Assembly: GCA_037892935.1 (NCBI GenBank)
Contig: JAYXKI010000008.1
Location: forward strand, 1,674,001 to 1,738,000
Reading direction: 5' to 3'
Source of the DNA: Phlebopus portentosus
Lineage: Eukaryota > Basidiomycota > Agaricomycetes > Boletales > Boletinellaceae
Length of the DNA: 64,000 bases
Shown: one piece after another, positions 1 through 64,000 of the stretch
Position numbering within the stretch: position 1 is the first letter of the stretch
How the letters are laid out: the number at the start of each line of letters is the position of its first letter
Notes under the pieces: model-generated
What the model saw: only the letters and a program-made list of their open reading frames with translations
Databases searched by the model: none
What the model was told of the DNA's origin: nothing
Position numbers and translations under genes: made by a program

Positions 1-596
1 CCGGTGCTATTCCGCATCGTTTCGATCGGAAACGGTCGGTTTCATCGTCCCACACATATCCTTCGATTCTCTCAGTCCCCTTCCATCATCGTTTCGCACC
101 TCCATTCCTCGCATCACATTTCGACACACTCAGCAATTGTCCTTCGTCCATCGAATCGCGTTTCGAATCGTTACGCCGCGTTCCGACACTTAAGACTACG
201 AGTGAGATCGACTACAGTCGCTTACCAGTGTGTTAGCACAGTCGATTAGTCACGTTCGGGTTGGTGGTTCGACTAGCGTAGCTTAGTTAGTTTAGTTCTT
301 GTGCCTTGGGTTAGTCAGCTTTAGTCCAGAGCTCGCAGTTGAGCCGGAGAGTCGATTTAGCCTTTGCACCGCCACCGTCGATCTCGGGAGAAGCCTACCC
401 TCGGAATTCCTCCTCGAGCGCTTCCCTCATATCCCCGGTTCTCTCCAAGCCCTTCTATTGTCTATCCCTATTTCCCTTCACTCCTTCGTGCCCTTAGCTC
501 GGGTGTAATTCTCTGCTGACCATTTGAAGGTATCCTAGGGCAGCCCCTTGAACTATACACTCCCTGTCCGGCATCAGAACGTCCCCAGGAGTTTCA
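1..596 (+). mobile_element. LTR-B copy 1, left-truncated by window
   Basis: The segment matches the 3' part of the 1.63-kb LTR of element B (40292-41918 and 52727-54353, which lie in the opposite orientation). It ends with the family terminus ...CAGGAGTTTCA at 596. The next four bases are GCGG, the form expected for one side of the family's 4-bp NCGN duplication. It is inserted in the 3' part of a transposase relic. The other end lies outside the window, so solo LTR versus full element cannot be decided. Confidence 0.85.
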
Positions 597-659
597 GCGG
601 CAGCAGCAGCATGGGTGCTGTTCCTAGGCCGCCGAAGGTCCAGCAGCTGCTGAGCAGGC

Positions 660-1405
660 TGTATTATAAGTAATGGCGGTGAAGGCTGGTTTGCTGACAA
701 TAGTACGTGGGGTGTCCTGGGTATGGCATAGGGGAATACAGCCCTTACAGGCCTGTGCCACTGGACCGGTACAGGTTAGTGCAGTGCACTACAATGGTGA
801 CCCTCAAGGGCCCAAGCAGTGTTGCAAAGAAAAGCCCGCTGATTGCAAGCACTCTTATCGACAAATACCAGCTGTTCTGCTGTGTATTGAGAGGTGATAC
901 GTGTGATGTACTGCTCATGCAGAGTTTCATTCCGCTCGAGAGCCCTTTTCGATAACTAGACCACGACAATTTCAGTTCGCATAGACTGCATAGGGAAGCA
1001 AAGCAACAGAGACAGCCACCTTCTTAAGTGTGAAACCGGTGTGCAGCAAGGACCTGCGTATAGTCGCATCCAAAGCCTCCTTCTCCCATCTTTCCTAGAG
1101 CAGTAGCCTCAACTCGTCGATGTAACGGTCATTGAGATTGCTTAGTGACCTGAAAAGGAACTACATAGTGTGAACCAACAGCTACCAGGACAGGTTACAA
1201 CATGTGCATACCTTGGTGTGGATATAATCAAGCACTCGAGGCCTTCCACAAAAACCAAGTTCATGTGCAGCAACAGTCCCGTTGCGCTTGAACTCTTGTA
1301 TTATCCGGAAAACTGTTGTCTTGGGTATGTCAGTCAAGGCTGCGATCTGAGAGGTGCTGAGTTTCTTGTTCATAGTGATGATGCATTCCCATAAATCATT
1401 GGACA
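660..1405 (-). pseudogene. Tc1/mariner (IS630-like) transposase relic
   Basis: Read on the minus strand, 1182-1373 encodes a helix-turn-helix of the paired type (STSQIAALTDIPKTTVFRII) followed by the GRPR linker typical of Tc1/mariner N-termini. A 62-nt intron with a GTATGC donor and TTTTCAG acceptor (about 1150-1211) follows. Downstream pieces in shifting frames read DELRLLL, GFTLKKV, RALERNETLHEQY, QLVFVDKSAC and NTAWALEG. These match the order of fungal DDE_3 transposases, where VFVDESA carries the first catalytic Asp. The catalytic region is broken by frameshifts and stops, and the 3' end is cut by LTR-B copy 1. This superfamily inserts at TA, as do the foldback MITEs nearby. Confidence 0.7.
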
Positions 1406-2429
1406 GTCATCTGCCATGTCACTGGGGTTGCATGAATGAATGCTCAACATAAGCTGTAGAGATGGTGACTGTGAAGATAGTGATGGCTCAAGATCAAGTG
1501 GCGACTCGACATGTGAGTTAACCCTTCATCCTCACATGCATCACTGCTCCTATCTCTTTGCTGTGGTGCCTCATCTCTTGTAATGGTCCATCCCCAGCAA
1601 CTGGGGGTTCCCTTATGCCTGTGGGTGATGAGGAATTGGTGAGAATGAGGAGGGAATTGTGGACAAGTGATGAGAGCTGCTGTGCAGGGAGATACTGCGT
1701 ACGAAAGACTACCATCATGTACATACACTTGTGTTTCTCTGAGAGATGTTTCTGTGGCCCTGGTGGGCATGCTCGGTTTGGTTGTAGCAGGAGTGCATGA
1801 TGGCTGAGCTGACCTTGTTCGCCCTCACCCAGATATGATTTTGGGTGACATTTCAGCAGAGGATGGTCACCGAGGTGGTTTCAAGTCTGATTAGTAGATA
1901 GTACATATAATGTAGCCACACTCAAGCCTAACTCAGCTCAGCTACTATCTTGGCTGAAAGTGCCTATGCTGCTGTCTTTTTAGCAGAAACAATCAGATTT
2001 TTTGGTGTTTGAATGCGTGAGTTATGACAGATGCAATGAAGTAGGGGAGAGTTCTGTGAGCAGGAGTGACAACAAACCACCCAGTTTCACTACCACAATC
2101 ATGTCAGGGAGCCTCAAGGAGTTGCAAACAGGTGCCCACTGGGCTGGCCTGATTTATCAAACTTGAATCAGATTTTTTCGGATGACGTTGGGCAAGCTAT
2201 GATTTTTACACTGAACAGAGGGCATGACAAGAATTTAGCACTATGATGCTATCTTTTTAGTAGTGAAGTACATACTCAACAAAACCCAGACATTTTTATA
2301 TGTACTGGAGTGCATTTTTGAGCAGGTTTTTTACATGGTTATATCAGATTTTTATGTGCTGTATTGACTGAGATATTCGCTATTTTGTTTTTTTTTGCTC
2401 ATCCAGGATGCACTATGCGTCAAAAATAC
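1406..2429. other. Unassigned AT-rich spacer
   Basis: I recognise no gene or element. Open frames are short, in conflicting phases and without a known motif. The sequence is CpG-poor like the other decayed parts of the window. Confidence 0.5.
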
Positions 2430-2469
2430 ACGTGATTTTCCAAATTGCCAACAATTTTGCAATTAGCTG
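2430..2469. repeat. Orphan right end of a family-I MITE
   Basis: The sequence TTGCCAACAATTTTGCAATT...AGCTG followed by TA is the terminal repeat of the family-I foldback elements. It lies 49 bp before the complete copy I1. No matching left arm is visible, so this is a truncated or eroded copy. Confidence 0.6.
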
Positions 2470-2518
2470 TAAGCTATAGTCAAAGAATAAATTCATAGGT
2501 ATTACATGATTCACCATA

Positions 2519-3602
2519 CAGCTAGTTGCAAAATTGTTGGCAATCATGTGATTTTACCACTTTTCATGTCACAAGTGCCTCAAAACACAGATAAAATCAT
2601 ATCTCACCCAAAACTCAATGGTTTCACATCATCTAAGTTTCTAAATTCATCTTTTCAAAAGGGCTTTCATTAAGAAACAAAGATTGAGAAAATAGAGCAA
2701 AAAATGACCCTGAAATAGCAAAAATATTGTTTTTTGCCTCTTCTTTACATATACATTTTTTTCTGTGATCCCTGCTGGTCCAGCACCTCCCCAAAGCTGT
2801 CCAAAATGATAACATGATTATACTATGAATTTAAAGTCTGAATTTGAGTTGAATTGTAGACCAGAATGTACTGCTTTGAGACATGCCTGAATTACTCAAA
2901 ACTCATCATTTACCCCTAGCCTCCCAAGCTCCAGAAAAAATTCTTACAGGTCAGATTCATGTATGTAAATTCACTATAGATTAAATTCATAAGCTTTGAG
3001 CACCACCTATTGCTGTAGGATCCACTGGGGAGCTATGCTGAACAAGTAGTTCTGATTGTATGCACCATTCTAGACAGCATCTTCTCAGCTCACCAGTGCC
3101 AGCTGAGGCTCTAGCTAATATATAAACCTAGTCTATTACATCTGAAATAAATTTACATGTATGAATCTGACCTGTAAGAATTTTTTCTGGTGCTTGGGAG
3201 GCTAGGAGAAAATGATAAGTTTTGAGTGATTCAGGCATGCCTCAAAACAGTACATTCTGGTACACAATTCAACTCAAATTCAGACTGTAAATTCATAGTA
3301 TAATCATGTTATCATTTTGGACAGCTTTGGGGAGGTGCTGGGCCAGCAGGAAGTACAGAAAAAAATGCACATGCAAAGAAGAGGCAAAAAATAATATTTT
3401 CACTATTTCAGGGTCATTTTTTGCTCTATTTTCTCAATCTTTGTTTCTGAATAAAAGCCCTTTTGAAAATATGAATTTAGCAACCTAGATGATGTGAAAC
3501 CATTGAGTTTTGGGTGAGATATGATTTTATCTGTATTTTGAGGCACTTGTGATATGAAAAGTGGTGAAATCACATGATTGCCAACAATTTTGCAACTAGC
3601 TG
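2519..3602. mobile_element. Foldback MITE family I, copy I1
   Basis: A 1084-bp inverted repeat: both arms start with CAGCTAGTTGCAAAATTGTT and are near-complementary for about 500 bp around a short centre. It is flanked by TA on both sides, as for Tc1/mariner-type insertion. There is no coding capacity. Short ORFs in the arms are mirror images caused by the palindrome. I1 arms differ from each other more than those of I2, suggesting it is older. Confidence 0.85.
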
Positions 3603-3665
3603 TAAGTACTACTGTATAATAGGACCCTCTATAACATTGTTGGAGAAATTATAGCATTTTTCATA

Positions 3666-4751
3666 CAGCTAGTTGCAAAATTGTTGGCAATCATGTGATT
3701 TCATCACTTTTTATGTTACAAGAGCCTCAAAATACAAATAAAATCATATCTCACCCAAAACTCAACGGTTTCACATCATCTAAGTTTCTAAATTCATCTT
3801 TTCGAAAGGGCTTTCATTTAGAAACAAAGATTGAGAGAATAGGTAAATATTTGACCCCAAAATGGCGAAAATATTGTTTTTTGCCTCTTCCTTGCATGTG
3901 CATTTTTTTCTGTGCTCCATGCTGGTCCAGCACCTCCCCAAAGCTGTCCAGAATGATAATATGATTATAATATGAATTTACAGACTGAGTTTGAGTTGAA
4001 TTGTGCACCAAAATGTACTGCTTTGAGGCATGCCTGAATTACTCAAAACTCATCAATTTATCCCTAACCTCCCAAGTTCCAGGAAAACTTCTTACAGGCC
4101 AGATTGATGCATAAAAATTCATTTTGGATATAATAGACTAGGTTTGTGTGCTAGCTAGGGCCTCAGCATCCACTGGTGAGCTGGGAAGATACTATCTAGA
4201 ATAGTGCATACAACTAGAACTTTATGCTCAGCCCAGCTCACCAGTGGATGCTGAGGCCCTAGCTAGCACACAAACCTAGTCTATTATATCCAAAATGAAT
4301 TTTTATGCATCAATCTGGCCTGTAAGAAGTTTTCCTGGAACTTGGGAGGTTAGGGGTAAATTGATGAGTTTTGAGTAATTCAGGCATGCCTCAAAGCAGT
4401 ACATTTTGGTGCACAATTCAACTCAAACTCAGTCTGTAAATTCATATTATAATCATATTATCATTCTGGACAGCTTTGGGGAGGTGCTGGACCAGCATGG
4501 AGCACAGAAAAAAATGCACATGCAAGGAAGAGGCAAAAAACAATATTTTCGCCATTTTGGGGTCAAATATTTACCTATTCTCTCAATCTTTGTTTCTAAA
4601 TGAAAGCCCTTTCGAAAAGATGAATTTAGAAACTTAGATGATGTGAAACCATTGAGTTTTGGGTGAGATATGATTTTATTTGTGTTTTGAGGCTCTTGTG
4701 ACATGAAAAGTGATGAAATCACATGATTGCCAACAATTTTGCAACTAGCTG
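3666..4751. mobile_element. Foldback MITE family I, copy I2
   Basis: A 1086-bp near-perfect palindrome. Arms 3666-4186 and 4232-4751 (about 520 bp each) surround a 45-bp loop, with TA on both flanks and CAGCTAG/CTAGCTG ends. Arm identity is very high by eye. A transcript across it would fold into a long hairpin. It belongs to the same family as I1 and I3 (32972-34055). Confidence 0.9.
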
Positions 4752-4754
4752 TAA

Positions 4755-5067
4755 CACTACGGGCAATTTAGTATTTTACATCGGATGATAAATGGATTGA
4801 TATGTAATTTGATATTTTCAATATCATTCAATATCATTATGCATATCCTCATTAGGGATATTTTGAATATCATCGAAGTATTTAGAATATCATCAAAGCA
4901 GATATTCTGATTGACCAATCGGGATAATTTTTAGGGATATTTGCTTCGATGATATTCTAAATATCCCTAATGAGGATATGCATAATGATATTGAATGATA
5001 TTGAAAATATCAAATTACATATCAATCCATTTATCATCCGATGTAAAATACTAAATTGCCCGTAGTG
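4755..5067. mobile_element. CACTA-type MITE J
   Basis: A 313-bp inverted repeat with arms of about 125 bp. It starts CACTACGGGCAATTTAGTAT and ends with the complement ...TTGCCCGTAGTG. It is flanked by TAA on both sides (4752-4754 and 5068-5070). CACTA termini with a 3-bp duplication are the hallmark of the CACTA/EnSpm superfamily. It has no coding capacity. It sits directly on the right TA of MITE I2. Confidence 0.85.
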
Positions 5068-5096
5068 TAAGTCTTGTCACACATGCTTTCTACATA

Positions 5097-5816
5097 CAGT
5101 ATATTGTCACTCGTGACTTCTGTGATTTTTGTCACACAGAACACCTTGAAATATAAAAATCATCATATCTCACTCAATTCTTGACCGTTATGCATGATAT
5201 AAGTTGCTAAAATCATAGTTTTAAGATATGTTTCAAATTACAACAAGGATGAAGAGAAATGAGCAAAGAATGAGTGAGATATGTCACAAAAGGCTGATTT
5301 TAGACACTTCCTTCATATGCATTTTTTTCTGCCCTCAGACTGGGTGCTACAACAACATAGACTGCATAAGAGTGGTGCTATTGGCATAATATGAATTTAC
5401 AGGCATCAGCCTTTCTAAGAATAAATTTATTTTGAGGTCTGGGGGCCCTTGAGAAAAGGTAGGTTTGAGCTCAGCTCAGACATGTATCAAACCAGCAGAT
5501 ACAATGCAGAATACAGCTCAAAGTCAGTCTGTAAATTTACCCTGTAGGACTGTAGCACCCAGTCTGAGGGCAGGAAAAAATGCACATGAAGAAAGTGTCT
5601 AAAATCGGCCTTTTGTGACATATTTCACTCATTCTTTGCTCATTTCTCTTCATCCTTGTTGTAATTTGAAACATATTTTAAAAATATGAATTTAGCAACT
5701 TATATCATGCAAAACGGTCAAGAATTGAATGAGATACGGTGATTTTTATATTTTGAGGTGTTCTGTGTGACAAAAATCACAGAAGTCGCGAGTGACAATA
5801 CATATGAAAAAGGCTG
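5097..5816. mobile_element. Foldback MITE family H, copy H1
   Basis: A 720-bp inverted repeat with arms of about 290 bp, starting CAGTATATTGTCACTC and ending ...GACAATACATATG...GGCTG. TA lies on both flanks. The centre is non-palindromic and contains two copies of the CACCCAGTCTGAGGGCAG motif region in opposite orientation. It is the inverted counterpart of H2 at 7826-8563. Confidence 0.85.
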
Positions 5817-6020
5817 TAAATAGCAAGTAGATAGGGACATGTAAGGGGGATTCTCCCCTCTCGTTATACACACAATACTACGGTTTATTCCAGTCAGTAG
5901 ACGTGTGAACTGAGCTTCAGGAGAATTCTTCAGTGTGACCGAATTCCCATTCGTCACACTAAGCCTCCTATCCCTATTCCTCATCCTGACGGCGCGTCTT
6001 CACGCGTACCATCACACCCG

Positions 6021-7553
6021 ATGGAGGTCCCAGTACTACCATCGCCGTTGTGTCTCGCGTCGGCAATAGTGCCTCTCCCAGCACTCGACGTGGTTGGGAA
6101 AGACGCGTCTCCGCGGTTACCCACCGAGTTGTGGAGGGAGATATTTGTGCATGCGACCCGCGTCGTGGGTGGTTATGACACGTCTTACGAGTGAGTGACT
6201 TTCTTTCTTTTCATAGGCGTTAGGACATGCTTGTTAACAATGATTGTATGCAGGTCGCCATTTGAGAAGTCTGAAATTTCGAACGGGTATGCCTACTTCC
6301 TCAGACAATTAAAGGAAAACCACCGCACAAAACAGGCGTTGTGTCTCGTGTCGAAGACATGGCGTGCTCTAGCATTTTATCTCATCTTTGAGTATCTGTT
6401 TCTTGAAGAATCGTACGACTGGTCGAAGCTCGCGGAAGCGCTCGAGGGAAGCAAGCTAAAGCAAAGAGGTCGGGGAGGCCACGGGATGGGATGGTATTGC
6501 AAACGGATTGAAATCTATACGCGTTCTTGGACGCAAGAGCTCGGCGTAGCCGCGGCGCGCGTTGTGCGCTGCTGTCCAAATCTACGCGTTTTGGTCGTTG
6601 TTGCACTCGAGAAAACCGGAGGTGTCCCGGTTGAATTAATTCAAGCTGTCTTCGAATCATGCCCCAGGGCAATTCGTTCCCTTGATTGGACGTGCAATAT
6701 CGGAGCAGACCAGACTACGGAGATGTTCTGCCTTATTTCAAAAGCGGCAAAGCTGCAATCTTTGTTTTTGTGCGTACAGCAGGACCTAGATGCCAGCCAT
6801 GCCGAGAAGATAGATGGCGTTGGATCTCTTACGCTTCCTGAGCTACACACGATAGAACTTCTTTCCCCCGAATTTGATCCTTCAGACGTCCTTCTAGTCA
6901 TGGCGACCTGGAAACTCCCCAGTCTTCGACATCTCGTCCTTTGCGGTCAAACAGATCTGAGTTTTGCACACTGTTTCTTCGAAGCACACGGGCCGAGCCT
7001 CTCGACCTTGGAATTCGATTACGCAGGAGAAACCGATCCTGAACCGGCTTTCCAGTCTGTGCTTCCCCAGCGAGGTCCAGAAATGCTATTCGCTCACTGT
7101 CCGAATCTCACGGAATTAATCCTGCAAGCCCATTGGGCATCCTCACAAGCGCTTCCCGGGCACCCAAAAATCGAGCGTATTGGGCTTCGCGGTCTACATC
7201 TCCACGCCGGTTCCCAGACCAGAAATCGTGGCGGCGGACTCGCACTCCGTCCAGAGCACGACGCAGAACAGCGTGCCATCCTGCAAGCTCTTAGAGCAGC
7301 CTTCCCCATACTTGTCGATCGTGCGCGTTTCCCGAGCATTAAATCTGTTCGACTTCTGGACTTCGACCAGTCCCGTTTCCGCAGCATACCATGGCGCGCG
7401 TCGCGAGTGGCTCACTGGGCATTCTGGGTGAAACGATTTGAACGACTGGGTATTCGCCTGGAAGATCATGCCGGTGATCTTATCGAAATTATATTCCGAG
7501 AAGTAAATGTTCTTTTGCCGGAGGATGAGGAACCATATGTACTGCAAAGCTGA
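6021..7553 (+). CDS. F-box/LRR-like protein, two exons
   Basis: Exon 1 is 6021-6190, the intron 6191-6253 (GTGAGT...TATGCAG, 63 nt, with a CTTGTTAACAATGA branch region), exon 2 is 6254-7553. The join makes codon GAG and gives 489 residues ending in TGA. The N-terminus contains the F-box-like LPTELWREIFVHA (about residues 36-48). A second helix follows (QALCLVSKTWRALAFYLIFE), as in Agaricomycete F-box-like families. The rest is a leucine-rich scaffold with repeats such as CPNLRVLVVV, LPELHTIELL, LPSLRHLVLC and CPNLTELIL. These proteins are thought to act as SCF ubiquitin-ligase adaptors; the substrate is unknown. The gene keeps CpG-rich codons, unlike its flanks, and no lesion is visible. The start was chosen because the F-box lies only in exon 1; the ATG at 6021 is the first in frame that I see. 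Confidence 0.85.
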
Positions 7554-7825
7554 CGAGTTTATGTGCTGCTCTTGGAGGTATAATTCTCTAGTTTCTGTTA
7601 TTTGGAACTTTTCTTTGATTACTATGTGATTCAATGCTTTATTCCTTTGCATGTCTTTCTTGTCCTTCTCATTGCTCTTACCAGTTTCTTTACTCTTGGA
7701 CTTTGAATGGAACAATGGTATATCTATCTCACAGAATTTCGTCTTCACCTCAGTTCTAAACTTATTTTTCATCCTCAGCGCTGCCTCTATTATATGTTTT
7801 GTCCGTCCATTTTCATATTTCCTTA
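7554..7825. other. 3' flank of the F-box gene
   Basis: An AT-rich stretch with no gene recognised, running to the TA (7824-7825) that flanks MITE H2. It probably holds the 3' untranslated region of the F-box gene. Confidence 0.5.
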
Positions 7826-8563
7826 CTGCCTTTTTCATATGTATTGTCACTCGCGACTTCTGTGATTTTTGTCACACAGAACACCTCAAAATATAAAAAT
7901 CACCGTATCTCATTCAATTCTTGACCGTTTTGCATGATATAAGTTGCTAAATTCATATTTTTAAAATATGTTTCAAATTACAACAAGGATGAAGAGAAAT
8001 GAGCAAAGAATGAGTGAAATATGTCACAAAAGGCCGATTTTAGACACTTTCTTCATGTGCATTTTTTCCTGCCCTCAGACTGGGTGCTACAGTCCTACAG
8101 GGTAAATTTACAGACTGACTTTGAGCTGTATTCTGCATTGTATCTGCTGGTTTGATACATGTCTGAGCTGAGCTCAAACCTACCTTTTCTCAAGGGCCCC
8201 CAGACCTCAAAATAAATTTATTCTTAGAAAGGCTGATGCCTGTAAATTCATATTATGCCAATAGCACCACTCTTATGCAGTCTATGTTGTTGTAGCACCC
8301 AGTCTGAGGGCAGAAAAAAATGCATATGAAGGAAGTGTCTAAAATCAGCCTTTTGTGACATATCTCACTCATTCTTTGCTCATTTCTATTCATCCTTGTT
8401 GGATTTTGAAGCTTATCTTAAAACTATGGATTTAGCAACTTATATCATGCAAAACGGTCAAGAATTGAGTGAGTTATGGTGATTTTTATATTTTGAGATG
8501 TTCTGTATGACAAAAATCACAGAAGTCATGAGTGACAATACACAATACATATGAAAAAGGCAG
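7826..8563. mobile_element. Foldback MITE family H, copy H2
   Basis: A 738-bp inverted repeat, the reverse complement of H1 in its central part. It starts CTGCCTTTTTCATATGTATTG and ends ...ATACATATGAAAAAGGCAG, with TA on both flanks. A short repeat (ACAATAC doubled) near the right end explains the extra length over H1. Confidence 0.85.
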
Positions 8564-8565
8564 TA

Positions 8566-10048
8566 ATGCAACTTACGATACAATCAAATATATCTATGAA
8601 ACAGTCAACAATATATGTAAATATTCCTAAAATACAATCATCAGGAGTTTGGAGAAATTATTGCAAAGAGGAGACTACCGGCAATGCAGAAAATGATGAC
8701 ACTTTCAGACAAACCAATTATTGAAAATTCTTCAATAAATAACTGAGGAATGCTCACCCCATCTTCACAACCTACTGTATTGGTGAGAGGATTCAAGTGC
8801 AGTAAATATAAGTACACATAACTAGCTTTATATATAAATATATGTGTGTATATACCAGAACCACACTTATGGCCTGTTCCTGATGTCACAAGTGGGGGCG
8901 AGGTTCTATTCTCTAAATTTGACTTCAAACTGGTGCATAGATAAGCTATTATCCTCAATTTTAAAAAGAAAAAAAATTGTATTTATATTGATGAGCAAAG
9001 TTATAGAAACTAAGCATGACAAAATTCAGGTTGAGTGAATGTTCTCAGAGTCAGAACATTGGAATTTGAATGTTTTATTTTCTGCCAGAATTCAGATTCA
9101 ACCTACCTTGAGTTAGACATAAATAACTTGGTCCCATAGTTCTTGGCACCAACCTCCTCACTTGTACAATTATATTGCTCCTTAGGAAGATATTTCTATA
9201 CATAAGACCATCTAGAATAGATCTCACTATTCTGCAGAACATTGAGTCAGTAGTTGTCAGAGTTAGAAATACTAAGGTAAATCTACTGTACAATGTTATT
9301 GTTCTTCAAATTGTGTTGATGAAAGGATCTGCTCAAAAACTCACATCAAGATCGACATGATTGGCAGATCAACAGGATCAGCATTCCAAATGTGACTAGT
9401 AACAGTTCAGCAGTCACTAGAGCCAAACTACTGTTTACACGACTAAGGCAATGGTCACGGGCATCAACAGCAATATATGGGTGCCTGAGAAGCATTCCAC
9501 AAGTACATAATCCCACAGACTACTTAACACTGCTGACCAGTAATTACCACCACCGACTTATTACTGCCGACCGTCATCTTAACACCACCGACCAAACTCC
9601 TGATCTGACCCAATCAAAAGAAGTCAAGAAGTAATCAAACTACTAGAAGCTCAAGAAGTCTAGAACGTGGCTACCAAAGCCTAACACCTAATGACTAAAG
9701 TCTAAAGGCTAATCTAAGCCCAATGGAGACATCACTGGCATTCCAGCACTGTCAGACTTGTGCCCAAGTGTACATGGTCCTTTATGAGATATACTTTACA
9801 GTATGTCATGCTACAAGTGAAACGTGTGACTGCCAGATCAAAGTCCAATGTCACATGCAAGAAGTGTTACATGCCAATCCACCAAATCCTATAATACCCA
9901 AGCAACATGAAGAACTCATTGTTACAACTTGAACCCCTCAAACTGCAGACCCGATAACTTGGAGGATACTAGGATGGTACAAGCCAGAGCTGCATAATTC
10001 ATGTACAGCTTCTACAGTACAAGCAAACCTTTATTTATCAAGGAACAC
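8566..10048. other. Unassigned AT-rich region
   Basis: I see no recognisable gene. Short open frames at 9392-9634 and 9723-9932 have no motif that I can name. The stretch is CpG-poor and looks like decayed repeat or spacer DNA. Confidence 0.45.
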
Positions 10049-11686
10049 TGAAGAGTAAGTCTGAAGCTTGGGAACGTACAGAGTCGTTATGACCAGTTCT
10101 GCAGTGTTCTGACTAGTTTTGCTCAGTTTCGACTAGTTTTGCTCGAACAAGTGGACTTAGCAAGAATGTCATAGTCCAGATAGCACGTGCACTGTTCCTT
10201 GATCAGCCATCAAGGTGGGAGAATCACGGCATCGAGTTTGCATGCATTGATCACAAGTCTCCAGATCTTAGATCCACATTTCAGACAAAGAGATTTGACC
10301 CTGCAGCCTCATCCTCAGTCCCTCTCCTTTGTAAAACCTTGCAGACTTACTTTGTCAGGCTAGCCAAAGCCCTTCCGAGTCGTTTCCCCAAGTTCTGCTT
10401 CATTCCGCTCAAAGAGATCCAGTTCTAAAGGTTTCGCTCATATTCTGACCTTTCTATATGCGTCCCCTTTAATCCATTATGCTCTCATTCCAGACATGCT
10501 CAGTATTGTTTCTTTTGACTTATGTATCCCTTAAACTATTCACATGTGCTCCCCTCCTTTGTAGATAGTGATATGCATTCCCTTTTCTTTATGATGTATG
10601 TTCTCTGACTGATGTGAGGCTCAGTCTTGGACGTTTAGTATAAATATAGCACAACTCTCATAGTAGAGGGACAGCTTAGTCGAGCTTAGTCAGAGCTTAG
10701 TTGGAGCTTAGCAAAGCAGTTCTGACATCGTCTCAAAGTCTCTTAACCTCTAGTCTACTTGTTCGTAGTGGACTCTCTCATCTCTATAGTCTAATATATG
10801 ACATTTTGTGTTCTGTACAGTTGATTGGTGATCTCTCTTCACAGTAGAGCCATTTGTGTGTTCGTATAGTTTGCTGTCATTGTATAAAGGCTCCTCTTAC
10901 TTCTCTCACCCAAATCGAAACCTCCATACATGTTCTAAACCATTTCGCCTGGTTTTGCTCATAACCCTGTTACTCTGCGTGCCACTTGCATTCAGACTCG
11001 CAACACCTTCTCCTCTCTATTGTCATTGGGAAAGGACACCATATCACCCTTTTCCTCCTGACATTCCTCTCCCCACTTCCTCAAGTCATTGCCTGACGTT
11101 ATTCTGCATTGTTACAATCGGAAATAGTCAGTTCCATCATCCCACACATATCCTTCGATTCTCTGTCCCCTTCCATCACTGTTTTGCACCTCTATCTCTC
11201 GCATCATATTTCGACACACTCAGCAATTGTCCTTTGTCCATCATATCACGTTTTGAATTGTTACGCCACATTCTGACACTTTAGACTATGAGTGAGATCG
11301 ACTGCAGTCCCTTACCAGTGTGTTAGCACAGTCGATTAGTCACGTTCGAGTTGGTGGTTCAACTAGCATAGCTTAGTTAGTTTAGTCCTTATGCCTTGGG
11401 TTAGTCGGCTTTAGTCCAGAGCTCATAGCTGAGCCGGAGAGTTGATTTAGCCTTTGCACTGCCACCATCAATCTCAGAAGAAGTTCACCCTTGGAATTCT
11501 TCCTTGAGCGCTTCCCTCATATCCCTCAGTTCTCACCAAGTCGCCCCATTGTATATCCCTATTTCCCTCCATTCTTTCGTGCCCTTGGCCCAGGTGTAAT
11601 TCTCTGCTGACTGCTTGAAGGTATTCTAGGGCAGCCCCTCAAACTATATACTTCCTGTCCAGCATCAGAATGTCCACAGGAGTTTC
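10049..11686 (+). mobile_element. LTR-B copy 2, complete solo-type LTR
   Basis: The 1638-bp sequence starts TGAAGAGTAAGTCTGAAGCTT and ends ...CAGGAGTTTCA, matching the LTRs of element B over full length. No internal region is attached on either side. Flanks are ACAC (left) and ATGC (right); both derive from ACGC by one CpG transition each, consistent with a decayed 4-bp duplication. The copy is rich in TpG/CpA where the B LTRs have CpG, so it is old. Confidence 0.85.
10639..10646 (+). promoter_or_regulatory. TATA box of LTR-B
   Basis: TATAAATA lies in the middle of LTR-B copy 2. It is shared with the other copies (as its complement in 40292-41918, 52727-54353, 57343-58962 and 62788-64000), marking the likely U3/R boundary about 30 bases downstream. 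Confidence 0.6.
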
Positions 11687-12480
11687 AATGCGAACCTGGA
11701 CATCAAGCAACTATAACTGGTACTCCAATGAAGGATATGACAATACATTCGCGACATTAGACTTCCAGGCAAAGCATGGCTAGTCACTCAAACACAACTG
11801 CATCCCCCAGCTGAACTCATACAGTTCATGGTATGCATTGGACCATACTCTACACCAACCTGACATCTCAATACCAATGTGCAAGTTGTGCTTACACCCT
11901 TTGGACTACAAGATGAACAGCAAAGAGTCACATATTGAGCTGCTTACATTGCACCAAGAGCTACAATCCCACCTGGTGATGGAATTGACATCATAATGGA
12001 GCACTGACAGTAGAGCTTTCCATACTGGAATAGCACCTCTATTGTCTCAGTCAGCAACCCCACAGAATTCCATTATAGTGGAGATACATTGGAGCAAAGT
12101 GGCACTCAGTAGAGCAGAATGATGAAGGAAGTGATGTAATGGTAGAGAGAAGTGGAGAAAGGTGGAGCAAGGTGGAGTAAAGTGGAGAGAAGATGAGTAA
12201 GAAATAGGACAGAAAATAGATTATCTAGAAAGCATAAATAGCATTAGAAGTAGGCCCTCTTTCCCCCATCTTTTGATCCTCTTAACACACTGGTAACATT
12301 GTCTTAAACACACGATCCACTGTGTGCTTTGTACTACTATGCCTCTTGGAAATCCCAATCTGCTCTTACTCTACCTTGTCTCTAAAAGTATCTCTAACTA
12401 GGACTGCAACTAGAAAGGATAGTAAGGGAACCATGTGATACAGCTAAACGTGAGTAGATAGATCACCTCTGCACAGCATA
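11687..12480. other. Unassigned region
   Basis: No gene or element is recognised. A GGTGGAG-rich stretch (about 12120-12190) is a simple imperfect repeat. Confidence 0.45.
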
Positions 12481-13800
12481 TTGCTGCTTAGGCAAAAGGA
12501 TCAAAACTGGTATAACCCCAGACCTACACCTCTAACAGTTGAGCCTAGAGGAGGATTGAGAGAAGGGATGATGGAGTTAGCTATATACAAATACCATGTT
12601 TCAACCAGCACTTACTCTACATGCCTTGTAGACAGAGTCTGGTATAAAGCATTGATCAAGCTTCTATATAAAGAGGTAGTCTTTGCAAGCAATAAGGCAC
12701 TCCTAGTATTCTGTCAAACATTATTTATGTGAAAGATTCACTGGTCCAAATAGTCTTCTTCTCTTATATATTTTGTACTGATGAAGTACCCCTAGGACTT
12801 GGCTTCAATCAACCTCTGGCTCTTGACCATGTGTACAAAATGTGTTCAAATATACAACCCCATATTGTCAGTGCACCTATTATTTCATCTTCGAATTTCC
12901 TTTAGACACTGATTGTGTTGCAAATAGAGTGCATTTGATCTGCAGTATTTAGAATGACTGAACATCAATAGGCTTATGCATCTCAAGTTTGAGCCACCTA
13001 GAGAGAATCTGAATTTGTTCTATTTAGTTTATTTTCCTGCCCTCAAAGAGCTCACTATCATGAATTATATGCCACACCTTAGCTTCTATAATCAGGTTCA
13101 ATGACTGGAAATGCTACAAATAATAAAGGCAATGCTTTTTTTGGTATTTCTGTTTGTTCGAAAATATATCTCTGCTGTTCCAAAGTTTCTCAAGAACTAG
13201 ATTATGTGCCCTCAAAATTGTAAACAGATTCTATCCATGTGATGATGTGTAGTCCTGACTTGCAACTGTTGTTACTTCTCTCAAAATGCTTACTTTCACT
13301 TGTGAATATGCTTCTGACTGTGCAAATGGATGCAACTTATCCATACCACCTTTGATAGTCACACTATGCATCCTAGCTGACATTTTCTACATAAATTTAC
13401 CACTGGATTCTTCTGATTCCCTTGAACTTCTTATCAAACTCACTAAAAGTCTCAAACACCTTAGAATAATAGAAACACTTCTTTTAGGTTTTATAAGAGG
13501 CGTCTATGAACCCAGTCTGCAAAGTGCAATTGTGCATCTTGTCATGATGCACCAAGTAGGAAGGGCCTGTCCATATCTGAGGACCATCTACTTGTGCAGA
13601 ATGAAATGTCTCATTCTAAGTGGTCTAGAAGATTTGCCTACCAAGGTTGGTATCAAGCTAGTAATTGCATTGACTGTAAGTATAGAAGGTACTTGATGTT
13701 TTTATTCAGCTCACCAATTTTCTCTTTCTTACTCCTAGAATTGGTGGGTGCAGTTATTCCAAAATGGTTTAGGAGAGTAAACACTGCTTTATAGGGCTGA
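12481..13800 (+). pseudogene. F-box/LRR-like pseudogene
   Basis: Two separated open pieces resemble fungal F-box-like proteins. At 12481-12732 the segment RVWYKALIKLLYKEVVF...LLVFCQTL matches the helix that follows the F-box. At 13286-13696 the pieces SLELLIKLTKSLKHLRII and CPYLRTIYL are leucine-rich. The DNA between them has stops in all frames. No F-box core is visible. It is far more decayed than the intact F-box gene at 6021-7553 and not an obvious copy of it. Confidence 0.45.
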
Positions 13801-13879
13801 ATCAAAGGCTAATTATTTGAATACCAGTTTAGTCAATATATTTGAGAGGGTATCTCCTAATCTCACTTGAAAACCACTT

Positions 13880-14527
13880 GTTTATGTGAGAAGAAAACCA
13901 GGCAAGAGTGAGTGTAGCAGAAAGGTATGAAAGAATTGTTTTAAGATGATGAGCTTAGAAAGCCTTTAGCGTGAAGGCATACATATAGCAATACAAGAGG
14001 AAGCAAATCCTTAATGGTACAATAGCCTACCAGAGGCTTTATATACTACTGATATAAGCACATGCTAGTATTATCTAATATACAGATAAAGTTTACATTA
14101 TAATACTCCCCTTCAATCTAACAAGATTATATCTGTTGGATTGCTTTAATTGTTGATTAATCTAATTACAACCATTTTCAAAATACCTGAGAAATGTGAC
14201 AATCATATGCTTTTTTGATGCATGTCTGGTCTCTGAGCCCACATAAATGAAAGAATGTCAAGTTTCTCAACAGTGAAGGCACCATAAAATGCCAAATAGA
14301 AACCTAAAAAAAGCTCTCTTTGGGGTGCTTCAGTGGATATAAAAAAGATTACAGATGATGCAGTATTGATCTCAGGAGGAAAAAGGCAACAAATTTAGAA
14401 AAGATTCTTAGCATCAGTACCAAACTTTGTAAAAAGCATAACTCAATAGCCACTGCCTGCAAAAATCTAGTTGATATGCTATAAATCACTTCATATCTTC
14501 CTTCTTGTGCAGTCTAAAACATTTATG
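13880..14527 (-). mobile_element. Probable Ty1/copia 3' end and LTR remnant
   Basis: On the minus strand the purine tract TTGAAGGGGAGTATTATAATG (complement of about 14100-14120) has the form of a copia polypurine tract joined to an LTR start. A TATATAAAGCC box lies about 60 bases further. No clear copia protein motif survives in 14121-14527 and no PBS was seen. The call rests on the tract and the box only. Confidence 0.35.
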
Positions 14528-15412
14528 TGTTATGAAAATTGTGGATACTCAATGCGGCATGGAATCAGACACTTTATGCATCGAATTATGCAGCCTAATC
14601 AAGAGCATTTTGAAAGGCTCTAGAGACAGAACAGTGGAGGCAATTCTTGCCCACTAATGCAGCAAGTACCTGGGGAGGCAGCTGCTGAAGATGTTTCAGA
14701 GGAACTCAGTCGACAATATTATAAAGACAAATATGATGAAAGGGAGGACCCATACAATTTGCAAGAAGGATTATCTAGAATGCATATTGGACATACTCCT
14801 CCACTAGAACAAAGCTATATACAGATGGAAGACTAAAATATCGCAAGATACATAGAACTCCTGCAGAAGAGGCTCTATTGATGTGGTGCAACTAGACACT
14901 TTGTTCATGAAAGCCTGGTGTGTACAAACTGCTATTTGGCATATCAAAGAAGTTGGGTTCTTTCGAAGTGGCTCCTCAAGAACTTCATGGAGTGCTTAGT
15001 AACAAGGGAGGCAGCCGATGCTAAGATTCAACATAAGCCCGGACCCTCAGAACAAATGCTTAACTAACCATTACTGAACCATGGAATGAGCACATATGAG
15101 CATGAGGTATCCATATGGCTTGGTGATAGGGATATCTATGCATTAAAGGTTGGTGTGAGAGCTTGGATCAATCAGCATCGTCACCAGACCTTGTGCCGAA
15201 ACACTACAGTGGAAGTTGATTGGCCGGTATATTACAGGCCACCATCAGACATTGAAGATCTTACAGAAGAAGTGATAGCACGGATGCTAGAAGCATGGGA
15301 ACAATTGAAAGAAGGGGTTATTACAGTGGATGAATGGTGTAGAACAAATCACCTAGGACAGCAGTTCAGGTTAACAATAGGCACTGGACTACAGTACTCC
15401 GATATCAGTATA
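14528..15412 (+). mobile_element. LTR-F copy F0, 5' part (split by element K)
   Basis: The segment begins TGTTATGAAAATTGTGG and matches LTR-F1 (17232-18836) from its first base. It stops at ...CAGTATA. The remainder of the same LTR-F resumes at 24823 (TAGCGGC...). Joining the two across 15413-24822, with TA counted once, gives AGTATAGCGGC, the same sequence as the uninterrupted sites in F1 (GATATAGCGGC) and F3 (AGTATAGCAGC, complement). It carries the 5' part of the LTR-F open frame, with stops by transition. Confidence 0.85.
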
Positions 15413-15430
15413 CATCAGGAAAACAGTCCA
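15413..15430 (+). repeat. Left terminal inverted repeat of element K
   Basis: CATCAGGAAAACAGTCCA follows the target TA directly. Its complement, with A/T exchanged at position 11, ends the element at 24822. Confidence 0.85.
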
Positions 15431-16465
15431 AATTATCCACTGCTACCCATAGCTACCCATAGCTACTCATAGCTACTCACTACTATAGGCTGCTATATAG
15501 CAGCCTATAGTAGGTTAGTAGTCCATAGTGATTTATCGTGACCCCCCTACTATAGAGAGGGCTGTAACAGTGTATAGATGCTATAGTTAATATTTATTCA
15601 TAGTACTAGAAAGAGATGAATAGTGCATAATATATAGCAACCTGTAGCAATTGATACAGATTTATAGTGCTACTAGCACATAGTGTATAGTGCCTTATAG
15701 TAATTAGTATGAGTTTATAGCTGATACTAGATACTTATAGTTGATAGTTCTTATAGGTGATATATTGCCATAGCATATTAAAGATATAGATAGTCATATA
15801 TTATCATAGATAGCACTTATGAGAGACCATGAGCATATTGGAGAACATATTTAATTTTTATTAAATTTAAATATATCAATAGTATACTACTTACAGACCT
15901 ATACAAGCATGTAACTAATTACATGTACAGCTTACTATAGAATCTATGTGAGCTAGGCGTACACTCATATACACCTATACTAATATAGACCAATGCTACT
16001 TGTCGGAGATAATAAATGGTCAAAAGTGTTAACACTAGACACTGTTGACAGGACAAAGGAACTTCCACTGGCTTCAAGGCCCAAACTGGTTAACACAAGG
16101 TCAGAGTGCACTAGCGCCGCCCCAGCTAAGTGGCACAGGTTCAGCAGTGCATAGCACACCTCCAGCTGGCTGGCAAACAGCCACAGTATAATAGGTGCTG
16201 CCCTGGCTAAGTGCACAGGTTCAGCAGCACTCAACATACTACCTCTACACCTGGGCTGCCCACTGCGACAGGGACAGAGGTGTCCAAGAACCACAGACCT
16301 CCCAACAGCCAGAACAACAATTAAAAGAAAAGGTAATGAAGTGGCCTGAAGCCATTGCAATCTGCAAGGTGAGAGATGGTCCAGAATGTGGATGCGTATG
16401 CATCCACAATTCAGTGGCTCAACATAAGGAGCCAATTACCTTACAGGTCCATTCAGCACCAGCCT
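15431..16465. other. Left subterminal zone of element K
   Basis: 15431-15960 is AT-rich with many copies of CATAGCTAC and CTATAGTA words, comparable with the right subterminal zone. 15961-16465 holds an imperfect duplication (GCTAAGTG(G)CACAGGTTCAGCAG at about 16125 and 16206). The long minus-strand open frame here has no recognisable motif. Confidence 0.5.
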
Positions 16466-16553
16466 GAAGACATGTATGAGTGCATTCCATGTCCTACACA
16501 GCATGGCCAATGCACTGCGCAAGTTCATGCAGTAATCTTGCAGTGCCATACCT
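16466..16553 (+). repeat. Duplicated Argonaute fragment
   Basis: Translation gives TCMSAFHVLHSMANALRKFMQ, then a stop and SCSAIP. This is a diverged copy of MCMSAFHIPQSMADALHEFM...SAVP at about 17092-17180 in the Argonaute pseudogene. It lies upstream of the N-terminal exon in direct orientation and out of order, so it is a local duplication. Confidence 0.65.
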
Positions 16554-17231
16554 AGGAGGCCATCAACTTGCGCAGGCATATTGTTGCCAAATTTGCTCAG
16601 TCTCAGGAACTGTTGCAGAATGTGCAGGGCATTGCACATGATGGCATCAGTCGCCTCATTGCAAAGCTGCTGCTGCCAAAAAACTTTCAGGTCACGGTGA
16701 CAGCACTGGCCCCATCGTCCGAGGAACTGGGTGCATGCACGCACGATATCCCATACTTTGTCACACTTGTCGGACCTAATCCTCTTAAATCAGCAGACCT
16801 CGCTGGGTAAGGCTTGCCCTTCAACCGTAATCTAATAGTGATACTGACTTCTTTCTTCAACAGGTACCTATGTGGTGAGAATCCTGACTACGATCCTGCA
16901 CCTATCATCTCAGCCTTCAATCTGATCGTTATGGCGCATGCCACTCACACTGGTTTTTGCACACTCACCAAGGATGCATACTATTTCAACCCCAATGTGG
17001 ATACGGGCATGCCTACTCGCCCTGGCATCAAGGTCATCAACGGCTTCTTCGCTTCCATCTGTCCAGTTCACAAGTCCCTCATGGTCAGCGTGAATATGTG
17101 CATGAGCGCGTTCCACATCCCGCAAAGCATGGCCGATGCGCTGCACGAGTTCATGCAGCAATCTCATAGTGCCGTACCTCAGAAATTCTTCGGTAATATG
17201 AGGGTAGTTACAAGTTACCTCGGGTACAATA

Positions 17232-18836
17232 TGTTACAAAAATTGTGGATATACAATGCGGTGTGGAATCAGACACTTTACACACCGAATCATGCAGCCT
17301 AATCAAGAGCATTTCAAAAGGCTTCAAGGACAGAATAGTGGAGGCGATTCTTGCCCACTAGGGCAGCAACGACCTATGGAGGTAACTGCAGAAGATATTC
17401 AGGAGGAACCCAATCGACGATATTATGAAGACGAACGTGATGAGAGGGAGGACCCATACGATTTGCAGGAAGGATTAGCTGGAATGTACATTGGACATAC
17501 TCCTCCACCCGAGCGAAGCTACGTACAGATGGAGGAATGGAACATCGCAAGATATGTGGAACTCCTGCAGAAGAGACGATATCAACATAGTGCAACCAGA
17601 TGCTTTGTTCACGAAAGCCTGGTCTGTACGAATTGTTATTTGGCATACCAAAGGAGTTGGGTTCTTTCAGAATGGCTCCTCAAGAACTTTGTAGAGCGCT
17701 TAGTAACCAGGGAGGGAGCCGATGTCAAGATTCGACATAAACCCGGACCCTTGGAATGAACATTGGACCAACCATTGCCGAACCGCGGGATGAGCGCATA
17801 TGATCACGAGGTATCCATATGGCTTGGTGATAGAGATATCTATGCACTGAAGGTCGGCGTGAGAGCTTGGATCAATCAGCATCGTCACCAGACCTTGTGT
17901 CGAAACACTGCAGTGGAAGTCGATTGGCCAATCTATTACAGGGCGCCATCGGACGTCGAAAGTCTTATCGAAGAAGCAATGGATCGAATGCTAGAAGCAT
18001 GGGAATGATCGGAAGAAGGGGTTATTACAGTCAACGAATGGCACGAGACGAATCACCTGGGAAGAAGATTCAGGTTAATGTCGGGTACCGGACTACAATT
18101 CTCCGACATTGATATAGCGGCACAGCATAGAAGAGTATCTGCCAAGTTTACACAGCCGCCAAGGTTAATCTCCGAAGATCGGCAGGGGTTGCCGATCCTA
18201 AATCCCAAGATAACGGTCAGCCCCATGATGGAAGACTAACGGCAGAAGCTCGGCCGGAGTAACAGAGCGCCGGCGAAGTGAGATCGCAGCACATGGAAGA
18301 AGTCTCTCGTGGGAGGATTAGCATTAAGGATTAACATGTGATAGACACAGAGATCGATAGAAGCCTAGGGAAAGCTTCTTCGGAATGGAGGAAGATAAAG
18401 GCCTGCCTAATAGGGAAGAAAGTATTTGGTGGTGCTATTGGGAGTTTCGGTAGTGCTACCAGCATTGTCAGTGGTACCATCGACTCAAGAAAGTGGTGGT
18501 GAAACCAGCTGAAACATGTTGTCCCAACCAATGGCAAGGCATGGTCGGTAGTAGTTGGTAGTTGGTAGTATTCAGTAGAGATTTTATTTAAAGCACCAGC
18601 TGAGCGGGGTGTTGTCCCTCAGCAAAATTATTTTGTACTTTCAATCACAACTGTACCCCTTTGATTGAACCTCTGCTCTACTGCTGGGTTAAGCTTGAGC
18701 CTATAGCTCGCTTCTTAGTAGTACATCTAACCTTTGCTACTCTACTCTCCAATTATACATTGTCAGAAGGAGGAAGCAGGGACTTGTTCCAGTACGCTCG
18801 GATTGACCACCTTGTCCGAAAACGCTGGTCCTAACA
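17232..18836 (+). mobile_element. LTR-F copy F1, complete, inside Argonaute
   Basis: 1605 bp, starting TGTTACAAAAATTGTGG and ending ...GGTCCTAACA. The 5-bp target duplication CAATA lies at 17227-17231 and 18837-18841. Removing the element and one duplication restores the Argonaute reading frame (YLGYN joined to RRNTVKAIG). TG...CA ends, 5-bp duplication and a TTTATTTAAA box near 18577 indicate a solo LTR. Its upstream two thirds encodes a conserved frame (next entry). Other copies: F0, F2 and F3. Confidence 0.85.
17256..18239 (+). CDS. Conserved ORF inside LTR-F (unknown protein)
   Basis: I do not recognise this protein. In F1 the frame runs 328 codons from ATG 17256 to TAA at 18237-18239, with in-frame TGA codons at 17757-17759 and 18006-18008. 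Other copies have sense codons there: copy F0 has CAA at both, and F3 has TGG at the second site, though F3 shares the first TGA. Three copies (14556-15410, 17256-18239, complement of 61000-61760) keep the same frame with mostly conservative differences. They share YDLQEGLAGMYIGHTPP, VHESLVCTNCYLAYQRSWVL and HEVSIWLGDRDIYALK. A cysteine pattern around CxxH...CTNC might bind metal. It lies in the presumed U3 region. Frame conservation suggests past selection; a non-coding LTR is the alternative. Confidence 0.5.
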
Positions 18837-21279
18837 CAATAGGCGCAACACCGTGAAGGCGATTGGACCCGGTATGGTGAGATGGACAAAGATCCAGAGT
18901 GAAAAATTTGGCAATATCACAGTGGAGGAATATTTCTAGAAAAGTAAGTCATCCGTGGATCGAATAGGAATCGTGCTGACTATTGCACAGAGTTCCACAT
19001 CACACTCCGCCATGCAGATGACCTGCCCATAGTGAATGTCGGGAAAGAGGGCAAGGACATTTTTGTACCAGCTGAGCTGTGCAAGATTGTACCAGGGACC
19101 CTTTTCGTGGGTGAGCTGAAGTCTGGGGAGAGCGCAGCCCTGTGTGCTGCAAACAATAAGACGCCAGCTGGTTATACACAGACAATCACTATCAAGGGTC
19201 TCCGTCTCCTAGGCTTTGAGGAGGGCACACCTCCGATGGCCAGCTTCAGAATCAAAATCTCGACAAATATGGCTGTTGTCGCAGCTCGCGTTCTCCCCAC
19301 ACTGTTGGTGATTTATCCTTCGGGCTGTGCACAAATTGTCAATAGATCTTGGACAGTGCGTGGCATTCATTTTGCGAGGCTTGCAGAGCTTAAACGCCTT
19401 GCAGTTGTGGTCTTAAAGGATGGAAATATAGAAGAGTCCGACAGCTCGCTCGAGGTGCAGGTGCGCAAGACGGTGAAGGCTCTGATCGGAAAATATCATG
19501 CATGTGGAATGAACGTCAACTCGGACTTCATCATGCAGGTCCTGCAGCTCCACCGTCTGAGTCGAGAGGATCCATACCGCGATGAGGATGTGGACAAAGT
19601 ATCAAGGTTGTTCAAATTGCTGCCAGGCAGGCCCCAAATGGTTCTTGCCCTCATGTCAAACAAAAATAAGCACATCTATGCGGGACTCCACCAGTACTTT
19701 GACGTCGGCCAGGACTTCCAGTCCATGATTGGCCTCATCAAGAACATGCTCGACAAGGAGGGCCACGATCAGTATCTGCCAAATCTTGCACTCAAGGTTA
19801 ACACAAAGCTTGGTGGGGTCAACCATCGGCTGGAGCCTGCTTCTCTGAAATGGCTGGCAAACACAATGGTGGTCAGGTTCGATGTGATTAAGCCAGGTGG
19901 GAATGCGGTCAAGGGCGTGCCTGGTATTGCAGCGGTCATGGTGTCATGCGATATGAACTTCACCCCAGTGCCATGCAAGTGTCTCCCTTCAGGGAGTAAA
20001 AGAAGAGGTGAGCTCTCATTTTTATGCTATTATGCAGGCGCCTGATGCAGCTATTCATAGACAGTTGAAAACTTACCTGGTATGATTCTGGAATGCTTAA
20101 AGAACTATCGTCAAAGCATGGGCTCATTCCCTGAATGGATCCTTATATTCCGTGCCAGTATTTCAGATGGCCAGCATGTGCGGGTAATGGCCACCGAGAT
20201 CAAGCAGCTGAATGAAGCATTCGGTGAACTGAAGAAATACAAACCGAAGTTGACTTACATCACTTGTAGCAAAGGTCATCAGACTCAGTTCTACCCCAGC
20301 CACAGACGACCCTAAGTTCGAAATGCCCCTATACAGTTTCTTGAGTTGCTGTACAAAAATACTGGAACTTGCATATTCCCGAGGCTGCCCATCAAACAAG
20401 TGTTGATGATGTTGACGACCGTCAGTAGTGGTCGCTAGTTCGGCAAACGTTTGCATGGCAGCCCCATTGACTCTGAGCTTCGAAGTCTTCGTGATCAGAC
20501 TGTGGCAGCCTGGACTTTACTGTGAAAACGGAATATAAGCTGGAAGGCTAGGTCGGCAGCAATATGTGGTGGAGGTCTGTCATTTCATTTGTGCTGGTCA
20601 TGGATGAGGCTGAGACAACAGTATACACACATCTCCAATTTGTTAGGTGATTCAGCCTTTCCTCTTTGATCATCACAGAACTCCTTTAGAGACAGCAGAG
20701 CTTTTGCAGGCGTAAAGATCCAGACAACAACTTGATGGCAAGGTTGAGGACTCACAGTTCATAAGCTGCTGGATCTCCAAAGCTTGATCAAACATAGGTA
20801 TGTCGTACATGAGATAGAGTGAAAGGATATGAAAATGTGTACATCGTTCATGAGACTTGATAGTTATTGGTCCGTTGTCTTGCTGAATCATGAAACCGTT
20901 GCATACAGCTCGAGAGCAATCTCTGGCAAATGCCTGAGTCTCTGTGAAGTCACTGAAGTTCATCAGATGCATCCTGCACATCACGACGACTGACAAGACC
21001 TCGTGCTCTATGGTGGGAATGAGTATAGACCAGGGCATGATGAGCATTTACGACTACAATTTCTCTTTGCAGGCTCATGCAGGCATGCAAGGTATTGCTC
21101 GTGCAGTTCACTACACCATCCTCTATAATGACAAGAAGTTATCTCCCAACACCCTACAGCAAGGCATCAATGAAATCTCATACCTGTGGTCAGCATCAAT
21201 GAAGGGTGTGAGCCTAAAACTGCCAGCCTACTGGCAAGTCAAGCATGTGCAAGGTGATGTCGCCGGTCGAGGGCAGTAA

Positions 21280-21934
21280 GGAGGTGAGGATGGGGAAGGA
21301 GGGATGTGACTTGTGTGAGTTGCGAGTTGCAAAGTCAACTTCATCACGTGCAACAAAAGGGTAAGACCGAAAAAAAAAGACAAGATTGATACTCCCCATG
21401 TTCACAAGTCCTAATGATAACAAACAAATCTTGATAAAATTGAACCTAAATTTATATCATTATAGCACTTTCTAAAGCTGCCTGATGTAAACAAAGCAAG
21501 CTCAGAAGGTCAGCATAACCAGAAAGTACTGTACTATATTTAAGGTGTTATTTAACTCTATCATGTGATTGTGGGAAAGTCTTCAAAAACTCGGATGCGT
21601 ACACATCCATTGCTCTTACTCTTAGGAGGTGTGTATTTGGGTAGGTCATGTAACCCATGACTACACTAGCTTTGTACATCATCTACACGAGATCCATATT
21701 AAATTGTGAATGTATAACCAGCACTGGTTTAGCACGGACCGTCTAGATGAAATAGGTTGTACATACATATAGATATGCATACATGACCTACATCTCTATA
21801 TGTAGGCCTGCATATATTTACTCTCTGCTTTATTAACAGGCTCTGCTGCCTCAACATTTAGAAATTTTGTTTTCCACTTTCAGACCAATTTATAATTATA
21901 TTTGATTAGAAATTATCAAAATACATACAAGCTT
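21280..21934. other. Unassigned spacer in element K
   Basis: An AT-rich stretch between the Argonaute and Hsp70 relics. No motif was recognised. Confidence 0.5.
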
Positions 21935-22360
21935 AGCGGATGGTGGCACTGTACACAACAGCCTCATCTGGGTTGATAGACTTGTGTGGCTCCTTGCCAT
22001 TGAAGAAGTCAGGCATGAACTTGACAATTCAGGGTATATGGGTGGAACCATCGTCGAGGATGATCTTGTGTACATTGGAATTGTCTATCTTGGAGTCCCA
22101 GATAATCTTCTCAATAGGCTCAAGTGTGGAATGGAAGAGATCCTGGCACAGCTTCTTGAATCATTGTCAGCATATGTTAAGAAGATCTCTGACTTCTTCG
22201 TTGGGACAGTCATATTATGCTTGATAAATGCAGTCATGACACTGCCAGTGGTCTCGATACTGAGTGACAGAGGAGTGACATCGAGCAAGAAGGGGTCTTG
22301 GGTCTTCTCTGAGGTGTCACCCTTGAGGATAGCAGCCAACGATCTTGTTTGCTTGGAGTG
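21935..22360 (-). pseudogene. Hsp70 fragment, rearranged
   Basis: Read on the minus strand, 22340-22160 encodes [20 protein letters not shown], then [18 protein letters not shown] and [10 protein letters not shown], the Hsp70 stretch at the end of the nucleotide-binding domain and start of the substrate domain. It is fused directly to a second piece (22190-21940) with [19 protein letters not shown] and [19 protein letters not shown]. In a normal Hsp70 that piece precedes the first. The order and the overlap with the fragment at 22985-23770 show a duplication or fusion of two copies. Confidence 0.75.
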
Positions 22361-22984
22361 AAATGATCTGCTTGGGGACCCATGCTATTTGACTGAGTTC
22401 AGCCCCAGTCTCCTCACTCTGGGGAATGCCACACAGAGATCAGAGACAATAACACAAAGTGGAAGTGATACGATATACTGCATGTTCATTTATCACCATG
22501 GAAGCCAGCATTGTACAGAGGAGTGACAGAAAGATTGAGATGAAAGCCTGCATAAAATTGGTCAGAGCTCAGACATGAATATATAGGTTGGGTATGCACT
22601 CAAATAGGGCACTAGTCAGACCTGGAGACACACCATAGACATTTTGTGCAACGATGGCTGTCAGTTGAAGATGACATAACTATATTGATACTAAAGAAAG
22701 ACGTCCATATGCTTATTGTACCGAAGATCTACATGCTTTCCGGTATCTTGAATCACATATTGCACTTGAGGGTATTCTCTCGATCCATTCTGCATGAGCT
22801 CTTATAAGTACGCGATATTGTACGGAGTCACTGTCAAACAATTTTAAATCACACATCAACCAAGATGCTCTTCCTACTAACCTCTTTCTTGATATGTGAG
22901 AGGCATGATAATGCTCTTTGGTGTGGCAACTTCGTCCAGTTCCAGATTTGGGTCTCCAGTGATGACAGTATGTGCCAAAAAATC
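22361..22984. other. Unassigned spacer between Hsp70 pieces
   Basis: No coding match was recognised. It may include decayed Hsp70 intron or flank sequence. Confidence 0.45.
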
Positions 22985-23770
22985 AATACATTTCCCCATC
23001 AAGTTACCATGTAGACATCCGTGACAGCCTCATCTGGGTTGCCAGACCTGCATAGCGCCTTGCTGTTGAAGGAGTCAGAAAAGAGCTTGACAATACAGAG
23101 GATACAGGTGGAACCTCTGATAAGGACCATCTCATGTACATTAGACTCATCGACCTTGGAGTCCCAGAGAACCTTCTCAACAGGCTCAAGCATAGACTGG
23201 AAGAGATCTTGGCATAACTCCTTGAATTGTGCACGGGTGATCGAGGTGTAAAAGTTGATACCCTCATAGAGTGAATCAATTTTGATGGTCATCTGTGCTG
23301 CTGACGACAGTGTACGCTTTGCACACTTGCAAGTGGTACAGAGTCGGTAAAGAGCACAAGGGTTCAATGAAAGATCTAAGAAAATCAGTGTCAATACCAT
23401 GATCGTACACCATTGGAATGACTTAAATTACATACCCTTCTTGTTCTTGTGCTTGAACTCCTGAATGAAGTAGTTTATGAGGTAATTGTCAAAGTTCTCA
23501 TCACCCAAGTGACTATTGCCAGCAGTCGCCTTAACTTCGAAGATACCCTCCTCAATGGTCAAGAGTGACACATCAAAGGTACCTCCACCAAGGTCGAAAA
23601 TGAGAACATTGCACTTGCCTTAGAGCTTCTTGTCAAGACCATATACAATAGCAGCTACTGTAGGTTCATTGATGAGTCGGAAGAAGTTGAGGCCAGAGAT
23701 GACACTAGTGTTGCCTGACATTGCGAGTTGTTAAAGTAAGCAGGAACAGTGATGATGGCCTCAGTGACAG
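22985..23770 (-). pseudogene. Hsp70 pseudogene, nucleotide-binding domain
   Basis: On the minus strand the order is ITVPAYFN (about 23740), [11 protein letters not shown] followed by a stop, [22 protein letters not shown] (phosphate-binding loop intact), [20 protein letters not shown] and NKK. An intron 23376-23435 (GTATGT...TTTCTTAG) splices in phase to [12 protein letters not shown]. Then come [33 protein letters not shown] and [14 protein letters not shown], where functional Hsp70 has VGGSTRIP. The stop and the altered GGSTRIP motif show it is dead. It is convergent with the Argonaute pseudogene. Confidence 0.85.
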
Positions 23771-24189
23771 TGCTATAAAACAGTCATGAATGAGGAGGAT
23801 GAAGCAGGGATGGAGATGATTTGTAGGTGCTAAGGGTGAAAAGAGTGACATGACAGTGGTGGCAAGAGACAAAGAGGACAACATGTCAAAATGAATCTAA
23901 GCCCGTCAAATACTAGCACTAGCCTATATAGATCTGTGTAGATTTACATAGTTCTATTATGCAAATCTAGTCCAGTTCTTGTATATCAACTCTCAAAACC
24001 TAATCAAACACCATGTCAGCTAGACAAAACTATACAGACATTTATGTTAGGTGATCTACACAGAAATGCATATATTTGTGTACCTAATGTACCTTGTTCT
24101 ACACAAATTTTCTGTGTGATGTAAGATAGATTTTTGTGTAGATTTCCTTATCTTGGGTACGTTCAGCTACACAGGCATGTGTTAAGGAC

Positions 24190-24800
24190 CTCCAATATAC
24201 AGTAATTGATTGCTATTCATTACTATGTACTAATATTGATATAGAATATCATCTATATGCATTTATATATTACTATATATTACTAGTCATATATTGACTA
24301 TGTATTACTAATCTCTATCCAGTAATATAGACAGTTTACCACTATAAACAACTATATACTTCTTTAAACTATGGACTATAACTATTTATTAGGATCTATA
24401 CAGAGATATCAGACAATATACTACTATTGATTACTATTTATATCTATGTAGTATATGTTACTATAGGATATCATCTATATGCATCTATATATTACTATAT
24501 ATAACTAATCATATATTGACTATATATTACTAACCTCTATTGCTATCTAAATACTGTTATGAATTGCTCACCACTATAAACAGCTATATACTTCTTTGAA
24601 CTATTATCTATAACTGTCTACCAGGCCCTATACAGAGGTATCAAACTATGTGATACTATTAATTGCTATTCATATCTATATACTATGTATTACTGTAGAA
24701 TACTATCTATATGTATCTATATATTACTATATATTACTATAGTATACTATGCACTACTATGAACTACTATGGTGTTATAACTCACTATCCATTAATAACT
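24190..24800. repeat. AT-rich tandem repeats, unit about 225 bp
   Basis: The words ATCATCTATATGCAT/ATTTATATATTACTAT recur at about 24250, 24472 and 24703, giving roughly 225-230 bp spacing and nearly three units. The array sits just inside the right terminus of element K and is built from TATAGTA-type words, like the left subterminal zone. Confidence 0.6.
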
Positions 24801-24804
24801 CAAA

Positions 24805-24822
24805 TGGACTGATTTCCTGATG
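24805..24822 (-). repeat. Right terminal inverted repeat of element K
   Basis: The complement reads CATCAGGAAATCAGTCCA. It is followed by the TA duplication at 24823-24824. Confidence 0.85.
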
Positions 24823-25544
24823 TAGCGGCATGACATAGAAGAGTATCTGCCAAGGTTACACAGCCACCAAGATTAGCCTCAGAAGATTGGCAGGGGTTGC
24901 CGACTCCAAACCCAGAGATCACAGTCAGCCCTATGATAGAAGACTAGCGGCAGAAGCTCGGCCAAGAAAATGAAGTGCTGGCAAAGTGAGATTGCGGCAT
25001 ATAGAAGAAGTCTCTCGTGGGAGGATTTGCAGTTAAGGATTAACATGTGATAGGAACAGTGATCAATAGAAGTACAGGGAAGCTTCTTCAGGACAGAGGT
25101 AGATAAGGACCTGCCTAATGTAGAAGGAGGTAGATGGTGGTGCTACCAGGAATGTTGGTAGCACCACTAGGATTGTCAGTGGTACCACTGACTGAAGGAA
25201 GTGGTGGTGAAACCAGCTAAAACATATTGTCCTGACCAATAGCGAGGCATAGTCGGTAGTATTTGGTAGTTGGTAGTATTTAGTAGAAACTTTATTTAAG
25301 GTGCCAGCTGAGCGGAGTGTTGTCCCTCAGCAAAATTATTTTGTACTCTCAATCATAACTGTACCCCTTTGATTGAACCTCTGCTTTACTGCTGGGTTAA
25401 GCTTGAGCCTATAGCTCGCTTCTTAGTAGTACATCTAGCCTTCACTACTCTACTCTCCAATTATACATTGTCAGAAGGAGGAAGCAGGGACTTGTTTTGG
25501 TATGCTTGGACTGACCACCTCATCCAAAAACACTGGTCCTAATA
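24823..25544 (+). mobile_element. LTR-F copy F2, 3' part (other half of F0)
   Basis: It matches LTR-F1 from 18115 to its end at 18836 and stops at ...GGTCCTAATA (CA end changed to TA). Together with F0 it makes one LTR-F copy into which element K was inserted. Confidence 0.85.
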
Positions 25545-28230
25545 TTATAATTTTGCTCCAATCCTGGGATAATCAATCTTGCTGTTTCGAAGTGCAATAC
25601 CCACTATTGATCAGTAAGTATTGCTCTGCCCTAGGAGGGTTTCTTCTGTGCCTGTTACACAATTAGCTGATCACTGATAAGTGTATTGTCAATGGCTAAA
25701 GCAAGCTTATACACTTCATCAGAGTTTTGTCAAAGCACTCTATACATTCGAAGAAGAAGTAAACTTGGCATTTCGCATGATAAACTTCTATTGAGGTAAG
25801 AAGCACTCAAACACCCCTATCTTAGAACCCTACCGGTCAGTCATACTATCTGCCCTGGAGCTTCAAATCACCACCAAAAGACATGAAAGAGTTGGGAGGA
25901 AGTTCTTGCTTGTACACACAGACAACCTATTGAACAGACACAGTGTCAACTGGGAAGCACTCAGAGGTCCGATGCCTATTGAAGAAGAACTACTTACTCT
26001 GTGTCAAGAATATAAAGCATTTGAATACACCCTATTCGAACATTCACATTTCCTCCACCAAGTCCTCTTACAGATATATCAAGGCAACTACACTCTTGCG
26101 AAACAGCTATGTCACCGATGGAACTGTAGCAAGCTGGTTGGACTAGTCTCTGGTTTACACTCTGTATTATCTGGTTTTCTTCCCTGGTATTTGTCACTGC
26201 TCAGCAACTCTGAGGTTGAATCAGCCTTCTTCGAGGCTTTGGAATGCTATGGACATAGGTGAAATAGCAAGACAGCAAAAGAGGTTCCCCATTCCGTCAA
26301 GCCAGTCAGAGATTTTTACTCCAAACTCAATGACTGGCAGTTCCTCAACCCGGACCTGGAGAATGCATAGAATCCACTCTGGCTTGCATTGGAGAATAAC
26401 TTGACAGTCTATATGGACGCCTGGACAGAATGGTCAGTACTAATGGGCATTCCAACAAAGTTATCTCTGCCCTCTGACACTCTATCATCGATCTCAATCT
26501 CAGACTTACAAGCACTGATCAGTCCCTCCGAACTCTCACCACTTCTGTCACGTGACTCTACAACATGGGCTCTCAGTACTCCGAGAACCTTACTGTAGAA
26601 GGACAGATGCTTGGGGACTATCTGGTGCATATTCTAGGTTACACCAGAGATCAGGTCGCTGAAGCAGTCAATGCAAATGCTAGGCAGGAAGGCAAACAAT
26701 GGGATGTGCAACTCAACTTTGCATTCAGTCTACTTCAAGCTTGAATCCTGGGAGCAGTAACAGTGGCCATTCAGGGCAGTCAGTCAGCCCTCACTTAACA
26801 GGTGGTCAACTCCCAGCAGAAAATCATGTGGCTGTGCAGTGTAGATTTTCTACAACTGCACACTCAGGCTAGCTATCTGGTTAAACAGGTGGAAGCCATT
26901 TGAGCTCAAATCAGTAATGTGGAGGAAGAACTTATAGTCCAGTACTTGATCATGGAAGATATTCATCAGATGCAGCAAACCCTCAGGCTTCGTCAATCCT
27001 ACCTCACACAGTGAGCAAGACAAGGAGGGGCAAAGTTGAGCCCTGACTCTCCCCTGCAAGTTAGAGGCCTGCACTTAGCTAATCAGTTCACAAGCATGAG
27101 CTCAGACTCCAACGATGACCAGATGCCTGGCCTGATCCCTCATACAACCCTTGAGGACAAACCAAGCACACAATTTGTGGATCGGGTAGTCGAGATAATG
27201 TGCCAGAGCAGGGAACCAGAAACCATGGCAACTCGTAATAGACAACTGTCATTGCAAGTGCAACAGCAAGTAGTGGAGGCACATAGAGTCTTTGCTAAGG
27301 AAGTAGCATTGCAAGAAGGGCTGGTAGCGCCTGCTGCGCTCACCCAAGAGGAACAAGAAGTTAAAGGAAGCATCAAAGTGGAAGATCTCCCAGACTACAT
27401 CTCCACAGACACACAACCTGGAAGCCTGGACCAACAAGCTAAGGCTTTGTTGAGAGAGGTAATACCTAAGTCACCAATGCCCTTGGCCATCCAACAACAA
27501 ATCGGGACCGCCTCCAGATGCAGGGGAAGCATGGGAGGTGGACAATACACAACCAATGGGCTATGGGACAGGTGTCTAGGAATTGATGTGGAATGATCAG
27601 GGAGAACTCATTGAAGGAGCAATCTAACAGCTGGGATAGAATGGCCACTACATCAAAAGGAACAACATTCAGTACCTGCACTATGACTTGCCAACAGGAT
27701 CACCTACTCCTACTGCTAGTGAACTAGAGGAGAGAGAAGAAAGGCTCCAGGCAGCAAGTGAGTATTCCCCAGACTCTGATTATATTTATGGTCCTTTTCT
27801 TCATCCTAGCAGCTGCCCAGCACAGCCAGAATCTGCCAACGTGGCAGTAGGACAGCTGGTGCAGGGGGTAGCGAACATGATGATGATAGTATGGGTGTGA
27901 GGTCACAATGTAGAAGAGCCAACCAATGAGGATCAAGAGTACTTTGATGCGAATAATGACTGGGAGACTGAAGAGAAAAGCGAGGAACACAAAAGCAGCA
28001 AAGAGAGACTCGAAGCTCAGAAAGAAAGGAGATAGGCCTTGGTTTAGAGCTGGGAGCTTGCCAGGAGGAAGGAAGATGCCCAAGAACCAACCAGACAGGA
28101 AGGGTAAGGTGGCTAGTTGGAAAGTGGAGGTGGTACTCACTGAATAACTTAGCTACTAAAGCATGTATTATTGTAATGTGCTGAATTTGAGTGATACTCA
28201 TAAAAATGTTGGTTAAATTTGTCTAGGTCA
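25545..28230 (+). other. Decayed coding-like region, unassigned
   Basis: Long but broken plus-strand frames occur at 25906-26262, 26389-26598 and 27036-27596 (glutamine/glutamate-rich, QVQQQVVEAHRVFAKEVALQ). They lie upstream of the gag of element A in the same direction and could be its leader or an N-terminal structural region. I recognise no domain. No LTR or PBS was identified for element A. Confidence 0.4.
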
Positions 28231-28232
28231 AT

Positions 28233-31200
28233 ATGTCAAACAAAGACATTATGAAGTATCCCTTATTTAAGAGAAACCCTTATGAGTCACTTGAAAACTT
28301 TCAGAATCAAATGATCAGCTGGTTGAATAAGAAACATCCGAGCGACTGAGAAAAGAGGGTTAAGATCATTCTGGAATGTCTGCGAGGTCAAGCTCAGACT
28401 TGGGTTAATAGCAAATGGGCCGTGAACAGAAATCAATTAGTCTCCACCTACAAGCAAGATGTGAATAATGAGCTTGTTATTGACAAGAAGGGTGGATGGG
28501 ATGATGAGGACAATCTATAGAACAAATTAGCACTCAACCATAATAGCATTTTTAGACTTCAAGAAGAAGCCGAGTGAAATATTAGGACAATTTATCAGGA
28601 ATGGGTGTGGGTGAAGCAGTATAATAGAGCCTTCAACAATATCAGGATGAGGCTACCAAGTCATTATGATTATCAAGTGCTGATTTACAAGTACAAGAGA
28701 GGACTCAATCAGGCTATCTTAAAAGCCCTGCTCACAAATACAGACCACCCTGGTTGGGACCTGACCCAATGGCAAGAGAACACTAGCAATCTGGAGGCCA
28801 GTCTTATAGCTGCCAAGATAATAGGCAGTAACAGGAAATACACCCCTATGTTTAAAGATGGCAAGTGGTATTGTACATGCCAGTGCCCCCAGAAGCTTGT
28901 CAACCAGCTGAGTTTCTGGGTGAGCCTATGGACATCGATATGTCTAGGCACTTTACTAAGGGTTCCCGAGGTGAAAATTCCAGAGTATGCTGGGCATGCA
29001 GCAAAACAGGTCACTTTGCACAGGACTGCAACAATGTAGGGTGAGAACAACAGGGAAGCTGTGGACACTGAACCAACTACAAGAGATAGGTGCAGAAGAG
29101 ATGATCTGGCAAGACTGGCTGCTTTCTAAAACACTGGGAAGTTGGGATTAGCAGTGATTCTGAGATGGAAGAACTACTGGATAAGAGAATGAAGTTACCA
29201 AGGCATAAGGAACAGGCTTTGTATTCTCTTGAGGAGGATTCTGAGGAGGAGGGTTTTTGAAGGGCTGCCAGTTGACATTGGACATTGGCAAGGGCTCGAA
29301 GGACACAAAAGAGATAAAGCGCCAATGGACTATTGCTAGACTAAATTCTAACCATCCCACTATACCCATTGATGTCATTCAGGGACAGAAAAAGGTTAAT
29401 CTCTTGGCTATGATTGACTCCGGATCTGCAATCACTACTATTAGTCCCATAGTTGTATAGAGCCTAGGACTGAGAACAGTGCCTGCAGAAGGTAACTATA
29501 CCATCCGGAATGCCAATGGATCAATTAATCATGGTAGATGGACTCAGAATGTCAGAGCAATAGTGGACACAGGGATTACAAGAGGTTTAATAGACATCAC
29601 AGTGGTGGATACACATGAAGACAGGTTTCTCATAGGAAATGATTGGCTTGAACAGCATAAGCAAACCATTGACTAGACCAAGGGAATCCTTCACAAAGGC
29701 AGGAAGGAAATTACTTTTAATAGGACAGCATGCTTGTATTCCATACAGCTATTCCTGGCCCCGAGGAAACTCCAAAAGCGCAGAAGATGGTGAAGAATTT
29801 CAGACTACATACCACCTGAATAGGATGTGGATGATGAGAAGGAAGAAGAATGAGAAACTAGGGTCTATTACCACAGTGACATCAAATCAGGACAAGAAAC
29901 CAAGAAAGAAGAAGAAATCACAACAGTACCACCAAAGAAAGGAAAGGAGAAGGAACCTATAGCAATCACTCTACTGGTAATGTTTGAAGAAGTAATGCAC
30001 AAACCACCAGAACTCTCTTTGGCTAAACAGGAAGGAAGATGGAAGTTCTTTTGGTTCAGGGACAAGTGCCAAATAACAAAAGATAAACAGAAATGGTACA
30101 ACTTTGACACTCTCAAAGATGCAGATAGAGCAGTATATCGCACCATGGTCAAAGAGATGGAGAAGGGTGCTGGACATGATGAACTCTTCAACAAATATAG
30201 TGGTATATATGCAGTGCAACTCCAAATTCTAGAGATTCAAGGGAAATTTAAAACAGCAGCTTCACCAACAACTTCAGAAGCACAGGCAAGCATGCAGGAA
30301 GAAATACAAGTGCAAATGATGGTCGACACCAAAGTATTGGATACAACTAGAAGGAAGAAGCCTAGTGTGCTGCTGAAGGGAGGAAAGCCCAGACACTACG
30401 CACCTGATCCACTTCGAATGAGATGACAGAAGAGTAGAGGAAGTGGTACAGAATCGAACCCTGTCATAAGGAGTATTAGGGTGGAGTGGACTCTGCTATC
30501 TATGCACAAGGGCCATAATGACTCAACCCTGGCAGTGCAAAAGCAGTCAGTTAGCTTCACCATATGAAGCAGAGGTACAAGCAGGAGTACTTCAGGTTGG
30601 GAGTGCTATAGAACTAAGGCCACGAAGCATACTAGGTTCGGCCACCTAGCGAGATCTCCTCCTATAAGAGACCAAGGAGTGACCAGATATGAGACACTGT
30701 TCAGGGGTAGGCTAGTGTCTGGAAAAGTAGTCCACCCCAAAGGGAGGGTAGTCCCACTCAATTGGCACAGGGCTGAAGTTAGTATACTGCAATCATCAAG
30801 TAGGCTAGCTTTGGGAGCTCAAGTGCACCCGCAAAGACCACGGTTTGATAACCAAATGCAGGGCCCTGCTCTGACAGAGAAAATAAATGGTAAAGGTAAC
30901 AGGTTCATTTTGAATTATGCCGTGATAGAGCAGGGACTCTCGCAGGGGCAGAAGGGGCACTAATAGTGCACACCTGTTGACTCAGTCATGCAGCCACTTA
31001 AAGTGGAAAGTAAAGTGCTAGAGAGAAGAGCTGGATCTAAGATGGAGGTCAAGGGTACCCTAGGATTGCACAAGCCCACTACCTCAATGTATGTAGAGGA
31101 TGCCTCTCGAAGAGGAAGGCCATCCAAGCCTTCTCACTGGATCCACTGTCTAGAGCATCGACAAGTCATATCATGGAGAGAATGCCTTCTCAAGTACAAC

Positions 31201-32130
31201 AGCATAGCTCAAAAATATGCTCAAGAGAAAGCACTTGATGAAAGGATGGCAGACCCTGCTAGCGATAAATCTCTCAAAGAAATTCTTCCAAAACAAATAT
31301 GAGAGTTCAGGGATAGGTTTAAAAAGAAAGCTGCTAAATGGCTGCCTAGTTCGAGCCAATAGGACATGAAGATCGAGCTCCTACCAGGAGCAAAGCTCCC
31401 GAAACCTGAGCCAGTACATCTACTTGCTCCTACTGAAAAGTGAGCAGTAGAAGAATGGATTTGCAAGGATCTGAAGAAGGGATGGATTTGGGTTGTAGGA
31501 AATCAAGTACCAGCTGAAGAAAAAGCAAACACTTGCATGCCAGTATTTGTTATAGCTAAGAAAATGATAGGGAAGGATGGCAAGCTAGAGTATAGAATTG
31601 TTATTAACTATAGAGAACTAAATGCAGTGGTCATCTCTGATCACCAGCCAATACCCCTGTTACATATGCTCCTGGATGATCTTGTACATGCTAAATGGTT
31701 CTCTACACTGGATTTGTAAAGTGGGTACAACAATATTTGAATACACCCTGGGCATGAGAAGTATGCCACCTTTAGGACTCACATGGGAGTATACCAGCTG
31801 ATGGTAATGCAGTTCAGATTAATGAATGCACCTGCAGTATTCCAACATGCAATGAATGAGCTCTTTTAGGACATGATTGGGCAGGGCATACTCATTTATT
31901 TGGATGACATTATAGTCTATGTGGAAATGGAACAGGAACATTGGGACCTGCTAGCAGAGGTATTGCACAGGTTATGGAAGGCAGACTTCTTCTGTAAACC
32001 AGAGAAGTGCTACTTTGGAAAGAAGGAACTTGATTATTTAGGATTTGTGGTTAACCAGTCAGGCATGCAGATGGATCCCTACAAGGTGAAAGTGGTTCAA
32101 GAATGGCCAGATTTGTCAAGTAAGTAAGAC
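28233..32130 (+). pseudogene. Element A: Ty3/gypsy gag-pro-RT relic
   Basis: From ATG 28233 a gag-like frame runs SLENFQNQMISWLNKKHP...ILECLRGQAQTWVNSKWA with stops. A zinc knuckle CWACSKTGHFAQDC lies near 29000. A retropepsin motif AMIDSGSAITTIS lies at 29410-29450, with FLIGNDWLEQH following. Reverse transcriptase is at 31380-32130: MPVFVIAKK, RIVINYRELN, FSTLDL, MNAPAVFQ, then YLDDIIVYV (catalytic DD) and CYFGKKELDYLGFVV. RNase H and integrase are missing. At about 32130-32160 the sequence joins a B-family pol tail. Stops are consistent with transition decay. Confidence 0.8.
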
Positions 32131-32149
32131 ATTCAAAAAGCCCCCCCAG

Positions 32150-32616
32150 TCAATATGCCTGTTCCGACTGTGGAACTTATTGCAACCCATGCAAAGTAGC
32201 TCCAGAAGCATCCTGAGGAACTGGATTGAATTGCCAGACTAGTTTCCAATGCCTGGCATGCATATGCACAACAATTTGAAGAGATCAACAAGGCCAAAAT
32301 CAAAGACTATGACTTCCAGCCAGGACAACTCATTTTGTTGTGGAAAATGTGCATCAAAATGGAACTTAATTGCAAGATGAAGCCCCAATACCTAGGACCC
32401 TACATTGTAGTATGCAAAACAAAGGCTGGCTCATATGTCATTGCAGAACTCAATGGATCAGTCTTGAAGATCCGAGTAGCTGCGTTTTGCCTGATTCCTT
32501 ACTTTCCTCGTTTGGATCTCTCTGTACCCATTACTAAACTCATAAATACAGCAGATGACAAACTCGAGGATGATGCCAAACCCCCCAATCAAACCAGAAG
32601 AAGATGATGTTTCCGA
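32150..32616 (+). pseudogene. Element B2: pol C-terminal tail
   Basis: The frame reads LQKHPEELD, IARLVSNAWHAYAQQF, KIKDYDFQPGQLILLWKM, KMELNCKMKPQYLGPYIVV, SYVIAELNGSVLK and PITKLI. It aligns throughout with the end of element B pol (47000-47220 minus and onward). The reverse transcriptase upstream belongs to another gypsy type, so 32130-32160 is a recombination or deletion junction. The 3' continuation of B2 is found at 56416-60820, beyond the C' and D insertions. Confidence 0.8.
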
Positions 32617-32971
32617 TGAAACATGTCTGCTGGCTCTAAAGGCCAACTGACTGTCTGAAGGTCTGAGTTCAACCTCTGGGGGTCAACCAGATGTGTACAA
32701 TGTAAGAGGAAGTGTCTAAAATGTGAGGAGTGTATGCTGGTGTTGAGGGGAATGGCTTAGAGAAGGGGGAAACAAAATACAAAAGGGTGTCGTGTCAGAA
32801 GTATAAACTGAGCCACCTACTCTGAGGTCAAAAACTAGCTAGCTAAGTCAATAATGTAAAATGAGAGATCAAAAGTACTCATTGACATGATCCTAACAGA
32901 TTAAGAATCACAATGAACGGATAAGAAATGAGGGAGATACAGACTGAACAAGATATCGGAAAACTATCATA

Positions 32972-34055
32972 CAGCTAATTGCAAAATTGTTGGCAATCAT
33001 GTGATTTTGTCACTTTTCATGTCATAAGAGCCTCAAAACACAAATAAAATCATATCTCTCCCAAAACTCAATGGTTTCACATCATCTAAGTTGCTTAATT
33101 CATCTTTTGGAAAGGACTTTCATTTAGAAACAAAGATTGAGAGAATAGGTAAATATTTGACCCCAAAATGGCGAAAATATTGTTTTTTGCCTCTTCCTTG
33201 CATGTGCATTTTTTTCTGTGCTCCATGCTGGTCCAGCACCTCCCCAAAGCTGTCCAGAATGATAATATGATTATAATATGAATTTACAGACTGAGTTTGA
33301 GTTGAATTGTGCACCAGAATGTACTGCTTTGAGGCATGCCTGAATTACTCAAAACTCATCATTTACCCTTAACCTCCCAAGCTCCAGGAAAAATTCTTAC
33401 AGGCCAGATTGATGCATAAAAATTCATTTTGGATATAATAGACTAGGTTTGTGTGCTAGCTAGGGCCTCAGCATCCACTGGTGAGCTGGGAAGATACTAT
33501 CTAGAATAGTGCATACAACTAGAACTTTATGCTCAGCCCAGCTCACCAGTGGATGCTGAGGCCCTAGCTAGCACACAAACCTAGTCTATTATATCCAAAA
33601 TGAATTTTTATGTATCAATCTGGCCTGTAAGAATTTTTCCTGGTGCTTGGGAGGCTAGGAGTAAATGATGAGTTTTGAGTAATTCAAGCATGCCTCAAAG
33701 CAGTACATTCTGGTGCACAATTCAACTCAAACTCAGTCTGTAAGTTCATATTATAATCATATTATCATTCTGGACAGCTTTGGGGAGGTGCTGGACCAGC
33801 ATGGAGCACAGAACAAAATGCACATGCAAGGAAGAGGCAAAAAACAATATTTTCGCCATTTTGGGGTCAAATATTTACCTATTCTCTCAATCTTTGTTTC
33901 TAAATGAAAGCTCTTTCGAAAAGATGAATTAAGCAACTTAGATGATGTGAAACCATTGAGTTTTGGGTGAGATATGATTTTATTTGTGTTTTGAGGCTCT
34001 TATGACATGAAAAGTGATGAAATCACATGATTGCCAACAATTTTGCAACTAGCTG
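32972..34055. mobile_element. Foldback MITE family I, copy I3
   Basis: A 1084-bp palindrome with arms of about 519 bp (32972-33490 and 33537-34055). Ends are CAGCTAATTGC and ...CTAGCTG. Flanks are TA (32970-32971, 34056-34057). The intact LTR-C at 36421-36440 reads ACTATCGTAAAATCGGAAC, the empty site with a single TA, which proves the 2-bp duplication. Confidence 0.95.
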
Positions 34056-34100
34056 TAAAATCGGAACTCGAAAAATGAAGTGGAACTCTGTGGAACTTGT

Positions 34101-34559
34101 TGTAAGGACTCAAACATTTTCCTTTTCTTTTCTTACATCATCATTTATTTTGATATTCTTTTTCCTTTTCTTTTATTTTTCTTATGCACTTATTCATCCA
34201 TTTGCCAGAACATTCCACAATGTACTATCACACTCACTAATCATCCCATTCCTTGTCATGTGACTTCCTATTAGAGTAGACCTTTCCCACACTCAAAGTC
34301 TATATAAGTAGATAGTTTGACTCTTTTGTTCCTTGTCTTTCTATTCTACTTACCTTCACTGCGACTTAGGTATCTACTCTTGTATTATTAGTTTGCTGAA
34401 TTCTACTTACCTTCACTGTGACTTAGCATTCGACAGTCTGGACTTAAGCCTCGTCTTAGCTGTCTTGACCTGAGCGACATGTTTGGGATTATCTCATCCA
34501 CGCTTGTTTGTTGTTGTGTTGGCCTGCCTCGACTCAGTCCTTGAGCTGTCCGCCTAACA
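34101..34559 (+). repeat. Element D 5' LTR
   Basis: TGTAAGGACTCAAAC...GTCCGCCTAACA. The TATATAAG box is at 34301-34308. The predicted transcript start is near 34335, because the self-priming site matches from there. Confidence 0.95.
34301..34308 (+). promoter_or_regulatory. TATA box of element D LTR
   Basis: TATATAAG, 34 bases upstream of the GTCTTTCTATT segment predicted to be the 5' end of the RNA. Present also in the 3' LTR. Confidence 0.75.
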
Positions 34560-34560
34560 T

Positions 34561-34571
34561 AATAGAAAGAC
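34561..34571 (+). promoter_or_regulatory. Self-priming primer-binding site of element D
   Basis: AATAGAAAGAC begins one base after the 5' LTR. It is the exact complement of GTCTTTCTATT at 34335-34345, just after the TATA box. In Tf1 the first 11 nt of the mRNA fold back on such a site and prime reverse transcription in place of a tRNA. No TGG-type tRNA site is present here. The 12th base no longer pairs, so the match is 11 nt as in Tf1. Confidence 0.8.
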
Positions 34572-34975
34572 CTACCTCTGGCTCACGTCCGATTCTGTTG
34601 TCGTCGAGCGCTCGCCTGTGACGTGTCCCCTAAAGTATATCTTCGAAGGACGACATCAAATGAAACCCGGTTCCTACCATGCAGACAACAAACCCCTATC
34701 TTGCCCGTCAAAGTCTGATTGACTCCGACGCGACCTGATAGTACCCAAAGTATTAACCAATCATATCACCATGGCGCTCCGAATCACCCTTCTCTGGAAC
34801 TCCCATCAAACATTCTCATGGGTAACGCATAGAGTCCAGTCGTCAACTAGCATTTCCTTCATTATCTACCTCAGAGCCTTTTGCTTAGTCGTCAATTTTA
34901 AAGACGAGCCAGTTATCCGAAGTCGGTCCTGCCCGAACAGCATCCCGATCCCCGTTCCACCCCCAGCCTATCAAG

Positions 34976-37438
34976 GTGGAGCTAACTGACGAGCAACAAG
35001 CGGCCCTCCCTGCAAACTCTAGGTGGAGTGCTTCGCGAGGACATTACATTGTCAAAGCAGGGAATCAAGTCTTCAGCGCCTGGTGGGACGAGACTGCCAA
35101 GAGGTGGTACTCCCAGAGGAAAGGAAAGTCCCTCCACTGGAGAGTGAAACAAGAAGGCAACGTAGATGAGCCCTCGCCCCCTACTCCAACGCAACCAACG
35201 GCCCCCTTACCAGACCCATCGAATTCGACCACTCAAGCATCAGCTCCCCCTGTCGAGCCTTCACTGGCGTTTGGAAAATTCCAAGAGCCAGTGCCGCTCA
35301 TACCGAGTGAAGAAGACGAAGAAGAAGAAGAAGAAGAACACAAGATGTCATTGTCAAAGGAAGCGATAACTGATCTCGTGATGGCGGTCGTGCTAGCGCT
35401 CCAAGCTGCAGGCGAAGGTGCAAACCAAGGATCAAAGGTGTCGAAGAAGGTCCATGTCGCCAAACCAAGAGACTTCGATGGCAAACATGATTATGTGGAC
35501 TTCAAGCGAGAGCTGCATCTCTACATCTACGCATCCGAGTCAGAGTTCAGGACAAACAAGAGTAAGATTATGTTCACCCTGTCCTACATGAAGAGTGGTG
35601 CTGCAGCTCGCTGGGCAGAAAGTTACACCAGTGGAGCAGTTGATGAAGATGGCAACCTGATGTTCACAGATGGCTGGGATGCCTTCTTGAAGAAGCTGGA
35701 CACATCATTCGATGACCCCACCAGATCCCAGAAAGCCTTTGAACGACTAGACACGATGTACCAAGGGGATCTCAATGCCGACGAGTTCTTCAACAAGTTT
35801 GACATTTGTCGAGTAGATGCTGGCCTAGCAACAGAGGCACACGATAAATGGTTAATGAGTCGTCTGAAGAGGACGCTAAACCCAAAGATCGTTGAAGGTA
35901 TCATGAGATTGCCCAATGAACTGACATCGTATGAAGAATTCAAGAAGGCTGCCGTCAAGGTCGACAGGGTCAAACGCCAAATCAGGGACCTGATGGCCGA
36001 ACATTGGAGAAAGACAATTAGTTTGACAGCGATGAAGCCAGCTCCGGCACCACCGATGAGATGTTCTATGCCGCTGAATCGTGTCTGCTGGCTCTGAAGG
36101 CCAACTGACAGTCTGAAGGTCTGAGTTCGACCTCTGGGGGTCAACCAGATGTGTACAATGTAAGAGGGAGTGTCTAAAATGTGAGGAGTGTATGCTGGTG
36201 TCGAGGGGAATGGCTTAGAGAAGGGGGAAACAAAATACAAAAGGGTGCCGTGTCAGAAGTGTAAGCTGAGCCACCTACTCTGAGGTCGAAAACTAGCTAG
36301 CTAAGACGATGATGTAAAATAAGAGATCAAAAGTACTCGTCGACACAATCCTAACAGATCAAGAATCACAATGAACGGATAAGAAATGAAGGAGATACAG
36401 ACTGAACAAGATATCGGAAAACTATCGTAAAATCGGAACTTGGCTAAATGAAGCGGAACTCTGCGGAACTCGTGGGTGAAAATACTCGAAGATGAAGAAC
36501 AATGAGACGAATCGAACGAATGCTGGACCGAGGTGATCGGTGGAGAACTGATGGAGATATAGCAAAATCGACGATCTGCTGGGCTGGAGTATATGCACAA
36601 CTGGTGCAACTGTCGGAACTGGACTGGAACTCGAGGGAACGGACTTAGACGAAGCTGGGAGACTAGGGAACTTGACTGGAGATGATATGAGTCGAAACTG
36701 GGGCGTTCTGGGGCTCCCCCTTTTCATTAGAGCGGCACAGGAGGCTTATATACAGTAGTGAGCCACCCATACAACAAAGGCTCGAAACATGATTCAGGAA
36801 GATAAATAAGAAAAGAAACCAAATAAAATGTAAATATGGACATCCAACCAAGTCATCTGCATCACAGCCTGTTGCCTGAAAGGGGTAGACAATAGAGAGT
36901 GAGGCTGGATGGAGGGGAACAGAAGGCTGCTGAACCGTAAATGCACAACCTACTGATCCACACTGCAGATCCTTCCACATATGGTCAAGGTCAATCGTTC
37001 TGATGATCGGCATGTCAGATCGTCCAAATAGAGTAGATCCGAGCTCAAATCCGCAGGTATCTCTACACCGCCTCAACAAGCAGCTCGTCCTTTCATACCC
37101 CCTGCTCAAGATCATCGTGATGCTACGGGAGTAACGTATGGAGGCTTAGGACAACCCATGGACGTGATGATGAACCAGGCGCATCGTACACGTGCTTGTT
37201 ACAAGTGTGGTCAGGTGGGCCACTACATCAGGGAATGCCCACGAGGTCATGAAGTGATACGTGCTATCATTGTGGCCTTTGTTCCAGAAGACAGAGAAGT
37301 GCTCCTCGAAGAGCTCGGTCAAGTGAAGGAATCCTCCTTTGAAGAGGTCGAGGTCTGAGCAGTGCCCACTGAGCTAGAAGAATTAGTGGAAGGCGAGGGT
37401 TTTCCAGAAGACCAGGTGTAGACGTTAGAACGACTGGT
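34976..37438 (+). pseudogene. Element D gag (split by solo LTR-C)
   Basis: Gag forms the particle that packages the element RNA. The frame is open from 34889; the true start is uncertain because a TAG lies just upstream. 34976-36074 contains VAKPRDFDGKHDYVDFKREL, MKSGAAARWAESY, AFERLDTMYQGDLNADEFF, a typical Ty3 gag core. Removing the LTR-C insertion (36075-37077 plus one CCGC) joins CSMP to PQQAARPF and brings in the zinc knuckle CYKCGQVGHYIREC. The frame then ends with TGA, TAG (probable CAG) and TAA by 37475. The listed end includes the acidic tail. Confidence 0.85.
36075..37077 (+). mobile_element. Solo LTR-C in element D gag
   Basis: 1003 bp, TGAATCGTGTCTGCTGGC...GGTATCTCTACA, with the 4-bp duplication CCGC at 36071-36074 and 37078-37081. 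Exact removal restores the gag frame through the zinc knuckle. It keeps most CpGs relative to C' and C'', so it is the youngest LTR-C copy in the window. Confidence 0.95.
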
Positions 37439-37462
37439 CGGTCTCCTAAAGGACTCTTTTCG

Positions 37463-40291
37463 TTGGACTCGTTAAAATATAATCATCCTGCTGTACAATA
37501 TCAAGATGCAAATATCAGTGACAGTTTCACCCTTCGAAAGATCCTTACCGACGTGCTGCCAGATGAATCTGAAGATGACGACAATGACTTTGAAGTCTAT
37601 GAAGATTTATTTGTCAGAAGAACAGATGCACAAGCAGGTGAATTGAGAGAGGAAGAGCGGAATCAAACTGCTATAAAAAATGAGGTTGTGGCGGAAGCAC
37701 CTTACCGCGAGAACGTTGTTGCTCAGGCGAACGTCACTGAAGCAGTGTGGGATGTGGTAGGCAGACGCATGGCTGAGGTATAGCATGAGGGCATTGTGGA
37801 CGCGGATCAGTTCGTGTGACGGGTGGGAGGAAAAGAGTTGGATGCCTTTGTTAGCATCATACACCCAAAGGTAGCAGGTGATGATGAAGTGGACTTGTTG
37901 AACCCCCTACTTGAAGAGGAAAACTTCATCGATGCTCATGCGCTGATCGACTCAGGATGCACAGGCTCATGCATCGACGAAGGTTTTGTCAAACGGTATG
38001 GTTTCCCCACTCAAAGGTACATTCGGCCTAGACCAGTCTTCAATGCTGACGGAATAAGCAACGAGGCTGGATTGATCAAGGAATACGTAGTTGTACGAAT
38101 GTTCTTTGGGAAACACGAGGAAGAGATTCGACTGGCAGTGACATCCTTAGCGTCAAGCAACATCTTCCTTAGACATGACTGGTTGACAAAGCATAACCCT
38201 GAGATTGATTGGAGGTTGGGAACAGTTAAGTTCACCCATTGCCCTGACGAATGTGAGTTGTCACTATCAAGCAAGGAGATAGACAAAGAGTTTGTGAGGA
38301 ATATGTGGATGAAGGAAGTGACAAAATGGCCGCCTTACCTGGAGGAATATGCTGATGTCTTTAGTGAGGAATCGTTCGAACACTTACCAAACCACCAAAC
38401 GTGGGACCATGCTATTGACCTGAAACCGAATTTCAAACCCAGCGACTGCAAGGTTTACCCGTTATCGCCAAAAGAACAAGAAGCAATGAGGGAGTTCATT
38501 GAGGAAAACCTAGTGTCAGGACGTATCCAACAGTTGAAATCTCCAATGGCATCACCATTCTTCTTTATCAAGAAAGAGGATGGGAGCTTACGAGCAATCT
38601 AAGACTACCGAAAACTCAATGAAGGGACGATCAAGAACAAATACCCGTTGCTACTGATAAATGAGCTCATCGACAAGGTCAAGGATGTGAAGTACATCAC
38701 GAAGCTTGACATTCATTGGGGATACTACAACATCCAGATTCGCAAGGGAGACGAGTGGAAGGCAGCATTTCAGACAAATCTAGGCTTATTCGAACCCACA
38801 GTCATGTTCTTCGGCTTGTGTAATGCACCAGCGATGTTCCAAGGCTTTATGAATGACATCTTTTAGGAGCTAATTCATGAGGGTATTGTCATCATTTACC
38901 TCGATGACATTCTCATCTTCTTGAATGATCTAGAGGAACATCGCAGGCGCACTAAATGAGTCTTTGAGATCCTTCACCAAAACAGACTTTTTCTAAAGCC
39001 GCAGAAGTGCGAGTTCAAAGTTGACACAGTCAAGTACCTCGGGCACATCATTGGCAATGGCGAAGTTTGAATGGATCCTAAGAAGACGGCAGCAGTACAG
39101 GACTGGCCAGTTCCAAGGAACATCCACAAACTACAACAATTCCTGGGACTAGGAAATTGGTTGCGACGTTTTGTTAAGGATTACAGTTCAGTCGTCAAAC
39201 CCCTGACTACACTGACAGGTAAGGTGGAATGGAAGTGGGGCGAAGATGAGAAGGCAGCGTTCGAGGAATTGAAGCATCATTTGAGTAGTCCTCCCGTGTT
39301 AGCGATACCCAACAACAAGGACCCTTTCTGTGTAGAAGCAGATGCGTCGGACTTTGCAACTGGTGGAGTCCTTCTCCAGAAACAAGATGGCAAATGGAAG
39401 GTGATTGCTTATCGGTCGTCAACATTCCTAGAGGCAGAGTGAAATTTTGAGATTTACGACAAGGAAATGCTCGCCATCGTTCAAGCCCTAAAGGAATGGT
39501 GACAATATCTCCAGGGAGCTAACCAACCTTTTGAGGTATGGACAGACTATGCAAATCTAACGTACTTCCGATCACCGCAGAAGCTAAATCATCGACAAGC
39601 TCGTTGGCAACTCGATTTAGCTGAGTTCAATTTCATGCTAGTCCATAAACCTGGAAAGACATTGGGAAAAGCCGATCTGTTATCACGCTGGGCTGATTAT
39701 GACAAGGGCGAGCGCAATAACGAGAACATGACTTTTGTCAAGAAGGAATGGCTGGTTAGAGGAATGGTTCAGACGTCAAGAGAGGTACTCGTCGAAAAGG
39801 TTGTGGAAGTGCAGAGACAAGAGGATGAGGGAGTGAGGCCAAAGGACGTCGAGAAGAGAGGGGACATGTGGAGAAAGGGCCGTCGGCTATATGTACCAGT
39901 GAGCATCAGAGAGAACGTCATGAAGGAACACCATGACTCGACCCTGGCAGGACATCCAGGAGCGACAAAGATGATCCAGCTGATAGCACGCAGGTACTGG
40001 TGGCCGAGGATGAGTGCAGATGTGCAGGTGTATGTGCGGGAGTGTGATCGTTGTCAGCAGACAAAGGCTCTAAGGACAATGAGAGCAAAGGTTTTGCACC
40101 CTAATGAGGTGCCGGAGGCGCCAAGGCAGATTGTCATGGTCGACCTAATCGGAGAGTTGCCAGAATCGAATGGGTTCAATGCGATTTGCGTAGTGGTTGA
40201 TTGCTTTAGCAAACAAATCCATGCGATTCCAACGACAACAAAGTTAACGGCTGAAGGCATGGCTAGGATCTACAGAGACCATGTCTTCCGA
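37463..40291 (+). pseudogene. Element D protease-RT-RNase H-integrase, first part
   Basis: One frame runs the whole length, interrupted only by point stops. Protease: [13 protein letters not shown] and [12 protein letters not shown]. Reverse transcriptase: [55 protein letters not shown], then the catalytic YLDDILIF. RNase H: FCVEADASDFATGGVLLQK, YDKEMLAIVQALKEW. Integrase: HHCC finger HHDSTLAGHPG...CDRCQQTKA and the first catalytic Asp in MVDLIGEL. Stops at RAI*DYR, DIF*ELI, RTK*VFE, GEV*MDP, EAE*NFE and KEW*QYL are each one C-to-T or G-to-A step from the family codon (Gln, Arg or Trp). The frame breaks at 40291 where element B entered. Confidence 0.9.
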
Positions 40292-41918
40292 TGAAACTCC
40301 TGTGGACGTTCTGATGCCAGACAGGGAGTGTATAGTTCGAGGGGCTGCCCTAGAATACCTTCAAACGGTCAGCAGAGAATTACACCCGAGCTAAGGGCAC
40401 AAAGGAGTGGAGGAAAATAGGGATAGACAATGGAAGGGCTTGGTGAGAACCGGGGATATGAGGGAAGCGCTCGAGGAGGAATTCCGAGGGTAGTCTTCTC
40501 CCGAGATCAACGGTGGCGGTGCGAAGGCTAAATTGACTCTCCGGCTCAGCTGCGAGCTCTGGACTAAAGCCGACTAACCCAAGGCACAAGAACTAAACTA
40601 ACTAAGCTACGCTAGTCGAACCACCAACCCGAACGTGACTAATCGACTGTGCTAACACACTGGCAAGCGACTGCAGCCGATCTCACTCGTAGTCTAAAGT
40701 GTCAGAACGCGGTGTAATGATTCGAAACGCGATACGATGGACGAAGGACAATTGCTGAGTGAGTCGAAATGTGATGCGAGGGATGGAGGTGCGAAACGAT
40801 GACGGAAGGGGACTGAGAGAATTGAAGGATATGTGTGGGATGATTAAACTGACCGTTTCTGATCGAAACGATGCGGAATAGCGCCGGGCTGGTCTTGAGG
40901 AAGCGGAGAGTGGAAAGTCAAGAGGAAAGGGGTGATATGGTGTCCTTTCCCGACGACAATGGAGAGGAGAAGGTGTTGCGAGACCAAATGCGAGCGGTAC
41001 GCAGAGTAACTGGGTTACGAGTGAAACCGGGTGAAACGGATCGAAACACGTGAGGGGGTCTTGTTTCGGGTGAGAGAAGATAGAGAAGCCTTTATACGAT
41101 GACGGCGAACTATACGAATGCACGAACGGCTCTACTGCAAAGAGAGATCACCGATCGACTGTACAGAACATGAAATGTCATATATTAGACTATAGAGACG
41201 AGAGAGTCCACTACGAACAAGTAGACTAGCGGTCGAGAGGCTTTGAGACGATGTGAGAACTGCAAGCTAAGCTCCCACTAAGCTCCGACTCAGCTGTCCT
41301 CTACTACAAGAGTCGTGCTATATTTATACTAAACGTCCAAGACTGAGCCTCCCAGCGGTCAGAGAACCTACGTCATAAAGAAAAGGGAATGCATATCGCT
41401 ATCTACAAAGGAGAGGAGCGCATAGGAATGGTTTAAGGGACACATAGGTCAAAAGAAACAATACTAAGCATGTCTGGAACGAGAGCATAATGGATTAAAG
41501 GGGACGCATATAGAAAGGTCAGAAAATGTGCGGAACCTTCGGAACCGGGTCTCTTTGAGCGGAACGAAGCGGAACTCGGGGAAACGACTCGGAAGGGCTC
41601 TGGCTAGCCTGACAAGGTAAGTCTGCGATGTTTAACAAAGGAGAGGGACTGAGGACGAGGTTGCAGGGTCAAATCTCTTTGTCTGGAATGCGGATCCGAG
41701 GTCCGGAGACTTGTGATCGACGCGTGCAAACTCGATGCCGTGATTCTCCCATCTTGATGGCCGGTCAAAGAACGGTGCACGTGCCATCTGGACTATGGCG
41801 TTCTTGCTAAGTCTACTCGTTCGAGCGAAACCAGTCGAAACCGAGCGAAACCAATCGGAACACCACGGAACTGGTCGTAACGACTCCGTACGTTCCCAAG
41901 CTTCAGACTTACTCTTCA
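40292..41918 (-). repeat. Element B 3' LTR
   Basis: Starts (plus strand) TGAAACTCCTGTGGACG and ends ...GACTTACTCTTCA. Same family as the LTR-B copies at 1, 10049, 57343 and 62788. Confidence 0.95.
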
Positions 41919-41928
41919 TCTCCCGGGT
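41919..41928 (-). promoter_or_regulatory. Polypurine tract of element B
   Basis: On the minus strand AACCCGGGAGA directly precedes the LTR start TGAAGAG. The same AACCCGGGAGATG string precedes LTR-G at 59427-59439, which identifies LTR-G as the 3' LTR of relative B2. Confidence 0.65.
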
Positions 41929-43328
41929 TCATGAAATAGTGACCGTCCGCGGTCACTCCCATCTCAATCCGACGTGTGGGAGTTTCGAAGCATAACGCGT
42001 CGCGTCCAAATTTTCTTCCGCTGTCATCTCTTCTTCATTCTCCAACATGTTCACTTCCGAAGAAATTGTCACGCTCTTGGGACCCATCAACTCCGATGAT
42101 GACTGGAAGGCAGCGGTCATGAAATTCGAGGCAGACGTCGCCTTGGCCAGGTCGGCAATGGATGAACTAGACCATGGTGTCACAACGGTAATTCTGCCGG
42201 ATAAGACAAAACCGGTCGAATGGATCGCGCCTACAGGTTCGATGACGGTTCGGTGGTTGACGAATCTGGTGATGGAATCTTTGATGGATGGGTGGAAGGC
42301 AACCACGGTGCGTAAACCGCGCACTCTAATCAAGAATTTTTTGTTAACAAAATTCGACAGGCACGGAAGGAAGCGTTGGAGCAAGTCCGTCCCAAAGGAA
42401 CGAAAGAAGTCTGGTCGGAGACGGCGTACTCCAACTACTGCGACACAGACGCTCTCCTATGGACGCTGTACTATGATCGATGGGAATTTTACACCAGGAT
42501 GGAGACCAAACGACGAGCTTTCTTCTGCAGACGCAGGGTTCCATTCCATCCTGCCTCGTTCGATTTGATTCGTGGGTTCTTCTTGGGCGAATCGTTCCCT
42601 CCAATGTTCCCGAAACCGCGCCCTGACATCGAAAATGCTCTCGAGAACGTGAGAATGGAGAGCTCCAAGTTCCAACAAACGGCGAGGTTCACCGGCAACA
42701 TGGACTACACGCGAGACGAAGCTGTCCGGAGTCACATAGGTACTTCTTCTTGTCTATCATCTCCATCTAATCCTTCCTACAGCAAGCGTTCGAATATTGG
42801 GAGGATATCGAGCAACGACACCTTCGTGCAGGGCACATCCTTTGCATCGACAGGGTGAAATTGAGAACGGTCCGGCTCCTCTGGGAATACTACGGCTATT
42901 CCATCCTTCGTCGTCGGCTCTATCAACTTGTTCGTGCTCAGGAATCCGAAATGCAACAACAACAACAGCAACAACAACGATCCCAACAAGTGCTGTCTGA
43001 ACCTTCTCAACCTCTTTCTCAACCGCAACAACAACAGCAGCAACAACCAATGTTGCCTGAACAATTTCCTCCGCAACAACAACAACAGCAGCTACATCAA
43101 ATGCTGCCTCAGGATGTCAATAGTCCAATGGAGGTTGATTCCGCTCCTCTTCAGGTCGAAACTGGCAAAATGATTGAGGACGGAGAGGTCGCAGAACTGG
43201 TCGAAATGCTCGAAACTGGAGCGGAACATTTGGAAGGGGCTAGCCGTTCTACACCCTTAACCTCACTCGAACCTACAATGCTCGAGATTGAGCTTCGCGA
43301 GAGTGAAAGATGAGAAGAAGAAGAACGC

Positions 43329-45311
43329 TGTAGTGCCCTGGCCAGTCCTGTGCCAGGACACTCATACTATGGCTCTCCCCTACTTCAGATACCATATCCC
43401 TTCGCCGCCTACACCTCAGAGGACCAAGGCATACTCATACCACACTCTAGAGGCCATACGAGCACATATCTATAGATTCTAGCCTACGCTTCCCCCTGCG
43501 GCGCCCTCCGAGAGTCCAGACGAGTCCGCCGCTGGCTCCCTGGCACCCATACACATCCGCCGAAGGCTCCTACCCAGCACCAGACACCATAGGAGATGTC
43601 CCCCAATCATTATAGGCCTTCGTTATTACAATTCCTCATACGTACAGGCTCGAGGCGGATTTGGACACCCCTGCGGCGGCCCCCCAAGCCTCAGATTGGT
43701 CCGGCGGCCACTCAGGCGTCCTCAGGTGCCCTCGCCGAGGCCTCCTACAACTTACCAGGCAGTCCCCCAAGGCCTATGGATTTATCTAGTATCATCCCTG
43801 CTCATATGCCACTAAAGGCCGCAGTTTTACGAATCCGCCGCCGATCGAGCGGCGACTTGCAGATCCGCCGCTCCGGCGCCCTCCTTAGTTACCATGGATC
43901 GCCTACACTCTATATTGAGTGCGGCGGCGGCCTTGGGCGGCCCAGAGACCCTGACTGATGCGCCCTCTATCTCATATATGCGATATGAGCCTCCGAACAT
44001 CGGCCCCGATGTTTCCCGACTTCTCCCCAAGCAGCGGGCGACTCTAGACCATATATGGCAGTCAGGCATGTGGTACAGCGGCGTGCCAAGCCACCGACCG
44101 CCGCCGCCAAGCCAGACTCCGCCGGCGCCCGTTTTATTGCAGATACACGATATATCATACTATTGGATAGCCCCCTCACGTTGGCGCTGCTATACGCCTC
44201 CTAGATGCTCCGGCGGCGGCCCTTGGCGAGCCCAGTGACTCAGGAGATGTTGTCAGACAGTAGGACTCATCGGCGAGAGCAGTAGAGTATATATAGAGTG
44301 TATATTCATCAGTAGACGACACCACATACCAGATACAAGAGCACATTCATAGCAGAGAGCTTCCACATCATACAAGGGCCAGGGTTCGAGATTCCCTCAC
44401 TCTGAGCTCCCCCTCATGTACTGAGCTCCCCCATTGACTATATACTACCCTTGACTCGTCGTTCTATTCTCCTTCGGCGCCTCTGACATTTAGTGTGTGA
44501 GTCAGGACTGGGAACCTACCCCCAAACGTCCGCCGCACTCCATTGTACCTGTCGGGCGGCCTCTATTCAACCTCGGCGGCCCTCCGGCGACACGGGCCTT
44601 CTGTCCTACACCCCTGCGGCGTCTTTTCCAGTTACTCGCCGCATGTTGTCCCTTATATTCATCATAGACGGCCCCTACCTTTCATTTATCTGGTTTACGC
44701 TACTGCGGTGGATTTGTACACGCTCCCTCGTCCCCGGCGGCCCCCTATTCGACCTCGGCGGCCCTCCGGTGACACAGGCCTTCCATTGTATTCCCCCTCG
44801 GCGTCTTGTTCATCTACTCGCCGCACGTTACGCCTCGTATCCGTCGTATACGGTCCCTACCTTTCATTTATCCAGTTTACGCTACCGCGGCGGATTTGTA
44901 CGAGCTCCCTCGTCCCTGGCGGCCCCCTATTCGACCTCGGCGGCCCTCCAGCGACACAGGCCTTCCATTGTATTCCCCCTCGGCGTCTTTTTCACCTACT
45001 CGCCGCACGTTACGCCTCATATTCGTCATATACAGTTCCTAGCTTCCTCCTACTGAGATTGCGCTACTCCGGCGGACTCCTGTGACCTCCCCTTCGGTCC
45101 GGCGGACCTACTAGAGCATTCCTTTCATACCTCGGCATCACTAGGCCACTCCCCCACGTCTCTGACGGTCTTTGGCACCTGCCAGGTGGTTAGTGGTTGG
45201 AGTCTGATAGCTTGAGGCTTCGTTTCTGGAGGTTTCTTCACACATTCAGCTCCCTTAGTAGGACGGACATCTGTAGCGCCTTCAGATAGAGAGACCACCC
45301 AGAATACCACA
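43329..45311 (+). mobile_element. LTR-like insert E (probable solo LTR)
   Basis: 1983 bp starting TGTAGTGCCCTGGCC and ending ...CAGAATACCACA, with the 4-bp duplication ACGC (43325-43328, 45312-45315). Removal joins the two parts of the accessory gene in frame. TATATATA at 44288-44295 is a candidate promoter. The sequence is CpG-rich with GCGGCGGCC words, unlike the rest. No internal retroelement region is present. Confidence 0.85.
44540..45055. repeat. 182-bp tandem repeats in insert E
   Basis: CTATTCRACCTCGGCGGCCC recurs at 44563, 44745 and 44927, an exact 182-bp period, with nearly three units. Open frames across it are repeats of each other and are not taken as genes. Confidence 0.8.
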
Positions 45312-45794
45312 ACGCGCTGCTCAACGCGCCAAAATCTCCCGGATGGCTGCCAAAATCGAGGCCAACATGCGACGACGGCTGGATGCAGGGACTCGCTGCA
45401 TTTATGGTGTTCGGCAAGTGGTGGACTCGGACGAGGAGACTCCTGCGATTCAGGAAAGTCCTGAGAGTCCTCCTCCTGGTCATCGGGGAGAAGACTCCGT
45501 TGTCATGAGTCCAGGCAACGGAGGAATGGATATCGGTGATGTGGGAATGGAGGCGAATGAGCCGTTTGAGGCAGACGCAAGCCTTGAAGAGATTCAGGCT
45601 CTCAATACCGCGAGCAACAACAACAACAGCAACAACAACAACAACAATAGCGGTACTGCTGCTGTTCCGCACGAAACTGTCGAAACGCAAGCGAGACGCG
45701 TTTCTCCGGCACGATGAGCGTCTTCTCAACCTGAGGCTGGTCCTTCTAGGATTCCGGCTAATAGTGGTGGTTCTGAAGGTGACGACAACGATAA

Positions 45795-45828
<34 letters not shown>

Positions 45829-46344
45829 AATGGTGACGAATGATTGGGCGATGGGCGCGTTCGTCATCGGGTTCCGTGCGACCAGTGCCAGAAGCGTGGC
45901 CGTGATTGCGTGGGTCTTCCGCAGAGGACCTGCGCTCCGTGCTTGAAGCAGGCGAAGGGCTGTAGTCTAGCCACGAAGGGCAGGGCTGTAGCCGCGAAGC
46001 GTAAGGCAGCTCGGGAGGCACGCGATCGGGAAGCAAAACGCCGGAAAGTCACGGCTCTGGCGGCCAGATCTGTGGGTGGTCGCGTTGAGCATGAGGCTCT
46101 GCAGCGGGAGGTTGGGGAATCCGAGCTGCAGTTCATGCTGGCGCGGATGGATCACCGGGACAAGGTCCTGTCCCGGATGCTGAACAAATTCAGCGTCCTC
46201 GTAGCGCAGGCGCATGCGGATCGTCGTCTGCTGCTCGAGTTGGCTGGGGTGAAGATGGGGGAAGGTGAAGACAAGGAAGAGGAAGATAGAGGGGAAGTGG
46301 AGAGGGTTCGTCAGTCGAAGGGGAAAGGTAGGGCTCGGGAATAG

Positions 46345-46791
46345 AGTATAATTGTCGTGTATGCTCTATGTCCTGGTCGGACTTTTGTAAAATAGAAAAA
46401 GAAAAGGACAAAAGAAAAAGAAAAATAACTTGTACTGTACATAGTTGTTTTTATAGTTAATTTATATGATTTTGTTTCGGTTTTTGTGAATTTACGTGTG
46501 ATCGAGCGAGACTGAGTGAAGACTAGAAGAATAGATCAAAGAATTCAAGGAATAGGATGAAAGGAAACTGATACGAAGTGAATTGAGGCGTTTCGCCGTC
46601 GTTCCGCTGTTTTGAACGGCGAAACCGTGCGGAACTGCGTATTAAGTAAAGTACACGCGTTAGATCCTATAGTGGATCACGCTAGCAGAGATGAAACTAT
46701 AGAAGGAGAATTGGAAGATTAGAATTGATCAAAGGCAGAGAGAGAGAGAATCGGAATAAGTAAGGAGCATATATGAAGGGAAAAGAATGAT
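46345..46791. other. Convergent 3' ends in element B
   Basis: An A-rich stretch (AAAAAGAAAAGG words at about 46390-46425) and AT-rich DNA between the 3' end of the accessory gene (+) and the 3' end of pol (-). It probably holds both untranslated tails. No gene is seen. Confidence 0.5.
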
Positions 46792-49700
46792 TTAATCGGA
46801 ATTTTGGGACTCATCGTCAGGGAATTTCTCTGGCGAATCTTCTATTTTGGATATGTCATCATCTTCGTCCGATCCAATGAGCTTGGTCACCGGAACGGTC
46901 AAATGCGAACGCGGGAAGTATGGAACCAGGCAAAATGCTGCTACTCGGAGTTTTGAAACTGCTCCATCGAGTTCGGCAACGATATACGAACCGCCTTAGG
47001 TGCGTCGAACTACCACGTAGGGGCCTAAATAGTGGGGTTTCGTTTTACAATTGAGTTCCATCTTGATACGTGTGTTTCGCAAGAGTACGAGGCTTCCTGG
47101 CTGAAAGTCATAGTCCTTGATTCTATGCTTCTCCACCTTGGCGAACTGCTTCGCGTATGCATGCCTTGCATTCATGACGAGTTTCGCAATGCGATCCAAC
47201 TCTTCTGGACGTTTCTGGAGTTGTTTCGCACGTATTACGATGAGTTCCGACATCGTAACTGGCGAATCGAGCGGCAGTGCTAGGTATGTTGCTTCTGCGA
47301 GGTCGAAGGGCAAAACCGCTTCGACTCCATGGGCCATGTAATACGGGGACATTCCTGTCGCTCTGTTGATTGTGATTCTTTCTGCCCAAAATACCGAGTC
47401 AGCGTGATCACTCCAACGCTTGTCATTACCGTCTGCAGCTTTAATCAAGGCTTCCTGTACATCGAAATGTCTGCGTTCGACTAATCCATTTGCGCGTGAG
47501 TTGTATGACGAAATCCGAATGTGGTTGATGTGATACCGCGTCTTCAAGTAATCTAGCGCGGCAATGAATGGTGTGCCGTTATCTGTAATGAGTTCGGGGC
47601 ATGCTCCATATCGACACAAAAGGTTCTGGAAGATAAACTGGCCTACGGTCTTACCAGTTTCTTCACGAAGAAGTCTAAATTCAGGATACGCGGTTAACGA
47701 ACAACGCGCATGCACGATATACCGGAATCCACTCAATTTTGGCATGACCTTCGAGTCAATATGGATGCGTTGAAACAGAGGGGCTACCTCCGGTACGTTT
47801 GGCGGGATAAGAATATTCTTCGTCTGACGTATCTGGCACTCATGACAGGTGCGCACGAAATACTTCACGTCCTGTCCTAAGGACGGCCACCAAAATCTCT
47901 CCAGCAGTCGCATTCGAGTGCAGAAAATTCCTTTGTGTCCTAGATCGTTGTGAGCTTGCTTGACTAGGTCCCACCTGCATTTTGCTTCTATTACGACTTG
48001 GTGCCGGCCGTTCCGTGCCTTTCTCCACAGACGGCCTCCCTTCACGAAGAAGTCAGCTGCATACCTGATTAGCTTCGCATAGCCACTATCGCTAAGATTG
48101 TCTGGGCGTGTGAGATGCGTGATTAGCTTCGTGACGTCATCTAAGCAGCTATCCTTCCTTCTTGCGGATTCTGTAGAAGGAAATAGGTTCTCTGTCGCTG
48201 TTTCGCTAGGTGTTCCGCTCTGTTGCGCTACTTGGTATGTCGAAACCGGCTCTTCTATTGCAAATCCGTACGTTTCGTCTACCCAATCTTCATACGTTTC
48301 ATCAGGAGGGGGGTCTTCTTCAGCTGCTCTTCGTCTGGATAATCCATCGGTACATCGGAAATCGGCTGCTGGGATGTGTCTGAGCTTGAAACTGAAGAGA
48401 AGGATACCTGCGATCCATCTGTTAATGGTCGCATTGGGCTGCAGGTCGGGATTGTTGATCATCCCCTTGATGTATGCTGTGTCCATTTCGACTACTAGAT
48501 TCCGGACTCCGATGAGATACAGTCGCATCGCGTGCAATGCTCGAAATAAGCCGTATAACTCGATTTTCGGCTGTGAATACGATGCCTGGGTCTGATTCCA
48601 GTTAATAGAACCAAATCGATTGATCCTTCGCCTTCCATCTGAGTGCTCTTGTCCTAAATACCAACCAACTCCAATAATAGACGAGTCTACCGCCAGTATT
48701 ACTTCATTGTCTGACGCGTAGTCAATTGCGCACAGCGCCGGGCAAATAATAACGGCTTGCTTTAGTTTGTCCATTGCATTCTGTTCTTCGTCTGTCCACG
48801 CAAAAATCTGGTTCTTCCTTGTCATGCGGTACAACGGGTGAGCGAGTTTTGAATAATCCTTGACGAAAATCCGAAGGACTCCTACCATTCCCAGAAATCC
48901 TCGGACTTCCGTCAGCGTTCTACATGGCGGCCAATCTCGTATCTTCTGTACTTTCGAATCGTCTGGCTCGCATCCCTGGTACATCAACTTGTGTCCAACG
49001 AATATGGCTGACTCCACACACGGAACCAACTTCTTTCCTGAAAACGTTCCTCCTACGGCCTTCATTCGCTGCAAAATTCTGTTCACATCGCATATATGCT
49101 CATACACGAAACGACGAATCTCGGAGTTTCCCGGTATGGTCTTGTACGAACCGTCTGGTAACTCGTATCGTGATTTCGGACCTAAACCGGGTGCATCGTC
49201 TGCAAAAGGGTTCGTAACGTGCGGAATCTCGTCCTGAAGGATAAAGGCCACGTCGTTATGCATAATCTGCAATGAATTGGTGTATCCCATTGGTAGAACC
49301 GTCATTCGAAATGTTCCCAAGGGTGTCTGGAACGTAGTAAGATCTCAAGATTGTTCGTCCAGCTTTCTTTGGTCGAATGCCACGAATAAATCCAACTCCG
49401 TGTAACAAGCTCGTCCACCACTGCTCTCCGCGATTGTTTCGACATTCGGTGGTACTGCCGAGTCCTTGACCATAACCGCATTAAGATCCTGCAAGTCGAT
49501 AATGGATCGTAACGTTTCCTTGTCTTTCTTTACCAAGCAAAACCATCTAGATCGATACGACAAATTCGACAGTTCAATAACCCCGTTGCGAATCTTCTCT
49601 CGAATAAGCTCGAGGGCCTTGTCATGAATTCCCGGGGGAATTGGAATGCTCTTGTGCTGCCACGGTATATGCGGTATCGTGGGAATGCATATCGGGTCGA

Positions 49701-50241
49701 AATACGTCGGATCGAGTGTTCCGCGTTCGGATTCGGTCCATGCTAACGCTTCTCCCTGCAACATAATCAGATTCTTCACTAATAACCTCTCCGCCGGCCA
49801 CAGAAAGGTATTCTCGTCGATCTTCAGTGCTTCCATCCTTTCGGCGGTTACACGACCTGTGGGTTCGAACGGCTTTGGTACAATTGGCATCTCGGGCATC
49901 CCTCTCAACGGATCCGGATGCTGCCTTTGCACGATCCTGTATTCTTCTGGAAGGACTCCCGGGATCGGCCTGACTTTCTGCACTACTCGTTTGTAAGCCA
50001 TTACCGCCGCGTCTTCTTCTTCTGGGGTTTCTAAAACACATGAACGATATGACCGTTCTTCTTTGTCAGTAGTATAGCAATTTTTGTTTAATAAATAAGG
50101 CAACCGTTGGTTGAAAAGAGATGGGATCATGTGTGAAATAAATTCAAAATCATAGGAAAATACCTGAACCGGCAATTCGTTACTACCTTTCTCGTCTCGC
50201 CGATTTCTCTCAATCAGTTCCTCGACGCTTGCGGAAAACCC
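46792..50241 (-). pseudogene. Element B pol: RT, RNase H, integrase
   Basis: Read from the frameshift site at 50241 downward the frame is open except for TGA at 49345-49347 (QS*DLTTF, probable Arg) and TAA at 46996-46998 (RRT*GGSY). Reverse transcriptase has RSRWFCLVKKDKETLRSIID, VLPMGYTNS and the catalytic FADD. RNase H has VILAVDSSIIGVGWYLG, KIELYGLFRAL, LVVEMDTAYIKG. Integrase has HNDLGHKG...CHECQIRQTK (HHCC), HIDSKVMP, LITDNGTPF and SRANGLVERRHF (D,D,E). The tail DYDFQPGSLVLLRNTRIKME runs to the stop at 46792-46794. A 156-nt intron-like stretch (50031-50186, GTAGTA donor, TACTGAC, TTTTAG) is open in frame, so retention or splicing both keep the frame. Confidence 0.9.
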
Positions 50242-51455
50242 TTTGAAAGTGGTCCTCGCGCGATCGTTCGAATTCCGGTGGCCACTTTGCTTTGCTTTCT
50301 GCGATCGTTTGGGTCCGTTAAGGTGATATGTTGGTCACCTGACATGTAATCCTTCGTTTCGCACTCCGTAATAGCGAAAAACGGTCTCCCCAACAAAGCC
50401 TGGAAGGGAGCGTTCGGAACGACTTGCACTTGGAGCGAAACGTCAATCCCGGCTATCGTGAACTTCGCATTAGAGATCATGCCAATGGTAGATGACCTAG
50501 CTGCATCTGCTGTCTCGAGGATCATTCCTTTGTCAGGGGATAGGGGTATCTGAAGCTTCTCCCACACGTCTTCGCGGAGCAGACACACTACGGCTCCCTG
50601 GTCGAGCACGCATTCGACTTCCAGAGTGTCTTCAATCAACGCGCTAACGGTCCTGAGGGGCATGGATGCCTCTGCGGCAACGCCTTGTCCACTGAGTGCC
50701 AGTATTTCCTCCGTCGAAAGCGTTTCGCCTGTTTCGACTTGTTTCGACGCGAAACGCCCAACTTGTAACGTAAGTGAATCATCTACGACCTCACCGTATT
50801 TGACTTCAGCCGCGTTGTATCTCTTCGCCGTCATCAGCTCCTTCATCTGTTTCCTAACGTCCGGGGCGATTGAGAGGAGTTCACATTGGCTGATGGTGAT
50901 AGGGGTATCGAGGGTACGAGTCAGAACGTTGGAGACTGCGCTCGAGTCTTCTATTGGTACGACATATTTATACTGGGGTTGTGATTTCCTGGTAATGTCG
51001 TCCTGCTGCGGTGACTGGAGTGACCTTGTCGAGGGCCATGCGCCACTTGGTGGCGCGGGCTGCAGTTTCGCCTGCGCCTTCTTATGAGGCTGAACTCTAG
51101 GGATCTCTACGCCATCGGGCTTCGTTCTTCGTCCACCAGCTGCCTTCTTCTTCGCCTCGTTAATCAAAATCTCCAAACGTTCAATGTCGTAGTTTTCCTG
51201 CTCGTCCTGATCTTCTTCGTTGTGACTATATGCGTACGCTGGACCAGCTTGATGGCTACATGCGGGTGCGACCAACTCAACCACTCCTACTGTGTGTGTT
51301 GCCGGAGCTTTAGCGTGAAAGCTATTGATTCGTTCTTTGAGATTGTTCCCCGGTAGCGACCTTGTAATGAGACCGCCATTCGGCAACACAATCCTTCCAT
51401 CCGGGCTCCTGATGCACTTTCCGGCTTGGATATACTCGAGAACCTTTGTACACAA
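50214..51455 (-). pseudogene. Element B protease region
   Basis: Same frame as gag, separated from it only by the TGA at 51456-51458. It begins LCTKVLEYIQAGKCIR, a segment seen after the zinc knuckle in gag of this type. It contains the retropepsin motif VECVLDQGAVVCLL (D-Q-G) and the flap/second part VQVVPNAPFQALLGRPFF. The frame ends at TGA 50214 after the candidate slippery site. Confidence 0.85.
50235..50241 (-). promoter_or_regulatory. Candidate -1 frameshift site between pro and pol
   Basis: The minus strand reads A AAG GGT TTT CCG in the gag-pro frame. GGGTTTT has the X XXY YYZ form of -1 slippery heptamers. The 0 frame stops 24 bases later (RN*). The -1 frame reads GFSASVEELIERN and stays open into reverse transcriptase. 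A single-base indel at this run would look the same. Confidence 0.5.
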
Positions 51456-52607
51456 TCAAATATAGTGTCCCGCTTCGCCGCAGAAGTTGCAAACTGGGTT
51501 TCGCGGGGTTTCGCTGTGTTCCGCCCCTGGTCGATGCGGAACGTTCCCTTTGCTCAGGGCATCGAGCGTAACCTGGAAACTCTTCAACGTATCCATTACC
51601 TTGGCCAAATCCACTTCTTCCTTCTTTACGATACTTGTCGAAGCTTCTCTGGTAGCTGGGGGTGGAAAGTTACTGCCGAAACTCCCCACAATCTTTCCTC
51701 CCAGCACGAAATTCAAATGCTCGAGAACGTCTTTAATCTTGTAAGGCGTAGATGAATCGTGGTCTGGTAGCTTGATCTCAATATGACGAATGAGCGCCTC
51801 TCTAAGATCTCCTGTAATTCCCATCAGGAACATCTCGTCAGCTTGGGACTCTAAGATCTTTCCGTTCATTATAAGATACTTAGAGCGCCTGACGAATTCT
51901 CGATGATATTCACCTAGGTCTTCTCGGTTCTTGATCCCTTTCTTTGCCCGTTCTACGACCAAATGCTCCAGTTCTCCCTTGGAGTAGCATTTCCCTGCCA
52001 TGAGACTCGGGTATAGAGCTATAATCTCTCTCTTCACCGTCTCCACATCAGGGTTCAGGTCGTTAATCTCGTCGGTAGTCTCCCAAAGTTCCGCGACGTC
52101 GGTCTTCGCATAGTACAAGAACTTTCGGACGTGATCTCTATCGTTCCACGCGGCCTGTCTTGCGATTTCTGCAACGTCTTCGAAGAACCTAGGGAGTTCC
52201 TTTGGTTCTGAGCCGTCAAACGTTGGGGCACATTTGTCCCCACGCGAGGGCGGTTGGTACGCCATTGCAGTTTGTCGATTTGTAAGTTGTTGTAATACGT
52301 TCGCGTTAGCAGACAGACGAGCTATTATCGCTGCGTTGCTGGCTAAGATCTGTTGAGTTCCGGTAGGTAGTTGGTAATTGGTAGGTGGGCTAGCTGGTCT
52401 GTTCGGTGAGCCTGGGGTGGAAGCTGGCATGGATGAGAGGTTGGGGAGTTCTGAATCGGCGATGGTAGATGGGGAATGATCTAGGGAATCGGTGTTGGAA
52501 GGAATGGCGCTAACGGATTGTCGCAAGGGTGTTTCGCTGTGTTCTGCATTTTCCGCAGCGGAACGTATATTGCGATTGACAATCCTAGGCCTTTGAGTCG
52601 GCGGCAA
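51456..52607 (-). pseudogene. Element B gag
   Basis: ATG at 52605-52607, 120 bases after the 5' LTR. Ser/Pro/Asn-rich N-terminus, then KCAPTFDGSEPKELPRFFED, KFLYYAKTDVAELWE, SKGELEHLVVERAKKGI, EYHREFVRRSKYLI, a Ty3-type gag core. It ends in the knuckle CNFCGEAGHYI, stop, LC: the stop TGA takes the place of one residue between His and the last Cys, so the finger is CX2CX4HX4C if read through. CGA-to-TGA mutation is the simplest explanation. Confidence 0.9.
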
Positions 52608-52706
52608 AACCTGATGTTCTACAGGGACTCGAGCGGATTGGCTACGTGTAACTCGTCTGCTAGACGAATTTGGCGGGGTATTCGTAATGGTTGGACAGTG
52701 AAATCC

Positions 52707-52724
52707 CCCTCGCCGTGGGCTCCA
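52707..52724 (-). promoter_or_regulatory. Primer-binding site of element B
   Basis: On the minus strand TGGAGCCCACGGCGAGGG starts two bases after the 5' LTR, the usual place and TGG start of a tRNA-primed site. The matching tRNA was not identified. Confidence 0.6.
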
Positions 52725-52726
52725 CT

Positions 52727-54353
52727 TGAAACTCCTGTGGACGTTCTGATGCCAGACAGGGAGTGTATAGTTCGAGGGGCTGCCCTAGAATACCTTCAAA
52801 CGGTCAGCAGAGAATTACACCCGAGCTAAGGGCACAAAGGAGTGGAGGGAAATAGGGATAGACAATGGAAGGGCTTGGTGAGAACCGGGGATATGAGGGA
52901 AGCGCTCGAGGAGGAATTCCGAGGGTAGTCTTCTCCCGAGATCAACGGTGGCGGTGCGAAGGCTAAATCGACTCTCCGGCTCAGCTGCGAGCTCTGGACT
53001 AAAGCTGACTAACCCAAGGCACAAGAACTAAACTAACTAAGCTACGCTAGTTGAACCACCAACCCGAACATGACTAATCGACTGTGCTAACACACTGGCA
53101 AGTGACTGCAGCCGATCTTACTCGTAGTCTAAAGTGTCGGAACGCGGTGTAACGATTCGAAATGCGATACGATGGACGAAGGACAATTGCTGAGTGAGTC
53201 GAAATGTGATGCGAGGGATGGAGGTGCGAAACGATGATGGAAGGGGACTGAGAGAATTGAAGGATATGTGTGGGATGATTAAACTGACCGTTTCCGATCG
53301 AAACGATGTGGAATAGCGCCGGGCTGGTCTTGAGGAAGCGGAGAGTGGAAAGTCAAGAGGAAAGGGGTGATATGGTGTCCTTTCCCGACGACAATAGAGA
53401 GGAGAAGGTGTTGCGAGACCAAATGCGAGCGGTACGCAGAGTAACTGGGTTACGAGCGAAACCGGGTGAAACGGATCGAAACACGTGAGGGGGTCTTGTT
53501 TCGGGTGAGAGAAGATAGAGAAGCCTTTATACGATGACGGCGAACTATACGAACGCACGAACGGCTCTACTGCGAAGAGAGATCACCGATCGACTGTACA
53601 GAACACGAAATGTCGTATATTAGACTATAGAGACGAGAGAGTCCACTATGAACAAGTAGACTAGCGGTCGAGAGGCTTTGAGACGATGTGAGAACTGCAA
53701 GCTAAGCTCCCACTAAGCTCCGACTCAGCTGTCCTCTACTACAAGAGTCGTGCTATATTTATACTAAACGTCCAAGACTGAGCCTCCCAGCGGTCAGAGA
53801 ACCTACGTCATAAAGAAAAGGGAACACATATCGCTATCTACAAAGGAGAGGAGCACATAGGAATGGTTTAAGGGACACATAGGTCAAAAGAAACAATACT
53901 AAGCATGTCTGGAACGAGAGCATAATGGATTAAAGGGGACGCATATAGAAAGGTCAGAAAATGTGCGGAACCTTCGGAACTGGGTCTCTTTGAGCAGAAC
54001 AAAGCAGAACTCGGGGAAACAACTCGGAAGGGCTCTGGCTAGCCTGACAAAGTAAGTCTGTGATGTTTAACAAAGGAGAGGGACTGAGGACGAGATTGCA
54101 GGGTCAAATCTCTTTGTCTGGAATGCGGATCCGAGGTCCGGAGACTTGTGATCGACATGTGCAAACTCGATGCCGTGATTCTCCCGTCTTGATGGCCGAT
54201 CAAAGAACGGTGCACGTGCCATCTGGACTATGGCGTTCTTGCTAAGTCTACTCGTTCGAGCAAAACCAGTCGAAACCGAGCGAAACCAATCGGAACACCG
54301 CGGAACTGGTCGTAACGACTCCGTACGTTCCCAAGCTTCAGACTTACTCTTCA
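52727..54353 (-). repeat. Element B 5' LTR
   Basis: 1627 bp, same length as the 3' LTR, with few differences by eye. The flanking CCGA duplication is at 54354-54357. Confidence 0.95.
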
Positions 54354-54357
54354 CCGA

Positions 54358-55353
54358 CTACATGGACTACCACAGAAGATCATTCATGACCGAGGGGTGC
54401 AATTCGACACAAAGATGATGAAGGAGTTGTACAAGCTCCTCCACATTGAGGGCAACCCGTCGACAGTGTATCACCCACAAACTGACAGACAGACAGAGCG
54501 GGTTAATCAGGAACTAGAACAATACCTTTGGCTATATGTCAACCATCGGCAGTCGGACTGGGCAGACTGGCTGGCTCTCGCAGAATTTGCATACAACAAC
54601 CGCAAACATTCAGCGACGAAGCTATCTCCCTTCTTCGTTAACACAGGAATGCACCCCTTAGACTTCACAGGGGTTAGAACGGCATTGTCGAACCTGTCAG
54701 CAGAAGAATTTGCCAAGCATGTCAAGAAGGTGCATGAACTTGCCCAAGGTAACCTAACCCAAGTGAATGAAGACATGAAGCGTTTCTATGACCGTCATGC
54801 TGGGAAGTCCATTACCTATGAGGCAGGGCAGAGAGTCTTCTTAGATGGACAAAATATCAAGATGATCCGACCAACAAAGAAGATGGATGATAAATGGTTC
54901 GGTCCCTTTGAGGTAGTGGAAAAGGTTGGTGCAAGCGCATACAGACTCAAACTACCGAAGACCTGGAAGAAGGTCCATCCAGTTTTCAATGAGATCTTGC
55001 TCAAACCAGCCGTCCAACCGTCCTTTGAATCTCAGAAGAAGCCACCTCCACCACCGCCAGTGATCATTGATGAGCAGGAAGAGTATGAGGTTGAAGAAAT
55101 ACTTGACTCACATCTGCATCGAGGCAAGCTCCAATTCCTGGTCAAATGGGTTGGATATGAGGAAGCGACTTAGCAGCCAGAATCCGATGTCAAGGATAAT
55201 GCGCAGGAATCAATTCAAGAATTCTATCACAAACATCCTGGAGCTCCGAGGAAGTTAACAATACCTCGACAAAGCCTGCAAGCACTGTACAAGTTCACGT
55301 CCTCGGAAGGCTTATGTGGTTGGTCGGGACGCCCAACCTTGAAGGGGGGGTGA
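54358..55353 (+). pseudogene. Element D integrase C-terminus and chromodomain
   Basis: It continues the integrase frame exactly: VFR (40291) joins LHGLPQKIIHDRG, holding the second catalytic Asp. VYHPQTDRQTERVNQELEQ holds the catalytic Glu. GPFEVVEKVGASAYRLKLP is the GPY/F-type module. The chromodomain is EYEVEEILDSHLHRGKLQFL, VKWVGYEEAT, stop, QPESDV. The stop TAG (55171-55173) replaces the Trp of the usual TWEP motif, a chromodomain aromatic-cage position. The terminal TGA at 55351-55353 abuts the 3' LTR. Confidence 0.9.
55341..55350 (+). promoter_or_regulatory. Polypurine tract of element D
   Basis: GAAGGGGGGG, three bases before the 3' LTR. It lies inside the last codons of pol. Such tracts prime plus-strand synthesis. 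Confidence 0.85.
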
Positions 55354-55812
55354 TGTAAGGACTCAAACATTTTCCTTTTCTTTTCTTATATCATCATTTA
55401 TTTTAATATTCTTTTTCCTTTTCTTTTACTTTTCTTATGCGCTTATTCATCCATTTGCTGGAACATTCCACAATGTTCTATCACGCTCACTAATCATCCC
55501 ATTCCTTATCATGTGACTTCCTATTAGAGTAGACCTTTCCCACACTCAAAGTCTATATAAGTAGATAGTTTGACTCTTTTGTTCCTTGTCTTTCTATTCT
55601 ACTTACCTTCACTGCGACTTAGGTATCTACTCTTGTATTATTAGTTTGCTGAATTCTACTTACCTTCACTGTGACTTAGCATTCGATGGTCTGGACTTAA
55701 GCCTCGTCTTAGCTGTCTTGACCTGAGCGACATGTTTGGGATTATCTCATCCACACTTGTTTGTTGTTGTATTGGCCTGCCTCGACTCAGTCCTTGAGCT
55801 GTCCACCTAACA
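55354..55812 (+). repeat. Element D 3' LTR
   Basis: 459 bp, the same length as the 5' LTR, ending ...GTCCACCTAACA, followed by the CTTGT duplication. Confidence 0.95.
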
Positions 55813-56962
55813 CTTGTGGGTGAAAATACTCGAAGATGTGAAATGATAAGACGATTTGAACAAATGCTGGACTGAGGCAATCAGAGAAGAACTGATGGAG
55901 ATATAGCAAAATTGACGATCTGCTGGGCTGGAGTATATACACAACTGGTGCAACTGTCGGAACTAGACTGGAACTCGAGAAAACAGACTGAGACAAAGCT
56001 GGGAGACCAGGGAACTTGACTGGAGATGATATGAGTCGAAACTGGGGTGTTCTGGGGCTTCCCCTTTTCATTAGAGCGTCACAAGAGGCTTATATACAGT
56101 AGTGAGCCACCCATACAACAAAGGCTCGAAACATGATTCAGGGAGATAAATAAGAAAAGAAACCAAATAAAATGTAAATATAGACATCCAACCAAGTCAT
56201 CTGCATCACAGCCTGTTGCCTGAAAGGGGTAGACAATAGAGAGTGAGGCTGGATGGAGGGGAACATAAGGCTGCTGAACCATAAAAGCACAACCTACTGA
56301 TCCACACCACAGATCCTTCCACATATGGTCAAGGTCAATTGTTCTGATGATCGGCATGTCAGATTGTCCAAATAGAGTAGATCCAAGCTTAAATCTGCAG
56401 GTATCTCTACACCGACACCCAGTTGGAATCTGAAAACCTCAACCTATAAACACCATTCAGTTGTGATACCCTCCATGCAAACCACTGGCATTCCTCTTCT
56501 ATTAGATCTCTTTCAATTATTCTTTTCTTTTTTTTTTTTTCCCTCCTGATTTTCCTCTCAATTTTTCCTTCCTTTGAATTTTTCACCTTCATACGCTCAG
56601 TTGCGAATTGCAACCCGGCGTAACGTTGTGCAAAAAAGCGCAACCAGCTTATTTCTTCTCTCAGTCCTTTCAACTCAATACTCACTGCTTATTTTCTCTA
56701 ATCTCTCATTTTCTCATATCTCACTCCTCATTCTTCCATTACTCTTTAACCTCGCCTCATTTTACCTTCACCCTAAAAATGTCAAACTGCAAAACAAAAA
56801 TTTATAACATTCAAAAACACACAAAAACTATATATATACAAAAGTCCAAATTATTTTTTCTTTTTCTTCTTTTCTTTTTTCATTTGTCCCAAGAGGAGGG
56901 GACACTAAATGAAAAGTGTTGTTTTGATGCACTCTACCCCCTCTTCTCACTCCTCTTACTCC

Positions 56963-59303
56963 TTACTCTTCCTCCTCACCCCTTACCACCCTTCCTAGCA
57001 CACTGGTCTCAGCCAGCATCTCCTCTGCCAGGTTGCATAGTTGATCTGCAGCATGGAACAACATGCACACATACCTCTCCAAGGCTGCCATCTGGAAATG
57101 GACAGCGCTCTTGTCTGTCCCAGCGACCAACTCCTTAATGTCGCTCACCTCAAGGACAGACGCAACTGGCATCCTCAGCACCTATACTGTTGCGCACTAA
57201 CAAGCTTCATGCATCTTGCATTCCACCTGCTCATTCTGCAGGTGATGTGCAGCCCTCCCATACGTAGCCAGCTCACATTGCCACCTGGCCTTCGTGCGGC
57301 GATAATTACAGGCCTGCCCAGAGAAGCCTGGCCTGTCCTCGCTGTAACTCCTGTGGACATTCTGATGCTGGACAGGGAGTGTATAGTTCGAGGGGCTGCC
57401 CTAGAATACCTTCAAGTGGTCAGCAGAGAATTACACCCAGGCCAAAGGCACAAAGGAATGGAGGGGAATAGGGATATACAATGGAGCAGCTTGGTGAGAA
57501 CTGAGGGATATGAGGGAAGTGCTTGAGGAAGAATTCCAAGGGTGAACTTCTTTCAAGATCAACAGTGGCAGTGCAAAGGCTAAATTTACTCTCCGGCTCA
57601 GCTACGAGCTCTGGACTAAAGCTGACTAACCCAAGGCACAAGAACTAAACTAACTAAGCTACACTAGTTGAACCACCAACCCAAACATGACTAATCAACT
57701 GTGCTAACACACTGGTAAGTGACTGCAGTCAATCTCACTCGTAGTCTAAAGTGTCAGAACACGGTGTAACAATTTGAAATACGATACGATGGACAAAGGA
57801 CAATTTCTGAGTGTGTCGAAATATGATGCGAGGGATGGAGGTGCAAAATGATGATGGAGGGGGACTGAGAGAATCAAAGGATATGCGCAGGACAATGGAA
57901 CCGACCATATCCAATTGAAATGATGCAGAATAGTGTCAGGCAATGACTTGAGGAAGCAGGGAGATAAATGTCAGGAGGAAAGGGGCAATATGGTGTCCTT
58001 TCCCAATGACAATAGAGAGGAGAAGGTGTTGTGAGACCAAATGCAAGTGGCACACAGAGTAACTGGGTTACGAGCAAAACTGGGCAAAACAGTTTGGAAC
58101 ATGTAAGGAGGTTTCAATTTGGGTGAGAGAAGTAAGAGGGGCCTTTATACAATCATAGCAAACTATACAAACATACGAACAGCTCTGCTGCAAAGAGAGA
58201 TCACCAATCAACTATACAGAACATGAAATATTGTATATTAGACTATAGAGATGAGAGAGTCCACTACAAACAAGTAGACTAGAGGTCAAGGGACTTTGAG
58301 ATGATCTGAGAACTGCCTAGCTAAGCTCCAACTAAGCTGTCCCTCTATTATGAGAGTTGTGCTATATTTATACTAAATGTCCAAGACTGAGCCTCTCATT
58401 GGTCAGAGAACATATGTCATAAAGAAAAGAGAACACATATCACTATCTATAAAGGAGAGGAGAACATATGAATGATTTAAGGGACACATAAGTCAAAAGA
58501 AACAATACTGAGCATGTCTGGAATGAGAGCATAATGAATTAAAGGGGACACATATAGAAAGGTCAGAACATGAGCAAAACCTTCAGAACCGGGTCTCTTT
58601 GAGTGGAATGAAGCGGAACTTGGGGAAATGACTCAGAAGGGCTTTAGCTAGCCTGACAAGGTAAGTCTGTGAGGTTTTATAAAGGAGAGGGACTGTGGAT
58701 GAGGTTGCAGGGTCAAATGTCTTTGTCTGGAATATGGATCTGAGATCCAGAGACTTGTGATCGACATGTGCAAACTCGATGCCATGATTCTCCCACCTTG
58801 ACAGCCAATCAAGGAACAGTGCATGTACCATCTGGACTATGGCATTCTTGCTAAGTCCACTCATTCTAGCAAAACCAGTTGAAACTGAGTGAAACTAGTT
58901 GGAACACTATAGAACTGGTCGTAACAACTCCATATGCTCCCAAGTTATAGACTAACTCTTCATCGCATACCTCTCACACCCCTCATCATGCACAACCCAG
59001 CCACTGGCAGCAGACAAATTGCTGCTGCTGCTACTGCTGCTGCCATCCCTGCCATCACTTTGGCTTCCCTCATCCTCTTCCACTTGTTCTGTACTTGGAG
59101 ACTTGCTCGCAGATAGAGGATTGCTGTTGCTGCTGTTGCTCTTGCTGATAGCACCATCTGGAAGAAAGAGGGGTGTGTCATCACAAGCCCCAAAGTTGTC
59201 ATCACCAGAAGGACCCCCAGAAGAGAAACAATTGGCAGCAGAAGGAATGTTGCTGTTGCTGTTGTTGCTGTTGTTGCTGTTGTTGTTGCTGTTGTTGGGA
59301 CAT
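56963..59303 (-). pseudogene. Antisense accessory gene of B2, zinc-cluster relic
   Basis: From ATG 59303 the minus strand encodes a run of Gln, then Ser/Asp-rich sequence (NFGACDDTPLFLPDGAIS, VEEDEGSQSDGRD, a Ser run). It then reads GWVVHDEGCERYARTGQA up to LTR-B5, whose TCGC duplication falls within the cluster codons. Beyond the LTR, in a shifted frame, GQACNYRRTKARWQCELA and then VSDIKELVAGTDKSAVHFQM...GEEEE end at TAA 56963-56965. The order poly-Q, acidic/Ser run, CX2(C)X6, basic segment and acidic tail parallels the gene in element B. Several cluster cysteines are lost (Tyr, Ser, Arg). The N-terminal exons were not found. Confidence 0.6.
57343..58962 (-). mobile_element. Solo LTR-B copy 5
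   Basis: 1620 bp, TGTAACTCCTGTGGACA...AACTCTTCA, flanked by TCGC on both sides (57339-57342, 58963-58966). Same orientation as the LTRs of element B. It splits the B2 accessory gene. Confidence 0.95.
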
Positions 59304-59437
59304 AATGGAGAGAAGAGAGGATAGATGAATGGAATGCGTTGCGAACCACATTTTATGCATCAAGAATCTAGAGATGCCGAGTCTAACCCTATTGGGAGTG
59401 TAACTGCAGACAGTCACAATTTCAAGAACCCGGGAGA

Positions 59438-60820
59438 TGTAAGAAGCATTGACACACTAGGTCTGAGATCACACACGTGACATATGTTCTGTGGTAATCT
59501 GCATCATAACAGCGGAACTCAGTGCAGATCAACTTGATTCAAAGTGGTACAGACTACTGTAGCCTCTCACATTTGACCGCTGTATAGGAAGAACTTTCAA
59601 TGCTCGGAATCCACCAAGAGCGGCTGATCGGACGCTTGAGCCACCCAGTCGAAAACTTACAAAGGCTGACTTAGCTAGCCCATCTTACTAAAACCCAGGT
59701 ATAAGAGTAAATTGAAGGATCTGCAATTGGCCCCCAATGCCCCCAAGCTTTGACCCGACGTGATGCACTCCAGCTTTTCCCTTTTGAGTCCTATATGCAT
59801 TTACATTTTGTTTTGTCCCCTATGATTCCTTATGCTCACCATTCCGTATGCACTCACATTTCAGATTATGCTCTATGGTCATTATCCTGCCACTTTCCAG
59901 ATATGCTCACCTTGTCTTTTGTTCCCATGTGTTCCCTTATGTTTATCACTTCCGATTTCCTTTTGTTATGCTCCCTGACGCTCCAATGGCTCAGGTTTGG
60001 ATAATGTTATAAATAGGTGTGCTACCCATAATAGGAGCTCAGTTTTGGGGAACAGAGGACAGTTTAGCTTAGAACAGCTCAGTTCAAAGTTCAGACTAGG
60101 AACCTACTCTAGCTGCAGTTGAGACCAATTTGACTCTTTCTGTACCCTCCTCGACTCTCTATCTCCCACTAATACACAATAGCTCTGTCTCATATGCCTG
60201 GAGTCTTCTGCTCTGCAGTCATACCCGAGCCCAGTGTGATCAGTTCGACCTGTGTTGAAGTCTGAGACCCTTATCACTCTTACTTATGCCTCTACACAAG
60301 GTCTCACTTGAGTCCCTCGCATATTGCTTCATTCTGCAATGTATCACCTCATTTCATTTTGTAACCCACCATAACCTGTCATAACTCATTGTAACTTGTT
60401 ATATCATGTCGGATCCTTGAAAGGATCACTTTTGTATCATCAGCGCTTAGAGGAAGTCCTTCTCTAAGCTTCATCTTATCGTCTTCTGCCTCCAGGGTTC
60501 GAATCCATCAAGGGATTACCTGTGAGGACATCAATTACCTTTGCACTGCCACCACCAATCCCCCTTGCTTTTACTTCTCCCACCTTGCTTCTTTGCCTAT
60601 CTCCTTGATCCAATCCCCCCTTGCATACATCTAGCAGCCTTCAAATCCCATTTTCTCCTCCATCTCTTCCAGAACTACTCCGAAACCCAGATTGACACAT
60701 CAGCCCTTCTCTAGTTTTCTCCCAAGGTCACCCTTCTCTTTCTCACTCATTTTAATCTTACCAAACAGCCCCCAAGAACTATAACACTCCTCAGCTATCA
60801 GACAGTTCACAGGAGTTTCA
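59438..60820 (+). mobile_element. LTR-G, probable 3' LTR of element B2
   Basis: 1383 bp. It starts TGTAAGAAGCATTG right after the AACCCGGGAGA tract and ends ...CACAGGAGTTTCA, the same terminus as LTR-B in this orientation. A TTATAAATAGG box at about 60008 and GAACAGCTCAGTTC-like repeats mirror the layout of LTR-B. The middle is diverged. Right flank ACAC could derive from ACGC. Confidence 0.7.
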
Positions 60821-61777
60821 ACACTTTTTCCAATCACTATTCCTACCACATGTTAATCCTGTCTGCAAATCCTCCCATGAAAGACTTCTTCCATGTGCTG
60901 AGATCTTGCTTCTCCAGCACTCCATTTCCTCAGCTGAGCTTCTGCCACTAATCTTCCATCATGGGGCTGACTGTGATCTCAGGGTTCAGAATCAGCAATC
61001 CCTGCCAATCCTCTGAGGTTAATCTTAGCAGCTGTGTAAACTTAGCAGATACTCTTCTGTGCCTTGCTGCTATACTAATGTTAGAGTATTGTAGTCTGGT
61101 GCCTGATGTTAACCTGAACCATTGTCCTAGGTAATTTGTCCTGCACCATTCGTCTACTGTGATAACCCTTTCTTCCGACCATTCTCATGCTCCTAGCATT
61201 TGTTCTATTGCTTCTTCTATAAGACTTTCCATATCCGATGGCAGCCTGTAGTACACTGGTCAATTGACTTCCACTGCAGTGTTTTGGCACAAGGTCTGGT
61301 GACAATGCTGATTGATCCAAGCTCTCACGCAGACCTTTAATGCATAGATATCCCTATCACTGAGCCATATGGATACCTCATGATCATATGCACTCATTCT
61401 GCTGTTCAGCAATAGTTGGTCCATCATTCATTCCAAGGGTCTGGGCTTATGTCAAATCTTGGCATCAGCTGCCTCCCTTGATACTAAGCACTCTACAAAA
61501 TTCTTGAGGAGCCACTCTGAAAGAACCCAACTCCTTTGATATACCAAATAGCAATTTGCACACACCAGGCTTTCATGAACTAAGCATCTGGTTGTACCAC
61601 ATTGATAGCATCTTCTCTGCAGGAGTTCTATATATCTTGTGATGTTCTGGTCTCCTATCTGTGCAAAGCTTTGTTTCAGTGGAGGAGTATGTCCAATGTG
61701 CATTCTAGCTAGTCCTTCTTGCAAATTGTAAGGGTCCTCCCTCTTGTCACATTTGTCTTTATAATATTATTGACTGG
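60821..61777 (-). mobile_element. LTR-F copy F3 (truncated and interrupted)
   Basis: Reverse complement of LTR-F1 from about its position 260 to 1100. It carries the ORF pieces MQEGLARMHIGHTPP, HESLVCANCYLVYQRSWVL and an intact AGTATAGCAGC site where element K entered F0/F2. B2 (LTR-G) is inserted on the left. LTR-C'' interrupts it on the right; 62769-62787 (CTGAGTTTCTCTAGAACGT) is the next piece of F3 before LTR-B copy 6. Confidence 0.8.
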
Positions 61778-62768
61778 TGTAGAGATACCTGTGGATTTGA
61801 GCTTAAATCTACTCTATTTAGACAATCTGACATGCCAATCATCAGAACAATTGACTATGACCATATGTGGAAGGATCTGTGGTGTGGATCAGTAGGTTGT
61901 GCATTTACGGTTCAGCAGCCTTATGTTCCCCTCCATCCAGCCTCACTCTCTATTGTCTACCCCTTTCAGGTAACAGGCTGTGATGCAGATGACTTAATTG
62001 GATGTCCATATTTACATTCTATTTGGTTTCTTTTCTTATTTATCTCTCTGAATCATGTTTCGAGCCTTTGTTGTATAGGTGGCTCATTACTGTATATAAG
62101 CCCCCTATGCTGCTCTAATGAAGGGGAAGCCCCAGAATGCCCCAGTTTCAACTCATATCATCTCTAGTCAAGTTCCCTAGTCTCCCAGCTTCGTCTCAGT
62201 TCATTCTCTCAAGTTCCAGTTCAGTTCCGACAGTTGCACCAGTTGTGCATACACTCCAGTCCAGCAGATTGTTGATTTTACTCTAGCTCCATCAGTTCTT
62301 CTCCGATTGCCTCATTCCAGCATTTGTTCAAATTGTCTTATCATTTCACATCTTCGAGTATTTTCACCCACAAGTTCCGCAAAGTTCCACTTCATTTTTT
62401 TGAGTTCTGATTTTATGATAGTTTTCTGATATCTTGTTCAGTCTGTATTTCCCTTGTTTCTTATCCGTTCATTGTGATTCTTAATCTGTTAGGATCATGT
62501 CAATGGGTACTTTTGATCTCTCATTTTACATTATCGACTTAGTTAGCTAGTTTTTGACCTCAGAGTAGGTGGCTTAGTTTACACTTCCAACATGGCACCC
62601 TTTTGTATTTTGTTTTCCCCTTCTCCAAGCCATTCCCCTCGACACCAGCATACACTCCTCACATTTTAGACACTCCCTCTTACATTGTACACATCTGGTT
62701 GACCCCCAGAGGTTAAACTCAGACCTTCAGACAGTCAGTTGTCCTTCAGAGCCAGCACACACATTTCA
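61778..62768 (-). mobile_element. Solo LTR-C''
   Basis: 991 bp, starting TGTAGAGATACCTGTGG and ending ...GCACACACATTTCA, the complement of LTR-C. Flanks are CTGG and CTGA, an imperfect 4-bp duplication. It sits within LTR-F3. Confidence 0.85.
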
Positions 62769-62787
62769 CTGAGTTTCTCTAGAACGT

Positions 62788-64000
62788 TGAAACTCCTGTG
62801 GACTTTCTGATGCTGGACAGGGAGTATAAAGTTCGAGGGGCTGCCCTAGAATACCTTCAAGTGGTCAGCAGAGAATTACACCCAGGCCAAGGGCACAAAG
62901 AAACGGAGAGAAATAGGAATATATAATGGAGTGGCTTGGTGAGAACTGAGAGATGTGAGGAAAGCGCTTGAGGAAGAATTCTGAGGGTGAACTTCTTCCA
63001 AGATTGGCAGTGGCAGTGCAAAGGCTAAATCGACTCTTTGGCTCAGCTGCGAGCTCTGGACTAAAGCCGACTAACCCAAGGCATAAGAACTAAACTAACT
63101 AAGCTATGCTAGTTGAACCACCAACCCGAACGTGACTAATCGACTGTGCTAACACACTGGTAAGTGACTGCAGTCAATCTCACTCATAGTCTAAAGTGTC
63201 GGAATGTGGCATAACAATTCAAAATGCGATACAATGGTTGAAGAACAATTTCTGAGTGTGTCAAAATATGATGCAAGGGATGGAGGTGCAAAACAATGAT
63301 AGAGGGGGACTGAGAGAATTGAAGGATATATGCAGGATGATGTAACTGACCATATCTGATCAAAACAATGCAGAATAATGCCAGGCAATGACTTGAGGAA
63401 GCGGGGAGATAAATATTAGGAAGAAAGGGGTGATATGGTGTCCTTTCCTGATGACAATGAAGAGGAGAAGGTGTTGCGAGTCTGAATGTAAGTGGCACGC
63501 AGAGTAACAGGGTTACGAGCAAAACCAGGCAAAATAGTTTGGAACATGTATGGAGGTTTTGATTTGGGTGAGAGAAGTAAGAGGAGCCTTTATACAATGA
63601 CAGCAAACTATATGAATGCACAAACAGCTCTGCTGCAAGGAGAGATCACCAATTGACTGTACAGAACACAAAATATTGTATATTAGACTATAGAGATGAG
63701 AGAGTCCACTACAAACAAGTAAACTAGAGGTCGAGGGACTTTGAGATGATCTGAGAACTGCCTAGCTAAGCTCCAACTAAGCTGTCCTTCTACTACAAAA
63801 GTTGTGCTATATTTATACTAAACATCCAAGACTGAGCCTCCCATTGGTCAGAGAACATACATCATAAAGAAAGGGGAACACTTATCACTATCAACAAAGG
63901 GGAGGAGCATATATGAATGGTTTAAGGGACACATAAGTCAAAAGAAACAATACTGAGCATGTCTGGAATGAGAGCATAATGAATTAAAGGGGACACATAT
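62788..64000 (-). mobile_element. LTR-B copy 6, right-truncated by window
   Basis: It starts TGAAACTCCTGTGGACTTTC and matches LTR-B to the window end. The left flank is ACGT. It is inserted in LTR-F3, 19 bp from LTR-C''. Whether an internal region follows cannot be seen. Confidence 0.85.

Follow-up and report, generated by a model that had tools for sequence, protein, structure and literature searches.

PlavakaB transposons, part of the CMCT clade, are recognized by CATCA..TGATG ends and target-site duplications of 2 to 3 bp, according to the part of Kojima 2025 that describes them (PMC12730594). The element reported here has the same CATCA..TGATG termini and 2-bp duplications, and its partner element carries a Plavaka transposase together with a weakly TET/JBP-like ORF, as PlavakaB does in that description; unlike PlavakaB as portrayed there, its 7.8-kb form holds pieces of host genes and no transposase. 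In this it resembles the plant Pack-TYPE elements, which, as outlined in PMC8903248, are non-autonomous and enclose fragments from several loci between terminal inverted repeats (TIRs), but here the host is a fungus, the ends are of Plavaka type and the cargo is partly common to another transposon superfamily. The histone H3-carrying hAT elements of Pyrenophora and Pseudocercospora likewise show a fungal DNA transposon amplifying a captured host gene, with copies that are inactivated in Pseudocercospora, as are those described below; in the portions of those reports that treat them (PMC3538342, PMC6710886), however, they hold a single gene, intronless in Pseudocercospora, and many have a transposase domain, whereas our element combines pieces of four genes, keeps the Argonaute introns and lacks a transposase. 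Another transposon with part of a silencing gene from its host is TART-A of Drosophila, which carries a portion of nxf2; as presented in the relevant part of PMC7785250, TART-A is a telomeric element with piRNA evidence, whereas the present one is a DNA transposon known from its sequence alone. Among the matches listed in literature searches on Plavaka, Pack-type elements, gene capture and transposon-carried Argonaute genes, none described a fungal Pack-type Plavaka element and none was said to report the capture of an Argonaute by a transposon.

RESULTS

The window analysed, a 64,000-nucleotide stretch of Phlebopus portentosus contig JAYXKI010000008.1, contains one complete mobile element at positions 15413-24822 (Table 1). 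An earlier note had described 18-bp inverted termini flanked by TA on both sides and an insertion into an LTR copy whose empty site is intact in two other copies, and all of this was borne out. Both termini match the 18-bp pattern exactly; with up to three mismatches allowed, shuffled sequences gave 0.19 matches on average and reached two in 2 of 100 shuffles. The joined flanks (300 + 300 nt) align across the junction to window 17817-18411 and, a second time, to window 61370-60833, at 82% in each case. The element proper measures 7.8 kb, the window copy being longer by a solo LTR that is a later insertion.

Table 1. Features of the element and its immediate flanks (window positions)
Feature	Position	Strand	Remarks
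Target-site duplication TA (left)	15411..15412	.	
Terminal inverted repeat, A form	15413..15430	+	exact 18-bp match
A-end subterminal region	15413..15642	+	78% over 238 columns vs transposase-bearing element, measured on L016
MKWPEAIAICK-encoding stretch, 5' of Argonaute piece	16336..16368	+	opens Sanghuangporus gene models P0001, P0003
Argonaute fragment, first part	16554..17231	+	N-terminal part missing, introns kept
Solo LTR inside element	17232..18836	.	TG..CA ends; duplication CAATA at 17227-17231 and 18837-18841
Argonaute fragment continued: PAZ end, L2, Piwi start	18837..20296	+	
SAC3/GANP fragment	20432..20953	-	antisense within Argonaute; in L016 91% nt to C19:188992-189514
Argonaute Piwi tail	20992..21292	+	
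Hsp70-RPB1 chimeric module	21629..24203	-	also in a Tnp2 element
Duplicated Hsp70 piece	21948..22337	-	
RPB1 domain 2 fragment	22604..22991	-	between Hsp70 pieces; RPB1-type RNA polymerase match
Hsp70 main fragment	23016..24103	-	broken by stop and frameshift
T-end subterminal region	24205..24822	-	82% over 528 columns vs transposase-bearing element, measured on L016
Terminal inverted repeat, T form	24805..24822	-	exact 18-bp match
Target-site duplication TA (right)	24823..24824	.	

The family as a whole departs from the TIR/TA type proposed earlier, in that the TIRs stand and the TA does not hold as a rule. Exact 2-bp duplications flank 12 of the 18 insertions checked—TA five times, TT three times, and AA, TG, TC and CA—and because these sequences vary, we dropped an assignment to a TA-specific superfamily such as Tc1/mariner. 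The remaining six (L010, L013, L014, L018, L020 and the transposase-bearing C6:138517, which has CAGG at both flanks) show no exact 2-bp duplication.

Genome-wide, the terminus has 63 matches at up to two mismatches, compared to none for the reversed pattern. A plus-strand match is directly followed by a minus-strand match in 27 cases. In 26 of these the two ends differ in form, one being A and the other T, and the remaining case covers 95 kb; an outer pair that encloses a nested one is the 27th inward-facing A/T pair. Thus both further loci with facing termini and a transposase-bearing version, which the earlier note had proposed to look for, exist: 7 of the 27 pairs contain a Plavaka transposase and the other 20 contain Argonaute sequence, with no pair showing both. 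The seven gave no Argonaute or Hsp70 match in six-frame searches, which decayed cargo can escape, and only one of them, C6:138517-162224, had its sequence read through. In this pair the Plavaka transposase (PF18759) scores 204 + 73 bits, and 209 and 80 bits in single ORFs. The transposase occurs at 95 to 100% amino acid identity at eight loci, seven of them within the pairs and the eighth (C3:69995) 10 kb away from a single end, and a decayed match (75%) lies just beyond pair C3:2762856-2784457. The Argonaute-bearing loci to which the element has spread number at least 24.

No transposase family was found in the sister copy L016 in six frames at E values up to 0.05, and so the 7.8-kb form, judged by its sequence, is a non-autonomous PlavakaB member: it has the CATCA..TGATG ends, the duplications and, at both ends, subterminal DNA shared with the transposase-bearing element. 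The TIRs of a known superfamily without a transposase, together with sources of the Argonaute and SAC3 fragments elsewhere in the genome, agree with the Pack-TYPE definition. A Tnp2/CACTA element would be expected to contain a Tnp2 transposase; Transposase_21 is absent from L016, whose ends read CATCA. We also considered "giant cargo elements" of 15 to 40 kb and rejected them on the evidence of L026-L028 (C2:1798056), the sole long Argonaute-type pair read whole, which is a 7.8-kb element split by an insert. This insert is bounded by direct repeats that are at least 1.3 kb long and 99% identical, and its content, judged by its ORFs only, is retrotransposon-like.

At least four host genes appear to have contributed pieces to the cargo. 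The Argonaute domains (ArgoL1, PAZ below its cut-off, ArgoL2 and Piwi) lie in order on the plus strand in both the window copy and L016, as the earlier note had it, but the gene is incomplete, lacking its N-terminal part, and interrupted, with the SAC3/GANP fragment splitting Piwi. Its sources are two Argonautes at C4:1881834-1884304 and C4:1896391-1898864, with 89% nucleotide identity over 2134 columns (72 to 73% for the Piwi tail). Because this alignment continues through the introns, the fragment was taken from DNA and not retrotransposed, as had been proposed. The SAC3 source on C19 aligns over 523 columns.

Hsp70 lies convergent to Argonaute, on the opposite strand, as previously described. 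In both the window copy and L016 a stop codon and a frameshift lie within its exon, 12 of the 13 Hsp70-exon matches listed contain a stop, and only profile positions 131-429 of 599 are covered. Elsewhere, the Hsp70-RPB1 module adjoins a Tnp2 transposase, with no Argonaute match there among the matches listed; Transposase_21 reaches 31.2 bits in L048 against a cut-off of 28.6. Pfam matches to NAD-GH on the plus strand opposite the Hsp70 stretch, which we take to be an artefact, were not accepted as cargo, nor was MreB, which scored below its cut-off.

The main Argonaute exon (323 codons) evolves about neutrally among 19 copies, with 292 nonsynonymous changes, 199 synonymous changes and 6 stops where the same mutation spectrum predicts 307, 185 and 4.9 (ratio 0.88). 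This verdict depends on the correction for CpG transitions, which make up 317 of 497 changes among copies; given these transitions, we do not read the low uncorrected dN/dS of three copy pairs (0.35 to 0.48) as purifying selection. The copies show CpG decay that the source genes do not, which would point to methylation of the copies. The branches of the source Argonautes are under purifying selection (0.25), and the stem branch, which includes time spent in a functional gene, gives 0.44. The exon is free of in-frame stops in 15 of the 19 copies and gapped in 6; a complete Argonaute frame under selection was not found.

DISCUSSION

The element is very probably a non-autonomous, Pack-type PlavakaB DNA transposon whose host-gene cargo is dead and which is moved in trans by a partner Plavaka transposase. 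Its ends would derive from a PlavakaB element in which host-gene pieces (Argonaute and SAC3) and an Hsp70-RPB1 chimera, the latter also carried by Tnp2/CACTA elements, took the place of the interior. Partner elements in the same genome would supply the transposase, and the pieces may have been captured when repair copied in other DNA or when insertions close by were mobilised again; the chimera would have passed from one of the two superfamilies to the other. Spread to the Argonaute-bearing loci would then have carried the cargo along as dead sequence. The case provides a multi-copy example from a mushroom fungus of a Plavaka-type transposon with an interior rebuilt from host genes, in which the origins of two pieces can be traced in the same genome as the junctions and the transposase that probably serves the element, and in which a chimera is common to two transposon superfamilies.

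Because the Hsp70-RPB1 module adjoins a Tnp2 transposase without a listed Argonaute match, separate events most likely brought Argonaute and Hsp70 together. The plain alternative offered earlier, a chance neighbourhood in the donor locus, thus comes nearer the truth as regards chance, but the assembly appears to have happened inside transposons instead of at a donor locus. A related scenario, in which a host locus with chance Argonaute-Hsp70 adjacency was duplicated and only afterwards flanked by repeats, could draw on a subtelomeric block (C20, C18 and C12) where remnants of Argonaute and Hsp70 lie ~6 kb apart and the termini are absent. We regard this origin as highly improbable. In that block the two remnants point in the same direction and Argonaute is unsplit, whereas in the element they are convergent; the precise common ends and the 2-bp duplications at 12 of 18 sites speak against it, the empty site contradicts it, and the 20 kb read around the C4 source Argonautes has no listed Hsp70 match. 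We see scarcely more than a negligible chance that the element keeps Argonaute and Hsp70 since their products jointly load small RNAs. In the 7.8-kb copies the two genes have not been separated, and in most of these copies the largest Argonaute exon has an open frame, but the silencing module and chaperone link suggested previously find no support because Argonaute is truncated, split and near neutral and Hsp70 is broken in both translated copies; moreover, the Hsp70-RPB1 pair also occurs beside the Tnp2 transposase.

The Argonaute piece might instead act as RNA. Small RNAs from the element's pieces could in principle act on the live Argonaute pair, and since the captured gene is an Argonaute and exact matches to that pair persist, a TART-A-like conflict becomes testable in an ordinary fungus. 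Exact 21-mers common to the copies and a source Argonaute number 454 for one gene and 413 for the other (the longest exact runs measure 67 and 77 nt), and a comparison with two further resident Argonautes gave none. A precedent is the like effect proposed for TART-A and nxf2 in Drosophila (PMC7785250). Captured genes show such matches anyway, however, with the SAC3 source sharing 55 21-mers. The source Argonautes keep CpG (observed/expected, 1.16), and dN/dS between them is 0.07 to 0.19, where the captured exon 3 (0.16) has not outpaced the N-terminal part (0.19), most of which was not captured. On our analysis it is unlikely that element transcripts feed small RNAs matching the source pair, lower its expression and so favour persistence, and we think it quite improbable that the piece would be kept for its RNA and not its protein, with small RNAs from two dozen copies hitting the resident pair. 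If true, a fungal DNA transposon would be turning RNA silencing on the silencing machinery itself. As a separate observation, the source Argonautes adjoin an M28 peptidase whose amino acid identity is 92% with a cluster from Sanghuangporus weigelae; with Fomitiporia mediterranea the figure is 75%.

Termini and classification of the element

The element in the window is a real, well-resolved Pack-type PlavakaB element, assigned by its ends, its duplication and its partner transposase, on all of which it agrees with the family; the marks that Kojima gives for PlavakaB include CATCA..TGATG ends and 2- to 3-bp duplications (PMC12730594). Its ends, host and cargo are new and its kind is ordinary; gene capture by fungal DNA transposons is already in print (PMC3538342, PMC6710886, PMC4289320). 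Both 18-bp termini that the earlier note had placed at 15413 and 24822 are exact, and they recur elsewhere: across the whole 38.4-Mb genome (23 contigs), in which the window corresponds to C8:1674001-1738000, 63 matches were found at up to two mismatches, with none for the reversed control pattern in the same search. Joining each plus match to the minus match directly next to it gave 27 pairs. One end carries ..AAAACAG.. (A form) and the other ..AAATCAG.. (T form) in 26 of the 27 direct-neighbour pairs, the exception (C6:221863 and C6:317230) spanning 95 kb and carrying one form at both ends. Leaving out this pair and adding the outer C14 pair 380126-465042 (A/T, around a nested pair) restores the count of 27, with 9 of the 63 termini unpaired, in a way that favors the A/T rule, so that 26/27 direct neighbors is the plain figure. 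Flanks were checked at 18 insertions, of which 12 showed an exact 2-bp duplication, with six different sequences among them, and 6 did not; for the first 13 insertions, 8 with a matching duplication, the chance is ∼2e-7 at 1/16 per site.

The transposase-bearing version that the earlier note proposed to look for does exist with these termini. Plavaka transposase sequence (95 to 100% protein identity) was found at eight loci spanning 7 of the 27 pairs, and immediately beyond the pair C3:2762856-2784457 there is a ninth match, decayed to 75%. Argonaute matches occupy the remaining 20 pairs, 12 of them 7.4 to 8.2 kb long, and four loci adjoining single ends, that is, 24 loci; among the matches listed, transposase and Argonaute occur together in none of the 27 pairs. 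Another single end, C3:2754459, adjoins Hsp70 and RPB1 matches, with no Argonaute among those listed. In the one transposase-bearing pair that we read (C6:138517-162224), the transposase coding sequence is split into two parts, scoring 204 and 73 bits, and the subterminal DNA matches that of the 7.8-kb element at 78% over 238 columns (A end) and 82% over 528 (T end). This locus also holds a TET/JBP-like ORF (L023:4639-5214, minus strand; Tet_JBP 20.4 bits, below the Pfam cut-off of 34.9).

Cargo and its sources

The window copy follows the plan of L016, the 7,809-bp sister copy used as reference, plus one later solo LTR.

Features of the reference copy L016, in order from the A end, and Argonaute loci adjoining single ends
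Feature	Locus	Position	Orientation
Subterminal region	L016	from A end, ahead of 924	
Stretch encoding MKWPEAIAICK	L016	924	
Argonaute	L016	1142-3275	
SAC3 fragment	L016	3411-3932	antisense
Argonaute Piwi tail	L016	3971-4271	
Hsp70-RPB1 module	L016	4608-7184	antisense
Second subterminal region	L016	up to 7809	
Argonaute at single end	C23	48859	
Argonaute at single end	C15	445811	
Argonaute at single end	C8	1430469	
Argonaute at single end	C6	223778	

Among the residents that the exon query reached, beyond which there are further Piwi loci (e.g., C3:2366825, C2:1033953, C1:4316684, and C4:917168), two Argonautes lying as an inverted pair on C4 come closest (82% and 80% amino acid identity; 89% at the nucleotide level, introns included), two other residents reaching 41% and 36%. 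An M28 peptidase ORF adjoins this source pair; its identity is 92% to a Sanghuangporus weigelae counterpart and 75% to one from Fomitiporia mediterranea, by which the host would probably belong to the Hymenochaetaceae, in or close to Sanghuangporus. SAC3 is absent inside the source pair; the fragment matches C19:188992-189514 at 91%. The nearest open Hsp70 gene piece, C2:2712262 (74% amino acid identity), is a candidate source on sequence similarity.

In another locus, L048, a segment just upstream of a Tnp2-type ORF (Transposase_21, 31.2 bits, cut-off 28.6) aligns collinearly with the Hsp70-RPB1 module at 84% over 1,970 columns. This ORF has five near-identical copies, four with one score and one slightly lower, and additional Hsp70-RPB1 copies lie at other genomic places. 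Since the module adjoins a Tnp2 ORF and recurs elsewhere, Hsp70 travels with RPB1, and the Argonaute most likely arrived by a separate route. An Hsp70-RPB1 chimera adjoins each of the five Tnp2 copies (L048/L049; C7:53534-57079; C12, C13, C15, C16).

Separately, Argonaute and Hsp70 are close together a second time in a subtelomeric block (L029, C20:329810-344546; also C18 and C12), where 15 kb contain an Argonaute in decay, two Hsp70 pieces in inverted arrangement and another Tnp2-like family; none of the 63 terminus matches lies there.

Selection and possible small-RNA action

The selection analysis rests on a single Argonaute exon of 323 codons, aligned between the two source genes and 19 of the 24 loci, leaving out C2:1690, C13:83, C4:2123 (partial exon), C4:2380 (no exon match), and C1:2302 (split). 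The exon is free of in-frame stops in 15 of the 19 copies and gapped in 6. Within the element family, the tree carries 292 nonsynonymous changes, 199 synonymous changes and 6 stops, against 307, 185 and 4.9 when the same mutation types are dealt to random sites, a nonsynonymous/synonymous ratio of 0.88 relative to expectation (terminal branches 0.90, internal 0.80); the stem gives 0.44 and the branches of the source genes 0.25. Uncorrected dN/dS is 0.35 to 0.48 in the three copy pairs compared and 0.07 to 0.19 over four segments between the source pair. Both Hsp70 copies translated contain an in-exon stop and a frameshift, and we read the element cargo as dead. CpG transitions make up 317 of the 497 changes, a share that would fit methylation of the copies; the CpG ratio is 1.16 in a source gene and 0.46 in one old copy.

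Of the four resident Argonautes compared with the element copies, the two source genes share 454 and 413 exact 21-mers with them and the other two share none; such matches would allow small RNAs from the element to act on its sources. The TART-A element of Drosophila carries a captured part of nxf2, and piRNAs from it have been proposed as repressors of that gene, with faster evolution of the shared region as the reported mark (PMC7785250). Unlike in that system, we looked for and did not see acceleration of the captured region in the source Argonaute pair.

The source pair (L030/L031; C4:1881407-1884409 and 1896288-1899297) reads RAG where QDE-2 and the two other residents tested have RDG, and has S at the fourth active-site position (H in AGO3, D in QDE-2); these are positions of the slicer active site. 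The pair is predicted from its residues to be slicer-dead, yet is under purifying selection.

Relatives and other repeats

Two gene models, P0001 from S. vaninii and P0003 from S. sanghuang, open with MKWPEAIAICK fused to Argonaute. P0003 shares the C-terminal residues FYPSRRRS with the element ORF, which stops just beyond the start of the SAC3-bearing stretch; over the final 84 residues, P0003 matches copy L040 at 99% identity. From these joins, the common end and the L040 match, the element or its ancestor is probably present in at least these two species.

The window also holds three repeat copies (2517-3604, 3664-4753, and 32970-34057) with palindromic arms of ∼480 to 520 nt that are 91 to 99% complementary, and a tandem array at 44555-45045 (182-bp unit, 2.7 copies).
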